Shown here: piece by piece, positions 1-54,900 of the stretch | Position numbering within the stretch: position 1 is the first letter of the stretch | Layout of the letters: each line of letters begins with the position of its first letter | Program-made: the position numbers and the translations under genes | Notes under the pieces: model-generated | Told to the model about the DNA's origin: nothing | Seen by the model: the letters and a program-made list of their open reading frames with translations, nothing else | Database searches by the model: none | Source of the DNA: Candidatus Onthousia faecavium | GTDB lineage: Bacteria > Bacillota_I > Bacilli_A > RF39 > UBA660 | Length of the DNA stretch: 54,900 nucleotides | Assembly (NCBI GenBank): GCA_018711135.1 | Contig: DVIS01000033.1 | Coordinates: forward strand, 1-54,900 | Direction: 5' to 3'

Positions 1-251
1 TGTTCAAGAAAGTGTACTATAATAACCGCTTTTTTCTATATTTTATGATGACAGATTTCTGTTTTTATCACTTGAATAGGGTAAAGTACTCATTCATTTT
101 TACCTCCTTTCATAGATATATTTTGGCTCTAACAAAATATTTAACCCCCTAGGTATTTTGACATAAACATCAAAATGACCTGTGGGCTAAGGGATATTCC
201 CTAGACCCCTTTTAGACTTATTTCTTCTAGGTTGCTTTTTTCATAAAAACG
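1..251. other. Left-edge stretch without a recognisable gene
   Basis: No reading frame is open to the window edge on either strand. On the minus strand there is a strong Shine-Dalgarno (AAAGGAGGT, 102-110) followed by two overlapping ATGs at 97 and 93. These open only 9-codon and 16-codon frames (68-97 and 43-93) that hit stops at once. An 18-bp imperfect palindrome lies at 187-204 (arms CTAAGGGA and TCCCTAG), unusually GC-rich for this DNA. It could be the decayed start of a gene, a leader peptide, or a mobile-element end; nothing visible decides between these. Confidence 0.4.
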
Positions 252-277
252 AAAAAATCAATCATTTCTGATTGATT
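252..277 (-). terminator. Rho-independent terminator of tRNA-Thr
   Basis: Nine-base-pair perfect stem (AATCAATCA at 256-264 with TGATTGATT at 269-277) and a four-base loop. On the minus strand it is followed by a run of T (252-257). It lies about 40 bases past the 3' end of the tRNA-Thr gene. Confidence 0.75.
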
Positions 278-317
278 CCTATATCAAAAGTTCGAATAGT
301 TCGAACAGATTTCCCAA

Positions 318-391
318 TGGTGCCGGAAGTAAGAATTGAACTTACCGCTGATCCTTACCAAGGATCTGTTTTACCACTAAACTATACCGGC
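318..391 (-). tRNA. tRNA-Thr (anticodon GGT)
   Basis: A complete 74-base cloverleaf with CCA encoded at 318-320. The acceptor stem is GCCGGTA/TTCCGGC with one T-T mismatch. The D arm is GTTT/AAAC, the anticodon stem is GATCC/GGATC with loop TTGGTAA, and the T arm is GTAAG/CTTAC with loop TTCAATT. Loop positions 34-36 read GGT, which decodes ACC and ACU threonine codons. It is transcribed away from the transketolase gene and has its own promoter and terminator. Confidence 0.93.
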
Positions 392-401
392 GTACAAATA
401 G

Positions 402-430
402 ATTTTAGCATATCATTAGTTAAAGGGCAA
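402..430 (-). promoter_or_regulatory. Promoter of tRNA-Thr
   Basis: Minus-strand -35 TTGCCC (425-430) and -10 TAAAAT (402-407) are separated by 17 bases. A TG one base before the -10 gives an extended -10. Transcription would start just upstream of the tRNA 5' end at 391. Confidence 0.6.
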
Positions 431-496
431 GTAAGTTTTTGTCTGAAAATAGAAAAATAAGTAGTAATAGATCATTTTTTTCATCTTGGTGCTTGG

Positions 497-526
497 TTGC
501 AGATAAAGTCTTCCTTATGATATAAT
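497..526 (+). promoter_or_regulatory. Sigma-A type promoter of transketolase
   Basis: -35 TTGCAG (497-502), 18-base spacer, perfect -10 TATAAT (521-526). It shows that translation must begin at 549 rather than at the in-frame ATG at 525, which overlaps the -10 box. Confidence 0.7.
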
Positions 527-548
527 GAGACTACTAAGGAGTGATTTT

Positions 549-2531
549 ATGTTAGCATTTGCTAAGAGTAATGAAAAAGAATTAAATGAGGAGAGGATAG
601 TTGATCAAATTAGAGCTTTAGGAATTGATATGATTCATGAAGCGAATAGTGGACACCCCGGTATTGTCTTAGGAGCTGCGCCTATCATATATACAGTATA
701 TGCTCATCATTTAAGATTTGTTAAAGATGATCCTAAATTTTTTAATCGTGATCGTTTTGTTATGAGTGCTGGTCATGGTTCGGCTTTGTTATATGCCACT
801 TTGGGTATGGCTGGTTTTAATATCGAGCTAGATGACTTGAAAAAATTTCGCAAGTTAGATTCTATTACCCCAGGACATCCTGAATATGGAGTAACTCCTG
901 GAGTTGATGCGACAACAGGACCATTAGGACAAGGAGTAGCGATGGCTGTTGGTATGGCAATAGCTGAAAGACATAGTGAAGCCCTTGTTAACGATCGTAA
1001 AACCAAAGTAATCGATTATAATGTCTATTGCCTTTGTGGTGATGGAGATTTAATGGAAGGTGTTAGCTATGAAGCTTGTTCATTAGCAGGTCGTCTTCGC
1101 TTAAATAACTTAATCCTTCTTTATGACTCAAATCGTGTTTGTCTAGATAGTGATACTAATAAAACTTTTATTGATAACATCGAAGAACGTTTTAAAAGTA
1201 TGGGCTTTAATTATCTTACTAGTGATGATAGTGTCTCTAGTATTGATAAAGCTATTACTAGTGCTAAAAGTAGTGCTTTACCTACAATTATTGAGATAAA
1301 GACAACGATTGGAAAATACTCTAAAAATGCTGGCAAAAATATTGTTCATGGTAAACCTTTAGGTGATGAAGACATTACTAATATAAAGAAAGAGCTTAAT
1401 ATAAGAGATATTCCTTTTGCTATTTCTAGTGAAACCTTAGAAAGTTTTCAGAACTTTATAAATGAAAGAAATAATAATTTAAAAGCTGATTTTGAAAGTA
1501 AGATAGAATTGTTAGATGAGAAGAGTAAAGAGGTCTTAATGGCTTTAATGAATGATGATAAAGCGATTGAATTAACAAATCTTGACTATAAGATGCCTGA
1601 AGATAGAGTAGAGTCTTTAAGAGAAGCATCTAGTAAAGTATTAAATTCTCTTGCTAATAGTAGTAAATTGATCTTTGGAGGGGCTGCTGATTTATCAAGT
1701 TCAACTCTTACTTACTTAAAAGATAAAGGTGATTTCTCTTTAGATGATTATAACGGTAGAAATATCTTCTTTGGAGTTCGCGAATTTGCGATGGCTGCTA
1801 TTGCTAATGGCCTTGCTTTATCAGGGTATAGACCATTTGTTTCTACCTATCTTTCGTTTAGTGATTATTTAAAACCAGCTTTACGTTTATCTTCACTTAT
1901 GAATTTACCAGTTACCTATATTTTTACTCATGATTCTATAACGGTTGGGGAAGATGGACCAACTCATCAAGCAGTTGAACAACTTGTTGGACTAAGAGCT
2001 ACTCCTAATTTAGATGTTTTTAGACCAAGTGACAGTAATGAGGTAATTGGAACTTATAAAACTATTTTTGCTAATTCAAAACCAGCTTGTATTATTTTAA
2101 GTCGTAATAAAACAATGATAAGAGAAACCTCATCTGTATCTTTAGTTGCTAATGGGGCTTATATTATAAAAAAAGAGGAACGTAAATTAGATGCTATTAT
2201 TATTGCAACAGGAGAAGAGGTAGATCTTGCCTTTGCAGTTAGTGATTTACTAAAAGAAAAAGGTTATGATATTAGAATAGTTTCAATGCCATCTATTGAA
2301 AGATATAATCTTTTATCAAAAGAAGAACAAGATTCTCTATTACCAGTAGGTGTTAAGAAATTTATTATTGAACGGTCATCTTCTTACTCTTGGTATCAAT
2401 TTGCTTATAATGATAATTATCTTTTCACTATTAATAACTTTGGTTATAGTGGTAATGCTGCTGATATTAATAAAAAGATATTCTATACTAAAGAAGATAT
2501 TTCTTTAAAAATAGAAGATATAATTAAATAA
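549..2531 (+). CDS. tkt: Transketolase
   Basis: Transketolase is a thiamine-diphosphate enzyme that moves two-carbon units between sugar phosphates in the non-oxidative pentose phosphate pathway. The 660-residue length is normal for the family. The N-terminal pyrophosphate-binding domain has GHPG, the TGPLGQG loop and the ThDP/metal motif GDGDLMEG with a following Asn. The central domain has the conserved Glu in GVREFAM and the run THDSITVGEDGPTHQ. The start at 549 follows AAGGAG with 8-base spacing; an upstream in-frame ATG lies inside the promoter. The next two genes are sirA- and yneF-like, the same order as in Bacillus subtilis. Confidence 0.96.
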   Translation: MLAFAKSNEKELNEERIVDQIRALGIDMIHEANSGHPGIVLGAAPIIYTVYAHHLRFVKDDPKFFNRDRFVMSAGHGSALLYATLGMAGFNIELDDLKKFRKLDSITPGHPEYGVTPGVDATTGPLGQGVAMAVGMAIAERHSEALVNDRKTKVIDYNVYCLCGDGDLMEGVSYEACSLAGRLRLNNLILLYDSNRVCLDSDTNKTFIDNIEERFKSMGFNYLTSDDSVSSIDKAITSAKSSALPTIIEIKTTIGKYSKNAGKNIVHGKPLGDEDITNIKKELNIRDIPFAISSETLESFQNFINERNNNLKADFESKIELLDEKSKEVLMALMNDDKAIELTNLDYKMPEDRVESLREASSKVLNSLANSSKLIFGGAADLSSSTLTYLKDKGDFSLDDYNGRNIFFGVREFAMAAIANGLALSGYRPFVSTYLSFSDYLKPALRLSSLMNLPVTYIFTHDSITVGEDGPTHQAVEQLVGLRATPNLDVFRPSDSNEVIGTYKTIFANSKPACIILSRNKTMIRETSSVSLVANGAYIIKKEERKLDAIIIATGEEVDLAFAVSDLLKEKGYDIRIVSMPSIERYNLLSKEEQDSLLPVGVKKFIIERSSSYSWYQFAYNDNYLFTINNFGYSGNAADINKKIFYTKEDISLKIEDIIK

Positions 2532-2581
2532 TTCGACAAAAATATCTATACTCTCTTGTTATTATAATTATGGTGATGATA

Positions 2582-3007
2582 ATGAGAGAGTTTTTTATTT
2601 TTGAAATTAAAGATGAATTTAAAAGTTTATATATAGATAAACCAAGTATTTTGTATAATATTTTTGAACAAATTTATTCTTTGAAAAGAGAAGACTTAGA
2701 TTATGGGTATAGTCTTTTTAAACAATTAACTAAGAAAATAGATAAAGATAAAGCAGATAGATATTTATTTGTTAAATATCATCAGACTATTCCTTATAGT
2801 AAGAAAAAAGAGGTACATTATTATAATAATCCTGCTCATGAAGAGATAAGTACATTAGTTGTGAAAAGAGCTTATATGTTACTTAGGACTAATTACTATG
2901 ATTGTTTCTTTTTAGATGTTTTAAATAGTCTTAATAATACTTATTTTGCTTGTGACTTTAAAAATCAAGATTATTTCTTCTTAGAGAGTCGAAAATTACT
3001 TGTTTAA
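2582..3007 (+). CDS. sirA: SirA-like sporulation inhibitor of replication
   Basis: A 141-residue protein resembling SirA (YneE), which in Bacillus subtilis binds DnaA domain I and blocks re-initiation of replication at the onset of sporulation. The match rests on three things: the position exactly between tkt and yneF, as in Bacillus; the length; and the C-terminal pattern (FACDF followed by an aromatic-rich strand), which recalls the Bacillus FLAFDF block. Direct identity is low, so this is inference from synteny plus a weak motif. An in-frame ATG at 2570 follows a TATAAT (2563-2568) too closely to be the start; ATG 2582 with GGTGAT upstream is preferred. Confidence 0.68.
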   Translation: MREFFIFEIKDEFKSLYIDKPSILYNIFEQIYSLKREDLDYGYSLFKQLTKKIDKDKADRYLFVKYHQTIPYSKKKEVHYYNNPAHEEISTLVVKRAYMLLRTNYYDCFFLDVLNSLNNTYFACDFKNQDYFFLESRKLLV

Positions 3008-3049
3008 TTTCTTAATTTAAGGTAATATATTGTTGTAGGGAGTGATATT

Positions 3050-3259
3050 ATGTTACATGATATATTAATGATTTTAATTGGCCTTATTATTGGTGCTTTT
3101 ATTGGTTTCTTTATTGCAAGAACAGTTACTAAACGTTATATGAAGAAAAATCCACCTATTAATGAGGAAATGATTAAAGCCTTAATGATGCAAATGGGAA
3201 GAAAACCAAGTCAAAAACAAGTTAATCAAATGATGAAATCAATGCAAAAATATATGTAG
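3050..3259 (+). CDS. yneF: YneF family (UPF0154) membrane protein
   Basis: A 69-residue protein with one N-terminal membrane helix (about residues 4-25, rich in Gly, Ile and Phe). A basic stretch and the family signature [12 protein letters not shown] follow, then [13 protein letters not shown]-type repeats of Met and Gln. YneF is widespread in Firmicutes and Mollicutes and has no settled function. The start has a clear GGGAGTG ribosome site. It is the last gene of the tkt-sirA-yneF group; a terminator follows at 3371. Confidence 0.9.
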
Positions 3260-3370
3260 TTTTTGCACTTTTAGATGTGAATTTAGTTGGAAAAGATAAC
3301 TTATAAGTTTATAATAATGAAAAAGATAAAACGCTTACTAAAACTAACAACTAATATTATTCAGAATTTT

Positions 3371-3412
3371 ATAAAACTACTATCATTAAAAGAAAGTAGT
3401 TTTATTATTTTT
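3371..3412 (+). terminator. Terminator after yneF group
   Basis: Eleven-base-pair perfect stem (ATAAAACTACT at 3371-3381 with AGTAGTTTTAT at 3395-3405), followed by TATTTTT. It lies 110 bases after yneF. Confidence 0.8.
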
Positions 3413-3443
3413 ACAAAATATTTTCCATGAATGTTAAAAATAT

Positions 3444-3472
3444 AAGACATTTTCTCAATAATCTGATATAAT
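3444..3472 (+). promoter_or_regulatory. Promoter of the surface-polymer operon
   Basis: Extended -10 TGATATAAT (TATAAT at 3467-3472) with a weak -35 AAGACA (3444-3449) and a 17-base spacer. It implies a leader of about 140 bases before the first gene at 3619. The leader shows no recognised riboswitch. The remainder of the 3260-3618 gap holds only the terminator at 3371. Confidence 0.55.
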
Positions 3473-3618
3473 ACATATAAAAAAGAATTAGTGTCTAAAA
3501 TTTATCATTATAAATGATATTATTAAGAAGTAGAAATAAACAAAAAGAAAACTGTAGTGTCTTTACTATAACAGCAGAAAAAACTTAAAGTAAACGGCAA
3601 TAAGGAGTAGTACAAATT

Positions 3619-5148
3619 ATGGAGTATAAAGTAGTTGATATTGAGTGGGAAAGATGTAACTTATTATTAACCTTTGATAAAGAAACTAAAGAAATTCTAT
3701 TAAGTAATAATAAAGACAAAATTTTATTAAAAGTTTATAATAAGAAAGTATTAATTCCTTTAACTAATATAAATGAACAAATGTTAGATAAAGGATTATG
3801 GCATCTGGAAGTAAAAGGTAAAAGAGTAGGAGTAGACTCTTCTTTACTAAAAGAATTTGATAATTTGACAAGAATATTCTATTATCGAAATGAGCTTTAT
3901 GCTTATAATGTTAGTTTTAAATATTTTGAAAAAGTTTTTTATATAAATATTCACTTTATGATGGAGAATAAGAAATATAAAAAATATATTAGAGTCTTTG
4001 AAGGTGAAAAGAAGAAAGAACTAATCAAGAATTGTTTTAAACTTATAGGAATAAAGAGTCTTAATATTATTTATAAATTAAGAAGAGTCTTTAAAAATAA
4101 ACACAGAAAAGTCATTTTGCTTTTGACTGAAAACAGTAATCATTTAACTGAAAATTTGCAAGCTTTAGTTAAACCCTTAAATGAGTTGCCTTCTAAAATA
4201 TTAATCTATTGTCATGATGATATTAATGACAAAAGAATTAGTACTTATTATAAGACAACAATCATGCTTGCTAAGAGCGATATTATTTTAATCGAAAACT
4301 ATACTCCTATTTTAAATATCTTAAACTTAAGTAAAAAAACTATGATTATTCAACTGTGGCATGCAGGGGTTGGGTTTAAAGCGGTTGGCTATGCAAGATT
4401 TGGTAAACAAGGTTCACCTCATCCATTTTTTTCATCACATCGAAAATATACTTATGCCATTGTAGATAATAATAACCTAAAAGATATTTATAAAGAGGTG
4501 TTTGGTCTTAATGAAGATAAAATAAAAGCTTATGGAATGCCTAGATTAGATAACTATTTCAATAAAGAAAACATAATTAAAACAATTAAAGAGATATATA
4601 CTGAATATCCATATTTGAAAGAAAAAAAGATTATTCTTTTCGCTCCAACTTATCGGGGAGCAACTCAAGATACTGCACATTATGATATTAACCAATTGGA
4701 TTTTGCTTTACTTAATAATTTCTGTAAAAAGAATGATTTTCTCTTTATTATTAAATTACATCCCTTTATTAAAGAAAAGGTTCAAATTAATAGTGCCTAC
4801 AGTGATACTATAAAAGACTTTTCTACTTATGATATCAATAAACTCATATATATATCAGATATCTTAATTACTGATTACTCATCTTGTGTTTACGAGTTTT
4901 CCATGTTTAAAAGGCCCATAATTTATTTTCGCTTTGACCAAGAAGAATACGAATATTTAAGACCATATCATGGTTTAGATAAAGCTTCTCTTGATGTTGT
5001 AACAGATTTTAAAAGTCTTATAGAAGAATTAGAAAAATATAAAGATATTGATACTAAAAAGAAACTTAATGGTTTAAAGAAAATAAAAAAAGAGGAGTCA
5101 ATACCAAAAATTATAAAGTTAATAGAAGAAGGACTTGATAAATTATGA
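3619..5148 (+). CDS. CDP-glycerol glycerophosphotransferase family protein (first of three)
   Basis: A 509-residue member of the Glyphos_transf family (TagB/TagF/TarL group), which adds polyol-phosphate units from a CDP-polyol to a lipid-linked teichoic acid chain at the inner membrane face. The catalytic domain fills roughly residues 240-500, with LWHAGVGFKAVGY, FAPTYRG, IIKLHPF and the DYSSCVYEF block that binds the nucleotide. The first 150 residues look like a beta-rich accessory domain. It heads the operon and overlaps the next gene by ATGA. Whether it transfers glycerol or ribitol phosphate cannot be read from sequence. Confidence 0.85.
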   Translation: MEYKVVDIEWERCNLLLTFDKETKEILLSNNKDKILLKVYNKKVLIPLTNINEQMLDKGLWHLEVKGKRVGVDSSLLKEFDNLTRIFYYRNELYAYNVSFKYFEKVFYINIHFMMENKKYKKYIRVFEGEKKKELIKNCFKLIGIKSLNIIYKLRRVFKNKHRKVILLLTENSNHLTENLQALVKPLNELPSKILIYCHDDINDKRISTYYKTTIMLAKSDIILIENYTPILNILNLSKKTMIIQLWHAGVGFKAVGYARFGKQGSPHPFFSSHRKYTYAIVDNNNLKDIYKEVFGLNEDKIKAYGMPRLDNYFNKENIIKTIKEIYTEYPYLKEKKIILFAPTYRGATQDTAHYDINQLDFALLNNFCKKNDFLFIIKLHPFIKEKVQINSAYSDTIKDFSTYDINKLIYISDILITDYSSCVYEFSMFKRPIIYFRFDQEEYEYLRPYHGLDKASLDVVTDFKSLIEELEKYKDIDTKKKLNGLKKIKKEESIPKIIKLIEEGLDKL

Positions 5149-6260
5149 AAATAATTATTAATTTATATATTTATCTTTCTAGATTTTTATATATGTTTTT
5201 TAAAGTTCTACCAGTAAGAAATAAAGTTGTTATGATTAGTAGACAAGCAGATTTTGTTAATTTAGATTTTAAATTATTAGGAAAAGAACTAGAAGAAAAA
5301 TATAAAGTAGTATATTTATGTAAAATGCTTAAATCAGGGATTAAGGCTAAACTAAGAGATAAAATAAGTTATGGATTCCATACCCTTAGACAAATGTATC
5401 ATCTAAGTACCTCAAGAGTTTGTATCTTAGATTCTTATTGTCCCACTGTAAGTATTTTACATCATAAGAAAAAATTAACTGTTATTCAAATGTGGCATTC
5501 AATAGGAACAATGAAAAAGTTTGGTTACAGTATTTTGGACACAGAAGAGGGGAGTAGAAGGATGTTAGCCAAACTTATGCATATGCATGAAAATTATGAC
5601 CTCATCTTTGCTGCTAGCAGTGCGTACTCTTCTCATTTAGCTGCTGGGTTCAACTGTGAAAAAGAGAAAATAGTTATTAAAACTTTACCTCGTGTTGATT
5701 TATTATTGTCAAAAAAATATGAACAGGAAATAAGAGAAAAAATTTTAAAAGAGTATCCTTCCTTAAAACAGAAAAAAAACATATTATATTGCCCAACTTT
5801 CAGAAAAAATGAGAAAAACTTTAGAAAAGCTGTTCAAAAACTTATAGATAATATTGACTATAGTAAATATAATTTAATTATAAAGTTACACCCATTATCT
5901 AAAACAAAAGTTACTGATAAAAGAGTTTTATTTGATACAAAATTTAGTACTTTTGAAATGCTATTTATCGCTGACTTAGTTGTAAGTGATTATTCTTGTA
6001 TTATCTACGAAGCGGGACTAAAAAATATACCAATATATTTTTATAGCTTTGATATTGATGATTATCAAACTAAAAGAGGATTAATGATTGATTATAAAGA
6101 ATTACCTGGCTATAAAGAAAAGAAAGCTAGTGAATTAGTAAAAACTTTTGAGAAGAAATATGACTATAAGTATTTACGAGAATTTACTGATAAATATGTT
6201 ACTAATAAAAAGAATTGTACTAGAAAAATAGCTAAGGTAGTTTCTAATTATATGAAATAA
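5145..6260 (+). CDS. CDP-glycerol glycerophosphotransferase family protein, TagB-like (second of three)
   Basis: A 371-residue protein, the length of TagB/TarB primases, which add the first glycerol phosphate to the lipid-linked disaccharide. Motifs of the family are present in order: QMWHSIGTMKKFGYS (about residues 116-130), CPTFRK, IIKLHPLSK and DYSCIIYE. The N-terminus (residues 1-20) is hydrophobic with basic flanks, fitting membrane attachment. It overlaps the upstream gene by four bases, so the two are probably translationally coupled. The TagB assignment rests on length and position. Confidence 0.78.
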   Translation: MKIIINLYIYLSRFLYMFFKVLPVRNKVVMISRQADFVNLDFKLLGKELEEKYKVVYLCKMLKSGIKAKLRDKISYGFHTLRQMYHLSTSRVCILDSYCPTVSILHHKKKLTVIQMWHSIGTMKKFGYSILDTEEGSRRMLAKLMHMHENYDLIFAASSAYSSHLAAGFNCEKEKIVIKTLPRVDLLLSKKYEQEIREKILKEYPSLKQKKNILYCPTFRKNEKNFRKAVQKLIDNIDYSKYNLIIKLHPLSKTKVTDKRVLFDTKFSTFEMLFIADLVVSDYSCIIYEAGLKNIPIYFYSFDIDDYQTKRGLMIDYKELPGYKEKKASELVKTFEKKYDYKYLREFTDKYVTNKKNCTRKIAKVVSNYMK

Positions 6261-6284
6261 GATAAAGATGTAAGGATGATGAAA

Positions 6285-9005
6285 ATGAATTATAGTATTG
6301 TAATATATGCAACTGATAAAAACGATTTAGAAAAGACTTTGATGAGTATTAATAGTCAGAAATATGATTTAACTAAAGTTGAAATAATTGTTGAAAATAT
6401 CAATGATGAAGAGTTTTCTTCTACTGATATTAAGAATTTTGATTATTTAAATATCATTTATAATGATAAAATTGCTAGTAAAGCGGAAGCATATAATCAC
6501 GCTCTAACTGTTGCAACTGGTAAATATATTACCTTTATTAATAGTGATATGTATTATGAAAGCAACAAGACTTTTTCTTTAGTCGAAAAGTCTTTGCGGG
6601 ATATTGATTTAGTAGCAATAAATGGAGGTTACTTTGATAGTGATAAAAAAAAGCGTATACCTTATGTTATGCAACCCAAAAAGACTCAATTAATTAATCT
6701 ATATGCAAAACCTTATACTATTCAACTTCTGTTTTCTGCATATTTCTTTAAAAGAGAGCTTTTAAGAGATCATTATTTTGATGATACTTTACATGAGGAA
6801 TGTCAAATAAAACTACTATTAGAAATTTTTGATACTAACTTTGTTTATAAGTATTTTGAAGAGTTAAAACTAACCTCTAAAGAGCCATTTGAAGATAATA
6901 CCTCTAAATGTTCTATTCAATATAATCTTTGGTGGTATAAAGATTCTGTTGATAGATTAATTAATCCTCTTTTGGATAGTTATTCAAAGATACCGGAATA
7001 TATAGAAGAAATATGCATGTATTTAATTTTTACTAAATTTAATTGCAACACTAAAGATAGAAATAAGAATGTCTTATCACAAACTGATTTTGCTGCTTTT
7101 AAGGAATCTGTTTTAAAAGCTTTAGTTAAAATTGATGACAAAATAATTTTACAAACAAGTTTAAAGTCTATAAGTGGTAAAGGTGATAAACATCAGTTTA
7201 AAATACCAAGATGGTTACGTTTTTGGTTTATAGATAAAAAAATTGCCCTATTAGAGGCAAAAAAGAATATTATAGTCTCTAAAATAAATAATCACCATAA
7301 TACCTTATTAGAATATACTAAGGATAATAAAAAAACTAAAGCCTATATTAGTACAGATAGAGCCTATAATTTAAGTGAAAAAGTTAAGATAAAAGCAATA
7401 AATTATAAAGATTTTAACCTTCAAATTGATGCTTCTGTTTCAATTAGTGATTTCTTACCAACTGATGAGATTAATATCATTGCTGAGCTAGATAATAAAA
7501 AGGTTCCCCTTAAAAAAACGGCAGTTTATTCATCTCTAAAAGCTTTTGGCGTTAACTTAGCAAATGAATATACTTTTATGATAGACTTTAAAGTTGATCT
7601 TCTAAAAAAGCAACAGTTAAAATTTTATGCTTTAATTAATGGAAAAAAGCTTCCTTTAAATTTGCGTTTTGACAAAGTTCAAGCAAGATTATCAAAATCA
7701 AAACGATCTTTTTGGTCTTATAAGGGCATAATGTTAAAAAATAAAATATCTTATCTTACAATTGAAAAAAGTACAACTCTAAAAGTCATTAAAGCTGAAT
7801 TACTATACGATTTATCAAAATTAAAAAATGAAAATAACAAAATACGAGTACTTAAATTGATTGGCTTAAGATTCATATATTATTTAACAAGACCTTTTTA
7901 TAAAAATAAACATTTATGGATAACATTTGATAAGTTATATAAAGCTGGAGATAATGGCGAATATATATATCAATATGGCTTAAAACATAATAGAAATATT
8001 TACTATATTATAAAAAGAGAATCATTAGATTATAAAAGATTATTAAGTCAAAAACATAAGAAAATCTTAAAGTACAATAGCTTAAAAGCAAAATTATTAA
8101 GTCTTCATGCTGAGGTTATTTTAAAAACTCATGCTAACGTTATATCTTATTGTGGTTTTGATGGGTTAGCTCGAGAAATGTTTAGCGGTTTATATAATGC
8201 TGATTTAATTGAAATCCAACATGGCTTAACCATTCAAGAAATTGCTCAATATCAGAATAGATTATTTGATAACATCAAACATTACTGCTGTGCTTCAAAA
8301 TATGAGGTTAAAAATATTCTTCAAGAAGAGTATGGCTTTGATAAAAAAGATATCTCTTTAACCGGTTTAGCACGCTATGATGGATTAAAGTCTAATGATA
8401 AGAAAATTATCTTAATAACTCCAACGTGGAGAAGAAATATTGTAAATTCAAATATTGTTCATGTTAAGAAAAGTCATAATGAAAACTTTCGAAATAGTGA
8501 ATATTTCAAGATATATAATTCTTTAATAAACAATAAAAAGCTTATTGAGGTAGCGAAGGAAACAGGCTATAATATTATATATTTATTACATCCAGCTACA
8601 AGTAGTCAAATAGATGATTATGATAAAAATGACTATGTTGAGCTTATTCCTGCTACAGGTGACATGAGTTATGAAAAAATCTTAACAGAATCTAGTTTAA
8701 TGGTTACAGATTATTCAGGAGTGCAATTTGATTTTGCGTATCAAAGAAAACCAATTGTTTATTATCATCCTAATGCTCTTCCACCGCATTATCAAACAGG
8801 TATATACGACTATGAGACAATGGCTTTTGGACCTATTTGTAAAACTGAACAAGACTTAGTAGATGAACTATGTAGTTACATGCGAAAAAAATGTTCCATT
8901 AAAAAGAAATATGAGAAAAGAGCAGATGACTTTTTTGCTTATAATGATTATAATAATTGTCAAAGAATAGTAGAAGCGGTTGATAAATATTTAAATGATA
9001 AATAA
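6285..9005 (+). CDS. Bifunctional GT2 glycosyltransferase / CDP-glycerol glycerophosphotransferase
   Basis: A two-domain protein of about 906 residues. The N-terminus (about 1-230) is a GT-A type family 2 glycosyltransferase: it opens with YSIVIYATD and has NSDM as its metal-binding DxD-like site. The C-terminal third is a teichoic acid polymerase domain with EIQHGLTIQE, TPTWRR, YLLHPAT and DYSGVQFDFA. Such fusions can both glycosylate and extend a polymer. Three Met codons stand at 6276, 6279 and 6285; AAGG at 6272 fits only the last. This is the largest gene of the operon and is probably the main chain polymerase. Confidence 0.82.
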   Translation: MNYSIVIYATDKNDLEKTLMSINSQKYDLTKVEIIVENINDEEFSSTDIKNFDYLNIIYNDKIASKAEAYNHALTVATGKYITFINSDMYYESNKTFSLVEKSLRDIDLVAINGGYFDSDKKKRIPYVMQPKKTQLINLYAKPYTIQLLFSAYFFKRELLRDHYFDDTLHEECQIKLLLEIFDTNFVYKYFEELKLTSKEPFEDNTSKCSIQYNLWWYKDSVDRLINPLLDSYSKIPEYIEEICMYLIFTKFNCNTKDRNKNVLSQTDFAAFKESVLKALVKIDDKIILQTSLKSISGKGDKHQFKIPRWLRFWFIDKKIALLEAKKNIIVSKINNHHNTLLEYTKDNKKTKAYISTDRAYNLSEKVKIKAINYKDFNLQIDASVSISDFLPTDEINIIAELDNKKVPLKKTAVYSSLKAFGVNLANEYTFMIDFKVDLLKKQQLKFYALINGKKLPLNLRFDKVQARLSKSKRSFWSYKGIMLKNKISYLTIEKSTTLKVIKAELLYDLSKLKNENNKIRVLKLIGLRFIYYLTRPFYKNKHLWITFDKLYKAGDNGEYIYQYGLKHNRNIYYIIKRESLDYKRLLSQKHKKILKYNSLKAKLLSLHAEVILKTHANVISYCGFDGLAREMFSGLYNADLIEIQHGLTIQEIAQYQNRLFDNIKHYCCASKYEVKNILQEEYGFDKKDISLTGLARYDGLKSNDKKIILITPTWRRNIVNSNIVHVKKSHNENFRNSEYFKIYNSLINNKKLIEVAKETGYNIIYLLHPATSSQIDDYDKNDYVELIPATGDMSYEKILTESSLMVTDYSGVQFDFAYQRKPIVYYHPNALPPHYQTGIYDYETMAFGPICKTEQDLVDELCSYMRKKCSIKKKYEKRADDFFAYNDYNNCQRIVEAVDKYLNDK

Positions 9006-9059
9006 AGGATTGTTTAGGGGTTAATTTAGAAAATAACATATTAATAAATGGAGGTTTAT

Positions 9060-9836
9060 ATGAAGAATATTGCTGTTATTTTTGCTGGAGGAACAGGAAA
9101 TAGAATGGGGTCATCTCTTCCTAAACAATTTTTAAAAGTAAATGGAAGCGAGATAATAATTCACACCCTTAATCGGTTTGAAGAAAATGAAAATATTGAT
9201 GAGATCTATGTTGCTTGTATAGAAGATTGGCTAACTTATCTAGACAACATAATAGCTCGTGCTGGTATTAGAAAAGTAAAACGAACTTTTAAAGGTGGTA
9301 AGACAGGACAAGATTCTATATTTATTGGCCTTAGTGAGGTTTTAAAAGATCATGATAATGCTATTGTTCTTATTCATGATGGAGTAAGGCCATTAATAAC
9401 TGATGAGGTTATTAATAATTGTATTGAGAAAGTCAAAGAATGTGGTAACGCTATTACAGCAACTCCCTGCTTTGAGACTCCAATTACAAGTCATGATGGA
9501 GTATTAGTTGATACAATGCCAAGACGTGATACTGTATATACAGCTCAAGCTCCTCAGTGTTTTTACTTACAAGATATATATAAGGCTCATTTAGAAGAAA
9601 GAGCTATTAATCCTAATTATGAAGGCATAGTTGACTCTTGTGGCCTAATGTTTAAACATGGTATTAAATGTCATTTAATTAAAGGTAACAGAGGAAATAT
9701 CAAAGTAACTACTCCTGAAGATTTCTGTACTTTGATTAGTAATTTAAATGCCATAGATTATGCCCAATTCTTAAATTTAGAAAACAATCTAAATGAAAAA
9801 AGCAAGGGAAAAGAATATGTTTTAAAAAAACATTAA
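9060..9836 (+). CDS. Ribitol-5-phosphate / 2-C-methylerythritol-4-phosphate cytidylyltransferase (TarI/IspD family)
   Basis: A 258-residue nucleotidyltransferase that makes a CDP-polyol from CTP. The signature FAGGTGNRMG with PKQF binds CTP; IHDGVRPL and TAQAPQ are conserved in both TarI and IspD. Position inside a teichoic acid operon favours TarI (CDP-ribitol synthesis). However, no TarJ reductase to make ribitol 5-phosphate lies next to it, so IspD or another polyol substrate is possible. The start at 9060 follows ATGGAGGT; the upstream ATG at 9048 is part of that ribosome site. Confidence 0.82.
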   Translation: MKNIAVIFAGGTGNRMGSSLPKQFLKVNGSEIIIHTLNRFEENENIDEIYVACIEDWLTYLDNIIARAGIRKVKRTFKGGKTGQDSIFIGLSEVLKDHDNAIVLIHDGVRPLITDEVINNCIEKVKECGNAITATPCFETPITSHDGVLVDTMPRRDTVYTAQAPQCFYLQDIYKAHLEERAINPNYEGIVDSCGLMFKHGIKCHLIKGNRGNIKVTTPEDFCTLISNLNAIDYAQFLNLENNLNEKSKGKEYVLKKH

Positions 9837-9851
9837 AATAGGGGTGAACTC

Positions 9852-11306
9852 ATGTATAAGTTAGAGGAACTTCAAAAAAGAATTTTTACAGAAAATAAAG
9901 ATAAATGGCTTGAAGCTTGCAGTAAAGATTATCTTTTAAAGGAAAAAACAAATGTAAAGAATGTTAAAAATGCTATTATCTTACCATTAAAAAAGATTGA
10001 TAGCACTACTTATAATGGTAAATATGTAGGTGGAGTTTGTGATGAAAATTTCAATTTTCTTAGTGGCTTGATTCGTAATAAAGATAGATTCATCAACTAT
10101 TCTTGTTGTGATAGTTATGAAGTGTCAAAAGAAGAAATTACTTATTATGATGAAAAAGTTATATTTGGAGGAGTCATTATTTCTACTTTTGGTCATTTAA
10201 TATTAGAAAGTTTATCAAGGTTATGGTATGTAGTTGAAAATAAACCAAAATGTAAAGTAGCTTTTGTTGTTATAAATGATAATTATAAAAGTTACTTTGA
10301 TAATTTCTTTAAACTATTAGATATAGATTTAAAAAAGGTAATCTACATAAAAAAGCCTAGTAAATTTAAAGAGGTTATTATTCCTGATGAAACTATCTAT
10401 GCTTGGAGTAATTATAAAGAAAAATATCATGTTATTTATGATAAAATTTGTAAAAATATAAAAGCAAAGAAGGATAAGAAAATTTATCTTACGAGATCTA
10501 AATTTGAAAAACAGGATTGCTTTAATGAAAGTTATTTTGAAGATTTTTATCAAAAAAGAGGTTTTAAAATTATCGCTCCAGAACAATATAGTATTGAAGA
10601 ACAAATTGCCTATATAAAAGGAGCAGATTATGTTGTTTGTACACTCGGAACTTTATCACATCTTTTACTTTTTGCTAAGCCTAAAACAAAACTTGTTATT
10701 TTAAATAGAGCTGAAATAAATCCTTTAATTCCTCAACTGATTATTAATCAAGCTAAAGATTTAGATTACTATATTATTGATGTATCATTTAATTTGCTAC
10801 CTGTAAATCATAATCATGGTTGTTTTCTTTTAGGCCCTACTAAATATTGGAAAGAATATTTACATGTTATAAATGAATCTTATCAACAAGAAGAAATAGA
10901 TATGAACTTAAAAGATTTTGCCTATGATTATCTTGTAAAGTGGTGTGAGACATTTCAAATAAAGAAAAGATGGGATTATAGCTTAACTACTTTTGATAAC
11001 TTTGATGTGTTAAATTTTTTGTCAACATCTTTATTAGATAAGCCTTTAAGAAGAAAAGATTATAAAAATAGTTATAAAGATAAAGAAAAAAACTATAAAA
11101 AAGAAATTGCTCAAATTAAGGAAGAAAAAGAACACTTAGAAATAGAGAATAGAAAATTAAAGAGTGAAAGTGAAAAATTAAAGAAAAAAGTTAAAAATAT
11201 AACTAGTTCAAAGTCTTGGAAAATAACTGCTCCTCTTAGAAAAATAGCTAAAGTAATAAGAAAAACATATAAGAAGAGGGAGCGTGTTGAAAGAGGTGGA
11301 GAGTAA
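9852..11306 (+). CDS. Glycosyltransferase family 61 protein with C-terminal coiled coil
   Basis: A 484-residue protein resembling the GT61 (DUF563) glycosyltransferases. The diagnostic GHLILESLSRLW (about residues 114-125) corresponds to the usual GHFxxExLPRLW, and a later block around YLTRSK and APEQYSIEEQIAY fits the nucleotide-sugar half. Residues from about 395 are highly charged and predicted coiled coil, ending in a basic tail (KKRERVERGGE) that may sit at the membrane. It probably adds a sugar to the polymer before export. GTGAAC follows the ribosome site GGGGTG before ATG 9852. Confidence 0.75.
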   Translation: MYKLEELQKRIFTENKDKWLEACSKDYLLKEKTNVKNVKNAIILPLKKIDSTTYNGKYVGGVCDENFNFLSGLIRNKDRFINYSCCDSYEVSKEEITYYDEKVIFGGVIISTFGHLILESLSRLWYVVENKPKCKVAFVVINDNYKSYFDNFFKLLDIDLKKVIYIKKPSKFKEVIIPDETIYAWSNYKEKYHVIYDKICKNIKAKKDKKIYLTRSKFEKQDCFNESYFEDFYQKRGFKIIAPEQYSIEEQIAYIKGADYVVCTLGTLSHLLLFAKPKTKLVILNRAEINPLIPQLIINQAKDLDYYIIDVSFNLLPVNHNHGCFLLGPTKYWKEYLHVINESYQQEEIDMNLKDFAYDYLVKWCETFQIKKRWDYSLTTFDNFDVLNFLSTSLLDKPLRRKDYKNSYKDKEKNYKKEIAQIKEEKEHLEIENRKLKSESEKLKKKVKNITSSKSWKITAPLRKIAKVIRKTYKKRERVERGGE

Positions 11307-11308
11307 TT

Positions 11309-12100
11309 GTGAAGGATATAAAACTATTTTTTCAAAATATAAAAAAATATTATAAGTATGCCATTAGATCAGCGAAAGCGGAACTTAAAAGTGAGGTATC
11401 AGATTCTTACTTAAACTGGTTATGGTGGATTATTGAACCACTATGTTTTATGCTAATCTATGCTTTCATTTTTGGTTATGTATTTAAAGCTAGAGAACCA
11501 TATTTTGCTGCTTTTATCTTTATTGGTCTTACCGCTTGGGACTTTTTTAGTAGAATGTTGAAAGGAAGCGTAAAACTAATAATTAATAATCGTGATTTAG
11601 TAACAAAAGTATATATACCAAAATATATTTTGCTTTTATCTAAATCATTTACCTATTTATTTAAAATGTTTATCTCTCTTGCTATAGCTTTTCTTTTAAT
11701 GATTATAACAAATGTTCCTCTTACTCTAAATATTCTTTATATTATTCCTATTTTAATCATTTTATATATTATTTGCTTTGGTTTCGGTTTAATAATAATG
11801 CACTTTGGTGTATTTTTAGATGATCTTTCTAATTTAATAAATATTTTTTTAAGAATGCTACTATATTTCTCTGGAGTGTTTTATAATATTTCTACAAGAC
11901 TTAGTGGAGAAATTTCTTATTACTTGTTAAGGATGAATCCGATTGCTTTTTTTATAAATGAGTTAAGAAAAGTAATGATTTATGGTATAAATCCTAGTTT
12001 TGAAGGACTATTCTTTTGGTTTATTATTGGTTCTATATTATGTATACTAGGAATTAAAATTATTCATAAAAATGAAAATAGTTATGCAAAGGTGATTTAA
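11309..12100 (+). CDS. TagG-like ABC-2 transporter permease
   Basis: A 263-residue integral membrane protein with six hydrophobic segments, the plan of ABC-2 permeases that export teichoic acids and other polysaccharides. An amphipathic cytoplasmic N-terminus (KYYKYAIRSAKAELKSE) is followed by SYLNWLWWIIEPL, a hallmark of TagG/RfbA permeases. The C-terminal part has RMNPIAFFINELR, also typical. It starts with GTG at 11309 after AGAGGTGG and shares one base with the ATPase gene that follows. The two together form the exporter. Confidence 0.88.
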   Translation: MKDIKLFFQNIKKYYKYAIRSAKAELKSEVSDSYLNWLWWIIEPLCFMLIYAFIFGYVFKAREPYFAAFIFIGLTAWDFFSRMLKGSVKLIINNRDLVTKVYIPKYILLLSKSFTYLFKMFISLAIAFLLMIITNVPLTLNILYIIPILIILYIICFGFGLIIMHFGVFLDDLSNLINIFLRMLLYFSGVFYNISTRLSGEISYYLLRMNPIAFFINELRKVMIYGINPSFEGLFFWFIIGSILCILGIKIIHKNENSYAKVI

Positions 12101-12834
12101 TGAAAAATATTGCTATATCAGTTAAAAATCTACATATTACCTACAAGGGATTAAAGAAGACCTCAATTAGAGCTTCTTGGAAATATATGTTTAATAAAAG
12201 AGAAAAGTTTGAAGCCTTAAAGGGTGTATCATTTGAATTAGAAGAAGGAAAAATACTTGGTGTCATTGGCAAAAATGGTAGTGGTAAATCGACTCTTTTA
12301 AAAGCGATTGCCAGAATATTCTCGCCAGATAAAGGCTCAATAAATTTACACGGGCATAAAGTTTCTTTGCTCTCAATTGGAGTTGGCTTCAATAAAAAAT
12401 TAACAGGAAGAGAAAATATCTTTTTATCAGGTCTTTTATTAGGCTATACAGAAGAGCAAATTCAAAAAAAAGTGAAAGAAATAATAGAATTTGCTGATAT
12501 TGGAAATTTTATAGATAAGCCGGTAAAAACTTATTCTTCTGGTATGTATTCAAAACTAGCTTTCGCTATTACAGCAATTTTAGAGACAGACATTACTTTA
12601 ATTGATGAGGTTTTGTCTGTTGGAGATGCTAAATTTAAAGAGAAAAGTTATAATAAAATGAAAGAGTTAATTAGTAGTGATAAAAGAACTGTAATTATTG
12701 TTTCACATAGTCTTAGTACTATTAAAGAGCTTTGTGATGAGGTTTTATGGTTACACGAAGGAAAAATAATGAAGATAGGTAAGCCAGAAGAGATAATAAA
12801 AGAATACGAAATGTTTATGCATGATACTAAATAG
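12100..12834 (+). CDS. TagH-like ABC transporter ATPase
   Basis: A 244-residue ATPase for polysaccharide or teichoic acid export. Walker A is GVIGKNGSGKSTLLK (about residues 53-67), the Q-loop region is shortened as usual in TagH-type proteins, the ABC signature is TYSSGMYSKLAFA, Walker B is ITLIDEVLSVGD, and the switch His lies in VSHS. The N-terminus has the extra loop (KTSIRASWKYMF) seen in the polysaccharide exporter ATPases. It lacks the long C-terminal extracellular extension of Bacillus TagH. Last gene of the operon. Confidence 0.9.
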   Translation: MKNIAISVKNLHITYKGLKKTSIRASWKYMFNKREKFEALKGVSFELEEGKILGVIGKNGSGKSTLLKAIARIFSPDKGSINLHGHKVSLLSIGVGFNKKLTGRENIFLSGLLLGYTEEQIQKKVKEIIEFADIGNFIDKPVKTYSSGMYSKLAFAITAILETDITLIDEVLSVGDAKFKEKSYNKMKELISSDKRTVIIVSHSLSTIKELCDEVLWLHEGKIMKIGKPEEIIKEYEMFMHDTK

Positions 12835-12933
12835 TAGTATTTCTTTGATAATATATATTTTTATCTATTAAGAAATACTACTAATGGGTATTTGTTAACA
12901 AACTTATGTAAAATAAATAACAAATACCCATTA
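12832..12933. repeat. Two adjacent large perfect stem-loops
   Basis: The first pairs TAGTAGTATTTCTT (12832-12845) with its exact complement at 12870-12883 (14 bp). The second pairs TAATGGGTATTTGTTA (12882-12897) with its exact complement at 12918-12933 (16 bp). The first begins in the stop codon of the ATPase gene, and neither has a clear T-run. A weaker inverted repeat (CTTTTAT/ATAAAAG) follows at 12961-12987. They may terminate the operon or be a small mobile repeat; the two arms share the core GTATTT-T-TT. Confidence 0.7.
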
Positions 12934-13000
12934 GACATATATCTTCTATTTTGGTGAATGCTTTTATATCTTAAGTTATCATAAAAGTATCCTTTTTGAG

Positions 13001-13029
13001 TTGTAAAACAAGGATTTATGTGGTAGAAT
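13001..13029 (+). promoter_or_regulatory. Promoter of tRNA-Gln
   Basis: -35 TTGTAA (13001-13006), 17-base spacer, -10 TAGAAT (13024-13029) preceded by TGG as an extended -10. The tRNA begins 16 bases later. Confidence 0.55.
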
Positions 13030-13044
13030 TTAATTGTTATTTAT

Positions 13045-13119
13045 TGCCCCATAGCCAAGTGGTAAGGCAGTGCGCTCTGACCGCATTATGCGTTAGTTCG
13101 AATCTAACTGGGGCAGCCA
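13045..13119 (+). tRNA. tRNA-Gln (anticodon CTG)
   Basis: A 75-base cloverleaf ending in encoded CCA. The acceptor is TGCCCCA/TGGGGCA, with the U1-A72 pair typical of glutamine tRNAs. The D arm begins GCC and ends GGC, the anticodon stem is GTGCG/CGCAT with loop CTCTGAC, and the T arm is TTAGT/ATCTAA-like around TTCGAAT. Positions 34-36 read CTG, so it decodes CAG only. A TTG-anticodon partner must exist elsewhere to read CAA. Confidence 0.92.
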
Positions 13120-13132
13120 ATTGAAAAATTAT

Positions 13133-13160
13133 CCCTTATAATATAAGGGTTTTATTTTGA
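13133..13160 (+). terminator. Terminator of tRNA-Gln
   Basis: Seven-base-pair stem CCCTTAT (13133-13139) / ATAAGGG (13143-13149), followed by TTTTATTTTG. It lies 13 bases after the tRNA. Confidence 0.7.
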
Positions 13161-13174
13161 TTTTTCTTATAATT

Positions 13175-13204
13175 TTGTTGTAAGATAAAGTAATTTAGTA
13201 TAAA
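13175..13204 (+). promoter_or_regulatory. Promoter of gltX
   Basis: -35 TTGTTG (13175-13180), 18-base spacer, -10 TATAAA (13199-13204). The 60-base leader has no T-box motif. Confidence 0.45.
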
Positions 13205-13265
13205 ATATTATCAAATGTTAATGTCCTTAGTGAAATAGGGATACATAAAAGAGGGAGAGATTTAA

Positions 13266-14903
13266 ATGAATAAAGAGTTGGCAGATTTACTTTTTAAAGA
13301 TGTAAAGATAACAGTAGAGGAGATTGAAGAAAAATATAAAGAGAGAAATTTGCCTGATGGGGCTTATGTAACAAGATTTGGACCATCACCAACAGGATTT
13401 ATGCATGTTGGTAATTTATATGGTGCTTTTATTAGTTCATTGCTCGCTAAACAAACAGGGGGAGTTTTTTATCTGAGAATTGAAGATACTGATAGTAAAA
13501 GAGAGAAAGTTGGAGCAATCGAAGCGATTATCGATGGTCTTAAAGCTTTTGATATAAATTATACAGAAGGTTATGGAGTAGGTGGAGATTATGGTCCATA
13601 TATTCAAAGTGAACGTGTTGATATCTACAAAGCCTATGCTAAAAAGTTAGTTAGTGAAGGTAAAGCTTATCCTTGTTTTATGACGGAAGAAGAATTAGCA
13701 GAAATTAGAAGCGGGCAAGAATTAAGAAAAGAAAAGATTGGTATTTATGGTAGTTATGCGGTTGATAGAGATTTATCTTTTGACGAGATAAAGGAACATC
13801 TTGCTAAAGGAGATAGTTATGTTATTCGTCTTAAATCTCCTGGAGATTCTCATAATAATATAATTCTTCATGACTTAATAAAAGGTGATATCACTCTTCC
13901 AGAAAATGATATTGATGAGGTTATTCTAAAAAAAGATGGTATTCCAACTTACCATTTCGCTCATGTCATAGATGATCATTTAATGCATACTACTCATGTT
14001 TTAAGAGGTGATGAATGGGTACCTAGTTTTCCAAAACATTTACAACTTAATCAAGTTTTAGGTTTTAAACCTTGTAAATATGCTCATATTGCACCTCTTA
14101 CCAAAAAAGAAGATGGTAAAATCCGTAAATTTAGTAAGCGAAAAGATCCAGAATTTGCTGTTAGTTACTATGAAGAAGCAGGTATTCCAAAAGACGGAGT
14201 TAGACTATACCTTGCTACACTTGCTAATACTAACTTTGAAGAATGGTATTTACAAAATAAAGATAAATCTATTGAAGACTTTAAATTCTCCTTTAAGAAA
14301 ATGCCTACTGGGGGAACTCTATTTGATATGGAGAAATTAAATAATATTTGTAGAACATATTTCTCAAGAATTAGTGCCGAAACAATTTATAATGATGCCT
14401 TAGACTATTATAAAAAGTATGATCAAGACTTTTATGAATTGATGGTAAAAGATAAAGACAAACTAACTGCCTTCTTAAATATAGAACGTGATAGTAAAAG
14501 GCCAAGAAAGGATATTGCTACTTATAAAGATATAAAGATAGAAAGTTCATATATTTTTAATGATATATTCTATCAAGATAGAAATGAAACATATAAAGAT
14601 ATAAATGAAGATATTGACTTTGATATTGTTAATAAATATATAGAAATATATCAAGACTTTAACAGTGAAGATGAGTGGTATAATCAGATTAAAGTTTTAG
14701 CTGAAGAAAATGGTTATGCTCCTAGTGTTAAAATGTATAAAGAAAATCCAACTCTTTATAAAGGTCATATTGGTGATGTATGTGAAATGATTAGACATTT
14801 ACTTACAGGTAGAGTAAAAACTCCTAATCTATATCAGTTATTAAAAATTATTGGTATAGAAGAATTTAAGAAAAGAGTAGATTTTTATACAACTGAAAAG
14901 TAA
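13266..14903 (+). CDS. gltX: Glutamyl-tRNA synthetase
   Basis: A class I aminoacyl-tRNA synthetase of 545 residues that charges tRNA-Glu (and, in most Firmicutes, misacylates tRNA-Gln). The Rossmann fold has RFGPSPTGFMHVGN, where HVGN is the HIGH motif. The KMSKS loop is KFSKRKDPE, as in a clostridial/Mollicute-like GluRS branch. The anticodon-binding half follows from about residue 320. The start at 13266 has GAGGGAGAG upstream. A tRNA-Gln gene directly precedes it and a tRNA-Glu lies 2 kb downstream, which may be coincidence. Confidence 0.95.
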   Translation: MNKELADLLFKDVKITVEEIEEKYKERNLPDGAYVTRFGPSPTGFMHVGNLYGAFISSLLAKQTGGVFYLRIEDTDSKREKVGAIEAIIDGLKAFDINYTEGYGVGGDYGPYIQSERVDIYKAYAKKLVSEGKAYPCFMTEEELAEIRSGQELRKEKIGIYGSYAVDRDLSFDEIKEHLAKGDSYVIRLKSPGDSHNNIILHDLIKGDITLPENDIDEVILKKDGIPTYHFAHVIDDHLMHTTHVLRGDEWVPSFPKHLQLNQVLGFKPCKYAHIAPLTKKEDGKIRKFSKRKDPEFAVSYYEEAGIPKDGVRLYLATLANTNFEEWYLQNKDKSIEDFKFSFKKMPTGGTLFDMEKLNNICRTYFSRISAETIYNDALDYYKKYDQDFYELMVKDKDKLTAFLNIERDSKRPRKDIATYKDIKIESSYIFNDIFYQDRNETYKDINEDIDFDIVNKYIEIYQDFNSEDEWYNQIKVLAEENGYAPSVKMYKENPTLYKGHIGDVCEMIRHLLTGRVKTPNLYQLLKIIGIEEFKKRVDFYTTEK

Positions 14904-14926
14904 TATATAATAACTAAATTACTATG

Positions 14927-14958
14927 AAAAGTTAAGAAATTACTTGACTTTTTTCTTT
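14927..14958 (+). terminator. Terminator after gltX
   Basis: Ten-base-pair stem with one G-T pair (AAAAGTTAAG at 14927-14936 with CTTGACTTTT at 14943-14952), continuing into a T-rich tail. Confidence 0.65.
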
Positions 14959-15006
14959 TGTATTAAATTTCGTTTTTTAACTATACTATAAAGGGATGGT
15001 GATAAC

Positions 15007-16314
15007 GTGGAAATAAAGAAAGAAATTCTTGAAGAGATTAATAACAATTATAACCAAAATATAGAAAATAGAACGGTGAGATGTGCCCTTGTAAATAATA
15101 AAATTAGAGATATTATGAGAAATAAAGAAAGAGAAGGAAAACTGCTTTTTAATTTTTCTCTTAATGTTGATACTTTAAATGTAGTTAATCAAAAAAATTC
15201 TAATAATTCCTTTATTTATGCAGGATGTAATGTGTTAAGAGAAGCTATTTGTAAGAAATATAACTTAGAAGATTTTGAAATTTCTCAAAACTTTATTGCT
15301 TTTTATGATAAATTGGAAAAGTGTAATTATATCATGGAAAATCTGATTGAACTTAAAGATAGAGATATAGATGATAGGGAAAGATATCATATTTTAACGA
15401 GAGGGCTAAAAGATGGAGGACAATGGGAGTTATTTGCTAATATTGTAAATAAATATGGAATGGTTCCTAAAACGGTTATGAGTGATACCTATCAAAGTTC
15501 TAATCCTGATGAGATGAATCACCTTCTTAGTAGAAAATTAAGACAATTTAATGCTAGAATATTAACGAATAAAGACAATTTGGAATTTTTAAAGAGTTTA
15601 TATTTAGATGATATTTATCGAATTTTAGCTGATTGTTATGGAGTGCCTCCAAAATATTTCGATTTTGAATATACTGATAAAGATAAAAAATATCATATCA
15701 TCAAAGATATAACACCGTTGGAATTTTATCTAGAATATACTGATATAGATGTTAATGATTATGTATGTGTTATAAATGCTCCAACTCAAGATAAACCTGT
15801 TAATAGAACTTATACTGTTAAATATTTAGGAAATGTTATAGAAGGGAATAGAGTTTTATATCTTAATCTTGCTATTGATGATTTGAAAAAGTTAGTTATT
15901 AAGCAGTTACAAGCGAAGGAAACTGTCTTTCTTGGGTGCGACTGGAAGAAGGTAATTGATGAAGGTGATGGAGTATTTGATGATAGGAGTTTTAATTATT
16001 ATGATACTTTTAAAACAGATTTTTTTATGACTAAAGAAGAAATGTTAAGTAATTATGAGAGCTCTATAAATCATGATGTAGTTATTACAGGGGTTAATTT
16101 AGATGATGGAGTACCTACTAAGTGGAAAATAGAAAATAGTTGGGGTGAACAAGTAGGGAATAAAGGATATTTTGTTGCTAGTGATAGTTGGTTTGATAAG
16201 TATGTATATCAAGCGGTTATTAATAAGAAATATTTATCTAAAGAGCAATTAGATGAGCTGGAGATTGAGCCAGTAGAGTTAAAACCATGGGATCCTATGG
16301 GAACACTTGCATGA
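15007..16314 (+). CDS. Aminopeptidase C / bleomycin hydrolase family protein with catalytic Cys replaced by Ser
   Basis: A 435-residue member of peptidase family C1B (PepC), cytosolic hexameric aminopeptidases. Family blocks are clear: VNQKNSN at about residue 62, YGMVPKTVM, the His block HDVVITGVN, and the Asn block WKIENSWGEQVGNKGYF. However, the nucleophile motif, normally NQ-x-SGRCW, reads NQKNSNNSF here, so the Cys position is Ser (codon tcc near 15211). The oxyanion Gln, His and Asn are kept. The protein is therefore probably an inactive or altered paralogue. It starts with GTG after GGGATGG and is followed by an inverted repeat at about 16347-16371. Confidence 0.85.
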   Translation: MEIKKEILEEINNNYNQNIENRTVRCALVNNKIRDIMRNKEREGKLLFNFSLNVDTLNVVNQKNSNNSFIYAGCNVLREAICKKYNLEDFEISQNFIAFYDKLEKCNYIMENLIELKDRDIDDRERYHILTRGLKDGGQWELFANIVNKYGMVPKTVMSDTYQSSNPDEMNHLLSRKLRQFNARILTNKDNLEFLKSLYLDDIYRILADCYGVPPKYFDFEYTDKDKKYHIIKDITPLEFYLEYTDIDVNDYVCVINAPTQDKPVNRTYTVKYLGNVIEGNRVLYLNLAIDDLKKLVIKQLQAKETVFLGCDWKKVIDEGDGVFDDRSFNYYDTFKTDFFMTKEEMLSNYESSINHDVVITGVNLDDGVPTKWKIENSWGEQVGNKGYFVASDSWFDKYVYQAVINKKYLSKEQLDELEIEPVELKPWDPMGTLA

Positions 16315-16390
16315 CTTAATTTAGTATGTTAATATATCTCTAAAGGATTAAGATTACTAGTAATATCTTAATTGGAAAGAAGGAAATAAT

Positions 16391-16867
16391 ATGAATAACG
16401 AATTAAAATACCCTAGAGTTTAGGCATTATTGGAGATGCGAAAAGAATGTTCTATGAAATATACAAGATTTGAGGAAACTATAGGTGTTGTGGTATCTCC
16501 TTGCTATTTAGTAGGAGAAAAATCTACTTATTATAAGGATGGTACTACTAAAAAAGAATATGATGTCGTATTTCCTAGAACTGCTGATGATATATTTCAT
16601 AATTACTTTGATAAAGAGCGTGTTCCAGAATATAATCTTGATGGTTATACTAATATAGTTTCTGTTTCCTTTGTTACTTCTAGTTATGAAGAAGCGATTG
16701 AAAAAAGAAATGAAATGATAGAGAAAAACATATTTAATGAAATTCATTCATTTCTACCACTAGAACCTATTGGGTCACTTGCTGAAAGATGTGATGAATA
16801 TATGAAAAAAATCGAAGAATATCAACAAAGACTTAATAATGTTGAACCTAAAGAACAAGTTAAGTGA
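16391..16867 (+). pseudogene. Hypothetical gene with in-frame amber stop at codon 11
   Basis: A good ribosome site (AAGAAGGA) leads into ATG at 16391, but the frame reads MNNELKYPRV and then TAG at 16421-16423. The same frame then stays open to 16867. Without the stop the product would be about 158 residues with a charged, probably helical C-terminus (residues after PIGSLAERCDEYM) and no recognised domain. Restart codons at 16430 (TTG), 16436 or 16454 (ATG) have weak or badly spaced ribosome sites. TAG is used as a normal stop elsewhere here, so this is a nonsense mutation, a restart, or a sequencing error. Confidence 0.6.
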
Positions 16868-16876
16868 AAAATAAAA

Positions 16877-16900
16877 AACACCTGCAAATAAGTAGGTGTT
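16877..16900. terminator. Bidirectional terminator between converging genes
   Basis: Stem AACACCT (16877-16883) / AGGTGTT (16894-16900). A long A-run to the left makes it a strong terminator for the minus-strand tRNA-Glu; on the plus strand the tail is weak. Confidence 0.7.
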
Positions 16901-16911
16901 AAATACTATAT

Positions 16912-16988
16912 TGGTAGCCTGTACGGGGTTCGAACCCGTGTATATTGCCTTGAGAGGGCAACGTGTTAAACCACTTCACCAACAGGCC
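16912..16988 (-). tRNA. tRNA-Glu (anticodon CTC)
   Basis: A 77-base cloverleaf with encoded CCA at 16912-16914. The acceptor is GGCCTGT/ACAGGCT with G1-U72, and the anticodon stem is TTGCC/GGCAA with loop CTCTCAA. The T arm is the GGGTTCGAACCC type. Positions 34-36 read CTC, so it decodes GAG. The body closely resembles Firmicute tRNA-Glu. In such AT-rich DNA the C-starting anticodon must be a second isoacceptor beside a TTC one elsewhere. Confidence 0.93.
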
Positions 16989-17038
16989 ATTAAACTTACT
17001 AGATAAGTTTAACATAAAACTTTAGAACATGCAATACC

Positions 17039-17067
17039 TTGCAGGCAAGAAAAATATATGATATAAT
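17039..17067 (+). promoter_or_regulatory. Promoter upstream of the 17.1-kb hypothetical gene
   Basis: -35 TTGCAG (17039-17044), 17-base spacer, -10 TATAAT (17062-17067), with TG three bases before the -10. Transcript would run into the hypothetical gene, tcdA and the RNB gene. Confidence 0.65.
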
Positions 17068-17099
17068 ATTTCTCTTACGAGAGAGAAGAGGTGTTTAAA

Positions 17100-17924
17100 G
17101 TGCTCCAATTACCTATGACAATAAAAGATATAACTGTAAATGTTACGATAAACTTTAATAATATTACGGTAGAAAAAGATAAATTAGATTCTAGAGCAAT
17201 TGGGCTTGAAGCAAGTGATGTTGTTGTTGATAGGACTAATATTAAATCTTTAAGAAATGACGAATATTATAGTAAGAATCATCAAGCTTTAACTAATATA
17301 ATTAGAAAAAATATTAACTATAGTAATAGAACGCTAACTAATATTAAGGTTACAACTAAGAAATATAAGGATAGTGATTTTTATGATGTATATTATCTTC
17401 CTTTACCACCTTTTGCTACTAATCCAATAACAGATTATATTTATGGAGCTCTTGTAAATAGTATAAGGTTAAGTACGCCTGATTTAGAGAAAAAAGTTTA
17501 TTTAGATTTGCATAAAGTAGGATTTGATAATTTGATTTCTAAAGACTTTTTGAATCATCTTTTGACATTAAAAAATAATTTTTTAGATCCTTATATTCTT
17601 GAAGAAAAAATTAGAAAAGACGGGTATGGTAGTCAATTAGAGGTTTTAGATTTTCTTAATAGTTTAAATTACGAAATAGATAATGATGATTTCATTGTAA
17701 CTAGTGAAATAGATAATGTTATTAATTTTCTATCTAGAGACAGTAAAGAAGGAAGAAAACTAGCTAATTATAAGAATATGGCGATGAGTAATTATGAATC
17801 TTATCTAGCTTTGGGTACCTTTAATAATATTGTTTATAATCGTCCTCTTGCCTGGCCTAGTCTTTCATTAGATCAACAAAAGACATTAAGATTAAAACTA
17901 AATTCTAAAAGAAATGTGGCTTAA
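17100..17924 (+). CDS. Hypothetical protein
   Basis: I do not recognise this 274-residue protein. It has no signal peptide or membrane segment. The composition is Asn-, Asp- and Lys-rich, with a central block YLPLPPFATNPITDY. The ribosome site AGAGGTG fits a GTG start at 17100 better than the GTG at 17091, which overlaps that site. It is the first gene of a probable three-gene unit with tcdA and an RNB ribonuclease; the spacing to tcdA is one base, which hints at a link to RNA metabolism without proving it. Confidence 0.7.
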   Translation: MLQLPMTIKDITVNVTINFNNITVEKDKLDSRAIGLEASDVVVDRTNIKSLRNDEYYSKNHQALTNIIRKNINYSNRTLTNIKVTTKKYKDSDFYDVYYLPLPPFATNPITDYIYGALVNSIRLSTPDLEKKVYLDLHKVGFDNLISKDFLNHLLTLKNNFLDPYILEEKIRKDGYGSQLEVLDFLNSLNYEIDNDDFIVTSEIDNVINFLSRDSKEGRKLANYKNMAMSNYESYLALGTFNNIVYNRPLAWPSLSLDQQKTLRLKLNSKRNVA

Positions 17925-17925
17925 A

Positions 17926-18612
17926 ATGAGATTTTCAAGATTAGAATTACAAATTGGTAAGGATAACTTAAAACTTTTAGCAGAGAAAACAGTCTTGATA
18001 GTTGGTTGTGGAGGAGTAGGAGGCTATGTTATTGAAGCATTAGCTAGAAGCGGTATTGGAACTTTAATATTAGTCGATTATGATAGGGTTGAAAGTTCTA
18101 ATTGTAATAGACAGTTAGTGGCTTTATCGAGTAATTTTGGTAAATTAAAAGTTGATTGTTATAAAGATAGATGTAAGGAAATAAATCCGGATTTAAATGT
18201 TATTACGAACTCTTTACAAGTTACACCAGATAATTTTGAGACAGTTTTTGAAAAGAAAATAGATTTTGTAGTTGATGCTTGTGATGATTTGAAAGTTAAG
18301 TATGCTTTAGCACAATATTGTTTAGAAAAAAATATCGCTTTTATAAGTTCAATGGGGACAGGTAATCGTTTTGATCCTAGTAAACTTATTATTACGACAC
18401 TTGATAAGACTTGTAATGATCCTCTAGCGAAAGCTTTCCGTAAGAAATTTAGCAATAAAAGCGACTTGAAAAAAATTAAAGTTTGTACCTCAACTGAGTT
18501 ACCATTAAAAACAAATAATGGCATTATTTCTTCTAATGCTTTTGTACCAGGAGGTGCTGGACTTTTAATTGCTAGTTATGTTATAAAGACAATTATTGAA
18601 TTTGGGGGTTAA
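17926..18612 (+). CDS. tcdA: tRNA threonylcarbamoyladenosine dehydratase (TcdA/CsdL), ThiF family
   Basis: A 228-residue E1-like enzyme that uses ATP to cyclise the t6A modification at position 37 of ANN-decoding tRNAs. It has the ThiF/MoeB Rossmann motif VGCGGVGGYV (about residues 26-35), the acidic strand LVDYDRVESSNCNRQ with the conserved Arg, and the DACDDLKVKY block. VCTSTELP and the C-terminal VPGGAGLLIASYV are typical of YgdL/TcdA. The start is taken at ATG 17926 (MRFSRLE); an ATG at 17914 overlaps the upstream gene. Confidence 0.87.
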   Translation: MRFSRLELQIGKDNLKLLAEKTVLIVGCGGVGGYVIEALARSGIGTLILVDYDRVESSNCNRQLVALSSNFGKLKVDCYKDRCKEINPDLNVITNSLQVTPDNFETVFEKKIDFVVDACDDLKVKYALAQYCLEKNIAFISSMGTGNRFDPSKLIITTLDKTCNDPLAKAFRKKFSNKSDLKKIKVCTSTELPLKTNNGIISSNAFVPGGAGLLIASYVIKTIIEFGG

Positions 18613-18614
18613 AA

Positions 18615-20285
18615 ATGAAAGAGACGAGTTTTTTAAGACATTTTGTTTCGTCAGTTTTTTTTGTCTGTAATTTTGAGGAAATTGATAGTTATATTAAAAA
18701 ATTATTAAATTCTCCTTTGGAAACATTAGATGATTCAACTATTAAAGAACTAGAAAAAATTAAAGGACAGCTTGTTTATAATAGTACAGTTATGGGAAGT
18801 AAAAGAAGCCTTGATTTTAGTGCTAATATAGAATTGTTGCTTTTTAGATACAAAGAAAAAGATTCTAAGACTTATCAGTTAATATCTTTATTATTAAAGA
18901 GAAATTTTCAGGAAGAAGAATTAATTTGGGCATTAAATTCCGTAGGAGATTATAGATGGATAATAAAAAAACTGTTATTAAAAAAGACTGATATTTTAGA
19001 TTGTAGTGATAATACTATGCATACTATTAGAGATTATCTAGGAAAGGATCTTTGGTATAATAATTTTATTAAAGAAAAAAGTGTTGCTAAAGCGACAAAA
19101 ATTTTAAATAATTTAGATAAGGAAGAGCTTAAAGAGGAAGATATTACTTTAGAGTTGAAATCATTATTACGGGTTTTAGAGTATGATAATCTTAAGACTA
19201 GTGTAACTATTGGAATAGTTCAAATGTTGAAAAATTATGAGAATAAGTTGTTACAAGATGGAAATAGTGATATTTCTTTGCTAGTAGGAAAGATAAAGGA
19301 AAGATTGTTAGCTGATACATATAATAGAATTACCTATAAATTAGTGAATGAAGAACTAGATCTTAGTTTGGGAGAAAATTTTGTTAAACCTATAAACTAT
19401 TTAAAAGAAGAACTTGATTTATTAAAGAAAACGGGACCAGTTATAACTTTAGATGAGATAACATCACCTGATTTAGATAGTGCTTTTGCTATTACTAAAC
19501 AAGATGATCTTTTTCTATTTGATGTCTATGTTACTGATGTTCCTTCCTTTCTTAGTGTAAACAGAAATCTTAGTATAAATGCTTTTAAACAAGGTAGTAG
19601 TTTCTATATAAGAGATAATAAAGTTAATATTAACTACGATATGCTTCCTAAAAATTTATCACATGACTATTTAAGTATGACTAAGAAAACGACTAAAAAG
19701 GAAAAGGCAGCGATTTGTTTTCATTATATTATTGATAAAAATGGAAATATTTGCTCTTTAGAATTAGAAAGAAAAATGGTTGTAGTCGATTTTAATTTAT
19801 TTAAAAATGATGCGGAAAGGATTTTGAAAAATAAACAACAGTTGACTCTTGTAGATAAATCTCTTTTTTACTTAAGAAATCTATGTAGAATAGTAGGAAA
19901 AAATAGTGATGATAAAAGAAAAAACTTGGCTAGTTTAAGACGAGGAACTATAAGTGATATGATTGCTTTTCCTTCAGTCTTAGTTAATTACAGTTTAGCT
20001 GATAAGTTGGAGTTTGGAATATATCGAAATGAGGGAGCTTTTACAATTTCGAAGAGTAATATTTTATATGCTCGTGGAGGTGCTCCTTTAAGAAGGTATG
20101 CTGATGATATAAATTTGGCTATTTTGTTAGAACAAGAAAATCTACAAAGATTTGCAAGAGATGACTTTCGATATCTTGAAAATAATCTTGAGGAGATTGT
20201 AGATCATTTGAATGAACAGGATAGTATAGAAAAATATATTAGAAAGAATAATGAAATAGTTAAAAAATATTGTTTAAAAAAATAA
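18615..20285 (+). CDS. RNB-domain ribonuclease (RNase II/R family), no cold-shock or S1 domain
   Basis: A 556-residue protein whose second half is an RNase II-type catalytic domain: VITLDEITSPDLDSAF (about residues 274-289) lines up with the active-site block, and ARGGAPLRRYADDINLAI with the conserved SPIRRYAD block. In RNase II the block has four Asp ending in D-x-D-D; here it ends D-L-D-S, so one metal-site Asp is Ser. The first 260 residues are helical and unrecognised, and there is no recognisable CSD or S1 RNA-binding domain. It may be a weakened or specialised 3'-5' exoribonuclease. It begins three bases after tcdA. Confidence 0.75.
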   Translation: MKETSFLRHFVSSVFFVCNFEEIDSYIKKLLNSPLETLDDSTIKELEKIKGQLVYNSTVMGSKRSLDFSANIELLLFRYKEKDSKTYQLISLLLKRNFQEEELIWALNSVGDYRWIIKKLLLKKTDILDCSDNTMHTIRDYLGKDLWYNNFIKEKSVAKATKILNNLDKEELKEEDITLELKSLLRVLEYDNLKTSVTIGIVQMLKNYENKLLQDGNSDISLLVGKIKERLLADTYNRITYKLVNEELDLSLGENFVKPINYLKEELDLLKKTGPVITLDEITSPDLDSAFAITKQDDLFLFDVYVTDVPSFLSVNRNLSINAFKQGSSFYIRDNKVNINYDMLPKNLSHDYLSMTKKTTKKEKAAICFHYIIDKNGNICSLELERKMVVVDFNLFKNDAERILKNKQQLTLVDKSLFYLRNLCRIVGKNSDDKRKNLASLRRGTISDMIAFPSVLVNYSLADKLEFGIYRNEGAFTISKSNILYARGGAPLRRYADDINLAILLEQENLQRFARDDFRYLENNLEEIVDHLNEQDSIEKYIRKNNEIVKKYCLKK

Positions 20286-20324
20286 AGAACTGAGTACTTA
20301 CTTTGAATTTTGTACTCAGTTCTT
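20285..20324. terminator. Bidirectional terminator between RNB gene and lexA
   Basis: Thirteen-base-pair perfect stem (AAGAACTGAGTAC at 20285-20297 and its complement at 20312-20324), followed by TTTT on the plus strand. It serves the converging RNB and lexA genes. Confidence 0.85.
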
Positions 20325-20325
20325 T

Positions 20326-20943
20326 TTAAAATTTTCTATATAATCCAACAACTTTACCAAGAATGGTTACTTCATCTAAAATAATTGGGTCCATGGTGTC
20401 ATTTTCTGGTTGTAATCTAAAATGACCATTTTCTTTATAAAAAGTTTTTACTGTTGCTTCATTATTATTATTCATTGCTACTACTGTATCACCGTTTTTA
20501 GCAGTAGTTTGGCGTTCGACAATTAAAATGTCACCATCATAGATACCAACATTAATCATAGATTCACCACTAACTTTTAAAGTGAAAATTTCCTTCTTAT
20601 TTCCAAATAATTCTGTTGGTAAAGCGAAAGTTTCATCTGGTCTTTCAATCGCTTCTATTGGAGTACCAGCAGTTACTTTACCAAGAAGGGGTACTTTAAC
20701 AACCTCATCCTCATCATTTAAATATTCATTATCTACAAGGACCTCAATAGTTCTATTAGTACCACTACCTTTCCTTATATATCCTTTATTAACTAATTGT
20801 TTTAAATGAAAATGAATAGTAGCAGGACTAGATAATTTTGCTTCGTCACCAATTTCTCTAACTGTTGGCGGATAACCATTTTTGGCAATTAATTTCTTTA
20901 TAATTTGTAAAATATCATATTGTCTATCAGTTAATTTTTCCAT
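20326..20943 (-). CDS. lexA: LexA repressor
   Basis: The SOS master repressor, 205 residues. It has a winged-helix DNA-binding domain (1-70; PTVREIGDEAKLSSPATIHFHL is the recognition region), the Ala-Gly self-cleavage site in KVTAGTP, the catalytic Ser in SGESMINVGIYDGD and the Lys in EATVKTF. An in-frame ATG 13 codons upstream is rejected, because AGGAGG lies between it and the ATG at 20943. The promoter overlaps a LexA-like box, which fits autoregulation. It is divergent from a small SOS-type membrane gene, as in Bacillus. Confidence 0.96.
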   Translation of the reverse strand: MEKLTDRQYDILQIIKKLIAKNGYPPTVREIGDEAKLSSPATIHFHLKQLVNKGYIRKGSGTNRTIEVLVDNEYLNDEDEVVKVPLLGKVTAGTPIEAIERPDETFALPTELFGNKKEIFTLKVSGESMINVGIYDGDILIVERQTTAKNGDTVVAMNNNNEATVKTFYKENGHFRLQPENDTMDPIILDEVTILGKVVGLYRKF

Positions 20944-20972
20944 TTTACACTTTTCCTCCTTTATTTGTATTA

Positions 20973-21012
20973 ATTTTAGCATATGTTATGTAAAATGTCA
21001 AACAAATCTTCG
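20973..21012 (-). promoter_or_regulatory. lexA promoter with candidate LexA box
   Basis: Minus-strand -35 TTGACA (20996-21001) and extended -10 TGCTAAAAT (TAAAAT at 20973-20978) with a 17-base spacer. A box CGAAG-ATTT-GTTTG (20999-21012 read on the minus strand) matches the Bacillus consensus CGAAC-N4-GTTCG at 8 of 10 arm positions and touches the -35. Confidence 0.6.
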
Positions 21013-21019
21013 AAAACAA

Positions 21020-21049
21020 TTGACAATAAACATTAGTTCGATTTAAAAT
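21020..21049 (+). promoter_or_regulatory. Promoter of the small SOS-type gene with LexA box between -35 and -10
   Basis: -35 TTGACA (21020-21025), 18-base spacer, -10 TAAAAT (21044-21049). Between them AAAC-ATTA-GTTCG (21028-21040) matches the Bacillus LexA operator core GAAC-N4-GTTC at seven of eight positions. This is where a repressor would block RNA polymerase. Confidence 0.6.
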
Positions 21050-21075
21050 AATATCAGAAAGAAGGAGTGATGATT

Positions 21076-21237
21076 ATGTTAAATGTAAAAACTATTTTAA
21101 AAACTGCTTTAGGAGTATGCCTAATCTATATTATGGCCGTTATTTTAACTTTATTAATGTGTAATAGAGTAAGTGAATTAGAAAGTAATGAAAATATAAA
21201 AATTGTAAATGATAATGCTACTTTAGCAGTAAAATAA
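21076..21237 (+). CDS. Small membrane protein, YneA-position SOS gene
   Basis: A 53-residue protein: short basic N-terminus, one membrane helix (about residues 11-30, GVCLIYIMAVILTLLM), then an acidic, Asn-rich tail. The ribosome site GAAGGAG gives 9-base spacing to ATG 21076. In Bacillus the gene divergent from lexA is yneA, an SOS-induced single-pass membrane protein that delays cell division. Position, topology and a LexA-like box agree, but this protein lacks the LysM domain of YneA. Functional analogy is therefore inference, and homology is not shown. Confidence 0.65.
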   Translation: MLNVKTILKTALGVCLIYIMAVILTLLMCNRVSELESNENIKIVNDNATLAVK

Positions 21238-21288
21238 TTTTTAAAAAAGCTAGTAGTGTGATACAATAAATAAAGAAAGAGTGATGTT

Positions 21289-23907
21289 ATGAAAAAAATA
21301 ATCTTAGTTGATGGGAATAATTTATTGTTTAGAAGTTACTATGCTACTAGTTATAGTGGAGTAATAATGAGAAACTCAAAAGGCTTTCCTACTAATGGTC
21401 TTTATGGTTTTATAAATATGATGAATAAAATTATAGAAGAAGAAAAACCAAATTATATCTTGGTGGCTTTTGATAAAGGAAAAACTTTTCGTCATGATAA
21501 ATATGATTCCTATAAGGCTGGACGGAAGGAAATGCCTTTAGAATTAAAAGAACAATTTCCTAAAGCGAAAGAGGTACTTGATGCGATGGGAATAAAATAT
21601 TTTGAGATTGATAATTATGAAGCAGATGATATAATTGGGACTTTGGCAAAAAAAGTAGATGAAGAAGATGAATTTATTGCAACAATTATATCAAGTGATA
21701 AAGACTTGTTACAATTAATTAGTGATGAGGTAGATGTAAAACTTTTAAAGACGAAAGGATCTATTAGATTTAATAAAGAGGTCTTTAGAGAATACTATAA
21801 AGTTGAACCTATAAATATGATTGATTTAAAGGCTTTAATGGGCGATATGTCCGATCATATACCTGGAGTTAAAGGAATAGGAGAAAAAACTGCTATTAGC
21901 CTTTTAAGTAAATATAAAACTTTAGATAATTTATATGAACATGTTGATGAGATTTCTCCTAAAACTAAAGAAAAACTTATTGAAGATAAAGATAATGCTT
22001 ATATGAGTTATGATCTTGCCACGATATATAGAGATGTTCCTATACCTTTTTCGTTAGAAGATTGTAATTATAAAGGTTTTAATAAAGAGCAGTATGTTAA
22101 GATATTAGAAGAGTTAGAATTTAAGTCTTTACTAAAAAAAGTTGATTCTCTTGCTCAAGAAGAAGAAAAAAAAGAAGATAAAAGTCAAATTACAGTTAAT
22201 GAACATGACATTAGTAATTTTAATTTAAAAGAACCATATGCCTTTTACATTGAGATGGATGGCTATAATTATAATGAATCTCCAATTTTAGGGGTTAGTT
22301 TTACTAATAGTAGTGGTACTTGTTTTATAGATGGAAAAGATGTTATTGAGTATCGAAATTTCTTTGAAAATGACATTGCTAAAGCGACATATGATGTTAA
22401 AAAAAGTTATATTTTATTACATAAATTAGGTATCAATCTTACTAACTGTGATTATGATGCAATGATTGCTTCCTATCTTTTAGATTATAAAATGAGTGAT
22501 GATATTACAACATTGATGAATGATATGGGCATTAATATTAAAAGTTATGAAGAAACATATGGAACTATGAAAAGAAGAAAAACGGTTGAATATAGCGAGA
22601 CAATTAATCTTTGTAACTTAAAAAGTGCTTTTATATATCAAACTAAGAGTGATTTTCTTTTAAAACTTGATGAATATGAAGAGACTAGGTTATTTACAGA
22701 AATTGAGATGCCTTTAGCATATGTGCTTATAGATATGGAATTAACTGGAATTAGAGTAGATAGAAATTACCTTTTAAAATTAAAAGATGAACTAGAGATT
22801 AAGATTAAAGAAATGGAAGAAGATATATATAATACTGCTGGTTGTACCTTTAATATTATGTCTCCTAAACAACTTGGAGATGTCCTATTTATCAAATTAG
22901 AATTACCATATCCTAAAAAGAGAAAGAAAGATGAAACTAGTTATTCTACTAGTAAAGATATTTTAGATAAAATTGCTGTTTATCATCCAATCGTTAATAA
23001 AGTTTTAGAATACAGAACTTTGACTAAATTATATGCTAATTATGTTGTTGGAATATTAGAAAAAATAAAAGAAGATGGCAAAATTCATACGATGTTTAAT
23101 CAATGTTTAACAAGAACAGGAAGACTTTCATCTAATGAACCAAATCTTCAAAATATTCCTATTAGAGGGGATTATACAAGATTAATTAGAAAAGCCTTTA
23201 TCCCAGAAGAAAATTCAGTTATTATGAGTTCTGATTATTCACAAATAGAACTTAGAGTTTTTGCATCATTATCTAAAGCGACTAATTTAATTCAAGCCTT
23301 TGTTGATGATAAAGATATTCATGCGAAAACAGCTGCTGATATCTTTAAAGTTGATATTAAAGATGTTGATAAAGCGATGCGAAGAACTGCTAAAGCGGTT
23401 AATTTTGGTATTCTCTATGGAATTAGTAGTTTTGGTCTATCTGAAGACTTAAAAATAGATGTAGGTAGTGCTAAGAAATTTATTGATAACTATCTTGAGA
23501 CTTATCCAGGTATTAAAGAATATATGGATAAAGAGAAAAAAGAAGCTTATAAAAATGGTTATGTTAAGACTATTATGAATAGAAGACGAGTTATTAATGA
23601 ATTAAAAAGTAGTAATTATATGGTAAGGAGTGGGGGAGAGAGAATGGCTCTTAATACTCCTATTCAAGGATCTGCTGCTGATATATTAAAAAAAGCGATG
23701 GTAGATTTATATAATGAAATGACAGCTAGAAATTTAAAAAGTAAAATTCTTATTCAAGTACATGATGAACTTGTTTTAAATGTCTATAAAGATGAACTTG
23801 AAGAGGTTAAAGCTTTAGTTAAAGATAAGATGGAAAATGTTATTAAGTTAGATGTTCCTTTAAAAGTAGATATTGAAACAGGTAATGATTGGTATGAAGC
23901 TAAGTAG
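21289..23907 (+). CDS. polA: DNA polymerase I
   Basis: An 872-residue family A polymerase for Okazaki-fragment processing and repair. The N-terminal 5'-nuclease (1-290) starts KIILVDGNNLLFRSYYA and has the helix-hairpin-helix GVKGIGEKTA. The middle domain (about 305-470) has lost the DxE exonuclease motif, as in Bacillus polymerases, so there is probably no proofreading. The polymerase domain has motif A SSDYSQIELRV, motif B RRTAKAVNFGILYG and motif C VHDELV. mutM follows 18 bases later, a usual repair pairing. Confidence 0.97.
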   Translation: MKKIILVDGNNLLFRSYYATSYSGVIMRNSKGFPTNGLYGFINMMNKIIEEEKPNYILVAFDKGKTFRHDKYDSYKAGRKEMPLELKEQFPKAKEVLDAMGIKYFEIDNYEADDIIGTLAKKVDEEDEFIATIISSDKDLLQLISDEVDVKLLKTKGSIRFNKEVFREYYKVEPINMIDLKALMGDMSDHIPGVKGIGEKTAISLLSKYKTLDNLYEHVDEISPKTKEKLIEDKDNAYMSYDLATIYRDVPIPFSLEDCNYKGFNKEQYVKILEELEFKSLLKKVDSLAQEEEKKEDKSQITVNEHDISNFNLKEPYAFYIEMDGYNYNESPILGVSFTNSSGTCFIDGKDVIEYRNFFENDIAKATYDVKKSYILLHKLGINLTNCDYDAMIASYLLDYKMSDDITTLMNDMGINIKSYEETYGTMKRRKTVEYSETINLCNLKSAFIYQTKSDFLLKLDEYEETRLFTEIEMPLAYVLIDMELTGIRVDRNYLLKLKDELEIKIKEMEEDIYNTAGCTFNIMSPKQLGDVLFIKLELPYPKKRKKDETSYSTSKDILDKIAVYHPIVNKVLEYRTLTKLYANYVVGILEKIKEDGKIHTMFNQCLTRTGRLSSNEPNLQNIPIRGDYTRLIRKAFIPEENSVIMSSDYSQIELRVFASLSKATNLIQAFVDDKDIHAKTAADIFKVDIKDVDKAMRRTAKAVNFGILYGISSFGLSEDLKIDVGSAKKFIDNYLETYPGIKEYMDKEKKEAYKNGYVKTIMNRRRVINELKSSNYMVRSGGERMALNTPIQGSAADILKKAMVDLYNEMTARNLKSKILIQVHDELVLNVYKDELEEVKALVKDKMENVIKLDVPLKVDIETGNDWYEAK

Positions 23908-23925
23908 TAAAGGAAGTGTTTAATA

Positions 23926-24744
23926 ATGCCGGAAAAACCAGAGGTAATTACTGTTAGTAAGACCTTAGAAAAGATAATTATTGGGAAAACTATTAAAGAT
24001 GTAGATGTTTATTGGGATAATATAATTATAGGTAATAAGAATGATTTTATTAAAGACTTAAAAGGTGAGAAGATCGATACGATTACAACTAGAGGAAAAT
24101 GGATTGTAATCTTTCTTACAACTAAAGCATTGATATGTCATTTGCGAATGGAAGGAAAGTTTTTCTTTCGTAATCCTAGTGTTCCTAAAGGAAAACATGA
24201 TCATGTCATTATAACGTTTACAGATGATACTGATATGAGGTTTAATGATGTTAGAAAATTTGGAAAGATGGCTGTTTTACCTAAACATGAGGTGTTTAAG
24301 TTAAAACCTTTGGTAGATTTAGGACTAGAATATAATGATAAGAATTTAACACCTACTTATTTAGTAGAAAATTTACAAAAGAAAAAAGTTCCTATTAAGA
24401 CAGCTTTACTTGATCAATCTATTATAACGGGAATTGGAAATATTTATGATGATGAAATCTTGTTTGCTAGTCATATAGATCCTTTAAGAAAAGCTAATAC
24501 AATTAGTTTAGAAGATGCTGACAATATTATTAAAAATACGAAGTTAATACTAGATAAAGCAGTTACAATGGGAGGAACTACTATTAAAAGTTTTACCTCA
24601 GCAGAAGGAGTACATGGCTTATTTCAAAATGAATTATCAGTTCATGGTAAGAAAGATGGTCTGTGTCCTTTATGTGGGGAACCATTAGTTGTTACAAAAG
24701 TTGGAGGAAGAGGTACTTATTATTGTTCTAAATGCCAAAAATAA
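23926..24744 (+). CDS. mutM: Formamidopyrimidine-DNA glycosylase
   Basis: A base-excision enzyme that removes 8-oxoguanine and formamidopyrimidines and cuts the strand; 272 residues, as usual. It begins MPEKPEV (usual MPELPEV), keeping the catalytic Pro2 and Glu3. RGKW holds the conserved Lys. The H2TH region is in the middle (DQSIITGIGNIYDDEIL), and the C-terminal zinc finger is CPLCGEPL...YYCSKC. It is linked to polA, so both act in the same repair path. Confidence 0.95.
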   Translation: MPEKPEVITVSKTLEKIIIGKTIKDVDVYWDNIIIGNKNDFIKDLKGEKIDTITTRGKWIVIFLTTKALICHLRMEGKFFFRNPSVPKGKHDHVIITFTDDTDMRFNDVRKFGKMAVLPKHEVFKLKPLVDLGLEYNDKNLTPTYLVENLQKKKVPIKTALLDQSIITGIGNIYDDEILFASHIDPLRKANTISLEDADNIIKNTKLILDKAVTMGGTTIKSFTSAEGVHGLFQNELSVHGKKDGLCPLCGEPLVVTKVGGRGTYYCSKCQK

Positions 24745-24812
24745 GTATTTTCTCTTTCTCTTTTCTTATATTTATGATATAATTATATAGCTTGAAAGAA
24801 GGAGTGAAGTAT

Positions 24813-26222
24813 ATGAAAAAAACAAAAATTGTTTGTAGTATCGGACCTGCTAGTAATCAACCAGATGTAATGGAAAAAATGGTTCTTGCAGGAATGAATG
24901 TAGCAAGAATTAACTTTTCTCATGCTACTTTAGAAGAAAGAGAACTTGCCCTTTCTTCAGTTCGTGAGGTAAGAAAAAGAACTGGTAGAAATGTAGCTAT
25001 TCTTTGGGATACTAAAGGACCTGAATTTAGATGTGGTGTAATGGAAAATGATGCCATTGAATTAGTTCCAGGTGAAACTATTGATATAGTTAAAGAAAGT
25101 GTTGTTGGAACAAATGAGAGATTCTCTGTTAACCATCCTGATGCTATTGATTCTTTAAATGTTGGCGATGTTATTTTACTTGAAAATGCTAAGATGAGAT
25201 TAGAGGTAATTGCTAAATATGAGGATAGAGTTACTTGTAAGATCGTTGCAGGAGGTAAATTAGGTAATCGTAAGAGTATGAGTGTTCCTGGTATTAAATT
25301 AAATATTCCATATATAAGTGATGTTGATAGAGAAGATATTATTTATGCTTGTGAACATGGTGGTGAGTTTTTAGCTTTATCATTTGTTTCTTCTAAAGAA
25401 GATGTATTAGAGGTTAAAGAAATATTAAAAGAACATAATAGAGAAGATTTACAAATTATTTGTAAGATTGAAAGTGCTTTAGGAATTGAAAACTTAGAAG
25501 AAATCCTTGAGGTTAGTGATGGAGTGATGGTAGCTCGTGGTGATTTAGGTACAGAGGTTCCTAGTGAAATGGTACCAATCTATCAAAAACAAATGATTAA
25601 TACATGTCGCAGAATGGGTAAAATATCTATTGTTGCTACAGAAATGCTTGAAACTATGATGGAAAATATTCGTCCAAAAAGAGCAGAAACTAGTGATATT
25701 GCTAATGCTGTATTAGATGGTACTGATGCTGTTATGTTAAGTGGAGAAACTACTATTGGAAAACATCCAGTAGAAACAGTTAAAGCAATGGCTGATATCT
25801 GTGAAACAACAGAAAAATATGCCCAATTTGAATATGCATTTGATATTGAAAGTTTAGATAATATTACTAAATCAATCGCTTCTAATGTTGTTATTAGTAC
25901 AGATGCTTTAAAAGCAAAATTAATTTGTGCTTCAACTATTAGTGGTAGAACAGCAAGAGTAATTAGTAATTTAAAACCAGATGCACCTATTCTTGCTCTT
26001 TGTCCTGATAAAAAGACAGGTCGTCGTCTTGCTTTAAATTGGGGAGTTTATGATATGGAATTACCTATATTACCATCTATAGATGATGTTTTATTACAAA
26101 GTGTAGATAAAGCTAAAGAGTTTATGGAACTAAATGAAGGTGATTTAATCGTTATTACAGGAGGATTCCCTAATACAGATACTAAGAGAATCACTAATTT
26201 AATGAAAATTGAAGAGATATAA
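24813..26222 (+). CDS. pyk: Pyruvate kinase
   Basis: The last ATP-making step of glycolysis (phosphoenolpyruvate to pyruvate), 469 residues. It has the N-terminal KTKIVCSIGPAS, substrate-binding ARINFSHA, LWDTKGPEFR, the signature ICKIESALGIENLEEIL with its catalytic Lys, MVARGDLGTEVP, and AETSDIANAVLDGTDAVMLS. The extra PEP-utiliser domain found at the end of Bacillus Pyk is absent. ATG 24813 follows AAGGAGTG; the TTG at 24792 is upstream of that site. Confidence 0.97.
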   Translation: MKKTKIVCSIGPASNQPDVMEKMVLAGMNVARINFSHATLEERELALSSVREVRKRTGRNVAILWDTKGPEFRCGVMENDAIELVPGETIDIVKESVVGTNERFSVNHPDAIDSLNVGDVILLENAKMRLEVIAKYEDRVTCKIVAGGKLGNRKSMSVPGIKLNIPYISDVDREDIIYACEHGGEFLALSFVSSKEDVLEVKEILKEHNREDLQIICKIESALGIENLEEILEVSDGVMVARGDLGTEVPSEMVPIYQKQMINTCRRMGKISIVATEMLETMMENIRPKRAETSDIANAVLDGTDAVMLSGETTIGKHPVETVKAMADICETTEKYAQFEYAFDIESLDNITKSIASNVVISTDALKAKLICASTISGRTARVISNLKPDAPILALCPDKKTGRRLALNWGVYDMELPILPSIDDVLLQSVDKAKEFMELNEGDLIVITGGFPNTDTKRITNLMKIEEI

Positions 26223-26226
26223 AAAT

Positions 26227-26253
26227 AAGCAGGGTTACAAAATAACCTTGCTT
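26227..26253. terminator. Bidirectional terminator between pyk and gmk
   Basis: Stem AAGCAGGGTTA (26227-26237) / TAACCTTGCTT (26243-26253) with one G-T pair. It ends both converging units. Confidence 0.7.
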
Positions 26254-26942
26254 TAATTTAGTTCAATTTTAGAATTATCAAAATCTTTAATGTCATCGAG
26301 TAAAGCTTCGTGAATTTGTTCTTCTTTACTATCAAGATAAACCTCTTCAATACGGTCAACTCGGCATTTTTCGGCTTCTAAGATAGAATCAACTTTTTTT
26401 ACTGCTAAAGATAAATCATCGTTTACAACAACATAATTATATTTAGATATCTCATTTATTTCTTCATAGGCGCGTTTAAATCTCTTTTCAATTTTCTCTA
26501 AACTATCTGTATTTCTGTTAATAAGTCTTTTCTTTAATTCTTTCATGCTAGGTGGCATTATAAAGATAAAAATAGTCTCATCTAATTTTTCTTTGATCTT
26601 TAAAGCTCCTTGGATTTCAATTTCTAGTATTACATCTTCTCCTTTATCTAAGTGTTCTTTTATATACTTTTTAGGAGTACCATAATAATTACCAGAGTAT
26701 TCTGCATATTCTAAAAAATCATCATTACTTATCTCTTCTTCAAACTCTTCTTTAGATAAGAAATAGTAATTAACTCCGTCTTTTTCTTCACCTCTTGGTT
26801 CTCTACTAGTACAAGAAATAGAAACCCAGGTATTTTTTCTTATTTTTAAAAGTTCATTAATTATACTGTTTTTACCACATCCAGATGGACCAGAAATAAC
26901 TATTAAGAGCCCTTGTTTCTTTGTTTTAACCATATTTTTCAT
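26253..26942 (-). CDS. gmk: Guanylate kinase
   Basis: Phosphorylates GMP to GDP. P-loop GPSGCGKNS (about residues 18-26), GMP-binding SCTSREPRGEEKDGVNYYF, DFLEYAEYSGNYYGTP, and the lid region with RLINRNTD. At 229 residues it is longer than the usual 205 because of an acidic C-terminal tail after about residue 200 (rich in Asp and Glu). The start at 26942 has GGGAGGAA. The upstream partner is tmcAL, three bases away, so the two are co-transcribed. Confidence 0.95.
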   Translation of the reverse strand: MKNMVKTKKQGLLIVISGPSGCGKNSIINELLKIRKNTWVSISCTSREPRGEEKDGVNYYFLSKEEFEEEISNDDFLEYAEYSGNYYGTPKKYIKEHLDKGEDVILEIEIQGALKIKEKLDETIFIFIMPPSMKELKKRLINRNTDSLEKIEKRFKRAYEEINEISKYNYVVVNDDLSLAVKKVDSILEAEKCRVDRIEEVYLDSKEEQIHEALLDDIKDFDNSKIELN

Positions 26943-26945
26943 AAT

Positions 26946-28112
26946 TTATTCCTCCCTTATTGGTTTCATTTTAAATTCGTTTTCTATCAACTCTTTACTC
27001 TTTTCTTTTCCAAAAACTAAAGCGTAGATCTTTGTAATTTGATATTCATATTCTAACATATTATCTTTTTCTCTTGTAAATTTACTAATAATTGGTATAT
27101 CTATGTCTTTTTTTACCTTATTTAAATAGTCTTTCCCTTTAGTGCTAAAACCTAGTAATCTAACATATTTAATCGTTTTAAATTCATTAGCAAGAGCTTT
27201 AGTGTAGTCACATAATATATAAATTAAAGTCCTAGAAAGTCTAGAATAAGTCAAATTTTTACTTTTAACTTTAGTTATTAATTCATCAAAACTGTAGCTA
27301 TCTAGTATCTCTTTTTTTAGTTTTGTCGCTAAACCACTATCAACTAAATTGTATTTGGTTAAATCATCAATACTAATAATTTTATACTTTAATAAAAGAA
27401 AATAGTCATCAAGTTTAGGTAGGTATTCTTGTTCTAACTTTTTATACGTAAAAAGGGGAACACTTTCTTTTATATTTATTAATTCTTTATTTAAAAGGGC
27501 TTCTCTAATACTAGTAGCGCTACTAATTTCTTTTAATTCTTTACTATGATAATCGGTGGTTCTTTTTATAGTATGAGGAGTTATTTTGTAATTATTAGAA
27601 TAAATTGCTTTAACGTAACTTATACCCAAAATGTCATTAGGAAGATTATAATTAGCACCTGTTATATCCTCTAAGGCTTTAGAAAGAGCGGTAGGATAGT
27701 TGTAGCCCATTCTTAGGTATACTTTAACTAAGCTATTAAAATCAGGGTTATATAGTTCAGTTTCAACTAATTGTTTTATTCCTTCAATATCGTCTGATTC
27801 ACTACCAAATACTAAGTCAGTTACACCAAGATAATTCAAAATACCCACTGCTCCTTCTGCAAAAATATCGGCCGAGGCACAAGAAAAAGGAAAAGGTAGT
27901 TCAACTATTAAATCAATTCCTGCCTTTAAAGCAAGATCTGTCTTTGTCCATTTGTCTAGTATCGAGATATCACCCCTTTGAGTGAAATTACCACCTAATA
28001 CTAAAATAATAGGACTATTAGGAAACATTTCCTTAACCTTATTTAAATGATATAAATGACCATTATGAAAAGGATTATATTCTGCAATAATACCAATAAC
28101 TTTAGAAGACAT
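26946..28112 (-). CDS. tmcAL: tRNA(Met) cytidine acetate ligase (TmcAL)
   Basis: A 388-residue nucleotidyltransferase-fold enzyme (formerly YlbM) that uses acetate and ATP to form N4-acetylcytidine at the wobble position of elongator tRNA-Met. The N-terminal HIGH-type motif is AEYNPFHNGHLYHL. Family blocks LGGNFTQRGD, DLIVELPFPFSCASADIFAEGAV and DLVFGSESDD are all present, and TSIR is seen in the middle. Length agrees with the family. Clear AGGAGGG ribosome site. Confidence 0.95.
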   Translation of the reverse strand: MSSKVIGIIAEYNPFHNGHLYHLNKVKEMFPNSPIILVLGGNFTQRGDISILDKWTKTDLALKAGIDLIVELPFPFSCASADIFAEGAVGILNYLGVTDLVFGSESDDIEGIKQLVETELYNPDFNSLVKVYLRMGYNYPTALSKALEDITGANYNLPNDILGISYVKAIYSNNYKITPHTIKRTTDYHSKELKEISSATSIREALLNKELINIKESVPLFTYKKLEQEYLPKLDDYFLLLKYKIISIDDLTKYNLVDSGLATKLKKEILDSYSFDELITKVKSKNLTYSRLSRTLIYILCDYTKALANEFKTIKYVRLLGFSTKGKDYLNKVKKDIDIPIISKFTREKDNMLEYEYQITKIYALVFGKEKSKELIENEFKMKPIREE

Positions 28113-28201
28113 ATTTACCCTCCTTAAATGTATTGCTATTATAACATAGTATTTTTACAAAATAAAGCTTTAGGTATATAATATATATGAGGAGGATGTC
28201 T

Positions 28202-29104
28202 ATGAACTTACTAGTTGCGAAAGATAACTTTCTTAATTACTGTGAATTTGAAAAGAATCTTGCTAATAATACTTTGAAATCTTATAGTTATGAATTGAAA
28301 GACTATTTTAGATTTTTAGAAAAGAAAAATAAAACTACTATTAATGGAATAACTAAAGAAGATATAGAAGAGTATTTAAAATATTGTTATGATAGAAAAG
28401 AAAATAGTAAAACGGTTGCTCATAAATTAACAACGATTAATAACTTTCATCAATATTTAGAGAAAATGGAAAATGAACCTAATAATCCTGCTAATTTTAT
28501 AGATAGACCTAAGACTATGAAAACTTTACCTCATAGTTTAACGATAGAAGATGTAGATAAGCTTTTAGATATTGAATTAAAGACACCATTTGACTATCGT
28601 AATAAAGCTATGCTAGAATTGATGTATGGTTCTGGTTTAAGAGTATCAGAACTCGTTAGTTTAACGGTGTATGATCTAGACTTTAATAATGCTATTATTA
28701 GAATAAAAGGTAAAGGTAGTAAAGAAAGAATTGTTCCTTTAAATGATACTGCTATTAAATATTTGAAATTGTATTTAGAAAGAAGAGATGAGTTACTTAA
28801 GAAAAAACAGAGTGATTCTCTTTTCTTAAACTCAAGAGGGACTGCTATATCTAGACAAGGTTTTTTTAAAAATTTGAAGGAAATATTAAAGCAGAAGGGA
28901 CTTGATCCTGATATTTCCCCACATAGTCTTAGACACTCTTTTGCTACTCATCTTTTAAATGGGGGAGCTGATCTTAGAAGTATTCAATTGCTTTTAGGAC
29001 ATTCTGATATTTCTACAACAAGAATTTATACTCATATAACTAATGATAAAATTAAACAAGATTATTTAAATAACCATCCAAGAGCGAAAAAAGGAGAGAA
29101 ATAA
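28202..29104 (+). CDS. xerD: Site-specific tyrosine recombinase XerD
   Basis: A 300-residue tyrosine recombinase of the Xer type that resolves chromosome dimers at dif. The N-terminal SAM-like core-binding domain (about 1-90) is followed by the catalytic domain with RVSEL (Arg), KGKGSKER (Lys), HSLRHSFATHLLNGGADLRSIQ (His-x-x-Arg), GHSDIST and the nucleophile in TRIYTHI. Position next to deoB repeats the Bacillus ripX-drm order and favours XerD over XerC. The start at 28202 follows GAGGAGG. The dif site lies 1.8 kb downstream, and the inovirus-like element probably uses this protein. Confidence 0.9.
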   Translation: MNLLVAKDNFLNYCEFEKNLANNTLKSYSYELKDYFRFLEKKNKTTINGITKEDIEEYLKYCYDRKENSKTVAHKLTTINNFHQYLEKMENEPNNPANFIDRPKTMKTLPHSLTIEDVDKLLDIELKTPFDYRNKAMLELMYGSGLRVSELVSLTVYDLDFNNAIIRIKGKGSKERIVPLNDTAIKYLKLYLERRDELLKKKQSDSLFLNSRGTAISRQGFFKNLKEILKQKGLDPDISPHSLRHSFATHLLNGGADLRSIQLLLGHSDISTTRIYTHITNDKIKQDYLNNHPRAKKGEK

Positions 29105-29106
29105 AT

Positions 29107-30276
29107 ATGAAATTTAAACGAATATTCTTAATGGTTTTAGACTCTTTAGGAGTAGGGGAGGCAAGTGATGCAGCTACTTATGGTGATAGTGGAGCTAATA
29201 CTTTAGGTCATATTAAAGAAAAATGTGATTTATTTGTTCCTAATCTTGCAAAAATTGGCTTTTTAAATACTTTAAATATGGATGAAAATCCTAATGTAGA
29301 TGCTTATTATACTATTGCTAGACCTAATAATGCTGGGAAAGATACTTTAGCAGGACATTATGAGATGATGGGGATTATTTCTAATACGCCATTTAAAACT
29401 TTTAATGAGAATGGGTTCCCTATCGAATTAATTGATGAAATAGAAAAAGTTACTGAAAGAAGAGTAATCGGTAATAAGTGTAGTAACGACAATAGTATTA
29501 TTAATGAACTGGGAGAACGACAATTAGATTATGGTTCTTTGATAGTATATACATCAGCTGATTCTGACTTACAGATTGCTAGTCATGAAGATGTAGTTAG
29601 CCCAGAACAATTATATAGTTATTGTGAGAAAGTTAGAGAATTAACTAAACGTGATGAGTTCTTAGTAGGAAGAGTTATCGCTAGACCATTTGTTGGTAGT
29701 AAAAATCATTTTCGACTTGATAATGCTGGACGTAAAGATTTTCCAGTTGATCCACCAAAAAGAACAATTTTAGATGAATTGAATGAGGAAAACTATAATG
29801 TTATAGCGATTGGGAAAATGAATGATATCTTTAGTAAAGATGGAATAAATAAGAGTCTAAAAGCAAGCAATAATTTGGATGCAATTAATAAGTTAACTAA
29901 TATTATGGATAAAAATTTTACTGGTCTATGTATGGTTAATTTGTGTGATTTTGATAGTTTATATGGACATACTAGAGATATTGAAGGATATGCTAAAGCT
30001 ATTGAAGAATTAGATGTAGAAATGCCGCTTATCTTAAATAAACTTAACGTAGATGATTTATTTATCATTACTGCAGATCATGGTAATGATCCTACTTTTA
30101 GAGGCAATGATCATACAAGAGAAAATGTACCTTTAATATTTTATAGCCGTAGTTTTAAAACTCCTAAAAGATTAGAGATACAGGATACTTTAGCGGTTAT
30201 TGGGGCAACAATAGCAGATAATTTTGATATAGAGATGCCTGAAATTGGAACTAGCATTCTTGAAGAATTAGAGTAA
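29107..30276 (+). CDS. deoB: Phosphopentomutase
   Basis: Interconverts ribose or deoxyribose 1- and 5-phosphates in nucleoside salvage. An alkaline-phosphatase-fold enzyme with two metal sites: LDSLGVGEASDA (metal Asp and the region near the phospho-Thr), GKDTLAGHYEMMG with the catalytic Thr, and the C-terminal TADHGNDPTFRGNDHTRE. At 389 residues it is full length. It follows xerD by two bases, as in Bacillus. Confidence 0.96.
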   Translation: MKFKRIFLMVLDSLGVGEASDAATYGDSGANTLGHIKEKCDLFVPNLAKIGFLNTLNMDENPNVDAYYTIARPNNAGKDTLAGHYEMMGIISNTPFKTFNENGFPIELIDEIEKVTERRVIGNKCSNDNSIINELGERQLDYGSLIVYTSADSDLQIASHEDVVSPEQLYSYCEKVRELTKRDEFLVGRVIARPFVGSKNHFRLDNAGRKDFPVDPPKRTILDELNEENYNVIAIGKMNDIFSKDGINKSLKASNNLDAINKLTNIMDKNFTGLCMVNLCDFDSLYGHTRDIEGYAKAIEELDVEMPLILNKLNVDDLFIITADHGNDPTFRGNDHTRENVPLIFYSRSFKTPKRLEIQDTLAVIGATIADNFDIEMPEIGTSILEELE

Positions 30277-30300
30277 AAGAGTAGGGAAGAGGAGGTAAAA

Positions 30301-30339
30301 AAAAGACTAATAGTGTTTTATACAGCCTATTAGTCTTTT
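30301..30339. terminator. Bidirectional terminator after deoB
   Basis: Thirteen-base-pair perfect stem (AAAAGACTAATAG at 30301-30313, complement at 30327-30339), flanked by A-run and T-run. It also overlaps the stop of the converging DUF1540 gene. Confidence 0.85.
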
Positions 30340-30503
30340 TCTTTTTCAAAGCTTGCGCAAATTGTTTCATCTTGATGTGTTACATTATTGTTAGAACAAT
30401 CACAATTGCTACTAACTTTAATTTCTTCTAAGTTGCAATCTTTACTATTAACATTATATTTGCAACTTGTAACTTCACATTTAATATTTTGTTTCTTTTT
30501 CAT
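30330..30503 (-). CDS. DUF1540 domain protein
   Basis: A 57-residue Cys-rich protein fitting the DUF1540 pattern: CEVTSCKYN, then CNLEEIKVSSNCDC, and ending with ICASFE. Seven Cys suggest metal binding. DUF1540 proteins are common in spore-forming Firmicutes, with no settled function. ATG 30503 follows GAAGGAG; codons upstream in the frame are not needed. Confidence 0.82.
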   Translation of the reverse strand: MKKKQNIKCEVTSCKYNVNSKDCNLEEIKVSSNCDCSNNNVTHQDETICASFEKEKD

Positions 30504-30545
30504 ATTTTTCTCCTTCATATATATTATTAGCTTTATTTTAGTCAT

Positions 30546-30892
30546 TTATACCCTATTTTTGTATGTAAGTCCCCTACTTTGATTTTAATTAAGAAATAGG
30601 GTGATTTGATTAGCAATATAAATATATTTATTAAACGTATATTTGTTCGGTTAGAAATGATTAAGAGAATTGAATTATTTAATGCTATAATATAGTGTAA
30701 GATTGTAATAAGTAATTTAGATTAGTAATTTGATTAACATTATAATTAGGTATTTCTTTTAATTAATATTAGGAATAATATATAAGTAATAATACTTATA
30801 TAAGTATAAATGGATTTTATTATTAGTAATTATGATTATAATAAATGATGTTTTAAGTGAACAATTATCAGTCTTTTATTAATATTTTTACG
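30546..30892. other. Gene-free AT-rich stretch left of dif
   Basis: No frame longer than a few dozen codons with a ribosome site. It holds short palindromes such as ACTTATATAAGT (30797-30808 region). It separates the last left-replichore genes from dif and may carry terminus-specific protein sites, which I cannot identify. Confidence 0.5.
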
Positions 30893-30920
30893 GCTTCCTA
30901 TAATATATATTATGTTAACT
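30893..30920 (+). other. dif: dif site (XerC/XerD recombination), left attachment boundary
   Basis: A 28-bp site: XerC arm GCTTCCTATAA, centre TATATA, XerD arm TTATGTTAACT. From memory, the Bacillus subtilis dif differs at only 3 of 28 positions (1, 9 and 24). It sits where the main coding strand switches from plus to minus and 1.8 kb from xerD. A second site with the same centre and XerD arm lies at 37989-38016. This is therefore the chromosomal dif or its hybrid after phage insertion. Confidence 0.88.
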
Positions 30921-30938
30921 AATATGAATAAAACCTAA

Positions 30939-30959
30939 GTGAAGCTTTTTTCTCTTCAC
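30939..30959 (-). terminator. Hairpin at the left end of the prophage
   Basis: Stem GTGAAG (30939-30944) / CTTCAC (30954-30959) placed just after the last minus-strand gene of the element and 18 bases from dif. It may end leftward phage transcription before the chromosome; its T-run is poor. Confidence 0.45.
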
Positions 30960-30969
30960 ATATACAATA

Positions 30970-31266
30970 TCACAAAACATCAAATAATACAACCAAAAAG
31001 AAAAATAATAAAAGAATTAATATAATAAAAATAGGAAGAAGAACTAAATAAAAAAATGAATTAAAAGTAGATTCTTTTTCAAAATTATCAAAACTTTTAT
31101 TTAATAAATGCTGTTTTTCTTTTTCAACCTCCAATTCAAATAAAGCTTGTTTTTTAATATCACGTTTACGAATGATGTTAATCAAAAACAAAGCTATAAA
31201 AAAAGGAACACCAAACATCAAAAAGCAACCAAATAAACTTAAAACTATAAAATCATAATTAGACAT
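30970..31266 (-). CDS. Prophage two-helix membrane protein
   Basis: A 98-residue protein with two hydrophobic segments (about residues 6-32 and 70-97) joined by a charged, helical, coiled-coil-like middle (KRDIKKQALFELEVEKEKQ). AGAGGTG with 6-base spacing supports ATG 31266; the upstream GTG overlaps that site. The function is unknown. A related but broken copy (also beginning MSN-DF, with the same ribosome site) lies in the remnant at 38158-38244, so it is a standard part of this element family. Confidence 0.7.
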   Translation of the reverse strand: MSNYDFIVLSLFGCFLMFGVPFFIALFLINIIRKRDIKKQALFELEVEKEKQHLLNKSFDNFEKESTFNSFFYLVLLPIFIILILLLFFFLVVLFDVL

Positions 31267-31281
31267 ATAAAACACCTCTGA

Positions 31282-31392
31282 TTAAAGTATAACAAATAAT
31301 AAAATAAATAACACTTACTACCCTACTCTCTAAAATTAACTTTACATACAGTTTACACTTAGAAAGTGCTTCTAAATTTTATTATTGATAAC
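31282..31392. promoter_or_regulatory. Conserved noncoding block of the element (candidate origin/packaging region)
   Basis: About 111 bp without a gene that recurs at 38262-38370 with only about a dozen differences, although neighbouring coding sequence has diverged or been lost. It holds a hairpin TTAGAA-AGTGC-TTCTAA (31359-31375); in the second copy the stem TAGAA/TTCTA is kept while the loop changes. Such conservation suggests a cis-acting role in replication or packaging. The exact role is inference. Confidence 0.55.
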
Positions 31393-31394
31393 AA

Positions 31395-31421
31395 AAAAGA
31401 ACAAGTATAAACTTGTCTTTT
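31395..31421. terminator. Bidirectional hairpin downstream of rep
   Basis: Stem AAAAGAACAAG (31395-31405) / CTTGTCTTTT (31412-31421) with one bulged A and T-rich tails on both strands. It probably ends rep transcription. Confidence 0.65.
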
Positions 31422-31438
31422 TTCTAAAAACCATTATA

Positions 31439-31506
31439 ATATATTAATTTGCTTAATCAAGGGCTTCGCAAGTGCTAAAGCACCCTTGACACGCAAATTA
31501 ATATAT
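31439..31506. repeat. Large nested cruciform overlapping the 3' end of rep
   Basis: The outer stem is a perfect 14 bp: ATATATTAATTTGC (31439-31452) with its complement at 31493-31506. Inside it, TCAAGGG (31457-31463) pairs with CCCTTGA (31483-31489), and GTGCT-AA-AGCAC (31472-31483) forms a terminal hairpin. The right outer arm includes the stop codon of rep. In filamentous phages, nested hairpins in the main intergenic region are origins and the packaging signal; this is a candidate for either. Confidence 0.75.
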
Positions 31507-32328
31507 ACTTGGGGCTAGTGTCTTCAAATAAGAAATAGTATAAACATAAGAATGTTGCATTAAATCATTTACAAAGGTAAGAGAATCTAACTTTAGTTCC
31601 TTAATAATATCCTTATATTTCTTTCGAGTATTCTTAGAAAGTAATCCTAACCGTGATATATCTTTCAATATATAATCCAAACATGCTTTATCAGTAAAAG
31701 ATAAATCATCAACTGAATAATATCTAAAAATCAAAACACCCTCAAGAAAATCTTTAAAACCAGTTAAATAAGTATCAATATAAGTGTCTCTGAGTTGCAG
31801 CTCGATTCTCCACCAGTCAACATCTTTGTCTTTAACTTTCTGCTCAACAGCTTTATTATATATCCTAATAAATTTATTAGAACTCATAGATCCAAAATAA
31901 CATGTTTCCAATTTGCCTACCCTATCATAATAATAAGCTTTCTTCCTAGAATTAAGATCAACTATATTATATTCATACAAATTGTAATTGTATAAATCTA
32001 TAGCTAAATCTATTCTACTGAAATGAACATCTTTAATATAAGACAAAAGTAAGTTTAATAGTTTCTTTTGAGAATTTTTATTAATCTTATTGGGATTAAA
32101 TTCTAATCTAAATTTTAAAGTAGTAATATCAATTTGCAAGAATCCAAAATCAGTTATATTCCAACTTTTAGTAAAAAATTGAGTATCTATAATCTTTTCA
32201 AAAAAAGGTATAGGATAAGTATAAGCAAGTTCTATTATATTAAAATAATAATCTTTATATTTTAAAGTACCTAAAACAGTTAACTTATCTATACTAAAAT
32301 CACAAAACTTATCAACATTATTTTCCAT
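31498..32328 (-). CDS. Phage replication initiation protein (Rep_trans family)
   Basis: A 276-residue rolling-circle initiator. Family features: FSRIDLAIDLYN (about residues 106-117); CYFGSMSSNKFIRIYNK, the G-S-x-x-S block with R-I-Y-[ND]-K; and WWRIELQLRDTYID, which has the catalytic-region Glu. In inoviruses such proteins nick the double-stranded origin through a tyrosine. ATG 32328 follows ATGGAGG. The C-terminal coding sequence (31526-31556) is repeated in the remnant at 38370-38400. A cruciform overlaps its stop codon. Confidence 0.85.
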   Translation of the reverse strand: MENNVDKFCDFSIDKLTVLGTLKYKDYYFNIIELAYTYPIPFFEKIIDTQFFTKSWNITDFGFLQIDITTLKFRLEFNPNKINKNSQKKLLNLLLSYIKDVHFSRIDLAIDLYNYNLYEYNIVDLNSRKKAYYYDRVGKLETCYFGSMSSNKFIRIYNKAVEQKVKDKDVDWWRIELQLRDTYIDTYLTGFKDFLEGVLIFRYYSVDDLSFTDKACLDYILKDISRLGLLSKNTRKKYKDIIKELKLDSLTFVNDLMQHSYVYTISYLKTLAPSIY

Positions 32329-32366
32329 AAAACCTCCATTCATCATTTAAACTAATCTTTTCATTT

Positions 32367-32657
32367 TCATAAATTATTTCCTAAATAATTCAGAACATAG
32401 TCTATTGTTTTTTTATGTCCCTCAATTGCGTCTTTAAGTGTTGTATATCTTTCTTGAAAAAATATAAAAGATTCATCAGTATTATTCTCACAATTAAATA
32501 TCATTGTTTCATAATATAGTGGAGAAAAATTAGAGTTAAGTTGTAAATTGAATCCTAAATCTACTGTAGATATAATATATGACTTAATTTTTGTAGTTAA
32601 ATGAAATATATTCCTAGAATCATAATCTTTTCTAAAACCAAATTTTTCTCGATTCAT
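32367..32657 (-). CDS. Prophage hypothetical protein
   Basis: A 96-residue soluble protein with excellent ribosome site AAAGGAGG. The C-terminal half (ETMIFNCEN, then ERYTTLKDAIEGHKKTIDYV) resembles a pattern common in small phage proteins, where ETMVF is followed by RY-x-T-x-x-x-A-x-x-GH. I know no function for that family. It lies between the hairpin cluster and rep, so a role in replication control is possible. Confidence 0.72.
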   Translation of the reverse strand: MNREKFGFRKDYDSRNIFHLTTKIKSYIISTVDLGFNLQLNSNFSPLYYETMIFNCENNTDESFIFFQERYTTLKDAIEGHKKTIDYVLNYLGNNL

Positions 32658-32680
32658 ATTATTACCTCCTTTCTTAAAAA

Positions 32681-32756
32681 TCCCAAATATTGGGAAGATT
32701 ACCCTATGTTATAGAGGGGTAATCTTTTCTAGCCCGCTTCGCGGGGCTTAGAAAAG
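32681..32756. repeat. Three consecutive hairpins between zot and the downstream gene
   Basis: Read on the plus strand: TCCCAAA-T-ATTGGGA (32681-32695), AAGATTACCC / GGGTAATCTT (32695-32704 and 32717-32726), and a GC-rich stem CTTTTCTAGCCCGC (32724-32737) with 32741-32756 that has two one-base bulges. The last contains the zot stop codon. On the minus strand the first is followed by a T-run and may terminate transcription. The cluster is GC-rich for this element and is a second candidate for an origin or packaging signal. Confidence 0.72.
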
Positions 32757-33473
32757 CTTCTCACTTAATAAATCTAAATCATTAGATTCTAAATCAATAG
32801 AACTATAATTGCCATGATCCAAAAGTGGCTTATCAGAATTCAAAGGACGCAAATAGCAAGTGTCATAAGACTTAAAAGCTTTTCTAAAGTTAACAAAAAA
32901 TATTTTAGATTTGATGTCTTTCATTTTTCTTAATTCACTATCTTTACTAAAAGACATTTCATAATCTTCAAATTCATAAGTTACTCTAGCAGAAATAAAA
33001 CCAATATTTAAAATAGGTATACGAAACATAGTCTTAATACGATAATATTCACTAACAACATTTCTTAATTTTTTAACAACTCTACTAGGATGTTGAGAAA
33101 TATAAATAATATCTTTTATACCAAAATGACGATGTGCTTGATTAAAATTAGCAATTATTTTAGGAAAAGTCTTATATTCATCAGAATCATAAAATAATTG
33201 AATCTCATCAATAATTATCAAAGAATTTTCTAAAAAAGAATTTTTATTCATTAAATCATATACACTAACCCTATTAGAATAAATCTTTCTACGTTTATCT
33301 AAACAAATAGGAAAATTAGAATAAACAGAATTATAAATAGAAGGCTGACGACGTAATTTTCTTATCAATCGTCTTAAAAACTTATTTTGATCATTAAAAT
33401 GCTTAATAGCTAAATGAGTACTTAATAAAGTTTTACCTTTTCCAGGTAAACCGTTAATAGAAATAACTGACAT
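32748..33473 (-). CDS. Zot-domain ATPase (inovirus assembly, pI-like)
   Basis: A 241-residue P-loop ATPase: Walker A GLPGKGKTLLS (residues 8-18), Walker B LIIIDEIQLFY (about 84-94), then FNQAHRHFGIKDIIYISQHPS, the Zot block with its conserved His and the Q-H-P sensor. Zot/pI proteins drive extrusion of filamentous phages. Most pI proteins carry a membrane helix and a periplasmic tail; here the region after residue 150 is polar and no such helix is visible. A separate small membrane protein of the element may supply it. Ribosome site AGAGG. Confidence 0.85.
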   Translation of the reverse strand: MSVISINGLPGKGKTLLSTHLAIKHFNDQNKFLRRLIRKLRRQPSIYNSVYSNFPICLDKRRKIYSNRVSVYDLMNKNSFLENSLIIIDEIQLFYDSDEYKTFPKIIANFNQAHRHFGIKDIIYISQHPSRVVKKLRNVVSEYYRIKTMFRIPILNIGFISARVTYEFEDYEMSFSKDSELRKMKDIKSKIFFVNFRKAFKSYDTCYLRPLNSDKPLLDHGNYSSIDLESNDLDLLSEKLF

Positions 33474-33480
33474 AAAACCT

Positions 33481-33702
33481 CTAATCGTTAAAATCGTAAA
33501 TAGTTAATTGTTTACGTTTTTCTTTTTCAAGATAAGAAGAAATAAAATTTCTATTAGCTATAACAGTTTGATCAATTAAAGCGATAAGATTACCAGCCTC
33601 TACTCTAACATCATAAGGTAAATCCCATAAATACTTTTTCAATGAACTCTTAATAATTAACATTTTTTGATTTTCATCTTTCTTATTTTTTATAACACCC
33701 AT
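33481..33702 (-). CDS. Prophage hypothetical protein
   Basis: A 73-residue soluble, basic protein (opening GVIKNKKDENQK; central RVEAGNLIALIDQ), unrecognised. Its start overlaps the end of the upstream small membrane protein by 13 bases, and it is 7 bases ahead of zot. Ribosome site TAGGAGTG before ATG 33702. Confidence 0.65.
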   Translation of the reverse strand: MGVIKNKKDENQKMLIIKSSLKKYLWDLPYDVRVEAGNLIALIDQTVIANRNFISSYLEKEKRKQLTIYDFND

Positions 33703-33851
33703 AATAACACTCCTAAACTTAAATTAAGTAAAGTACAAAATAAAGAAATATAAAATAATTCCTTATCATACCATTGATAAAATTTGTAACACAAACGAAA
33801 CTGAAAAACAATTAATAAACAAAAATTTAAAAAAGATAAAAATTCTAACAT
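33690..33851 (-). CDS. Prophage small two-helix membrane protein
   Basis: A 53-residue protein with two hydrophobic segments (about 2-18 and 32-53) around a short polar turn (YKFYQWYDKE). The ATG at 33851 has GGAGGTG at ideal spacing; the frame is open further upstream but that part overlaps the preceding gene. It may be a minor virion protein or the membrane partner of the Zot ATPase, by position only. Confidence 0.65.
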   Translation of the reverse strand: MLEFLSFLNFCLLIVFQFRLCYKFYQWYDKELFYISLFCTLLNLSLGVLLWVL

Positions 33852-33870
33852 AATTAACACCTCCAAATTA

Positions 33871-34062
33871 TTAAAATAACAAATTTTTAATCCATAAAAA
33901 AGACTTATAAAAAATAGTAATAACAAATGATAAGAAAGCAATATAGAATCCATTAACAATAACTAATAAAGCCATTTGTTGAAAAGAACCCATTTGCAAA
34001 ACATTAAATTGTTGAAAGATAGACATCTCAGCTATCTGTTCAATTGTAAAAAATAAATACAT
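33871..34062 (-). CDS. Prophage small membrane protein
   Basis: A 63-residue protein with a polar Gln-rich N-terminal third and one long hydrophobic stretch (about residues 28-58). AAGGAG ribosome site before ATG 34062. Size and topology fit minor virion proteins (pVI, pVII or pIX class) of filamentous phages, but no sequence match is visible. Confidence 0.65.
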   Translation of the reverse strand: MYLFFTIEQIAEMSIFQQFNVLQMGSFQQMALLVIVNGFYIAFLSFVITIFYKSFLWIKNLLF

Positions 34063-34065
34063 ATA

Positions 34066-34293
34066 CTAACTCCTTCCATTTCGTTCTTTTTCTTTATTCC
34101 TAGAAAATTGTTTAAACTCACTAATACCATTACTACCAAAACCAAAACGAAGAACAGATATAAAAGTTAAAATGATAATAATTGCAACAAAAAATTGTAA
34201 AAAATTAACGTTTTCCGTTAATTGAAAATTACCCCAAAGTTGAGAAATTAATTCTCCAATTAAATCAAAATAAAACTTAATAACATCTAACAA
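34066..34293 (-). CDS. Prophage small membrane protein
   Basis: About 75 residues, with an amphipathic N-terminus, one membrane helix (FFVAIIIILTFISVL) and a basic tail ending in RNKEKERNGRS. The ribosome site GAGGTGG points to a TTG start at 34293; a GTG at 34302 overlaps that site. It overlaps the end of the surface-protein gene upstream. The basic cytoplasmic tail is reminiscent of DNA-contacting coat proteins, but this is speculative. Confidence 0.6.
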   Translation of the reverse strand: MLDVIKFYFDLIGELISQLWGNFQLTENVNFLQFFVAIIIILTFISVLRFGFGSNGISEFKQFSRNKEKERNGRS

Positions 34294-34295
34294 TA

Positions 34296-35045
34296 TTACC
34301 ACCTCAAAACTTTAATAATAATAGCTATAGGACTAGAAATAACAATAACTAATAATATACACAGTAAATAATCTGATATAGTATAAACAAAAGAAAATTC
34401 TTCTGGAATATTATCACCTAAAACTAATTTAGAAATAGTATGAAAATCATTATCATCAAATATAATAATATCTTTATCAAACTCAGTTAAATATAAATCA
34501 GTATAGGAATAAGTATCAGTAGTATTAAATTGACCATAAATATTAGATGAATTATTTATGTCATAAAAATAAAAAGTATCAACACCATTAGCAGTGAATT
34601 TAATTGGAATATCAGAATATAAAACAAAGTTTTCAAAAGAATTTTTAGAGGTACGATAAATAAAATCAGCATTAGATTTTACGAAATTATAATTTTCGTC
34701 AAAATAATATATATTAAAACCAGAAGAAGAAAAAATATAAAGGAAATTACTATTACTAGAATTATATCCAAAATTTATTGTAGTATTTGATAAAATACAA
34801 GATAAAACGTATCTATTAGATGAATTAGGTTGATAAAATAAAATACACTTATCCCCTTCCCTTTGTTCAACATTAGAATCACTATAAAGAGTATTCTTAA
34901 TATCTAATCCTTCTCCATTTTTAATATCAAAATCTTCGACAATATTATAGTATGGAATGTATAAATCTTCTCCAGCAGCAAAAACATCACTAGGAATTAA
35001 AAATATTGAAAATAATAAACCAAATATAATTATATAATTCTTCAT
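34296..35045 (-). CDS. Prophage exported, membrane-anchored surface protein (second pIII-like)
   Basis: A 249-residue protein with a signal peptide (FGLLFSIFLIPSDVFAA; cleavage probably after the final Ala), an Asn-, Ser- and Tyr-rich exterior domain of about 190 residues, and a C-terminal membrane helix (LLCILLVIVISSPIAIII) followed by KVLRW. This is the layout of the pIII adsorption protein of filamentous phages. The signal peptide is almost identical to that of the gene at 35192. The start ATGA overlaps the stop of the small gene upstream. Confidence 0.72.
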   Translation of the reverse strand: MKNYIIIFGLLFSIFLIPSDVFAAGEDLYIPYYNIVEDFDIKNGEGLDIKNTLYSDSNVEQREGDKCILFYQPNSSNRYVLSCILSNTTINFGYNSSNSNFLYIFSSSGFNIYYFDENYNFVKSNADFIYRTSKNSFENFVLYSDIPIKFTANGVDTFYFYDINNSSNIYGQFNTTDTYSYTDLYLTEFDKDIIIFDDNDFHTISKLVLGDNIPEEFSFVYTISDYLLCILLVIVISSPIAIIIKVLRW

Positions 35046-35176
35046 TTCTTTTCAACCCATGGAGCAACTAATAAACCATAAATAGTTAACAAACAAATAA
35101 GCATAAAAATTATAGGAACAATAAAACTTATCTCTTGAGGAAAAACACCTAAGAAATCAACTAATATATCATACAA
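35042..35176 (-). CDS. Prophage tiny membrane protein (44 residues)
   Basis: TTG start at 35176 with AAAGGAG at 8-base spacing; it reads through to TGA at 35042-35044 and overlaps the next ATG. One membrane helix (about residues 19-37, IVPIIFMLICLLTIYGLLV) and a basic end VEKK. Found by reading the 146-base gap between the two surface-protein genes. Probably a minor virion or assembly protein. Confidence 0.6.
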   Translation of the reverse strand: MYDILVDFLGVFPQEISFIVPIIFMLICLLTIYGLLVAPWVEKK

Positions 35177-35191
35177 ATTACTCACTCCTTT

Positions 35192-36295
35192 CTATTTTAA
35201 ACATTTAATTATTAAAATTAAAATTCCTAATATAAAAACAGAATATAATCCTACAGTAATAATAGGTGGAAAAGCACTCATTGAAATAGTAAAAATAGTA
35301 CCTACAACTGCAAAAGCTGAAACCATTTGACCTAGCAAATCTGGAATCATAGACAATATATCACCTAAATTAGAAGGAACATCAAAAATAGTACCATTAT
35401 TACCAATTGATTCAGAAATATCTTGATGATTAGAAAAATCTAAATTATTACCGTTAGTATCTATAATACTAGAATTTGAAGAAAAAGATAAATTGTCATC
35501 TAAAAGAGAATCAAAACCATTTAAATATTTACTAGAATCAAAATAACGCGAAAATTCTATAGTTTCATAATAAGGAACACCATTTAATGTAAATTGATCA
35601 GTTGGATCGGAAATAGTAAAAAACATATCATCATATTGATACATAGGATCAAGTGGAAGATTAACAGATAAATTAAATATAATTATTTTATCCTCTTTAT
35701 TTAAATAATTAGAAAAAAATGTTAAAGAACCTAACTTATTAGGCAAATCTGAAGAAAGTGGAATTCTTTGTTCTACACGAGTAGAATCTCCAGACAATCT
35801 CAACATGATTTTGTCAGTATAAGAAAAACTTATAACATAATTAGCAGATTTATCAGCTTTTAAAAAAACATAATAAGGAAGCTTATCAATTATTTCAGAA
35901 GCTTGTAAAAAAGAACTATTACCATATTCAAAATAAACAGAATATAAATCACTAAGATAAGGCTCTGTAAACTTTGATTTATCTTTAGGAATATATTTTT
36001 CTAAACCAACACGAGAAATATCAAAACGTTCATTCATAACCTCATAATCATTATAACCATAAAAAAAATATGCTTTATAAGTATCAGAACCTATCTTTAA
36101 ATTTAAATAAGTTAAATCATCTGAACGTTTAACAATCTCGCCTAATCCAGTAACATCTACCTCATCAATACAATTAAATGAACTAAAAGAACAAGCTTTA
36201 TTGTTTGTATCAGCAGCAAATACGTCACTAGGAATTAAAAAAATTGAAAACAATAAACCAAATAAAATTAAATAATTATTTTTTTTCAATATCAT
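35192..36295 (-). CDS. Prophage exported, membrane-anchored surface protein (first pIII-like)
   Basis: A 367-residue protein with signal peptide (LFGLLFSIFLIPSDVFAA), a Ser-, Asp-, Tyr- and Asn-rich exterior of about 280 residues, and a C-terminal hydrophobic region with two possible helices (MVSAFAVVGTIFTISM and GLYSVFILGILILII), then KCLK. It is probably a receptor-binding or assembly-terminating virion protein. GGTGAT with good spacing supports ATG 36295; the frame starts at a GTG within that site. Its signal peptide is shared with the 249-residue gene downstream. Confidence 0.72.
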   Translation of the reverse strand: MILKKNNYLILFGLLFSIFLIPSDVFAADTNNKACSFSSFNCIDEVDVTGLGEIVKRSDDLTYLNLKIGSDTYKAYFFYGYNDYEVMNERFDISRVGLEKYIPKDKSKFTEPYLSDLYSVYFEYGNSSFLQASEIIDKLPYYVFLKADKSANYVISFSYTDKIMLRLSGDSTRVEQRIPLSSDLPNKLGSLTFFSNYLNKEDKIIIFNLSVNLPLDPMYQYDDMFFTISDPTDQFTLNGVPYYETIEFSRYFDSSKYLNGFDSLLDDNLSFSSNSSIIDTNGNNLDFSNHQDISESIGNNGTIFDVPSNLGDILSMIPDLLGQMVSAFAVVGTIFTISMSAFPPIITVGLYSVFILGILILIIKCLK

Positions 36296-36380
36296 CTTTA
36301 TTATCACCAAAAATATTAAATTTTTTACAAAGGAAAATAGCTAATAATAAAGAAAAAATAATAACTAAAAAATTAATCAT
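36276..36380 (-). CDS. Prophage tiny membrane protein (34 residues)
   Basis: ATG 36380 follows GAGAGG; the product has one membrane helix (INFLVIIFSLLLAIFLC) and a polar tail GDNKDDIEKK. It overlaps the start of the large surface-protein gene by 20 bases, consistent with coupled translation. The size matches the pVII/pIX class of tiny virion proteins, by size and topology only. Confidence 0.58.
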   Translation of the reverse strand: MINFLVIIFSLLLAIFLCKKFNIFGDNKDDIEKK

Positions 36381-36492
36381 AAAAACTTAACCTCTCTTTC
36401 TTTAAAATTTCAACAAAAGATATTTTTTCAAGTAACTTAAGCAAAAAACAATTATCAGCTACTACTAATTCAACTTTATAAATAAATATCAC
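36373..36492 (-). CDS. Possible 39-residue prophage peptide
   Basis: A continuous frame from GTG 36492 to TAA at 36373, overlapping the next start codon. AAAGGGTG lies at the GTG itself, so the true initiation codon is uncertain. Product (about 39 residues) is amphipathic with KLLEKISF and a basic stretch. It could be a real small protein or just leader sequence between terminator and surface genes. Confidence 0.3.
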   Translation of the reverse strand: MIFIYKVELVVADNCFLLKLLEKISFVEILKKERLSFYD

Positions 36493-36511
36493 CCTTTCGT
36501 ATAAAATAAAA

Positions 36512-36531
36512 GAGAGCAGTTACCTACTCTC
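36512..36531 (-). terminator. Terminator directly after the coat-like genes
   Basis: On the minus strand an eight-base-pair stem GAGAGTAG / CTGCTCTC (one T-G pair) with loop GTAA, followed by TTTTATTTT. Filamentous phages use a terminator after the major coat gene to make coat mRNA abundant; the placement here is the same. Confidence 0.72.
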
Positions 36532-36534
36532 AAA

Positions 36535-36720
36535 CTAAAATATCTTCTTAAGCACCTTGATAGCAGTAAATACAGCAATTACTCCAAAAGGAACTAATAA
36601 GATTGGGTTAGAGGTCATAACCTCTAAAAAATCAACAGCCCAACCAGTTACAGCAGTAACAATAGTACCTAAAGTAGTAAGATAAGTACTTAAATCCATA
36701 ACAGCAGCAATCTGTGGCAT
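36535..36720 (-). CDS. Major coat protein-like (copy 2)
   Basis: A 61-residue protein: short N-terminus, an amphipathic stretch (LSTYLTTLGTIVTAVTGWAVDF), one membrane helix (PILLVPFGVIAVFTAI) and a basic C-terminus KVLKKIF. This is the plan of mature filamentous-phage coat proteins (membrane helix plus basic end facing DNA). There is no cleavable signal peptide. Ribosome site AAAGGAG at 8 bases. About 70 percent identical to copy 1 over the last 50 residues. Confidence 0.75.
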   Translation of the reverse strand: MPQIAAVMDLSTYLTTLGTIVTAVTGWAVDFLEVMTSNPILLVPFGVIAVFTAIKVLKKIF

Positions 36721-36737
36721 AACTTAAACTCCTTTCA

Positions 36738-36935
36738 CTAAAAAATTTTCTTCAAAACTTTTATAGCAGTGAAAACAGCAATTACTCCAAAAGGCACTAA
36801 AAGAATCGTATTGGTAGTTAATACCTCTAAGAAACTAACAGCCCAACTAGTTACAGAACTAACAATAGTACCTAAAGTTTCTAGATAAGTAGATAAACCC
36901 ATGGTAGTAGTAACATCAGTAGCAACTTGAAGTAT
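36738..36935 (-). CDS. Major coat protein-like (copy 1), probable ATA start
   Basis: About 65 residues, paralogous to the next gene: LSTYLETLGTIVSSVTSWAVSF, then ILLVPFGVIAVFTAIKVLKKIF identical at the end. The only ATG (36953) overlaps the AAAGGAG ribosome site. At the position equivalent to the ATG of copy 2 (8 bases after AAAGGAG) there is ATA at 36933-36935, and alignment of (M)LQVATDV with MPQIAAV supports it. GTG at 36942-36944 is the other choice. A strong -10 TATAAT lies upstream near 37000. Confidence 0.7.
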   Translation of the reverse strand: MLQVATDVTTTMGLSTYLETLGTIVSSVTSWAVSFLEVLTTNTILLVPFGVIAVFTAIKVLKKIF

Positions 36936-37018
36936 AGCAATCACTCCTTTCATAGTTTTTATGTTTAAGCTAACACCTCAAATTGCTCAAACTATATTAT
37001 AAAGCAACATCTCTAAAC

Positions 37019-37324
37019 TTAATAATCTAAATAAAACTTATATTGTTCATAATAATCAACCATTTTATGACCATATCCATTAACATATCCAGGAGAACAC
37101 CAATGTTCAGAATCTTGAATAGGTCTATGCTTAGTAATTCTAACAATTAATGTGCCATCTTTTTTCTTATAGATTGAACGACACTCTTTTAAAATAACAG
37201 CATTATAAGGTTTATAAGATGAACTAAAATCAAAAGATAATTGTCTTATATCATCAGAACTAAAATCCTTTAAATAACGATTTCGATAAGATAATCTGCT
37301 ATTATCAAACTCATCACGAATCAA
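37019..37324 (-). CDS. Prophage hypothetical protein
   Basis: A 101-residue soluble protein, Tyr- and Asp-rich, with a TTG start at 37324 after GGGGGTG. The middle (CRSIYKKKDGTLIVRITKHRP) looks like paired beta strands with basic residues, possibly nucleic-acid binding. The end has EHWCSPGYVNGYGHK. I do not recognise a family. It precedes the coat genes. Confidence 0.62.
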   Translation of the reverse strand: MIRDEFDNSRLSYRNRYLKDFSSDDIRQLSFDFSSSYKPYNAVILKECRSIYKKKDGTLIVRITKHRPIQDSEHWCSPGYVNGYGHKMVDYYEQYKFYLDY

Positions 37325-37344
37325 ACCAACACCCCCTTTGAATA

Positions 37345-37650
37345 TTAATCTATTTTAACACTAACAGCTCTAGGTGGTTTAGATGTAGAATATATTTCTA
37401 AACTTAAAGTAGCACTTTTAGGTAATATAACATTCTTATTATTATCAAATATCTTTAAAGAATCGGAACCAGAAATAAAAGAACTTTGAACAACTCCACC
37501 TATATAATTATCTTTTAAATTTTCATCAGGATCAGATAAATAATAAATCTTAACCCCTTGAATTTTATCTCCATCTTTTGTAGAAAAATCTAATTTTTGA
37601 ATAGATATTAATCTAATTTTTTGATTAATAACTGGAAATTTATTATCCAT
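37345..37650 (-). CDS. Prophage small beta-rich protein, possible ssDNA-binding (pV-like)
   Basis: A 101-residue protein composed mainly of predicted beta strands (KIRLISIQKLDF, GVKIYYLS, ATLSLEIYS, RAVSVKID), with no membrane segment. Filamentous phages need a small beta-barrel protein that coats ssDNA. Size, position early in the transcript and strand pattern fit, but no signature confirms it. Start at ATG 37650; codons upstream in frame overlap the ribosome site. Confidence 0.5.
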   Translation of the reverse strand: MDNKFPVINQKIRLISIQKLDFSTKDGDKIQGVKIYYLSDPDENLKDNYIGGVVQSSFISGSDSLKIFDNNKNVILPKSATLSLEIYSTSKPPRAVSVKID

Positions 37651-37667
37651 AAAACATCTCACTTTCT

Positions 37668-37883
37668 TTATTTAAACTTTCTTAAATATAAACGAGCTAA
37701 CTTAATAGCATAAATTAAATCATCAGAACTATAATTAGAATATGGATATTCAATTTTATATAAACCATAATCTGAATTACATAAATACAACATATCTTTA
37801 TAAGTATTTAAATACTTACGTAAATAATCCTTAAGATTTCTAATGCGATATAAATCCTCGTCAATTTTTTCTTTTTCTCTCAT
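37668..37883 (-). CDS. Prophage first-gene hypothetical protein
   Basis: A 71-residue helical, highly charged protein rich in Tyr, Lys and Arg (REKEKIDEDLYRIRNLKDYLRK), unrecognised. Ribosome site TGGAGATG before ATG 37883. As first gene after the palindromic operator at 37898, it could regulate the element. Confidence 0.6.
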   Translation of the reverse strand: MREKEKIDEDLYRIRNLKDYLRKYLNTYKDMLYLCNSDYGLYKIEYPYSNYSSDDLIYAIKLARLYLRKFK

Positions 37884-37897
37884 AGAAAACATCTCCA

Positions 37898-37917
37898 TTC
37901 TAAAATATATTTTAGAA
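37898..37917. promoter_or_regulatory. Perfect 20-bp palindrome before the first prophage gene
   Basis: TTCTAAAATA / TATTTTAGAA, an exact palindrome that ends 14 bases before the first start codon. On the minus strand it also contains -10-like sequence. It is the natural place for a repressor to control the element. Confidence 0.6.
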
Positions 37918-37927
37918 AAGAAAAAAG

Positions 37928-37947
37928 CTTGAGATGTTCATCTCAAG
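37928..37947 (-). terminator. Hairpin at the right end of the prophage
   Basis: Stem CTTGAGAT (37928-37935) / ATCTCAAG (37940-37947) with a strong T-run on the minus strand. It would stop leftward chromosomal transcription from entering the element ahead of its own promoter. Confidence 0.65.
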
Positions 37948-37988
37948 TTTTAAGATATTATGTAAACTAACAACTAAAAAGTTATAAA

Positions 37989-38016
37989 AACTCTCATAGT
38001 ATATATTATGTTAACT
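37989..38016 (+). other. Second dif-like site with divergent XerC arm (right boundary)
   Basis: XerC-side arm AACTCTCATAG, centre TATATA, XerD arm TTATGTTAACT. The centre and XerD arm are identical to the site at 30893-30920; the XerC arm differs at several positions. Such hybrids are what strand exchange between chromosomal dif and a phage attP is expected to leave. Confidence 0.8.
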
Positions 38017-38400
38017 AGCGTTATCGAGAAAAACATTTTCTTTTAATAATTAAAAAATCAAATAAAAAATTAACTATTTATTATTAAGAAAATTAGTTAA
38101 TTTAACATTAATTAAAATTTAAAAAAACAACAACACAACAAAGTAAAACAATTAAAACTATAGGAAAAACATAATACAAAAAAACATTATAATAAGTATT
38201 AAATTCAAAAAAGTTGAAACACTACTAAAATCTAAATTACTCATAAAAAACACCTCTAAAAAAAGTATAACAGATAATAAAATAAATAATAATACTCCCC
38301 TACTATCTAAGATTAACTTTACACACAGTTTACACCTAGAAAGCGATTCTAAATTTTATTATTGATAACAAATAAGATATCGTATAAACATAAGAATGTT
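38017..38400 (-). mobile_element. Remnant of a second related inovirus-like element
   Basis: Right of the second dif-like site the left end of the element recurs. There is a membrane-protein gene with the same ribosome site and MSN-DF start, then the conserved 110-bp noncoding block (38262-38370), joined directly to the last 30 bases of rep (38370-38400, matching 31526-31556). The rest of rep and everything beyond it is missing, and the cruciform segment has been deleted. This indicates an older tandem insertion that decayed. Confidence 0.75.
38158..38244 (-). pseudogene. Broken copy of the prophage two-helix membrane protein
   Basis: ATG 38244 after AGAGGTG; 28 codons (MSNLDFSSVSTF, then hydrophobic residues) end at TAG 38158-38160. 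Another frame continues with a second hydrophobic stretch to about 38108, so the gene seems frameshifted. Homologue of the gene at 30970-31266. Confidence 0.5.
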
Positions 38401-38640
38401 AATCAAGATAATATTAAAATAGAATTTTTAGAATCATATATAATTTTTTCCCGAAGTCAAAAATTGTCTACAATAAGCATTTATATTGCCTGTGGTTCCT
38501 TACTTATTAGTATAATAGTAAACAGTAATAAATTTTCATTATTATTACAATTTCAACTTTTTTAATATACACAATAATTTTATATTATAAATTAAGATAC
38601 TACTCTACTCCCCTTCTCTTTTACTTATTATTTAAGTCCT
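38401..38640. other. Junction stretch with no supported gene
   Basis: Between the rep remnant and the small minus-strand gene. No frame has a ribosome site on either strand. No third dif-like site with a proper 6-base centre is visible, so the right end of the remnant was lost by deletion. Confidence 0.5.
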
Positions 38641-38760
38641 CTATTTCTTTTTCCCTTTTATGCTTATATTATACCAGTCGATGAACTTTTTAATTACATA
38701 AGTTAAAATAACTCCAACTACCGCTATATAAGCTATTATTGCTTCTATATCAATCAGCAC
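38641..38760 (-). CDS. Small membrane protein downstream of the HTH regulator
   Basis: A frame of 39 codons from GTG 38760 to TAG 38641: IDIEAIIAYIAVVGVIL, then TYVIKKFIDWYN, ending in a basic tail KGKKK. One membrane helix. It starts about a dozen bases after the HTH gene and shares AAAGG as ribosome site, although the exact start codon is uncertain. Size and topology resemble small holin-like or toxin-like peptides; the function is unknown. Confidence 0.45.
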   Translation of the reverse strand: MLIDIEAIIAYIAVVGVILTYVIKKFIDWYNISIKGKKK

Positions 38761-38771
38761 CTTTCTTTATA

Positions 38772-39539
38772 TTATACTTTTCTTGATTGTATTTCTGCAA
38801 TTTTTTCTAATACCTCTTTAGCATTACTTTCATTTATTTCTGTATAACCAAGCTCTCTTAAAGCCTGAACTTTTGCTGTATTTAATTCTTGGGTTCTGCT
38901 AAGCTTTTCTTCCTTTTTCTGTTCAATATCCTGAACAAAGCGTTTATGAGTTTCTGCTATTCTGCTTTTTGAAGCACCACCATTATGATACAAAGTCATA
39001 GCAGAAAATAATATACTTTCAAAAATAAATTGTTTGTCTCGATCAAAAGCAAATTCCATTGGATCAGTAAATCCCATTGATTTTGACATATATCCTAAAA
39101 TATATCTAAGTTCATCTGCTGTTTCCATTGATTGTAGATAATGATATAAATATACATAAGTAGTATAAGTATTTTTTGTCTTATCATCTAATAGCTTTTC
39201 TTTTAATAAATTTATAATGTCAGCTAATATTTCTTGTTCTTTTTTATTAAAACATTTTAAATCTGCTAGCACCTCTCTATTTGAAGAATCCTTAACTCCT
39301 TCATTTAAACGACTTTCAACCTCTATTATATAATCATTTGTAACAACAATGTCTTTAATACTGTCTTCACTATCAACATTTAATAAGGCTAATAATTTAA
39401 CTACTTTCTCTTTAGGCCACATATCTAGACTATCTAATGCTAAATAGTTATATAACATTTGTCTAGAAACACCTAAATATTTAGCTAATCTAACCTTTGA
39501 AATTCCAAGCTCTACCAATATATCATTAATACTCTTCAT
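38772..39539 (-). CDS. Helix-turn-helix regulator
   Basis: A 255-residue protein whose first 60 residues form an XRE/Cro-type HTH (ISKVRLAKYLGVSRQMLYNYL). The rest is helical, with a charged middle (KKEQEILADIINLLKEKL) and a predicted coiled coil near residues 205-250, and has no recognised ligand domain. An inverted repeat overlaps its own promoter, so it probably autoregulates. It lies between the element remnant and mnmA, so it could be chromosomal or left from the mobile element. Confidence 0.72.
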   Translation of the reverse strand: MKSINDILVELGISKVRLAKYLGVSRQMLYNYLALDSLDMWPKEKVVKLLALLNVDSEDSIKDIVVTNDYIIEVESRLNEGVKDSSNREVLADLKCFNKKEQEILADIINLLKEKLLDDKTKNTYTTYVYLYHYLQSMETADELRYILGYMSKSMGFTDPMEFAFDRDKQFIFESILFSAMTLYHNGGASKSRIAETHKRFVQDIEQKKEEKLSRTQELNTAKVQALRELGYTEINESNAKEVLEKIAEIQSRKV

Positions 39540-39558
39540 TATTAACCTCCTAGAATAA

Positions 39559-39596
39559 TTTTAATTAATTTTACATCAATAGTCAAGTAAAATTAA
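39559..39596 (-). promoter_or_regulatory. HTH-gene promoter with inverted-repeat operator
   Basis: Arms TTAATTTTAC (39565-39574) and GTAAAATTAA (39587-39596) are exact complements spaced by 12 bases. The minus strand reads -35 TTGACT inside the spacer, and a TAAAAT -10 follows at about 39559. Placement suggests autorepression. Confidence 0.6.
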
Positions 39597-39605
39597 GTAA
39601 ACTAA

Positions 39606-40715
39606 CTATAATAAATACCAGAGCTTTTTATTATCCTTACGGACCTCTTTAACAATGCCTCCACCAAGGCAATATTCGCCATCATAAAAAACGCAAGCTT
39701 GTCCTGGAGTAACAGCTTTAACATCTTTATACGTAACTAATATCTCATTGTTATCTAAATAAGTTAAAGTCACATTAACATCAGGAGCACGATATCTAAA
39801 TTTCGCTGTACAATTAGTTGGTCTTTCATCACAATTAAAGTTAATATCTTCTAAAATAGCACTATCAGAGTACAAGTATTCATTATCTTCTCCTAAAGCG
39901 ACATACAAGATATTTTTCTTTAAATCTTTACCAACCACAAACAACTTATCACTAGTACCACCAATATCAAGACCTTTTCTTTGACCAATTGTATAATACA
40001 TTAAGCCTGTATGCTGACCTAAAACCTCATTTGTTTCAATATTAACAATATCACCTGGTTGATTAGACAAATAATTAGTTAAAAATTGCCGAAAATTTCT
40101 CTCACCAATAAAACAAATACCTGTAGAATCTTTTTTCTTTGCTGTTACAAGGCCATATTTACTAGCAATAGCGCGAACCTCACTTTTATCTTTAATATCT
40201 CCTAAAGGGAATAATACATTCTGTAGTTGTTTCTTACTAACTTGTGACAAAAAATAAGTTTGATCTTTATTCTTCTCATGACTACGCATTAATCTACCAT
40301 TTTCTATTTTAGCATAATGTCCTGTAGCAATATAATCAGCATTTAACTTTTTAGCTTCCTTAACAAAAGAATCAAACTTAATATATTTATTACACATAAT
40401 ATCAGGATTTGGTGTTCTGCCTTTTTTTAATTCATCCAAAAAATAAGTAAACACTTCATCCCAATACTCTTTAATAAAATCAACTCTATATAAAGGAATA
40501 TTTAATTTTTCACATACAGCTTTAGCATCATTATAATCTTCTTCTTGTGGACATATATAATTATTTAAATTAGGATTACCTAAAAAATCATTATTAATAG
40601 TACTATCCCAATTTCTCATAAATAATCCTATTACCTCATAACCTTGTTCTTTTAAAAGAATAGCAGCAACAGAAGAATCCACTCCTCCAGATATTCCAAC
40701 TACAACTCTTTTCAT
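39606..40715 (-). CDS. mnmA: tRNA-specific 2-thiouridylase
   Basis: Makes 2-thiouridine at the wobble base of tRNA-Lys, -Glu and -Gln. A 369-residue PP-loop enzyme: SGGVDSSVAAILL (residues 9-21), GLFMRNWD, PNPDIMCNKYIKF with catalytic Cys, STGICFIGERNFRQFL with the second Cys, and LMYYTIGQRKGLDIGG. Full length, followed by no partner gene. Starts at ATG 40715 after a TAGAGGTGG site. Confidence 0.96.
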   Translation of the reverse strand: MKRVVVGISGGVDSSVAAILLKEQGYEVIGLFMRNWDSTINNDFLGNPNLNNYICPQEEDYNDAKAVCEKLNIPLYRVDFIKEYWDEVFTYFLDELKKGRTPNPDIMCNKYIKFDSFVKEAKKLNADYIATGHYAKIENGRLMRSHEKNKDQTYFLSQVSKKQLQNVLFPLGDIKDKSEVRAIASKYGLVTAKKKDSTGICFIGERNFRQFLTNYLSNQPGDIVNIETNEVLGQHTGLMYYTIGQRKGLDIGGTSDKLFVVGKDLKKNILYVALGEDNEYLYSDSAILEDINFNCDERPTNCTAKFRYRAPDVNVTLTYLDNNEILVTYKDVKAVTPGQACVFYDGEYCLGGGIVKEVRKDNKKLWYLL

Positions 40716-40832
40716 AAACTACCACCTCTAGTTCATATAGACATATTAGTCATATTAACCATATTGACATGCTAATTATACTATATGTTCAGCTTATTTT
40801 CAAGAAAAATACATATAGAAGGAATTGTTATA

Positions 40833-41462
40833 CTAAACAACTAGTTTTATTAAACTAGGAGCAAGAAAAGTTTCAATAAAACTACAAAAAACGTTAATAA
40901 TTAAAACAATAATAAATACTTGTAAATAACGTTTCATAGAATTTCTTAAATTAATATCTTTTCTCCTAAAAAGATAATTAAACAATTTAATACCAAAATA
41001 AAGGGCATAGAAGCCTAAAAATAAGCTCATAAGTAAAGTTATAATCTGATGAGGAAATACGTACATAATAGCCTTCAAAATACCGTTTAAATGATAGGTA
41101 TAAATGATAGAGACAAAAGAAAAACTAAAAATAAAAGCTTTAAAGAATAAACTAATAATAATAAAAGGAATACCTATAATAGAAATACCTAATAAAAAAA
41201 TAAAACTAATAAAGAAAATATTACCAATTAAACTATTAATAAGACCACTTTTATAATTTATATTGCTCTCTTTAATATTAGTAAAAAAACTATCTAAACT
41301 ACTTGCTACTAAGTTATGATCACTTTTACTAATTATTAAAGCATAAATAAGTCCTGCTATTATTCCTAACCCCATAACAACAATCAAAAATAAATATAAT
41401 CTTTTCTGTTCTCTTAACTTGTTATTTACTTTAACTTTTACATTATCTAATTTTAAATCCAT
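40833..41462 (-). CDS. spoIIM: Stage II sporulation protein M family protein
   Basis: A 209-residue protein with five to six hydrophobic segments. SpoIIM, with SpoIID and SpoIIP, remodels septal peptidoglycan during forespore engulfment in Bacillus. Recognition rests on the topology, ISIIGIPFIIISLFFKAFIFSF, and the C-terminal FIETFLAPSLIK, which parallels the Bacillus FEAFLSPFLMK. In Bacillus, spoIIM lies near xerD-deoB; here it is 10 kb away across the dif/prophage region. ATG 41462 follows TAGGTGAT; the upstream GTG is part of that site. Confidence 0.82.
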   Translation of the reverse strand: MDLKLDNVKVKVNNKLREQKRLYLFLIVVMGLGIIAGLIYALIISKSDHNLVASSLDSFFTNIKESNINYKSGLINSLIGNIFFISFIFLLGISIIGIPFIIISLFFKAFIFSFSFVSIIYTYHLNGILKAIMYVFPHQIITLLMSLFLGFYALYFGIKLFNYLFRRKDINLRNSMKRYLQVFIIVLIINVFCSFIETFLAPSLIKLVV

Positions 41463-41549
41463 AACTATCACCTAATAAATGATATTCTAAAAATTATAAT
41501 ATTTTCTCCTTTTCATTTAGCAAAATTAGACTTTATTTTTATTAAATTA

Positions 41550-41579
41550 TTGACAAACCTTTTCTAATAATGCTAATAT
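41550..41579 (+). promoter_or_regulatory. Promoter of the 30-residue membrane protein
   Basis: -35 TTGACA (41550-41555), 18-base spacer, -10 TAATAT (41574-41579). It leads into the small gene at 41633. Confidence 0.5.
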
Positions 41580-41632
41580 TTGATTGTCCTTAATAGTTGG
41601 ATAATATTATATTTGATGATAGAGGTGCAAAA

Positions 41633-41725
41633 ATGAATAAAAAAGTTGTTCAAATAGTGTCAGCAGTTATGATTATTGCTATGTTAGCTAGTATAGTAAG
41701 TGTTATATTTTATTATGTAATATAA
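41633..41725 (+). CDS. 30-residue single-pass membrane protein
   Basis: ATG 41633 after AGAGGTG; the product is MNKKVVQ, then a single helix (IVSAVMIIAMLASIVSVIFYYV), a layout like the short DUF4044-type membrane proteins of Firmicutes. It has its own promoter and terminator, which strongly supports a real gene. Function unknown. Confidence 0.65.
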   Translation: MNKKVVQIVSAVMIIAMLASIVSVIFYYVI

Positions 41726-41750
41726 AAATAGGTTTTAATTACCTATTTTT
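41725..41750 (+). terminator. Terminator of the 30-residue protein gene
   Basis: Nine-base-pair stem AAAATAGGT (41725-41733) / ACCTATTTT (41741-41749), ending in T-run. It begins in the stop codon region and also covers the end of the converging small gene. Confidence 0.7.
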
Positions 41751-41865
41751 ACTTAAATATTTTTATATCTTTTTTAATTCTTTTACTATTTGCATAGCAA
41801 GTAGTTTTTTTCTGTTCTAATTTCCTTTTGTAATTAGATTTTACTTTTTTAGCTTCCATATTCAT
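41749..41865 (-). CDS. 38-residue basic protein
   Basis: ATG 41865 immediately follows the TAG of the upstream gene and has GAAAGG at close spacing. The product is very basic: Lys and Arg account for 15 of 38 residues, with one Cys (EAKKVKSNYKRKLEQKK). No known family; possible nucleic-acid binding or a degraded gene end. Translation coupled to the upstream hypothetical gene is likely. Confidence 0.45.
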   Translation of the reverse strand: MNMEAKKVKSNYKRKLEQKKTTCYANSKRIKKDIKIFK

Positions 41866-42168
41866 CTACCTTTCTATATATCCTTCTATTTCTGGTGTTA
41901 CATCACTTACTAATAAATCACTTGTATCATATTTCAAAACAATATCATTAAGTCTTTTAACATCTTTAGCCATATAAAGTAGTAAAAGACCTGCAATTCT
42001 ATTAGCAGTATATTGATTTAATTTATAAACATCATTGGGTTTAATATTATATTTTCTAATTATGTCATTGATAGGACCATATTTATATATATAATTGATG
42101 TATGCTCTACTAACGAGATCAACATTTTTATCTTTATTAAAAATTTTAGCACATTTCCATACTTTCAT
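41866..42168 (-). CDS. Hypothetical protein
   Basis: A 100-residue soluble, helical protein with good site AAGGGGGAA before ATG 42168. It opens MKVWKCAKIFNKDK, and the middle YGPINDIIRKYNIKPNDVYKLN resembles a helix-turn-helix-like fold without a clear family. Oriented away from spoIVB. Confidence 0.65.
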   Translation of the reverse strand: MKVWKCAKIFNKDKNVDLVSRAYINYIYKYGPINDIIRKYNIKPNDVYKLNQYTANRIAGLLLLYMAKDVKRLNDIVLKYDTSDLLVSDVTPEIEGYIER

Positions 42169-42288
42169 ATTATTCCCCCTTGTTAAGCTCTATATTATAG
42201 CACATTTTTTTAAATTTGGTAAGATTTAACACGTTTTTTTTCTATTTTTAAGTTAATACTAAGACTGTAGCTTAAGGAGTTGATTAAA

Positions 42289-43299
42289 ATGCATTTTTTT
42301 AAAAAATTAAAGCTACAGATAATTCTTCCTCTATTTATCCTTTTTATTATACCCTTAAATATTGAAGCTTATTCTAAATATATTATCCCAGGTGGAGAAA
42401 CCATCGGTATAGAGGTTAATTCTAAAGGTGTTTTAGTGGTTGGCTTTTATGAAGTTGATAATGCTTATATTGGTAAAGATGCTGGCTTTGAAATAGGAGA
42501 TATAATAACTAAAGTAAACGGAACTAAAGTTAATAGTCTTGAAGAAATGGTAGAAATAGTAAATGATGAAGCAAAAGATAGTAAACAGTTAGATGTAACT
42601 ATTACTAGGAATAATAAGTCTTCAAAGTTAAAGTTAAATATGGTCTGTGATGAAGATGATGTTTGTAAGACTGGTCTTTATGTAAAAGACGAAATAACTG
42701 GAGTTGGGACATTAACTTATATTGACCCTAAAACGACTATTTTTGGAGCTTTAGGGCATGAAATAATTGAAAAAACAACAGGTGAAAGATTTGAGATTAA
42801 AGATGGGAAAATATTTAAAGCGACAGTAATAGATAATACCAAAAGTACAACAGGTAGTCCTGGAGAAAAAAATGCCACTTATGATCGCTCAATAATCTAT
42901 GGAGATATTGATAGTAATGAAGAATCAGGAATTTTTGGTACTTATGAAGATGAAATTAATACAGCTGAAAAAATAGAGGTTGCAGATATCGATGATATGA
43001 AAACTGGCGCAGCTTTAATCAGAACCGTAATTAATAATAATGAAGTATCGGAATATGAGATAAATATTTTAAATATTAATAAGAATAGTGATATTAAAAA
43101 TATTTTATTTGAAATAACCGATCAAGAATTATTAAATGCTACAGGAGGCGTCATCCAAGGAATGAGTGGTTCACCAATAATTCAAAATAATAAAATTATT
43201 GGCGCTGTAACTCATGTCATTGTTAATGATACGAAAAAAGGATATGGTATTTTCATTACAACAATGTTAGAGGAAGGTGATAAAAGTGCTAGTAGTTAG
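42289..43299 (+). CDS. spoIVB: SpoIVB-type S55 serine peptidase
   Basis: A 336-residue secreted or membrane-tethered protease: N-terminal hydrophobic anchor (LQIILPLFILFIIPLNIEA), PDZ domain (about 35-125, with DAGFEIGDIITKVNG), then the S55 domain with catalytic His in FGALGHEI and Ser in VIQGMSGSPIIQNNKIIGAVTHV. In Bacillus, SpoIVB is secreted from the forespore to trigger sigma-K activation. ATG 42289 follows AAGGAG; the frame starts at TTG 42280 inside the ribosome site. It is one of few plus-strand genes on this side. Confidence 0.92.
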   Translation: MHFFKKLKLQIILPLFILFIIPLNIEAYSKYIIPGGETIGIEVNSKGVLVVGFYEVDNAYIGKDAGFEIGDIITKVNGTKVNSLEEMVEIVNDEAKDSKQLDVTITRNNKSSKLKLNMVCDEDDVCKTGLYVKDEITGVGTLTYIDPKTTIFGALGHEIIEKTTGERFEIKDGKIFKATVIDNTKSTTGSPGEKNATYDRSIIYGDIDSNEESGIFGTYEDEINTAEKIEVADIDDMKTGAALIRTVINNNEVSEYEINILNINKNSDIKNILFEITDQELLNATGGVIQGMSGSPIIQNNKIIGAVTHVIVNDTKKGYGIFITTMLEEGDKSASS

Positions 43300-43312
43300 C
43301 TAGCACTTTTTA
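43282..43312 (+). terminator. Terminator of spoIVB
   Basis: Stem AAAAGTGCTAG (43282-43292) / CTAGCACTTTT (43300-43310), eleven perfect base pairs, embedded in the last codons of spoIVB. Confidence 0.85.
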
Positions 43313-43972
43313 TAATTTATAATTTTTTTTAATTTGAATTTTAGTTAATAGTTTTTGTTTATCTTGTAAAGATAGCTTTTCTTTTTCATCATAATACTCA
43401 GGAAAAACCCCATATGTGTATTCATCTATCTTTCCATCTCTTCTATCATAAGAGAATAAAGGATAATTATTGCAATAGATAAACGATTGAAAATAGTGAT
43501 CTTTTAAAGTAAAAACTGAACTGATAGAATCAAGAACATTAGTCTTATCAAAATATTTAAGACTGTTTTCTTTAATATGGTCTAATTCAGGTGTAAACTT
43601 TTTTCCTAGATTACGATATTTAAAACGTCTTGCTTCTTCAATTAATATTGGTTCAAAACAAGCACCTGATGCTAATTGATAATAACTTTCCTGTGATGAT
43701 TTAACTAAACTAAAAGAAGAATTACCAACATCAAATCTAAGTTCTCTACCAATCATAGAGTATCTTAAGTTTTGAACTTTAGGATATCTTTCCATAATTT
43801 TAATTTTATCGCCTAATATTTCACTTTCATAATAGAAAAATCTCTCTTCTAAGTCTAGTAAATAATCTTTTAAAGTTATTAGGTTATCTTTATTTAAATT
43901 AAAATAAGTTGCTTCATCTAAATCACTGTCTAAAAAATCTCTAAATTTTTGATAACTAATTTGTTTTATCAT
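43310..43972 (-). CDS. Hypothetical protein
   Basis: A 220-residue soluble protein, unrecognised. Aromatic-rich, with FDVGNSSFSLVKSSQESYYQL and a C-terminal Lys-rich tail (KQKLLTKIQIKKNYK). It lies one base from the DUF1653 gene and is probably co-transcribed with the xseA-xseB group. Confidence 0.68.
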   Translation of the reverse strand: MIKQISYQKFRDFLDSDLDEATYFNLNKDNLITLKDYLLDLEERFFYYESEILGDKIKIMERYPKVQNLRYSMIGRELRFDVGNSSFSLVKSSQESYYQLASGACFEPILIEEARRFKYRNLGKKFTPELDHIKENSLKYFDKTNVLDSISSVFTLKDHYFQSFIYCNNYPLFSYDRRDGKIDEYTYGVFPEYYDEKEKLSLQDKQKLLTKIQIKKNYKL

Positions 43973-43973
43973 G

Positions 43974-44234
43974 TTATTCTCCTTTGAAATTTCCGGCTAC
44001 ACTTTCTTTTTCAATAAGTTCAAACCGATATTTCTGTTTAACATTTGGATATTTCTCATGGTTTATTTCTGCTGAAAAGTCATTTAAAGGTCTAACCCAA
44101 CAAGTTCCATCACCATATAATTTTCTATATATTACAAGAATTTCTAAAGTGTTAGAGTCTTTTGCAATATCTTCAACTAAATAGTAATCACCTTTAAAAT
44201 GTCTATAAATACCGTGAATTTTTATTTTTCTCAC
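43974..44234 (-). CDS. DUF1653 domain protein
   Basis: An 86-residue protein with the DUF1653 core: GIYRHFKGDYYLVEDIA, LVIYRKLYGDGTCWVRPLNDF. Small soluble domain of unknown function. It overlaps xseB by one base, so it belongs to the nusB-xseA-xseB transcript. Confidence 0.85.
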   Translation of the reverse strand: MRKIKIHGIYRHFKGDYYLVEDIAKDSNTLEILVIYRKLYGDGTCWVRPLNDFSAEINHEKYPNVKQKYRFELIEKESVAGNFKGE

Positions 44235-44461
44235 TACTCTACTTCTCCTTTAAATTCTGATAAACTACCATCTTCATTTACAATAGATGTTAAAGCTTTT
44301 TCAGCATTTTTTAAATCTTTATCACAAAGACTTGCAAGTTTTGTCGCTTTAGTAAAACTATCAATCGCTTTATCTAATTCAATATCACCATTTTCTAGAC
44401 TTTTAACTAATGTTTCTAATTCTGTTATTTTTTCTTCAAATTTTTTCTCTTTCTTTTCCAT
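44234..44461 (-). CDS. xseB: Exodeoxyribonuclease VII small subunit
   Basis: A 75-residue helical protein: FEEKITELETLVKSLENGDIELD followed by the conserved AIDSFTKATKLASLCDKDLKNAE. It binds XseA to form exonuclease VII, which degrades ssDNA. It is 10 bases from xseA. Confidence 0.94.
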   Translation of the reverse strand: MEKKEKKFEEKITELETLVKSLENGDIELDKAIDSFTKATKLASLCDKDLKNAEKALTSIVNEDGSLSEFKGEVE

Positions 44462-44471
44462 ACTTACCTCC

Positions 44472-45725
44472 CTATTTTATAATCGCTTTTTTACTACCAT
44501 CTTTTAGTTCTATTTCAATTAGATTATCTTTATTTAAGTCATTAATACTTGTTATTGCCTTATTATCAAGCTTAATAATACCATAACCCCTTTCTAAAGT
44601 TTTTAAAGGTGAAAGTGCATCTAGTTTGCTTAATAATAAAAGATATTTTTGTTTAGATTTATCTAGTACCGTTAGAGGATTGCTAAATAAAGGTCTATTT
44701 TTTAAGTTTGTTAAATTATTCTTTTTCTTCTCAAGTAAAACTTTATAGTTTTTGACTAAACTTTCTGTTAAATAATCGAGTTTTTGAATTTTAGCTGCAT
44801 ATAAATCTAAAGGATTATTTAATATATAGTGATTTTTAATGTTATCTAGTCTTTTCTTTTTTAATTCAAGGATTGTAGCCATATTTTTTTTGCTTCTTAA
44901 TGTTAATTGCTTAAGATAATTCAAGACATCAATTTTATTAGGTACGGCTATTTCGGCTGCTCCAGTTGGTGTTGGTGCTCTAAGGTCAGCGACAAAGTCA
45001 GCGATAGTAAAGTCTATCTCATGTCCTACGGCACTAATTACAGGTATTTGACAATCAAAGATTGCTCGGGCTACTATTTCTTCATTAAAGGCCCATAAAT
45101 CTTCAATAGACCCTCCCCCTCTGCCAACTATTAGGACATCTAAATTATAATTTTCTGCCCGCTTTATTTGCCTAACTATATCTTCTTTAGCTCCATCTCC
45201 TTGCACAAGACTAGGAAAAAGAATAATCTCGGCTAGAGGAAATCTCCTATTAATAGTCGAAATAATATCTCTAATTGCCGCCCCTGTAGGAGCAGTTATT
45301 ACCCCTACTCGTTCAGGAATCTTTGGTATTTGTTTCTTATAACGTTCATCAAAAAGTCCTTCTTCTTTAAGACGCTTCTTTAACTGTTCAAATGCCACAT
45401 AAAGATTACCTACCCCATCTTCCATCATCTCATTAACGTATATCTGATAACCTCCCGTCGCTTCATAAACAGATATTTTCCCAGTTACTAAAATTTTCAT
45501 ACCATCTTCAGGAATAAATTTAACTTTGAAAGCATTACTAGCAAACATAACAGCATTAATACGACTACCTTCATCTTTAATAGTAAAATAAAAATGTCCT
45601 CTGGTATGAGCTTTAAAGTTAGAGATTTCTCCCTTTAAATAAACCTCTTGTAAGTTTATATCATTATCTATTTTATATTTAATATATTTAGTCAACTGAC
45701 TAACAGTTAAATATTCTTTATTCAT
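44472..45725 (-). CDS. xseA: Exodeoxyribonuclease VII large subunit
   Basis: A 417-residue nuclease with N-terminal OB fold (KGEISNFKAHTRGHFYFTIKDE) and catalytic domain (VGVITAPTGAAIRDI, GRGGGSIEDLWAFNEE, SAVGHEIDFTIADFVADLRAPTPTGAAE), then a coiled-coil region that binds XseB. Converts ssDNA to short oligomers in repair. ATG 45725 follows AGAGG and overlaps the end of nusB; four codons upstream in frame are unlikely. Confidence 0.96.
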   Translation of the reverse strand: MNKEYLTVSQLTKYIKYKIDNDINLQEVYLKGEISNFKAHTRGHFYFTIKDEGSRINAVMFASNAFKVKFIPEDGMKILVTGKISVYEATGGYQIYVNEMMEDGVGNLYVAFEQLKKRLKEEGLFDERYKKQIPKIPERVGVITAPTGAAIRDIISTINRRFPLAEIILFPSLVQGDGAKEDIVRQIKRAENYNLDVLIVGRGGGSIEDLWAFNEEIVARAIFDCQIPVISAVGHEIDFTIADFVADLRAPTPTGAAEIAVPNKIDVLNYLKQLTLRSKKNMATILELKKKRLDNIKNHYILNNPLDLYAAKIQKLDYLTESLVKNYKVLLEKKKNNLTNLKNRPLFSNPLTVLDKSKQKYLLLLSKLDALSPLKTLERGYGIIKLDNKAITSINDLNKDNLIEIELKDGSKKAIIK

Positions 45726-46125
45726 TTTCCTCTCCACTATGAAAAATATTATCTAAAACTCCATTTAACATCTTTGTAACTTTCTCATCACTATATTTTT
45801 TAGATATTTCAATCCATTCATTAATCGTAACAATGCTAGGAGTTTCCATATATTTTAATTCATAACTAGCTAAAAGAAATAAAGCTTGATCAACTTTATT
45901 GAATCTCTTTAAATTCCAATCTGTAAGATAACTATTGACTAAATTAATTAATTCCCCCTTTTTTTCTATAACTCCCTTAACTAAAGAATTAATAAAATCA
46001 TTTTCCACTTCATATTCTTCTTTAATTAAATCATCAATCTCATAATAAACACGAGCATCTTCAAAAACATTAATTTTATAAACAATTCTAAGAGCTGCTT
46101 CTCGCATTTCGCTTCTTGTTTTCAT
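45718..46125 (-). CDS. nusB: Transcription antitermination protein NusB
   Basis: A 135-residue all-helical protein that with NusE binds BoxA RNA of ribosomal operons. It opens RSEMREAALRIVYKINVFED (usual R-x-x-A-x-x-x-L-Y-Q), and has LLASYELKYMETPSIVTINEWIEISKKYSDEKVTKMLNGVLD, the most conserved part. First gene of nusB-xseA-xseB. Ribosome site AAGAGGTGG. Confidence 0.94.
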   Translation of the reverse strand: MKTRSEMREAALRIVYKINVFEDARVYYEIDDLIKEEYEVENDFINSLVKGVIEKKGELINLVNSYLTDWNLKRFNKVDQALFLLASYELKYMETPSIVTINEWIEISKKYSDEKVTKMLNGVLDNIFHSGEENE

Positions 46126-46194
46126 AAGTACACCACCTCTTTAATTTTAGCAAGATAAAGGATATAAGACAAGCCATATTTCTTCTCATAATTA

Positions 46195-46224
46195 ATTTTA
46201 CCATTATGAACAAATGTTTGTCAA
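46195..46224 (-). promoter_or_regulatory. nusB operon promoter with LexA-like box
   Basis: Minus strand -35 TTGACA (46219-46224), 18-base spacer, extended -10 TGGTAAAAT (TAAAAT at 46195-46200). TGAAC-AAAT-GTTTG (46207-46220, plus strand) matches the LexA core GAAC-N4-GTTC at seven of eight positions and overlaps the -35 and spacer. Confidence 0.55.
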
Positions 46225-46745
46225 TGATTTTTCCCTAATATTTTTATAAACTTAAAACTATTTACTGGACGATATAAAAGTACTAGAAATGTTGTCATAA
46301 TAACACTTGTCAAAAAGATAAAATTTATAGGAATCGTATTCTCATAAAGCCTAAAACTTAAAAGTGTAAAAATGAAAAAGGCTATAATTAGAATGAAATA
46401 TTTAACTCTAAAATTTTTATTTCGACTATACATTTCTTTTAGCTCCGCAATAGATAAACTTTTGCCTTTATTTTTAAACACATCTTTAATAGTAGAGTCT
46501 GCAACTATAGTTATAATGGCACCAAAGATTATCCCTAAAATAATTATAAAAAGATATGAATACGGTATATAATAACTAATAAAGCCTAAAGCAAGATAAA
46601 TAATAAAGCCAAAAATTATTCCTAACATAGCCCTAAAATTACAAGTGTTCTCTTTATTATTACTTACATAAACTAAATTATCTTGAAAATTATAGTAATA
46701 GTTTACTTTTTTCTTATCATCTTTATAAATTAAAGCATATTTCAT
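46221..46745 (-). CDS. Hypothetical four-helix membrane protein
   Basis: A 174-residue protein with a soluble start (YALIYKDDKKKVNYYYNFQ) and four hydrophobic segments (about 42-60, 64-85, 116-132, 140-158) separated by a charged cytoplasmic loop (KDVFKNKGKSLSIAELKEMYSRNKN). No known family. It lies between mutS and nusB on the same strand. Confidence 0.7.
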   Translation of the reverse strand: MKYALIYKDDKKKVNYYYNFQDNLVYVSNNKENTCNFRAMLGIIFGFIIYLALGFISYYIPYSYLFIIILGIIFGAIITIVADSTIKDVFKNKGKSLSIAELKEMYSRNKNFRVKYFILIIAFFIFTLLSFRLYENTIPINFIFLTSVIMTTFLVLLYRPVNSFKFIKILGKNH

Positions 46746-46759
46746 ATAATAACCTCTAT

Positions 46760-49330
46760 TTATTTTTTCTCATTTTTTATCTTTTCCTTTAAACTATATA
46801 AGAAATTTAAAGCTTCAAGCGGAGTCATATTCAAAGGATCTATTTCTTTAACTGCTTCTTCAATTTCATTAGTTTTAGCAATTTCTTTTACCTCTTCTTC
46901 ATCTAAAGTAAATAAACTTGTTTGTGTAAACTCTTTTTTCTTTGTTCCATCTTTTTCATAGACATCAAGTATTTCTTTTGCCCGTTTAATTAAACTTTCT
47001 GGCAAGTGAGCAAGACTAGCGACATTAAGACCATAACTCTTGTCAACAGAACCTAATTTTATTTTATGAAGAAAAGTTAATTTCCCATTTTCTTCAACTG
47101 CTGACACATGAACATTCTGCAAGTGTTTTAAACTACCAGCAAGTGCAGTTAATTCATGATAATGAGTAGAAAATAGCGTCTTAGCCCCTATTTTATCATG
47201 AATATATTCTAATATCGCTTGAGCTAAACTCATCCCATCATAAGTAGCTGTACCTCTACCCAATTCATCAAAAAGAATTAAGCTTTGTTTTGTCGCCTCT
47301 GTAAGAGCAAAATTAGCCTCTTTCATCTCAACCATAAAAGTAGATTCACCACTAACTAAATCATCACTGGCGCCAATTCTGGTAAAGATTTTATCAAAAA
47401 TAGGCATTTCACAAGACTTACAAGGGACAAAACAACCAATTTGAGCCATTATAACAGTAATAGCAAATTGCCGCATATAAGTCGATTTCCCTGCCATATT
47501 AGGTCCCGTTATTAAAAGTATTGAGGTATCTTGATCCATAATGATATCATTAGCTACATACTTTTTATTCTCTTTACTCATAACTTGTTCAATAACAGGA
47601 TGTCTTGACTCAATTATTTTTACCGTCATATCATTAACCAATTTAGGCCTTACAAAATTATAAAGATCGGCTACGGTTGAAAAAGAACACAGCATATCAA
47701 CCTCAGCAATAATAGTAGCCGTTTTCTGTAATGAAGAAATATATCTTTTAACTATCTCTCTTATCTTCATAAATAACTGATACTCTAGATTTATAATTTT
47801 TTCCTCTGCTCCTAAAATAATATTTTCTTTTTCTTTTAATAAAGGTGTCACAAACCGTTCACAATTTGACAAAGTCTGTTTTCTTTCATAACCATATTCT
47901 TCTTTCAGTTCTTTAACCTGTCCTTTACTAATTTCAATGTAATAACCAAAGACCTTATTAAAACCAACTTTCAAATTTTTAATACCTGTTCTTTCTTTTT
48001 CTTTCTGCTCTAGTTCTAAGATAAAATCTTTTGACCCACTTGCTAATAATCTAACCTCATCTAGTTCTTCATTATAACCGCTTTTAATTAATGAACCTTC
48101 TTTTAAAGTTAAAGGAGCATCTTCATTGATACTTTTATCAAGCAAGCTGAACAATTCATCATAAGTCTCAACATCTTTATCATATTTTAATTCAGTTAGA
48201 ATTTTTTTTATTTCTGGTAAAACTTTAATACTATTTTTTAACTGTAACAAATCTCTAGCATTTAAATTACCATAACAGATTCTCCCAGCTAAACGCTCTA
48301 AATCATAAACATCGTTCAAATAGTTTTTTAACTCATCTCTTAAAATGAATTCCACTCTTAGTTTATCAACAAAGTCATAACGTCGTTCTATTTCTTTTTT
48401 ATTAGTTAAAGGTGCTTCAAGACTTTGCTTAATTAATCTGCTCCCCATTGCTGTTTTCGCTTTATCCAAAAGCCCTAATAAACTATTAGCACGTTCTCTT
48501 AATCTAACTGTTTCTGTTAATTCAAGATTACGTTTCGTATTATTATCAAGTAAAAGATGTTCTTTTTTATCTTCTTCCTTCGCTTCTTTTAAATGTGAAA
48601 GATCACCTTTCTTAGTAGTTGTTAAATAGGAAAGAAGATGTTTTAAAGCTGCTATTTCTCTAACATCTTTAATATTTTTATAAATATATGCATATTTCTC
48701 ATCCTCACAAATTCCATCATATATAGAAACATTTAAATGATATGTTGTTCGCAAAGTATTAATAAGCGTTCTATCAATTGAGTTATTAACAATTATTTCT
48801 TGAAAATTATGCCTTAAAACATCTCTTAATAGAGCCTCTTTATTATCACTTTCTAGAAGGACATAAATTTCTCCTGTAGAAATATCAGAAAAAGAAAGAA
48901 TGTAACAGTACTCCAAAGAATAGATTGAAGCGATATAATTATTGTCTTTAGCATCAATTGCAGAATCAAGTCTTGTTCCTTTTGTAACAACTTGAATAAC
49001 CTCTCGTTTTACCATATCTTTGGTAGTTTTAGGATCTTCCATTTGTTCTACAATTGCAACTTTATAACCTTTGTCAATTAATTTATCTAAATATCCCTCA
49101 TAAGCTTTAAAGGGAATGCCACACATAGGAACTCTTTCTTCAAGTCCTGCATTACGTCCAGTTAAAGTTAATTCTAATTCTCTTGATGCAATAACAGCAT
49201 CTTCAAAGAACATTTCGTAGAAATCACCTAGCCTAAAAAAGATAATTGTATCTTCATAATTATCTTTTATTTCTAGGTATTGTTTCATCATGGGACTAAT
49301 TTTTTCTCTATCAACATCACTACGTTTCAT
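46760..49330 (-). CDS. mutS: DNA mismatch repair protein MutS
   Basis: An 856-residue mismatch-recognition ATPase. GDFYEMFFEDA holds the Phe-x-Glu that inserts at mismatches. There is a long clamp/lever region, Walker A GPNMAGKSTYMRQ, the ABC-type DELGRGTATYDG (usually TSTYDG), FSTHYHEL, and a C-terminal tail ending in the tetramer-type region LNFLYSLKEKI. No mutL follows in the window. A 42-codon reading frame precedes it by eight bases. Confidence 0.97.
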   Translation of the reverse strand: MKRSDVDREKISPMMKQYLEIKDNYEDTIIFFRLGDFYEMFFEDAVIASRELELTLTGRNAGLEERVPMCGIPFKAYEGYLDKLIDKGYKVAIVEQMEDPKTTKDMVKREVIQVVTKGTRLDSAIDAKDNNYIASIYSLEYCYILSFSDISTGEIYVLLESDNKEALLRDVLRHNFQEIIVNNSIDRTLINTLRTTYHLNVSIYDGICEDEKYAYIYKNIKDVREIAALKHLLSYLTTTKKGDLSHLKEAKEEDKKEHLLLDNNTKRNLELTETVRLRERANSLLGLLDKAKTAMGSRLIKQSLEAPLTNKKEIERRYDFVDKLRVEFILRDELKNYLNDVYDLERLAGRICYGNLNARDLLQLKNSIKVLPEIKKILTELKYDKDVETYDELFSLLDKSINEDAPLTLKEGSLIKSGYNEELDEVRLLASGSKDFILELEQKEKERTGIKNLKVGFNKVFGYYIEISKGQVKELKEEYGYERKQTLSNCERFVTPLLKEKENIILGAEEKIINLEYQLFMKIREIVKRYISSLQKTATIIAEVDMLCSFSTVADLYNFVRPKLVNDMTVKIIESRHPVIEQVMSKENKKYVANDIIMDQDTSILLITGPNMAGKSTYMRQFAITVIMAQIGCFVPCKSCEMPIFDKIFTRIGASDDLVSGESTFMVEMKEANFALTEATKQSLILFDELGRGTATYDGMSLAQAILEYIHDKIGAKTLFSTHYHELTALAGSLKHLQNVHVSAVEENGKLTFLHKIKLGSVDKSYGLNVASLAHLPESLIKRAKEILDVYEKDGTKKKEFTQTSLFTLDEEEVKEIAKTNEIEEAVKEIDPLNMTPLEALNFLYSLKEKIKNEKK

Positions 49331-49337
49331 GTACTAC

Positions 49338-49466
49338 TCACTTTCTCTTGTTTTTTAAACTTAAAGTCTTGTCTTCTTGTTTTTTAATAGGACTAATAAC
49401 TACAGTCCAACCTCTATTTTTATAACGTTCAAATAGACTTAATGTTATAGTTTTAGTTTTTATCAT
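49338..49466 (-). CDS. 42-residue basic peptide upstream of mutS
   Basis: ATG 49466 follows GGGGAGGTG with ideal spacing; the product is MIKTKTITLSLFERY, then KNRGWTVVISPIKKQ and a basic tail (KNKRK). It ends eight bases before mutS, in the same transcript. No known family; it could be a leader or a small DNA-associated protein. Confidence 0.5.
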   Translation of the reverse strand: MIKTKTITLSLFERYKNRGWTVVISPIKKQEDKTLSLKNKRK

Positions 49467-49507
49467 TTAAGGCACCTCCCCTGGTTAAGTTTTATAGTTT
49501 TATCATA

Positions 49508-49543
49508 TCACAAATTAGAAGATAAATGCTATATAATTTGTGA
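49508..49543. repeat. 10-bp inverted repeat between divergent mutS and rarA
   Basis: TCACAAATTA (49508-49517) and its exact complement (49534-49543), 16 bases apart, centred between the two divergent genes. A shared operator is possible. Confidence 0.5.
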
Positions 49544-49558
49544 AAATCTAAATAATTA

Positions 49559-49587
49559 TTGACGAACGTTTATTCAGATGTTAAGAT
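49559..49587 (+). promoter_or_regulatory. rarA promoter with LexA-like box
   Basis: -35 TTGACG (49559-49564), 17-base spacer, -10 TAAGAT (49582-49587). CGAAC-GTTT-ATTCA (49563-49576) matches the LexA consensus at 8 of 10 arm positions. Confidence 0.45.
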
Positions 49588-49610
49588 GTCTTAAGTAAAG
49601 GAGGAGCTTT

Positions 49611-50825
49611 ATGGATAAACCTTTAGCTTTAAAGATGGCTCCTAAGAGTTTAAATGATGTCTTAGGTCAGAAACATTTACTGGGTAAAGATAAAATTTTA
49701 ACTAATCTTGTACAAAATAAAAAGTTATTTTCGATGATTTTATATGGAAAACCAGGCATTGGTAAAACCTCAATCGCTAAGGCTTTGATTAATGATCTAA
49801 ATGTTAGGGCTAGATTTTTAAATGCGACGATCAATAGTAAGAAGGATTTGGATATTGTTATTGAAGAAGCGAAAATGTATGATGGTATTGTGTTAGTTAT
49901 GGATGAAATTCATAGACTTAATAAAGATAAACAGGATATTTTATTACCACAGTTAGAAAGTGGTTTAATCACTCTTATTGGTATGACTACTAGCAATCCT
50001 TATCATGCGATTAATCCGGCGATTAGATCAAGATGTCAGTTATTTGAATTAAAGGAACTAGCGACTGAGGATATTCTTGAGGGATTAAAAAGAGCGGTTA
50101 AAAGTGAATATTTACCTGAGATAAAGATTGATGATGAGGTGTTAGTTTATATTGCAAAATTATCAGGGACTGATTTAAGGTATGCTTATAATTTATTAGA
50201 GATATCTTATTATTCTACTTCAAATAAAATAGTAACAATAGATACAGTAAAGAATGTTAATAGTAAGCCAGTATTTTTTACGGATAAAGATGGTGATGGC
50301 TATTATGATATGTTATCAGCTTTTCAAAAATCAATTAGAGGCAGTGATGTTGATGCTTCTCTTCATTATTTAGCAAGGCTTATTGTAACTGGAGACTTAG
50401 AAAGTATTTTTAGAAGGATGAGCGTCATTGTTTATGAAGATATAGGACTTGCTAATCCTTCTATGGGACCTAAAGTTATGGCTGCTATTGAAGCAGCAAG
50501 ATTAGTGGGTCTTCCTGAAGCAAGAATTCCTCTTGGAACAATTGTAACAGAAATGGCTCTTTCACCTAAAAGTAATACTGCTCATGTCGCTTTAGATGAA
50601 GCAATTAAAGATATTGAAGATGGAAATGTTGGTAGTTCTCCTATAAATATTAAGGCAAACTCACCTCTTTATAAATATCCTCATGATTATAAAAATGCTT
50701 TTGTAAAACAACAGTATTTACCGGATAAGTTAAAGAATCGAAAATATTATCATCCTAAAGATCTAGGTTATGAAGCTAAGTTAAAGGAAATATATTTATA
50801 TTTGGAGAAATTAAAAAAGGATTAA
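49611..50825 (+). CDS. rarA: Replication-associated recombination protein A
   Basis: A 404-residue AAA+ ATPase (RarA/MgsA) that acts at stalled replication forks. Walker A GKPGIGKTSIAKA (about 46-58), Walker B LVMDEIHRLNK, sensor 1 GMTTSNPY, the Arg finger in AIRSRCQLF, and the C-terminal tetramer part with SAFQKSIRGSDVDASLHYLARL and EARIPLG. ATG 49611 follows AAGGAGGAG. Divergent from mutS. Confidence 0.95.
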   Translation: MDKPLALKMAPKSLNDVLGQKHLLGKDKILTNLVQNKKLFSMILYGKPGIGKTSIAKALINDLNVRARFLNATINSKKDLDIVIEEAKMYDGIVLVMDEIHRLNKDKQDILLPQLESGLITLIGMTTSNPYHAINPAIRSRCQLFELKELATEDILEGLKRAVKSEYLPEIKIDDEVLVYIAKLSGTDLRYAYNLLEISYYSTSNKIVTIDTVKNVNSKPVFFTDKDGDGYYDMLSAFQKSIRGSDVDASLHYLARLIVTGDLESIFRRMSVIVYEDIGLANPSMGPKVMAAIEAARLVGLPEARIPLGTIVTEMALSPKSNTAHVALDEAIKDIEDGNVGSSPINIKANSPLYKYPHDYKNAFVKQQYLPDKLKNRKYYHPKDLGYEAKLKEIYLYLEKLKKD

Positions 50826-50843
50826 TCATTGCGATTAATCCTT
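50817..50843. terminator. Bidirectional terminator between rarA and the minus-strand gene
   Basis: Eleven-base-pair perfect stem AAGGATTAATC (50817-50827) / GATTAATCCTT (50833-50843). Confidence 0.8.
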
Positions 50844-51240
50844 ATCTTGTTTTACCTGTAGTAGTTTTTTGAGTCATTGCAGTACGAACATTAGCAATTA
50901 AATTGAAAGTCTCGTTAAAATTTTCGTTTTGTTCTTTGATTTGTTGAATTTTAGCAAAATCATCTATAGAATCTAGAGAAATATGTAGAATATCTTTTGC
51001 TTCATCAAGACTAGGAATAGTTTCGTCTTTATCCAAGTGTAGATTAGCTTCTAAAATATCTCTTACAATTTCTTCTCTTTCATCGATACTATCAAGATCG
51101 AAAAATTGATCTTGAAATCTAGAAAGATATGATACTAGAGAGGCTTTGCATAATAATTCTTCCCGATTAGTGGGAATTTTACCTACAGGAAAGTTATTGA
51201 TACTGTCAATAATTGCTATATCAGTTGATATATCGTTCAT
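50842..51240 (-). CDS. Hypothetical protein
   Basis: A 132-residue acidic, helical protein (DQFFDLDSIDEREEIVRDILEANL) with a short Thr-rich basic end (TQKTTTGKTR). Ribosome site GAGGAG before ATG 51240. I recognise no family. It lies downstream of another hypothetical gene on the same strand with an 83-base gap. Confidence 0.7.
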   Translation of the reverse strand: MNDISTDIAIIDSINNFPVGKIPTNREELLCKASLVSYLSRFQDQFFDLDSIDEREEIVRDILEANLHLDKDETIPSLDEAKDILHISLDSIDDFAKIQQIKEQNENFNETFNLIANVRTAMTQKTTTGKTR

Positions 51241-51323
51241 TTTTTCTCCTCCTCAATTCTTTTTTATTATAGCAAATATAATGTTATTTAACAATAATAG
51301 GGTATTATATAATGTATAGAGGT

Positions 51324-52616
51324 TTAGTCTTTTTTCAATATTTTGTTGATACTTTCATCCATTTTAAGAGCTTTTTGATGTTTAATGGCTCCATATAAAA
51401 CACCTAAATTAAATGGATAACTATGTTCTTTAATTTCATCTATCGCTTTATATAAGTCACTTTTTTCAAAAGAAATGGCAGTACCACCACAAGTAAGTTT
51501 ATTCGTTTGCGAAAGAACCTCAACTGTAGATGGCGTTATTGGTTCAAAAAGTTGAGGGTTACTATCTACATATTGTCTTATCAAATTTAGATTTTTAACC
51601 CCTCTAAGAGAATAACCAACAAAAGCTAAGTCTTTAACATCTAGATTATATCTTACAGCATAGTCATAAGCATTTAAAGGTCTTTTGAGTTTAAATCTAT
51701 ATATCTTAGCAAGTTCTTCTCCCATTTCATTTAAAATATTAACATAATATGTTTGATATAGATCGTAAACCGCTTTCTTATCTTCTGCAAAAGTTAATTG
51801 TTCAGCTAAAGTTTCATCAGCTTGTAAAAAGAAAATTAAAGCATTAGTTTTAAAACCATTCATATTGCAGTATAGAGCTAGATCATGGTTATTGTTACGT
51901 TTTTTTAGAAAAGCAATGGTTTCTTGATCTGACATAGAGGCTATTCTTTGTTTGATACTATCACGGACATTTTCGCTGCCTCTTATCAACGCCCTAGTTC
52001 GTTTATTGGCCATATCTTTTAAAAAGGCATTTTTTAGTTCTAAGCATCTTAAATATAGAGGATGGTCTTTTGGTTTTAAAATTTTTAAGGCCTTATAATA
52101 AGCACCATTATATTTACTAGTAATTTCAGAGAACTCCTCTGGTGTTTTAGCAACACTAAGAAAGTATCTAACTGTCGCTTTAGCAATACCATAATTTCTA
52201 TTTTCTTTTCTTGTTTTATAATCTAGAATCATCTTGTTTTCAATTTCAAATTTAATCTCATTAAGTGTACATTTATAAGATAAATCTGTCCTCTCATCAT
52301 CAGCATTGAAATCAGTTATTACTTTAACAAGATTATTAGGTGTAACATCAAGTTTTTCACATAGTTCAAGAGTATATTTATAAATATCTTCTCCACTTTT
52401 ATATGCTTCTATTAAACTATTGAAAATGACAATATTAACTTTTTCTATCTTGCTTAACTCTAAGCGGTCAAAGTTTGTTTTTAAGCTTTCTCTTAATGTA
52501 TGGTAATCACCACCATTCTTCTTAATGCCTCTAATATATAATTCGATTAGATTTTCTTTATTATCGACATTACCCATAAATTTTATTGTATTTTGTGTAT
52601 TTTCTTCAATTTTCAT
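51324..52616 (-). CDS. Hypothetical helical protein
   Basis: A 430-residue soluble protein, almost wholly alpha-helical, with repeated short helix pairs that may form a TPR-like solenoid (for example YRFKLKRPLNAYDYAVRY and FAFVGYSLRGVKNL-like blocks). No catalytic motif. ATG 52616 after GGGGGAG is chosen; the open frame runs 18 codons further upstream across that site. Function not known. Confidence 0.68.
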   Translation of the reverse strand: MKIEENTQNTIKFMGNVDNKENLIELYIRGIKKNGGDYHTLRESLKTNFDRLELSKIEKVNIVIFNSLIEAYKSGEDIYKYTLELCEKLDVTPNNLVKVITDFNADDERTDLSYKCTLNEIKFEIENKMILDYKTRKENRNYGIAKATVRYFLSVAKTPEEFSEITSKYNGAYYKALKILKPKDHPLYLRCLELKNAFLKDMANKRTRALIRGSENVRDSIKQRIASMSDQETIAFLKKRNNNHDLALYCNMNGFKTNALIFFLQADETLAEQLTFAEDKKAVYDLYQTYYVNILNEMGEELAKIYRFKLKRPLNAYDYAVRYNLDVKDLAFVGYSLRGVKNLNLIRQYVDSNPQLFEPITPSTVEVLSQTNKLTCGGTAISFEKSDLYKAIDEIKEHSYPFNLGVLYGAIKHQKALKMDESINKILKKD

Positions 52617-52734
52617 TATATCTCCCCCATTTGCAGGTCTTATTTTACCACAAAGAAAAAGAATTAGCAATCATTCTTTAATATTTAAAAATAGAAATTA
52701 TAAAATTTGTGATTTTATTTCTTGCTGAGCGATA

Positions 52735-53045
52735 CCAATCTCTTTTACAACTCCAACTATAGTTTCTGAACATCTATATTTTAGAAGAATAGCCTTAGCT
52801 GAAATTAAATTATACTAGGTAGAATTTTTAGGACTATAAAACACAATCCCAAAGTCTGCTTGAGTAGCAACAATAAATAAAATTATTGCTGCTTTTTCTG
52901 ATAGGTTGTCCACTTAAAGAAACAATTGCAAAGTCATTCATTAAAGGGACTTCCAATATCAAGATTGGGTGTTGTTTCCCCTATAGGCTCAAAAATAATG
53001 AGGCAATTTATATGAAATGCTTAGAAATTTTGTATTATCATGATT
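52735..53045 (-). pseudogene. Decayed coding remnant
   Basis: On the minus strand, protein-like segments follow one another in shifting frames: GETTPNLDIGSPFNE, NDFAIVSLSGQPI, AIILFIVATQADFGIVFYS and AKAILLKYRCSETIVGVVKE, separated by frameshifts and stops. The pattern NDFAIVSLSGQPI followed by a hydrophobic strand is reminiscent of the C-terminal beta domain of some glycoside hydrolases, but this is weak. No intact gene is present between 52671 and 53051. Confidence 0.35.
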
Positions 53046-53051
53046 TTCATA

Positions 53052-53609
53052 CTACCATCCATTTGCATCAATAAATTCACAGATTTCGTCAAACAAATCC
53101 GTTTGTTTAACGACTTTAATTGTATTAATCCCCAATTCTTTAGCGGCATCAATATTTTTTTGATTATCATCTAAAAACAATAATTCTTCTGGATTTAACT
53201 GAAATTTATTTAATATATGCTCATAAAAATCTAAATGTGGCTTAACTTTATGTATCTCAGCTGATATCAACACATCATCCAAATAATTAATATCAAATGA
53301 TTCACCAATAAAATTTCTTACAAAAGAAACATGATTAGTGGCAATAATAATTTTAAGATTATGATATTTATCTTTTATATCTTTAAATAAATTTTCATTT
53401 TTTACTTTGTATAGTTTTCCGATTAGTTCTTCAGTAATCCTCATAATAATGGAATCTTTTGCAATAATTTTTCTTGCTTCAATTAAATAGTCCGAATCAT
53501 TAATATTATCACCAAACATTCTTTCTAAACTATCCTCTTCACTAGTTAATTCAATATCTTTTTCATTGACCAATACGCCTACTAAATCAAATGCGATTAC
53601 TTTAATCAT
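53052..53609 (-). CDS. HAD superfamily hydrolase
   Basis: A 185-residue phosphatase-like protein: motif I IAFDLVGVLV (Asp nucleophile; second Asp replaced by Val), motif II region IIATNH, motif III Lys in HKVKPHLDFY, motif IV FLDDNQKNIDAA. Helical cap inserted after motif I. The motif I variant resembles the FDLGxV subgroup (YihX-like), some of which hydrolyse sugar phosphates. ATG 53609 is preferred. Substrate unknown. Confidence 0.85.
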   Translation of the reverse strand: MIKVIAFDLVGVLVNEKDIELTSEEDSLERMFGDNINDSDYLIEARKIIAKDSIIMRITEELIGKLYKVKNENLFKDIKDKYHNLKIIIATNHVSFVRNFIGESFDINYLDDVLISAEIHKVKPHLDFYEHILNKFQLNPEELLFLDDNQKNIDAAKELGINTIKVVKQTDLFDEICEFIDANGW

Positions 53610-53644
53610 TTTTAACACCCAAACTTTCTTGTCCTTAATAAAAA

Positions 53645-54583
53645 CTACATATCTTTAATATTTAAAAGTAATAATTCTAGTACAAGACTATTATCTAAAG
53701 CTCCACTTTTTATATTAAAGTCTATTTTTGCTAAGTCTTTAATGATTTTTCTTATTTCTTTTAGACTATAGTATCTAGTAAGTTCTAAGGTCTTTTTTAC
53801 TCTAAAGGGATGAACATCCAAGATTTTACCAATATCATAGTTATTTAAGTTATTTTTAGATAGTATTTTTACTTGGTATAAAAGACGATATTGACTTTCT
53901 AATAGTCCCATAATGGCATAACTTTCGATATTATAACTTAATAGTTCATTATATATTGTTATCGCTTGTTTTTTATCTTTCAAACTAATAGCTCTCACAA
54001 GATCAAAGCTTAAGTTATCTTGATTATTATTAGGTTTCAAAAGAAGTTCTCTTGCTTTAGAGTAAGTAACAATTTTGTCGTCAATAAAAGCTAGTTTTAG
54101 TTTATCACATTCTCTAATTAGACGCTCTAAATCATCATGATAGTATGTATCTAAAAGATTAATGGTCTTATTATCTATTTTATAGTCTTTAAATTTATCT
54201 TTAATAATATTTATACTGCTCTCTTCTAATTTAAACGGTGAAAGATGTTTTAATAGTTCTTTTGTTATCTTTCTTCTTTCATCTAATTTAGAAATTGTTA
54301 AAATGAGTAAAACTGTATCTTGAGGATTTTCTAGATATTTAATTAACCTTGTTATTTTTTCTTCCTCTTCTTTTTCTAATATTTTGAAATTCTTACCAAC
54401 AATAACTTTTTTAGGTGTTAGAAAGGAAATAGTATCTACATCTTCTAATAAGTCGTTAAGATCTTTTTCATCTAGATCATAAGTGGTAACTAAACTATCT
54501 TGAAAATTTTCTTTAGCAATTATTTCATCTATTTTATGATTAATTAAACTAATGGATTCACTCATTAAAAGGTAGTTAAGCAT
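53645..54583 (-). CDS. holA: DNA polymerase III subunit delta
   Basis: The clamp-loader wrench subunit, 312 residues. AAA+-like fold without a working P-loop; typical features are NYLLMSESISLINHKID at the start, KKVIVGKNFKIL, LILTISKLDERRKITKEL, YHDDLERLIRECDKLKL, and the C-terminal collar with FRVKKTLELTRYYSLKEIRKI. Its ATG lies within the last codons of alaS, so the two are coupled. Confidence 0.93.
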   Translation of the reverse strand: MLNYLLMSESISLINHKIDEIIAKENFQDSLVTTYDLDEKDLNDLLEDVDTISFLTPKKVIVGKNFKILEKEEEEKITRLIKYLENPQDTVLLILTISKLDERRKITKELLKHLSPFKLEESSINIIKDKFKDYKIDNKTINLLDTYYHDDLERLIRECDKLKLAFIDDKIVTYSKARELLLKPNNNQDNLSFDLVRAISLKDKKQAITIYNELLSYNIESYAIMGLLESQYRLLYQVKILSKNNLNNYDIGKILDVHPFRVKKTLELTRYYSLKEIRKIIKDLAKIDFNIKSGALDNSLVLELLLLNIKDM

Positions 54584-54900
54584 TTAAGATGTCCTCAAGT
54601 TCTTTCTTTATCTCTTCTAAATGTTTTTTGTCTTTAATACCGCCTTGGGCAAAAGTAGCACTACCACCACCATTACCTCCATAATTAACAGTAGCACTTT
54701 TAACAATATATCCAGCATTTAAACTAGGAATAGAGTTACGACAAATGATATTTACACTGTTATCTTCTTTAATGTTAGCAAGGAAAACTAGTATTTCTTT
54801 AGACATATTACATAAATTATCAGCTAGTGATTTTACGATGAACATTTCTTTATTATTAAGCTCTACGTATAATAGTTCTTTATTATTAATAACTTTAATT
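54576..54900 (-). CDS. alaS: Alanyl-tRNA synthetase, C-terminal part (cut by window edge)
   Basis: The frame is open from 54900 down to the stop at 54576. It carries the DHHA1 tail of AlaRS: SATVNYGGNGGGSATFAQGG (the Gly-rich signature), and a charged helix ending LEDILNA. The N-terminal catalytic and editing parts lie beyond the window. It overlaps holA by eight bases. Confidence 0.88.
   Translation of the reverse strand, partial: IKVINNKELLYVELNNKEMFIVKSLADNLCNMSKEILVFLANIKEDNSVNIICRNSIPSLNAGYIVKSATVNYGGNGGGSATFAQGGIKDKKHLEEIKKELEDILNA

Follow-up and report, generated by a model that had tools for sequence, protein, structure and literature searches.

A PepC-family protein with serine at the catalytic cysteine position in Candidatus Onthousia, and signs of its exchange with the cysteine form between species

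The window analyzed here is a stretch of 54,900 nucleotides from Candidatus Onthousia faecavium (contig DVIS01000033.1). On its forward strand, at 15007–16314, it carries a gene with a GTG start encoding a 435-residue protein of the PepC/bleomycin-hydrolase type, and the segment AAAGGGATGG (14990–14999, +), which lies 5' of the start codon, is by its position the likely ribosome-binding site. The PF03051 profile (Peptidase_C1_2) is matched from end to end (1–438 of 438) over residues 2–432 with an E-value of 1.3e-145 and 486 bits against a cut-off of 22, in agreement with the preliminary description of the gene as a PepC homologue, and the family is C1B in MEROPS. Among solved structures, the sequence comes nearest to that of aminopeptidase C (4k7c, E 2.5e-116). 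Immediately upstream, at 13266–14903 (+), is a gltX-like gene for a Glu/Gln-tRNA synthetase (PF00749), the constant upstream neighbor of pepC in the genus, found 5' of it in 27 of 30 loci (using the paired longer locus if needed), with the other three situated at contig edges. On the 3' side are two open reading frames without a Pfam match, at 16430–16867 (+, 145 aa) and 17091–17924 (+, 277 aa), whose place is conserved and whose sequence changes fast: identity in most genus loci is 31–59% for the shorter and 41–50% for the longer, and 85% and 87%, respectively, in genome G008. Farther along, at 28187–29104 (+), lies a tyrosine recombinase gene with Phage_integrase (PF00589) and SAM-like N-terminal domains.

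The nucleophile loop of the protein, residues 61–69 (15187–15213, +), reads NQKNSNNSF in place of NQKxSGRCW, and alignment puts Ser68 (codon TCC, 15208–15210, +) at the position of the catalytic cysteine. When the protein is aligned with 4k7c and human bleomycin hydrolase, the other site residues are seen to be in place, namely Gln62, the catalytic His356 (codon 16072–16074, within the His356-Asp357 pair at 16072–16077, +) and Asn377 (16135–16137, +), the third residue of the triad, which lies in the motif ENSWG and is neither Asp nor Glu. Both the substitution of serine for the catalytic cysteine and the retention of Gln, His, and Asn had been read from the sequence earlier, and both are borne out. 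Asp357 is private to the window protein among the genus rows, the others having mostly Ala. The C-terminus, PMGTLA, which would form the C-terminal arm that reaches the active site, is kept in the sequence. In alleles L004–L006, L011, L013–L015, and L021 the C-terminal Ala is followed by one additional Arg (LGMLAR, MGTLAR) that is absent from the window protein; in Gal6, the trimming of an extra residue from the C-terminus alters activity.

Modeled with AlphaFold2, the window protein gives a mean pLDDT of 93.2 and a pTM of 0.90, and the model of a Cys allele (pLDDT 94.5, pTM 0.91) has nearly identical secondary structure. With VIA-align, the window model superposes on PepW (4k7c) with a Z score of 56.8 and an rmsd of 1.3 over 435 aligned residues, and on human bleomycin hydrolase (1cb5), its engineered C73S form (7v5t), and yeast Gal6 (1gcb) with Z scores of 54.8, 54.1, and 50.9. 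Overall, the scores to PepW, the human enzyme, and Gal6 are 47–57, while those to SERA5 and the cathepsins are far lower (about 15). As modeled, the fold and general architecture are intact, as the preliminary description had held. Members of the PepC/bleomycin-hydrolase family are self-compartmentalizing homohexamers.

PepC matches are present in 31 of the 35 genomes of the genus (none in G004, G005, G010, and G018). Twenty-two of these have the Ser orthologue, five a Cys orthologue with 72–76% identity to the window protein, and three a distant Cys form (50–54%); the remaining one, G007, has a distant paralogue only. Named records matching the window protein at 76–78% include Candidatus Onthousia faecipullorum and Ca. 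O. excrementipullorum. A search for an intact pepC elsewhere in the window's own genome (1.28 Mb, 55 contigs, 92.45% complete) gave one PepC match only, and without a second one the suggestion that the protein inhibits an intact PepC is unlikely to apply here, as is a role as helper of one. A second full or partial PepC-like paralogue is found in 7 of the 22 Ser genomes (G006, G014, G015, G022, G025, G029, and G030), and in G009 and G033 the second PepC row is in each case a further piece of the same gene. The distant paralogues (L109–L118, 31–40% identity) are patchily distributed over G006, G007, G014, G015, G022, G024, G025, G029, and G030 and keep the cysteine wherever the site is covered; two of them, L117 and L118, have CNTFG instead of ENSWG in an open frame of about 387–408 aa. 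Tandem PepC pairs (L194/L195, L196/L197, L198/L199, L201/L202, and L203/L204) occur in small genomes that read through TGA codons, and both copies have Cys. For M42 aminopeptidase as a replacement, the genus gave weak partial matches only and no pattern with allele type was seen.

Outside the genus, only the Cys form was found in searches of the order and phylum (50 loci among the matches listed) and at 60 further chosen places, which together are a sample and not a census, as the residue was read in part of the order and phylum matches listed. A 122-row alignment that includes 12 earlier regions has 113 Cys rows, seven Ser rows, all of them Onthousia sequences retrieved a second time, and two without the column. 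The pooled set of 232 rows, deduplicated on residues 56–110, comprises 152 distinct Cys stretches, eight distinct Ser stretches, all within the genus, 68 duplicates, three rows without the column, and one apparent Lys, which belongs to a fragment (L050) that is missing that part of the gene. As to carriage by phages, viral contigs gave 22 pattern matches, none of which is a relative, and this possibility was rejected.

The Ser rows form one clade with full support (100/100) that adjoins the Cys orthologues in a 78-row PepC tree, and a single change of state is counted on this tree. It was built without the motif columns, and L050, L056, L107, sequences shorter than 300 residues, and nearly identical copies of a locus were omitted. 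The serine is encoded by TCT in 20 of the 22 Ser rows, by TCC in the window, and by AGT in one (L026, genome G016). L026 lies inside the Ser clade and has the derived residues F69, Y71, and D160. Two independent Cys-to-Ser origins were rejected by the AU test, both when L026 was grouped among the Cys rows (p = 0.0142) and when it was set apart from the two groups (p = 0.0143), the groups having been named once the tree had been seen. The codons and the tree together suggest that the serine has been kept through a change of codon class and that the hydroxyl is useful, although the change may have passed through Cys. The median NG86 omega is 0.116 within the Ser clade (210 pairs), 0.095 within the Cys alleles (10 pairs), and 0.234 between Ser and Cys (105 pairs), with the truncated L027 omitted. 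This is a pattern of constraint at present and of quicker protein change on the Ser stem. A replaced nucleophile in a gene under purifying selection, as here, is what would be expected of a SERA5-like pseudopeptidase.

The substitution does not stand alone. Near-invariant columns were defined as those with an identity of 94% or more across 33 Cys rows, comprising the five Cys alleles and 28 outgroup rows that we picked from a 110-row alignment, and 15 of the 77 such columns are altered in the Ser rows (G66, R67, C68, W69, F71, Q139, E160, I256, P264, W308, F309, M354, A357, M358, and L434). The 62 that are kept include Gln62, His356, Asn377, Trp379, the DGG of DGGQW, and the C-terminal Ala435. 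Within four residues of position 68, with 68 itself omitted, all four near-invariant columns are altered, versus 10 of 72 elsewhere (Fisher p = 0.0008), and when all four active-site residues are taken as centers the fractions are 7/14 near and 7/62 elsewhere (p = 0.003). Of 79 columns that are near-invariant in the 28 outgroup rows, 17 are altered in the Ser alleles versus four in the Cys alleles. The new states are mostly fixed, with F69, Y71, and D160 in 22/22 rows, N67 in 21/22, and L309 in 20/22, which argues for a new function and against decay. Ser68 and Gln62 are present in all 22 Ser rows, so that the catalytic cysteine is absent throughout the clade, and His356 and Asn377 in all 21 rows with a C-terminal part. 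In papain numbering, the S1-side loop that precedes the nucleophile presumably contains G66 and R67, and the S2 side Q139, 308–313, and 357.

The distribution of the two forms over the species differs from the single change on the PepC tree. On a PolA tree of 30 genomes (18 Ser and 5 Cys counted) there are five state changes and on an rpoB tree of 29 genomes (18 Ser and 4 Cys counted) there are four, both counts being approximate since support is low at many inner forks and no more than about 5 kb separates PolA from pepC. The window's genome (G000, Ser) and G008 (Cys) are sisters on both trees (100/99 and 100/100). Their DNA identity is 90–95% over most of gltX, 60–83% in pepC, and 83–97% downstream to about 18.6 kb. 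The inferred replacement tract extends from 14900 to 16350, where identity falls from 83–97% to 60–84%. The synonymous divergence follows this course, with a dS of 0.35 for gltX, 1.09 for pepC, 0.33 for the next open reading frame, and about 0.6 for the two after it. A second pair, G015 (Ser) and G024 (Cys), has flanks of 79–96% identity around a pepC of mostly 66–82%. Here dS is 0.72 in gltX, 0.83 in pepC, and 0.26–0.33 downstream, and dN is 0.04, 0.20, and 0.05–0.09, such that only dN and the downstream border stand out. These are the only two clean swaps; in seven other pairs (G017/G025, G017/G020, G026/G011, G027/G015, G024/G029, G024/G009, and G024/G001) the flanks differ or do not align. 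In each clean swap a single contig carries pepC together with its flanks, with chimeric bins as a caveat. The simplest reading is that the Ser and Cys forms would be two alleles of the gltX-pepC locus, and that the gene-sized replacement would have come about by homologous recombination between species.

Two further genes in the genus have irregular histories. An RNB-domain gene at 18615–20285 (+, PF00773) diverges strongly between G000 and G008 (243 codons aligned, pN 0.24) amid neighbors of 83–97% identity, and is possibly another replaced or fast-evolving gene. leuS was rejected as a species marker on account of its differing types in the genus (L261–L290), which have open frames of about 800 versus about 950 aa, with two copies or types in G016 and G002. 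The mixture suggests horizontal replacement of the tRNA synthetase.

As far as the residues present allow one to judge, cysteine-peptidase chemistry is lost in the Ser form, as there is no thiol. We propose, with a probability that we place a little below one half (about 0.48), that the Ser form is a pseudo-aminopeptidase, a peptide-binding protein of the PepC fold with a rebuilt site, and that the Ser and Cys forms are exchanged as alleles. In this mechanism, the active site would have been rebuilt once, in the ancestry of one allele clade, when Cys68 was replaced by Ser, and neighboring residues of the loop and pocket would have been altered together and then fixed. The Ser protein is maintained by selection and would most probably act as a chamber in which the N-termini of peptides are still bound by the conserved Gln-His-Asn frame and the C-terminal arm. 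The chamber would be a hexamer, as expected from family membership, and a physiological role of any kind is one that we infer. Serine-type turnover would be slow at best and fast catalysis absent, making the protein a pseudo-aminopeptidase in the sense in which SERA5 is a pseudo-endopeptidase. The retention of the serine as AGT in L026 versus TCT or TCC elsewhere makes the hydroxyl look selected and so counts against a pseudo-aminopeptidase, as does the fact that His, Asn, and Gln never drift. Of a functional Ser68 nucleophile and a protein that now only binds peptides, we lean slightly toward the second. The earlier view that the serine makes the protein an inactive scaffold or peptide binder is hence plausible in the light of SERA5, and is weakened by the partial activity cited for the C-to-S human bleomycin hydrolase and by the stability of the serine across codon classes.

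The main competitor of the pseudo-aminopeptidase, which we consider a substantial though lesser possibility, is a working serine aminopeptidase. Ser68 would be the nucleophile, activated by His356 and Asn377 with Gln62 as the oxyanion residue; the changes R67N, W69F, F71Y, Q139V, and F309L would fit the pocket to serine chemistry or to new substrates, and the gain would perhaps be resistance to thiol oxidation or to thiol-directed inhibitors. The unbroken Gln/His/Asn set, a serine stable over a codon-class change, and strong purifying selection all favor such an enzyme. According to an excerpt of PMC10318531, C-to-S forms of human bleomycin hydrolase and congopain kept non-negligible activity, which a negatively charged pocket may help, and its reference 46 bears a title on converting the human enzyme from a cysteine protease to one of the serine type. 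The loss of Arg67 removes a positive charge beside the serine and is thus in the direction that this source says helps C-to-S enzymes. Over the whole protein, charge ranges from –8 to –15 in the Ser alleles and from –8 to –18 in the Cys alleles, and the lack of an overall negative shift argues against a simple electrostatic explanation. Active Ser variants of the C1 family are on record in the available text of PMC9825947, but the same text describes serine as extremely rare in the N-delta (papain-type) triads, whose third residue is Asn and which disfavor it, while serine peptidases have an N-epsilon-configured triad with an acidic third residue. In addition, G66 and the residue after His356 are altered in several Ser rows, and SERA5, with Ser/His/Asn intact, had no detectable activity: the portion of PMC4671257 that describes it reports that the Ser596 protein was inactive in this sense, that S596C restored activity, and that S596A had no phenotype, although an excerpt of PMC5500368 has SERA5 regulating egress nonetheless. 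We think it rather unlikely that the broader claim holds in full, namely that PepC has naturally become a serine-nucleophile enzyme in an N-delta triad, with thiol and hydroxyl alleles swapped repeatedly among gut Onthousia and the nucleophile exchangeable under diversifying selection.

The many active-site changes, fixed and not drifting, would also fit a rebuilt site that performs transfer, ligation, or non-peptide hydrolysis, for which silicatein is the precedent (PMC9825947, in excerpt). There is no substrate, operon partner, or ligand to suggest such chemistry, and pepC lies beside gltX without pathway context, which makes this improbable. Decay of a gene that has lost PepC activity and is still undisrupted would account for the raised Ser-Cys omega of 0.234 and the loss of otherwise near-invariant residues, yet the omega of 0.116 within the Ser clade, the absence of internal stops from the listed genus orthologues, and the fixation of the new states over about 22 species leave it very little likelihood. 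An error of sequencing or assembly has in its favor only that one substitution separates the codon from a Cys codon, and we regard it as negligible and reject it: the serine stands at the same codon in 21 other genomes, assembled independently from other species of the genus, with neighboring residues altered too. A corrected read giving a Cys codon, the refutation that had been proposed, is contradicted by these genomes, and because G66, R67, W69, and F71 are also replaced, one corrected base could not restore the motif.

Serine in papain-type triads is rare enough that examples are listed case by case (PMC9825947, in the part available). Here, one bacterial lineage supplies about 22 natural Ser forms, Cys forms at 72–76% identity, and close species pairs that differ sharply at pepC. 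Such sets allow two long-standing questions to be put to a direct test: which changes a papain-type active site needs around its nucleophile when Cys is replaced by Ser, and whether Ser-type papain-like proteins are enzymes or binders. If the proposed exchange is correct, this would be a rare bacterial case of an active-site state acting as a recombining allele.

A literature search of open-licence PMC papers found neither a natural Ser-type PepC or bleomycin hydrolase nor Ser and Cys forms as exchangeable PepC alleles. The Cys-to-Ser change itself is already known elsewhere in the papain superfamily and has been engineered in a member of the PepC/bleomycin-hydrolase family. Like the window protein, Plasmodium SERA5 naturally has Ser for the papain-type Cys and keeps His and Asn (PMC4671257, in excerpt). 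It differs in belonging to the eukaryotic cathepsin-like endopeptidase branch, with about 20% identity over 216 residues and a Z score of 15.6. The silicateins are a sponge branch of the cathepsins. They share with the window protein the papain fold and the Cys-to-Ser change, and have a different activity in the account available from PMC9825947, but theirs is siloxane chemistry, and only a cathepsin/silicatein chimera (2vhs) appears in the fold list. Much closer is PepW/aminopeptidase C of Lactobacillus (4k7c), which resembles the window protein over the full-length sequence and fold, with 44–45% identity, the same Gln/His/Asn, and a C-terminal Ala, and differs in having a Cys nucleophile in an SGRCWxF loop where the window protein has Ser in SNNSFxY. 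Engineered C73S human bleomycin hydrolase (7v5t; also 2cb5) combines the same family with the same substitution, at a Z score of about 54, but there it is a laboratory change, whereas that in the window is natural, is accompanied by changes in neighboring residues, and is fixed in a clade.

Follow-up and report, generated by a model that had tools for sequence, protein, structure and literature searches.

Immediately to the right of the second of two dif-like sites in the genome of Candidatus Onthousia faecavium lies a short stretch that resembles the left end of the prophage between the two sites. The question it raises is whether a second, related phage once occupied the same chromosomal site and decayed there. 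We analysed a window of 54,900 nucleotides (positions 1 to 54,900 of contig DVIS01000033.1, assembly GCA_018711135.1), which is contig C11 of an AT-rich 1.28-Mb genome bin. All genomes compared were assembled metagenome bins, and their junctions are known from the assemblies alone. A DNA search with the putative phage scar over 148 genomes returned mostly AT-rich chance matches, and matches at the dif locus alone were kept.

The dif site and its resident prophage

The gene order of HTH gene, dif, and deoB-like gene is conserved in the genus, as judged from 30 genome loci, and dif itself is present in 29 of them, the exception being G032, whose contig ends before dif. The GC skew changes sign at the dif position of the window, and therefore the region is very probably the chromosome terminus. 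Phage-free sister species have one dif at the corresponding locus, and in the window two Xer sites of 28 bp each, starting at 30893 and 37989, flank the resident element (Table 1). An extra XerD-arm half site, TTATGTAAACT, was noticed at 37958-37968. It is also present in related phages (L036 at about 9461-9569, L039 at about 6440-6500), and in the G032 phage a further dif-like unit, this one complete, lies there as well.

The resident element encodes a Zot-type ATPase at 32748-33473 (PF05707, E 3.2e-10) and a rolling-circle Rep at 31498-32346 (PF02486, E 8.1e-12), both above the gathering score, along with two small coat-like proteins at 36535-36953. With the ATPase, the Rep, and dif-type flanking sites all present, its sequence identifies it as a dif-integrating filamentous phage. 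No integrase gene was seen in it. Two further phage proteins, of 249 and 372 amino acids (34296-36310), have a common N-terminal segment, like diverged duplicates, and are possibly adsorption proteins. Relatives of the resident Rep were found neither in phage records (tblastn) nor in IMG/VR (single-protein and alignment patterns), and an alignment of Zot found none in IMG/VR; the comparisons below therefore rest on species-level genomes. The most distant Rep relative found in the genome scan, at 46%, is in another Bacilli bin (L130, JAQVZB010000054.1).

The left end of the prophage, adjoining dif, is of particular relevance to the remnant. Its last gene encodes a two-helix protein with homologues at the ends of other prophages and at phage-free dif loci. 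The protein has weak matches to DUF6688, DUF3169, and others, all below gathering scores, and no convincing family was found for it in Pfam; searching the resident protein over the family likewise gave marginal matches only. Upstream of this gene is a promoter/operator-like block, whose exact repeat was located by motif searches of the whole genome only in the phage, in the remnant, and once elsewhere. The GTAGGGG block was also considered as a general promoter of the genome, a reading that was rejected, since the block hardly occurs outside the phage and the dif locus. A strong hairpin (z −4.45) separates rep from the two-helix gene and is a possible single-strand replication origin of the phage; a hairpin at this position was also observed in the G005 phage.

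Composition and damage of the remnant

A search of the window's own genome matched 38218-38389 to 31241-31412 with 85% identity over 172 bp (E 1e-48), and 38369-38400 to the rep 3' part at 31525-31556 with 94% identity over 32 bp (E 4e-7). In local alignment, 38017-38420 scored 217 against the left module of the phage, compared with a maximum of 58 and a mean of 39 in 300 dinucleotide shuffles. The similarity is therefore real, and the outcome that would have overturned the earlier note, a resemblance of 38158-38400 to the left module no better than that of random AT-rich sequence, is excluded. Read on the minus strand, the remnant has the order of the prophage: rep 3' part, noncoding block, two-helix gene, and XerD arm of the Xer site.

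The details of this composition departed in part from the first description. Three-frame translation confirmed that the two-helix gene is frameshifted. The gene is related to that of the resident phage, as claimed, but the second half of its protein resembles type A of the two types described below rather than the resident protein (52% over 27 amino acids to the G003 protein by tblastn, the assignment resting on those 27 residues). The shared noncoding block, given as 110 bp, extends over about 130-170 bp. The rep piece, described as the last 30 bases of the gene joined on by a deletion, is 32 bp long and ends about 25 bases before the rep stop; the deletion itself is real. It removed 133 bp between 8-bp repeats GTATAAAC, which are located at 31405 and 31538 in the phage and reduced to a single copy at 38382 in the remnant, and it took with it the hairpin and the true rep end.

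In addition to this deletion and the frameshift, a third event has damaged the remnant. Its outer edge, which the earlier note had not described, is a fusion with a truncated chromosomal gene at 38418-38585. This gene encodes a membrane protein that we call winged-helix-like from a reading of its sequence; no Pfam family was found for it, and it is intact in G022 and G010. Since half of the host gene is left and the rep piece lies 17 bases away, a deletion fused the middle of the host gene to the end of the earlier phage. Further along, directly after the HTH gene, a 39-aa hydrophobic ORF (MLIDIEAIIAYIAVVGVILTYVIKK..) is present at 38644-38760 and kept in G022 and G025.

Table 1. Features of the dif locus, in window coordinates
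Feature	Position	Strand	Basis
Chromosomal dif, left att site, GCTTCCTATAATATATATTATGTTAACT	30893..30920	+	sequence reading; conserved locus; skew
Resident filamentous prophage, 7.1 kb	30921..38016	-	Pfam matches; blastn to L038/L099
Two-helix gene of resident phage, type B head; last gene, adjoining dif	30970..31275	-	ORF list; homologues
Promoter/operator-like block of phage, TGTAAAC-N4-TGTAAAG then AGTAGGGTAGTA	31316..31357	-	motif searches
Stretch between GTATAAAC repeats, hairpin and rep end; counterpart deleted in remnant	31405..31545	-	hairpin score; sequence
Right att site, dif-like; centre and XerD arm identical, XerC arm degenerate	37989..38016	+	sequence
End of older phage (probable): rep piece, noncoding block, broken two-helix gene, end by att site	38017..38400	-	sequence matches; shuffles
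Frameshifted, truncated two-helix gene; frame 0 MSNLDFSSVSTFLNLILIIMFFCIMFFL then stop, other frame YYVFPIVLIVLL..	38108..38244	-	three-frame translation; tblastn
Promoter/operator-like block of remnant, TGTAAACTGTGTGTAAAG ... AGTAGGGGAGTA	38293..38334	-	motif searches
rep 3' fragment of older phage, joined to noncoding block at GTATAAAC (38382)	38369..38400	-	sequence matches
Deletion junction; 17 bases assigned neither to old phage nor to chromosome	38401..38417	.	junction alignments
Surviving C-terminal half of chromosomal winged-helix-like membrane gene	38418..38585	+	86% to G022; protein search
Weak extra copy of AGTAGGGGAGTA block part, chromosomal position before winged-helix-like gene	38598..38617	-	motif searches

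Two-helix genes and scars across the genus

The arrangement of promoter block, two-helix gene, and dif recurs across the genus without a phage. A type A gene lies by dif in G003, G004, G008, G012 (truncated), G013, G014, G019, G031, G032, and G033, with diverged forms such as that of G002 and broken ones such as that of G015, and a type B gene in G001, G021, G023, and G028. The winged-helix-like gene, whole or in ruins, was found in G010, G016, G022, G024, G026, and G034, and complete or partial prophages in G000, G005, G013, G022, and G032. The type A gene occurs not only in phage-free loci but also at the end of the G005 prophage, and the type B gene at the prophage ends of G000, G022, G013, and G032. 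Most type A scars have no rep left, and for these a phage origin rests on position and on the G005 phage. In G030, a scar of about 1.1 kb of phage end keeps most of rep, and the scars of G001, G021, and G023, of about 350 bp, are 92-94% identical to the G032 phage end. Similar tails at the same place in so many sister species mean that one dif site has been repeatedly invaded and cleared.

The HTH-gene side of dif is variable too, since a DUF2726 gene and an unrelated 362-aa membrane protein gene alternate between the HTH gene and dif, upstream of the block (G012, G013, G021, G028, and G031, and G004, G008, G016, and G024). In L099 (G022:C28), an IS200-like transposase gene (PF01797) was observed in the interval from the HTH gene to the att site, between a 37-aa ORF and a block-like motif.

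The type present can change between sister species: G003, for example, has A and G023 has B. Among the scars and the G032 phage, type B genes share 92-99% identity, compared with 87-93% between their hosts at the flanking gene, with the exception of the G023-pG032 pair (95.0 against 96.1%). The pattern of the two-helix gene is thus one of turnover and not of simple descent.

All of this bears on an alternative in which the block and the two-helix gene are an old chromosomal gene beside dif that phages captured later. The gene stands by dif in most genus members without a phage, is often intact, and has a dN/dS below 1 in nearly all comparisons. For type A, pairwise dN/dS is mostly 0.3 to 0.9 with large scatter, against under 0.1 for the neighbouring HTH gene. 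In a rough neutral simulation at 5% divergence, the reading frame survived in 43% of cases when indels were left out and in 9% when one indel accompanied every ten substitutions, which makes long survival of the ORF under neutrality unlikely; selection during phage life, however, would give the same signal. What speaks against a chromosomal origin is that the gene is joined to rep sequence in G000 and G030, that both types occur at prophage ends, that the types alternate between sister species with B mostly more alike than the hosts, and that 65 genomes outside the genus yielded one weak match. The rep sequence inside the scar of the window means that this scar, too, is not merely a chromosomal gene; the rep piece is short, but its place in the scar and the larger scar of G030 back it. 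We regard the alternative as unlikely, and prefer, with a probability of about 0.92, the reading of 38017-38400 as the inert tail of an earlier filamentous prophage, related to the resident phage and integrated at dif.

The decisive comparison is with G022, the closest relative. G022 has at the same dif a prophage that is 99.9% identical over its full length (blastn), and to the right of it the winged-helix-like gene is whole and the scar absent; the scar is therefore not part of the resident phage. A partial duplicate of the resident end, made at integration, would account for the shared order and orientation, and dif-integrated filamentous phages often occur in tandem copies (PMC7307601), but the identity of only 85% and the different two-helix type in the second half mean that the scar is not such a duplicate, and it is joined to a broken chromosomal gene. 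Already contradicted by G022, an origin from the resident phage is very improbable. It is scarcely credible that the scar is a small functional satellite or RS1-like element beside a helper phage. Filamentous satellites beside dif phages are known, and like RS1 and the TLC phage the scar is short phage-related DNA adjoining a dif phage (PMC4246890); unlike them it retains no replication or regulation gene, and it has no intact gene at all, no functional rep, a deleted hairpin, and no pair of att sites of its own, its one att site being common with the resident phage. Misassembly has to be weighed because all data are assembled bins and phage ends are repeated in the contig. The two copies differ by 15%, so that neither is a misassembled copy of the other; moreover, the scar runs on into DNA homologous to the G022 chromosomal flank, and the same class of scar is present in independent bins, which leaves an artefact extremely unlikely. 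The central claim of the earlier note, that another related phage inserted at this dif and its copy then decayed, has survived every test applied to it, and a complete tandem second prophage, which it had proposed to look for in related strains, was found in none of the relatives. The scar is probably older than the resident phage, to judge from its decay and from the 99.9% phage identity across hosts that are 90.5% identical at the flanking chromosomal gene.

Proposed history and its significance

On the basis of these comparisons, we propose that a relative of the resident phage, though not that phage itself, integrated at dif through the host Xer recombinases, as the att sites suggest. The deletion seen at the junction would then have extended from within the adjacent chromosomal gene almost to the rep end, so that the outer att site and most of the phage were lost. 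The dif site and the adjoining phage end would have been retained, presumably because the cell needs dif to resolve chromosome dimers. The 133-bp slip deletion and the frameshift, both read directly in the remnant, would have killed the remaining piece, and the present phage would have come last, entering the dif that was left so that the scar now lies to its right. Today the remnant most likely has no function.

The scars of the sister species, in which the promoter block and the two-helix gene are often both whole, point to another route. In G021 and G028, the DNA before the block matches type-A chromosomes and the DNA after it matches the G032 phage, and the informative sites show a single switch from chromosomal to phage type inside the block. 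Most likely, a phage integrated at dif, and one crossover between the resident block and the block of the incoming phage then deleted the prophage and swapped the two-helix gene, leaving the last gene of the phage at dif. Such block-to-block recombination is read from sequence mosaics, and an exchange with incoming phage DNA that had never integrated would leave an identical mosaic trace. If loss proceeds by block-to-block recombination of an integrated phage, the window is the state before such an event, its two blocks lying in direct orientation at a distance of 6,977 bp; its own scar arose differently from those of the sister species, by deletion into a host gene. It may further be that each phage visit swaps the two-helix gene through block recombination and that selection keeps the gene as protection against filamentous phages of the same site, though we consider this rather doubtful.

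That filamentous phages insert at dif repeatedly and in mixed sets, unequal tandem copies among them, has been described for CTX phage, Ypf phage, and UP phi phages (PMC7307601), and heterogeneous dif copies are known from the ECONIH2 triple (PMC7307601, PMC4246890). The element of the window resembles these tandems in its host Xer target, the lack of a visible integrase gene, the Zot-type ATPase with a rolling-circle Rep, and the repeated insertion. In contrast to them, only 384 bp of the second copy remain here, joined to a host gene that is itself broken, and the hosts are uncultured Bacilli/Tenericutes bins. Among the Xer integration types reviewed in PMC4246890, where VGJ-type integration is described as reversible, the VGJ-type attP is like the resident site in being a single dif-like site with a centre matching dif, but the resident phage has in addition the XerD half site 48 bp inside. 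No description of genus-wide phage-end scars at dif was found in the open-access literature.

Taken alone, the remnant is of a known kind and probably inert; the interesting part is the recurrent scar locus. The remnant records that related filamentous phages entered one chromosomal site at least twice, in a host group for whose phages the phage and viral collections searched gave no match. With the scars of the sister species it makes up a natural series of prophage loss at dif, the scars measuring 1.1 kb, 384 bp, and 350 bp, and this series suggests that loss can proceed through a shared promoter block and leave the last gene of a phage behind. The function of the two-helix gene, and the guess that leftover phage genes act as immunity, thereby become directly testable.
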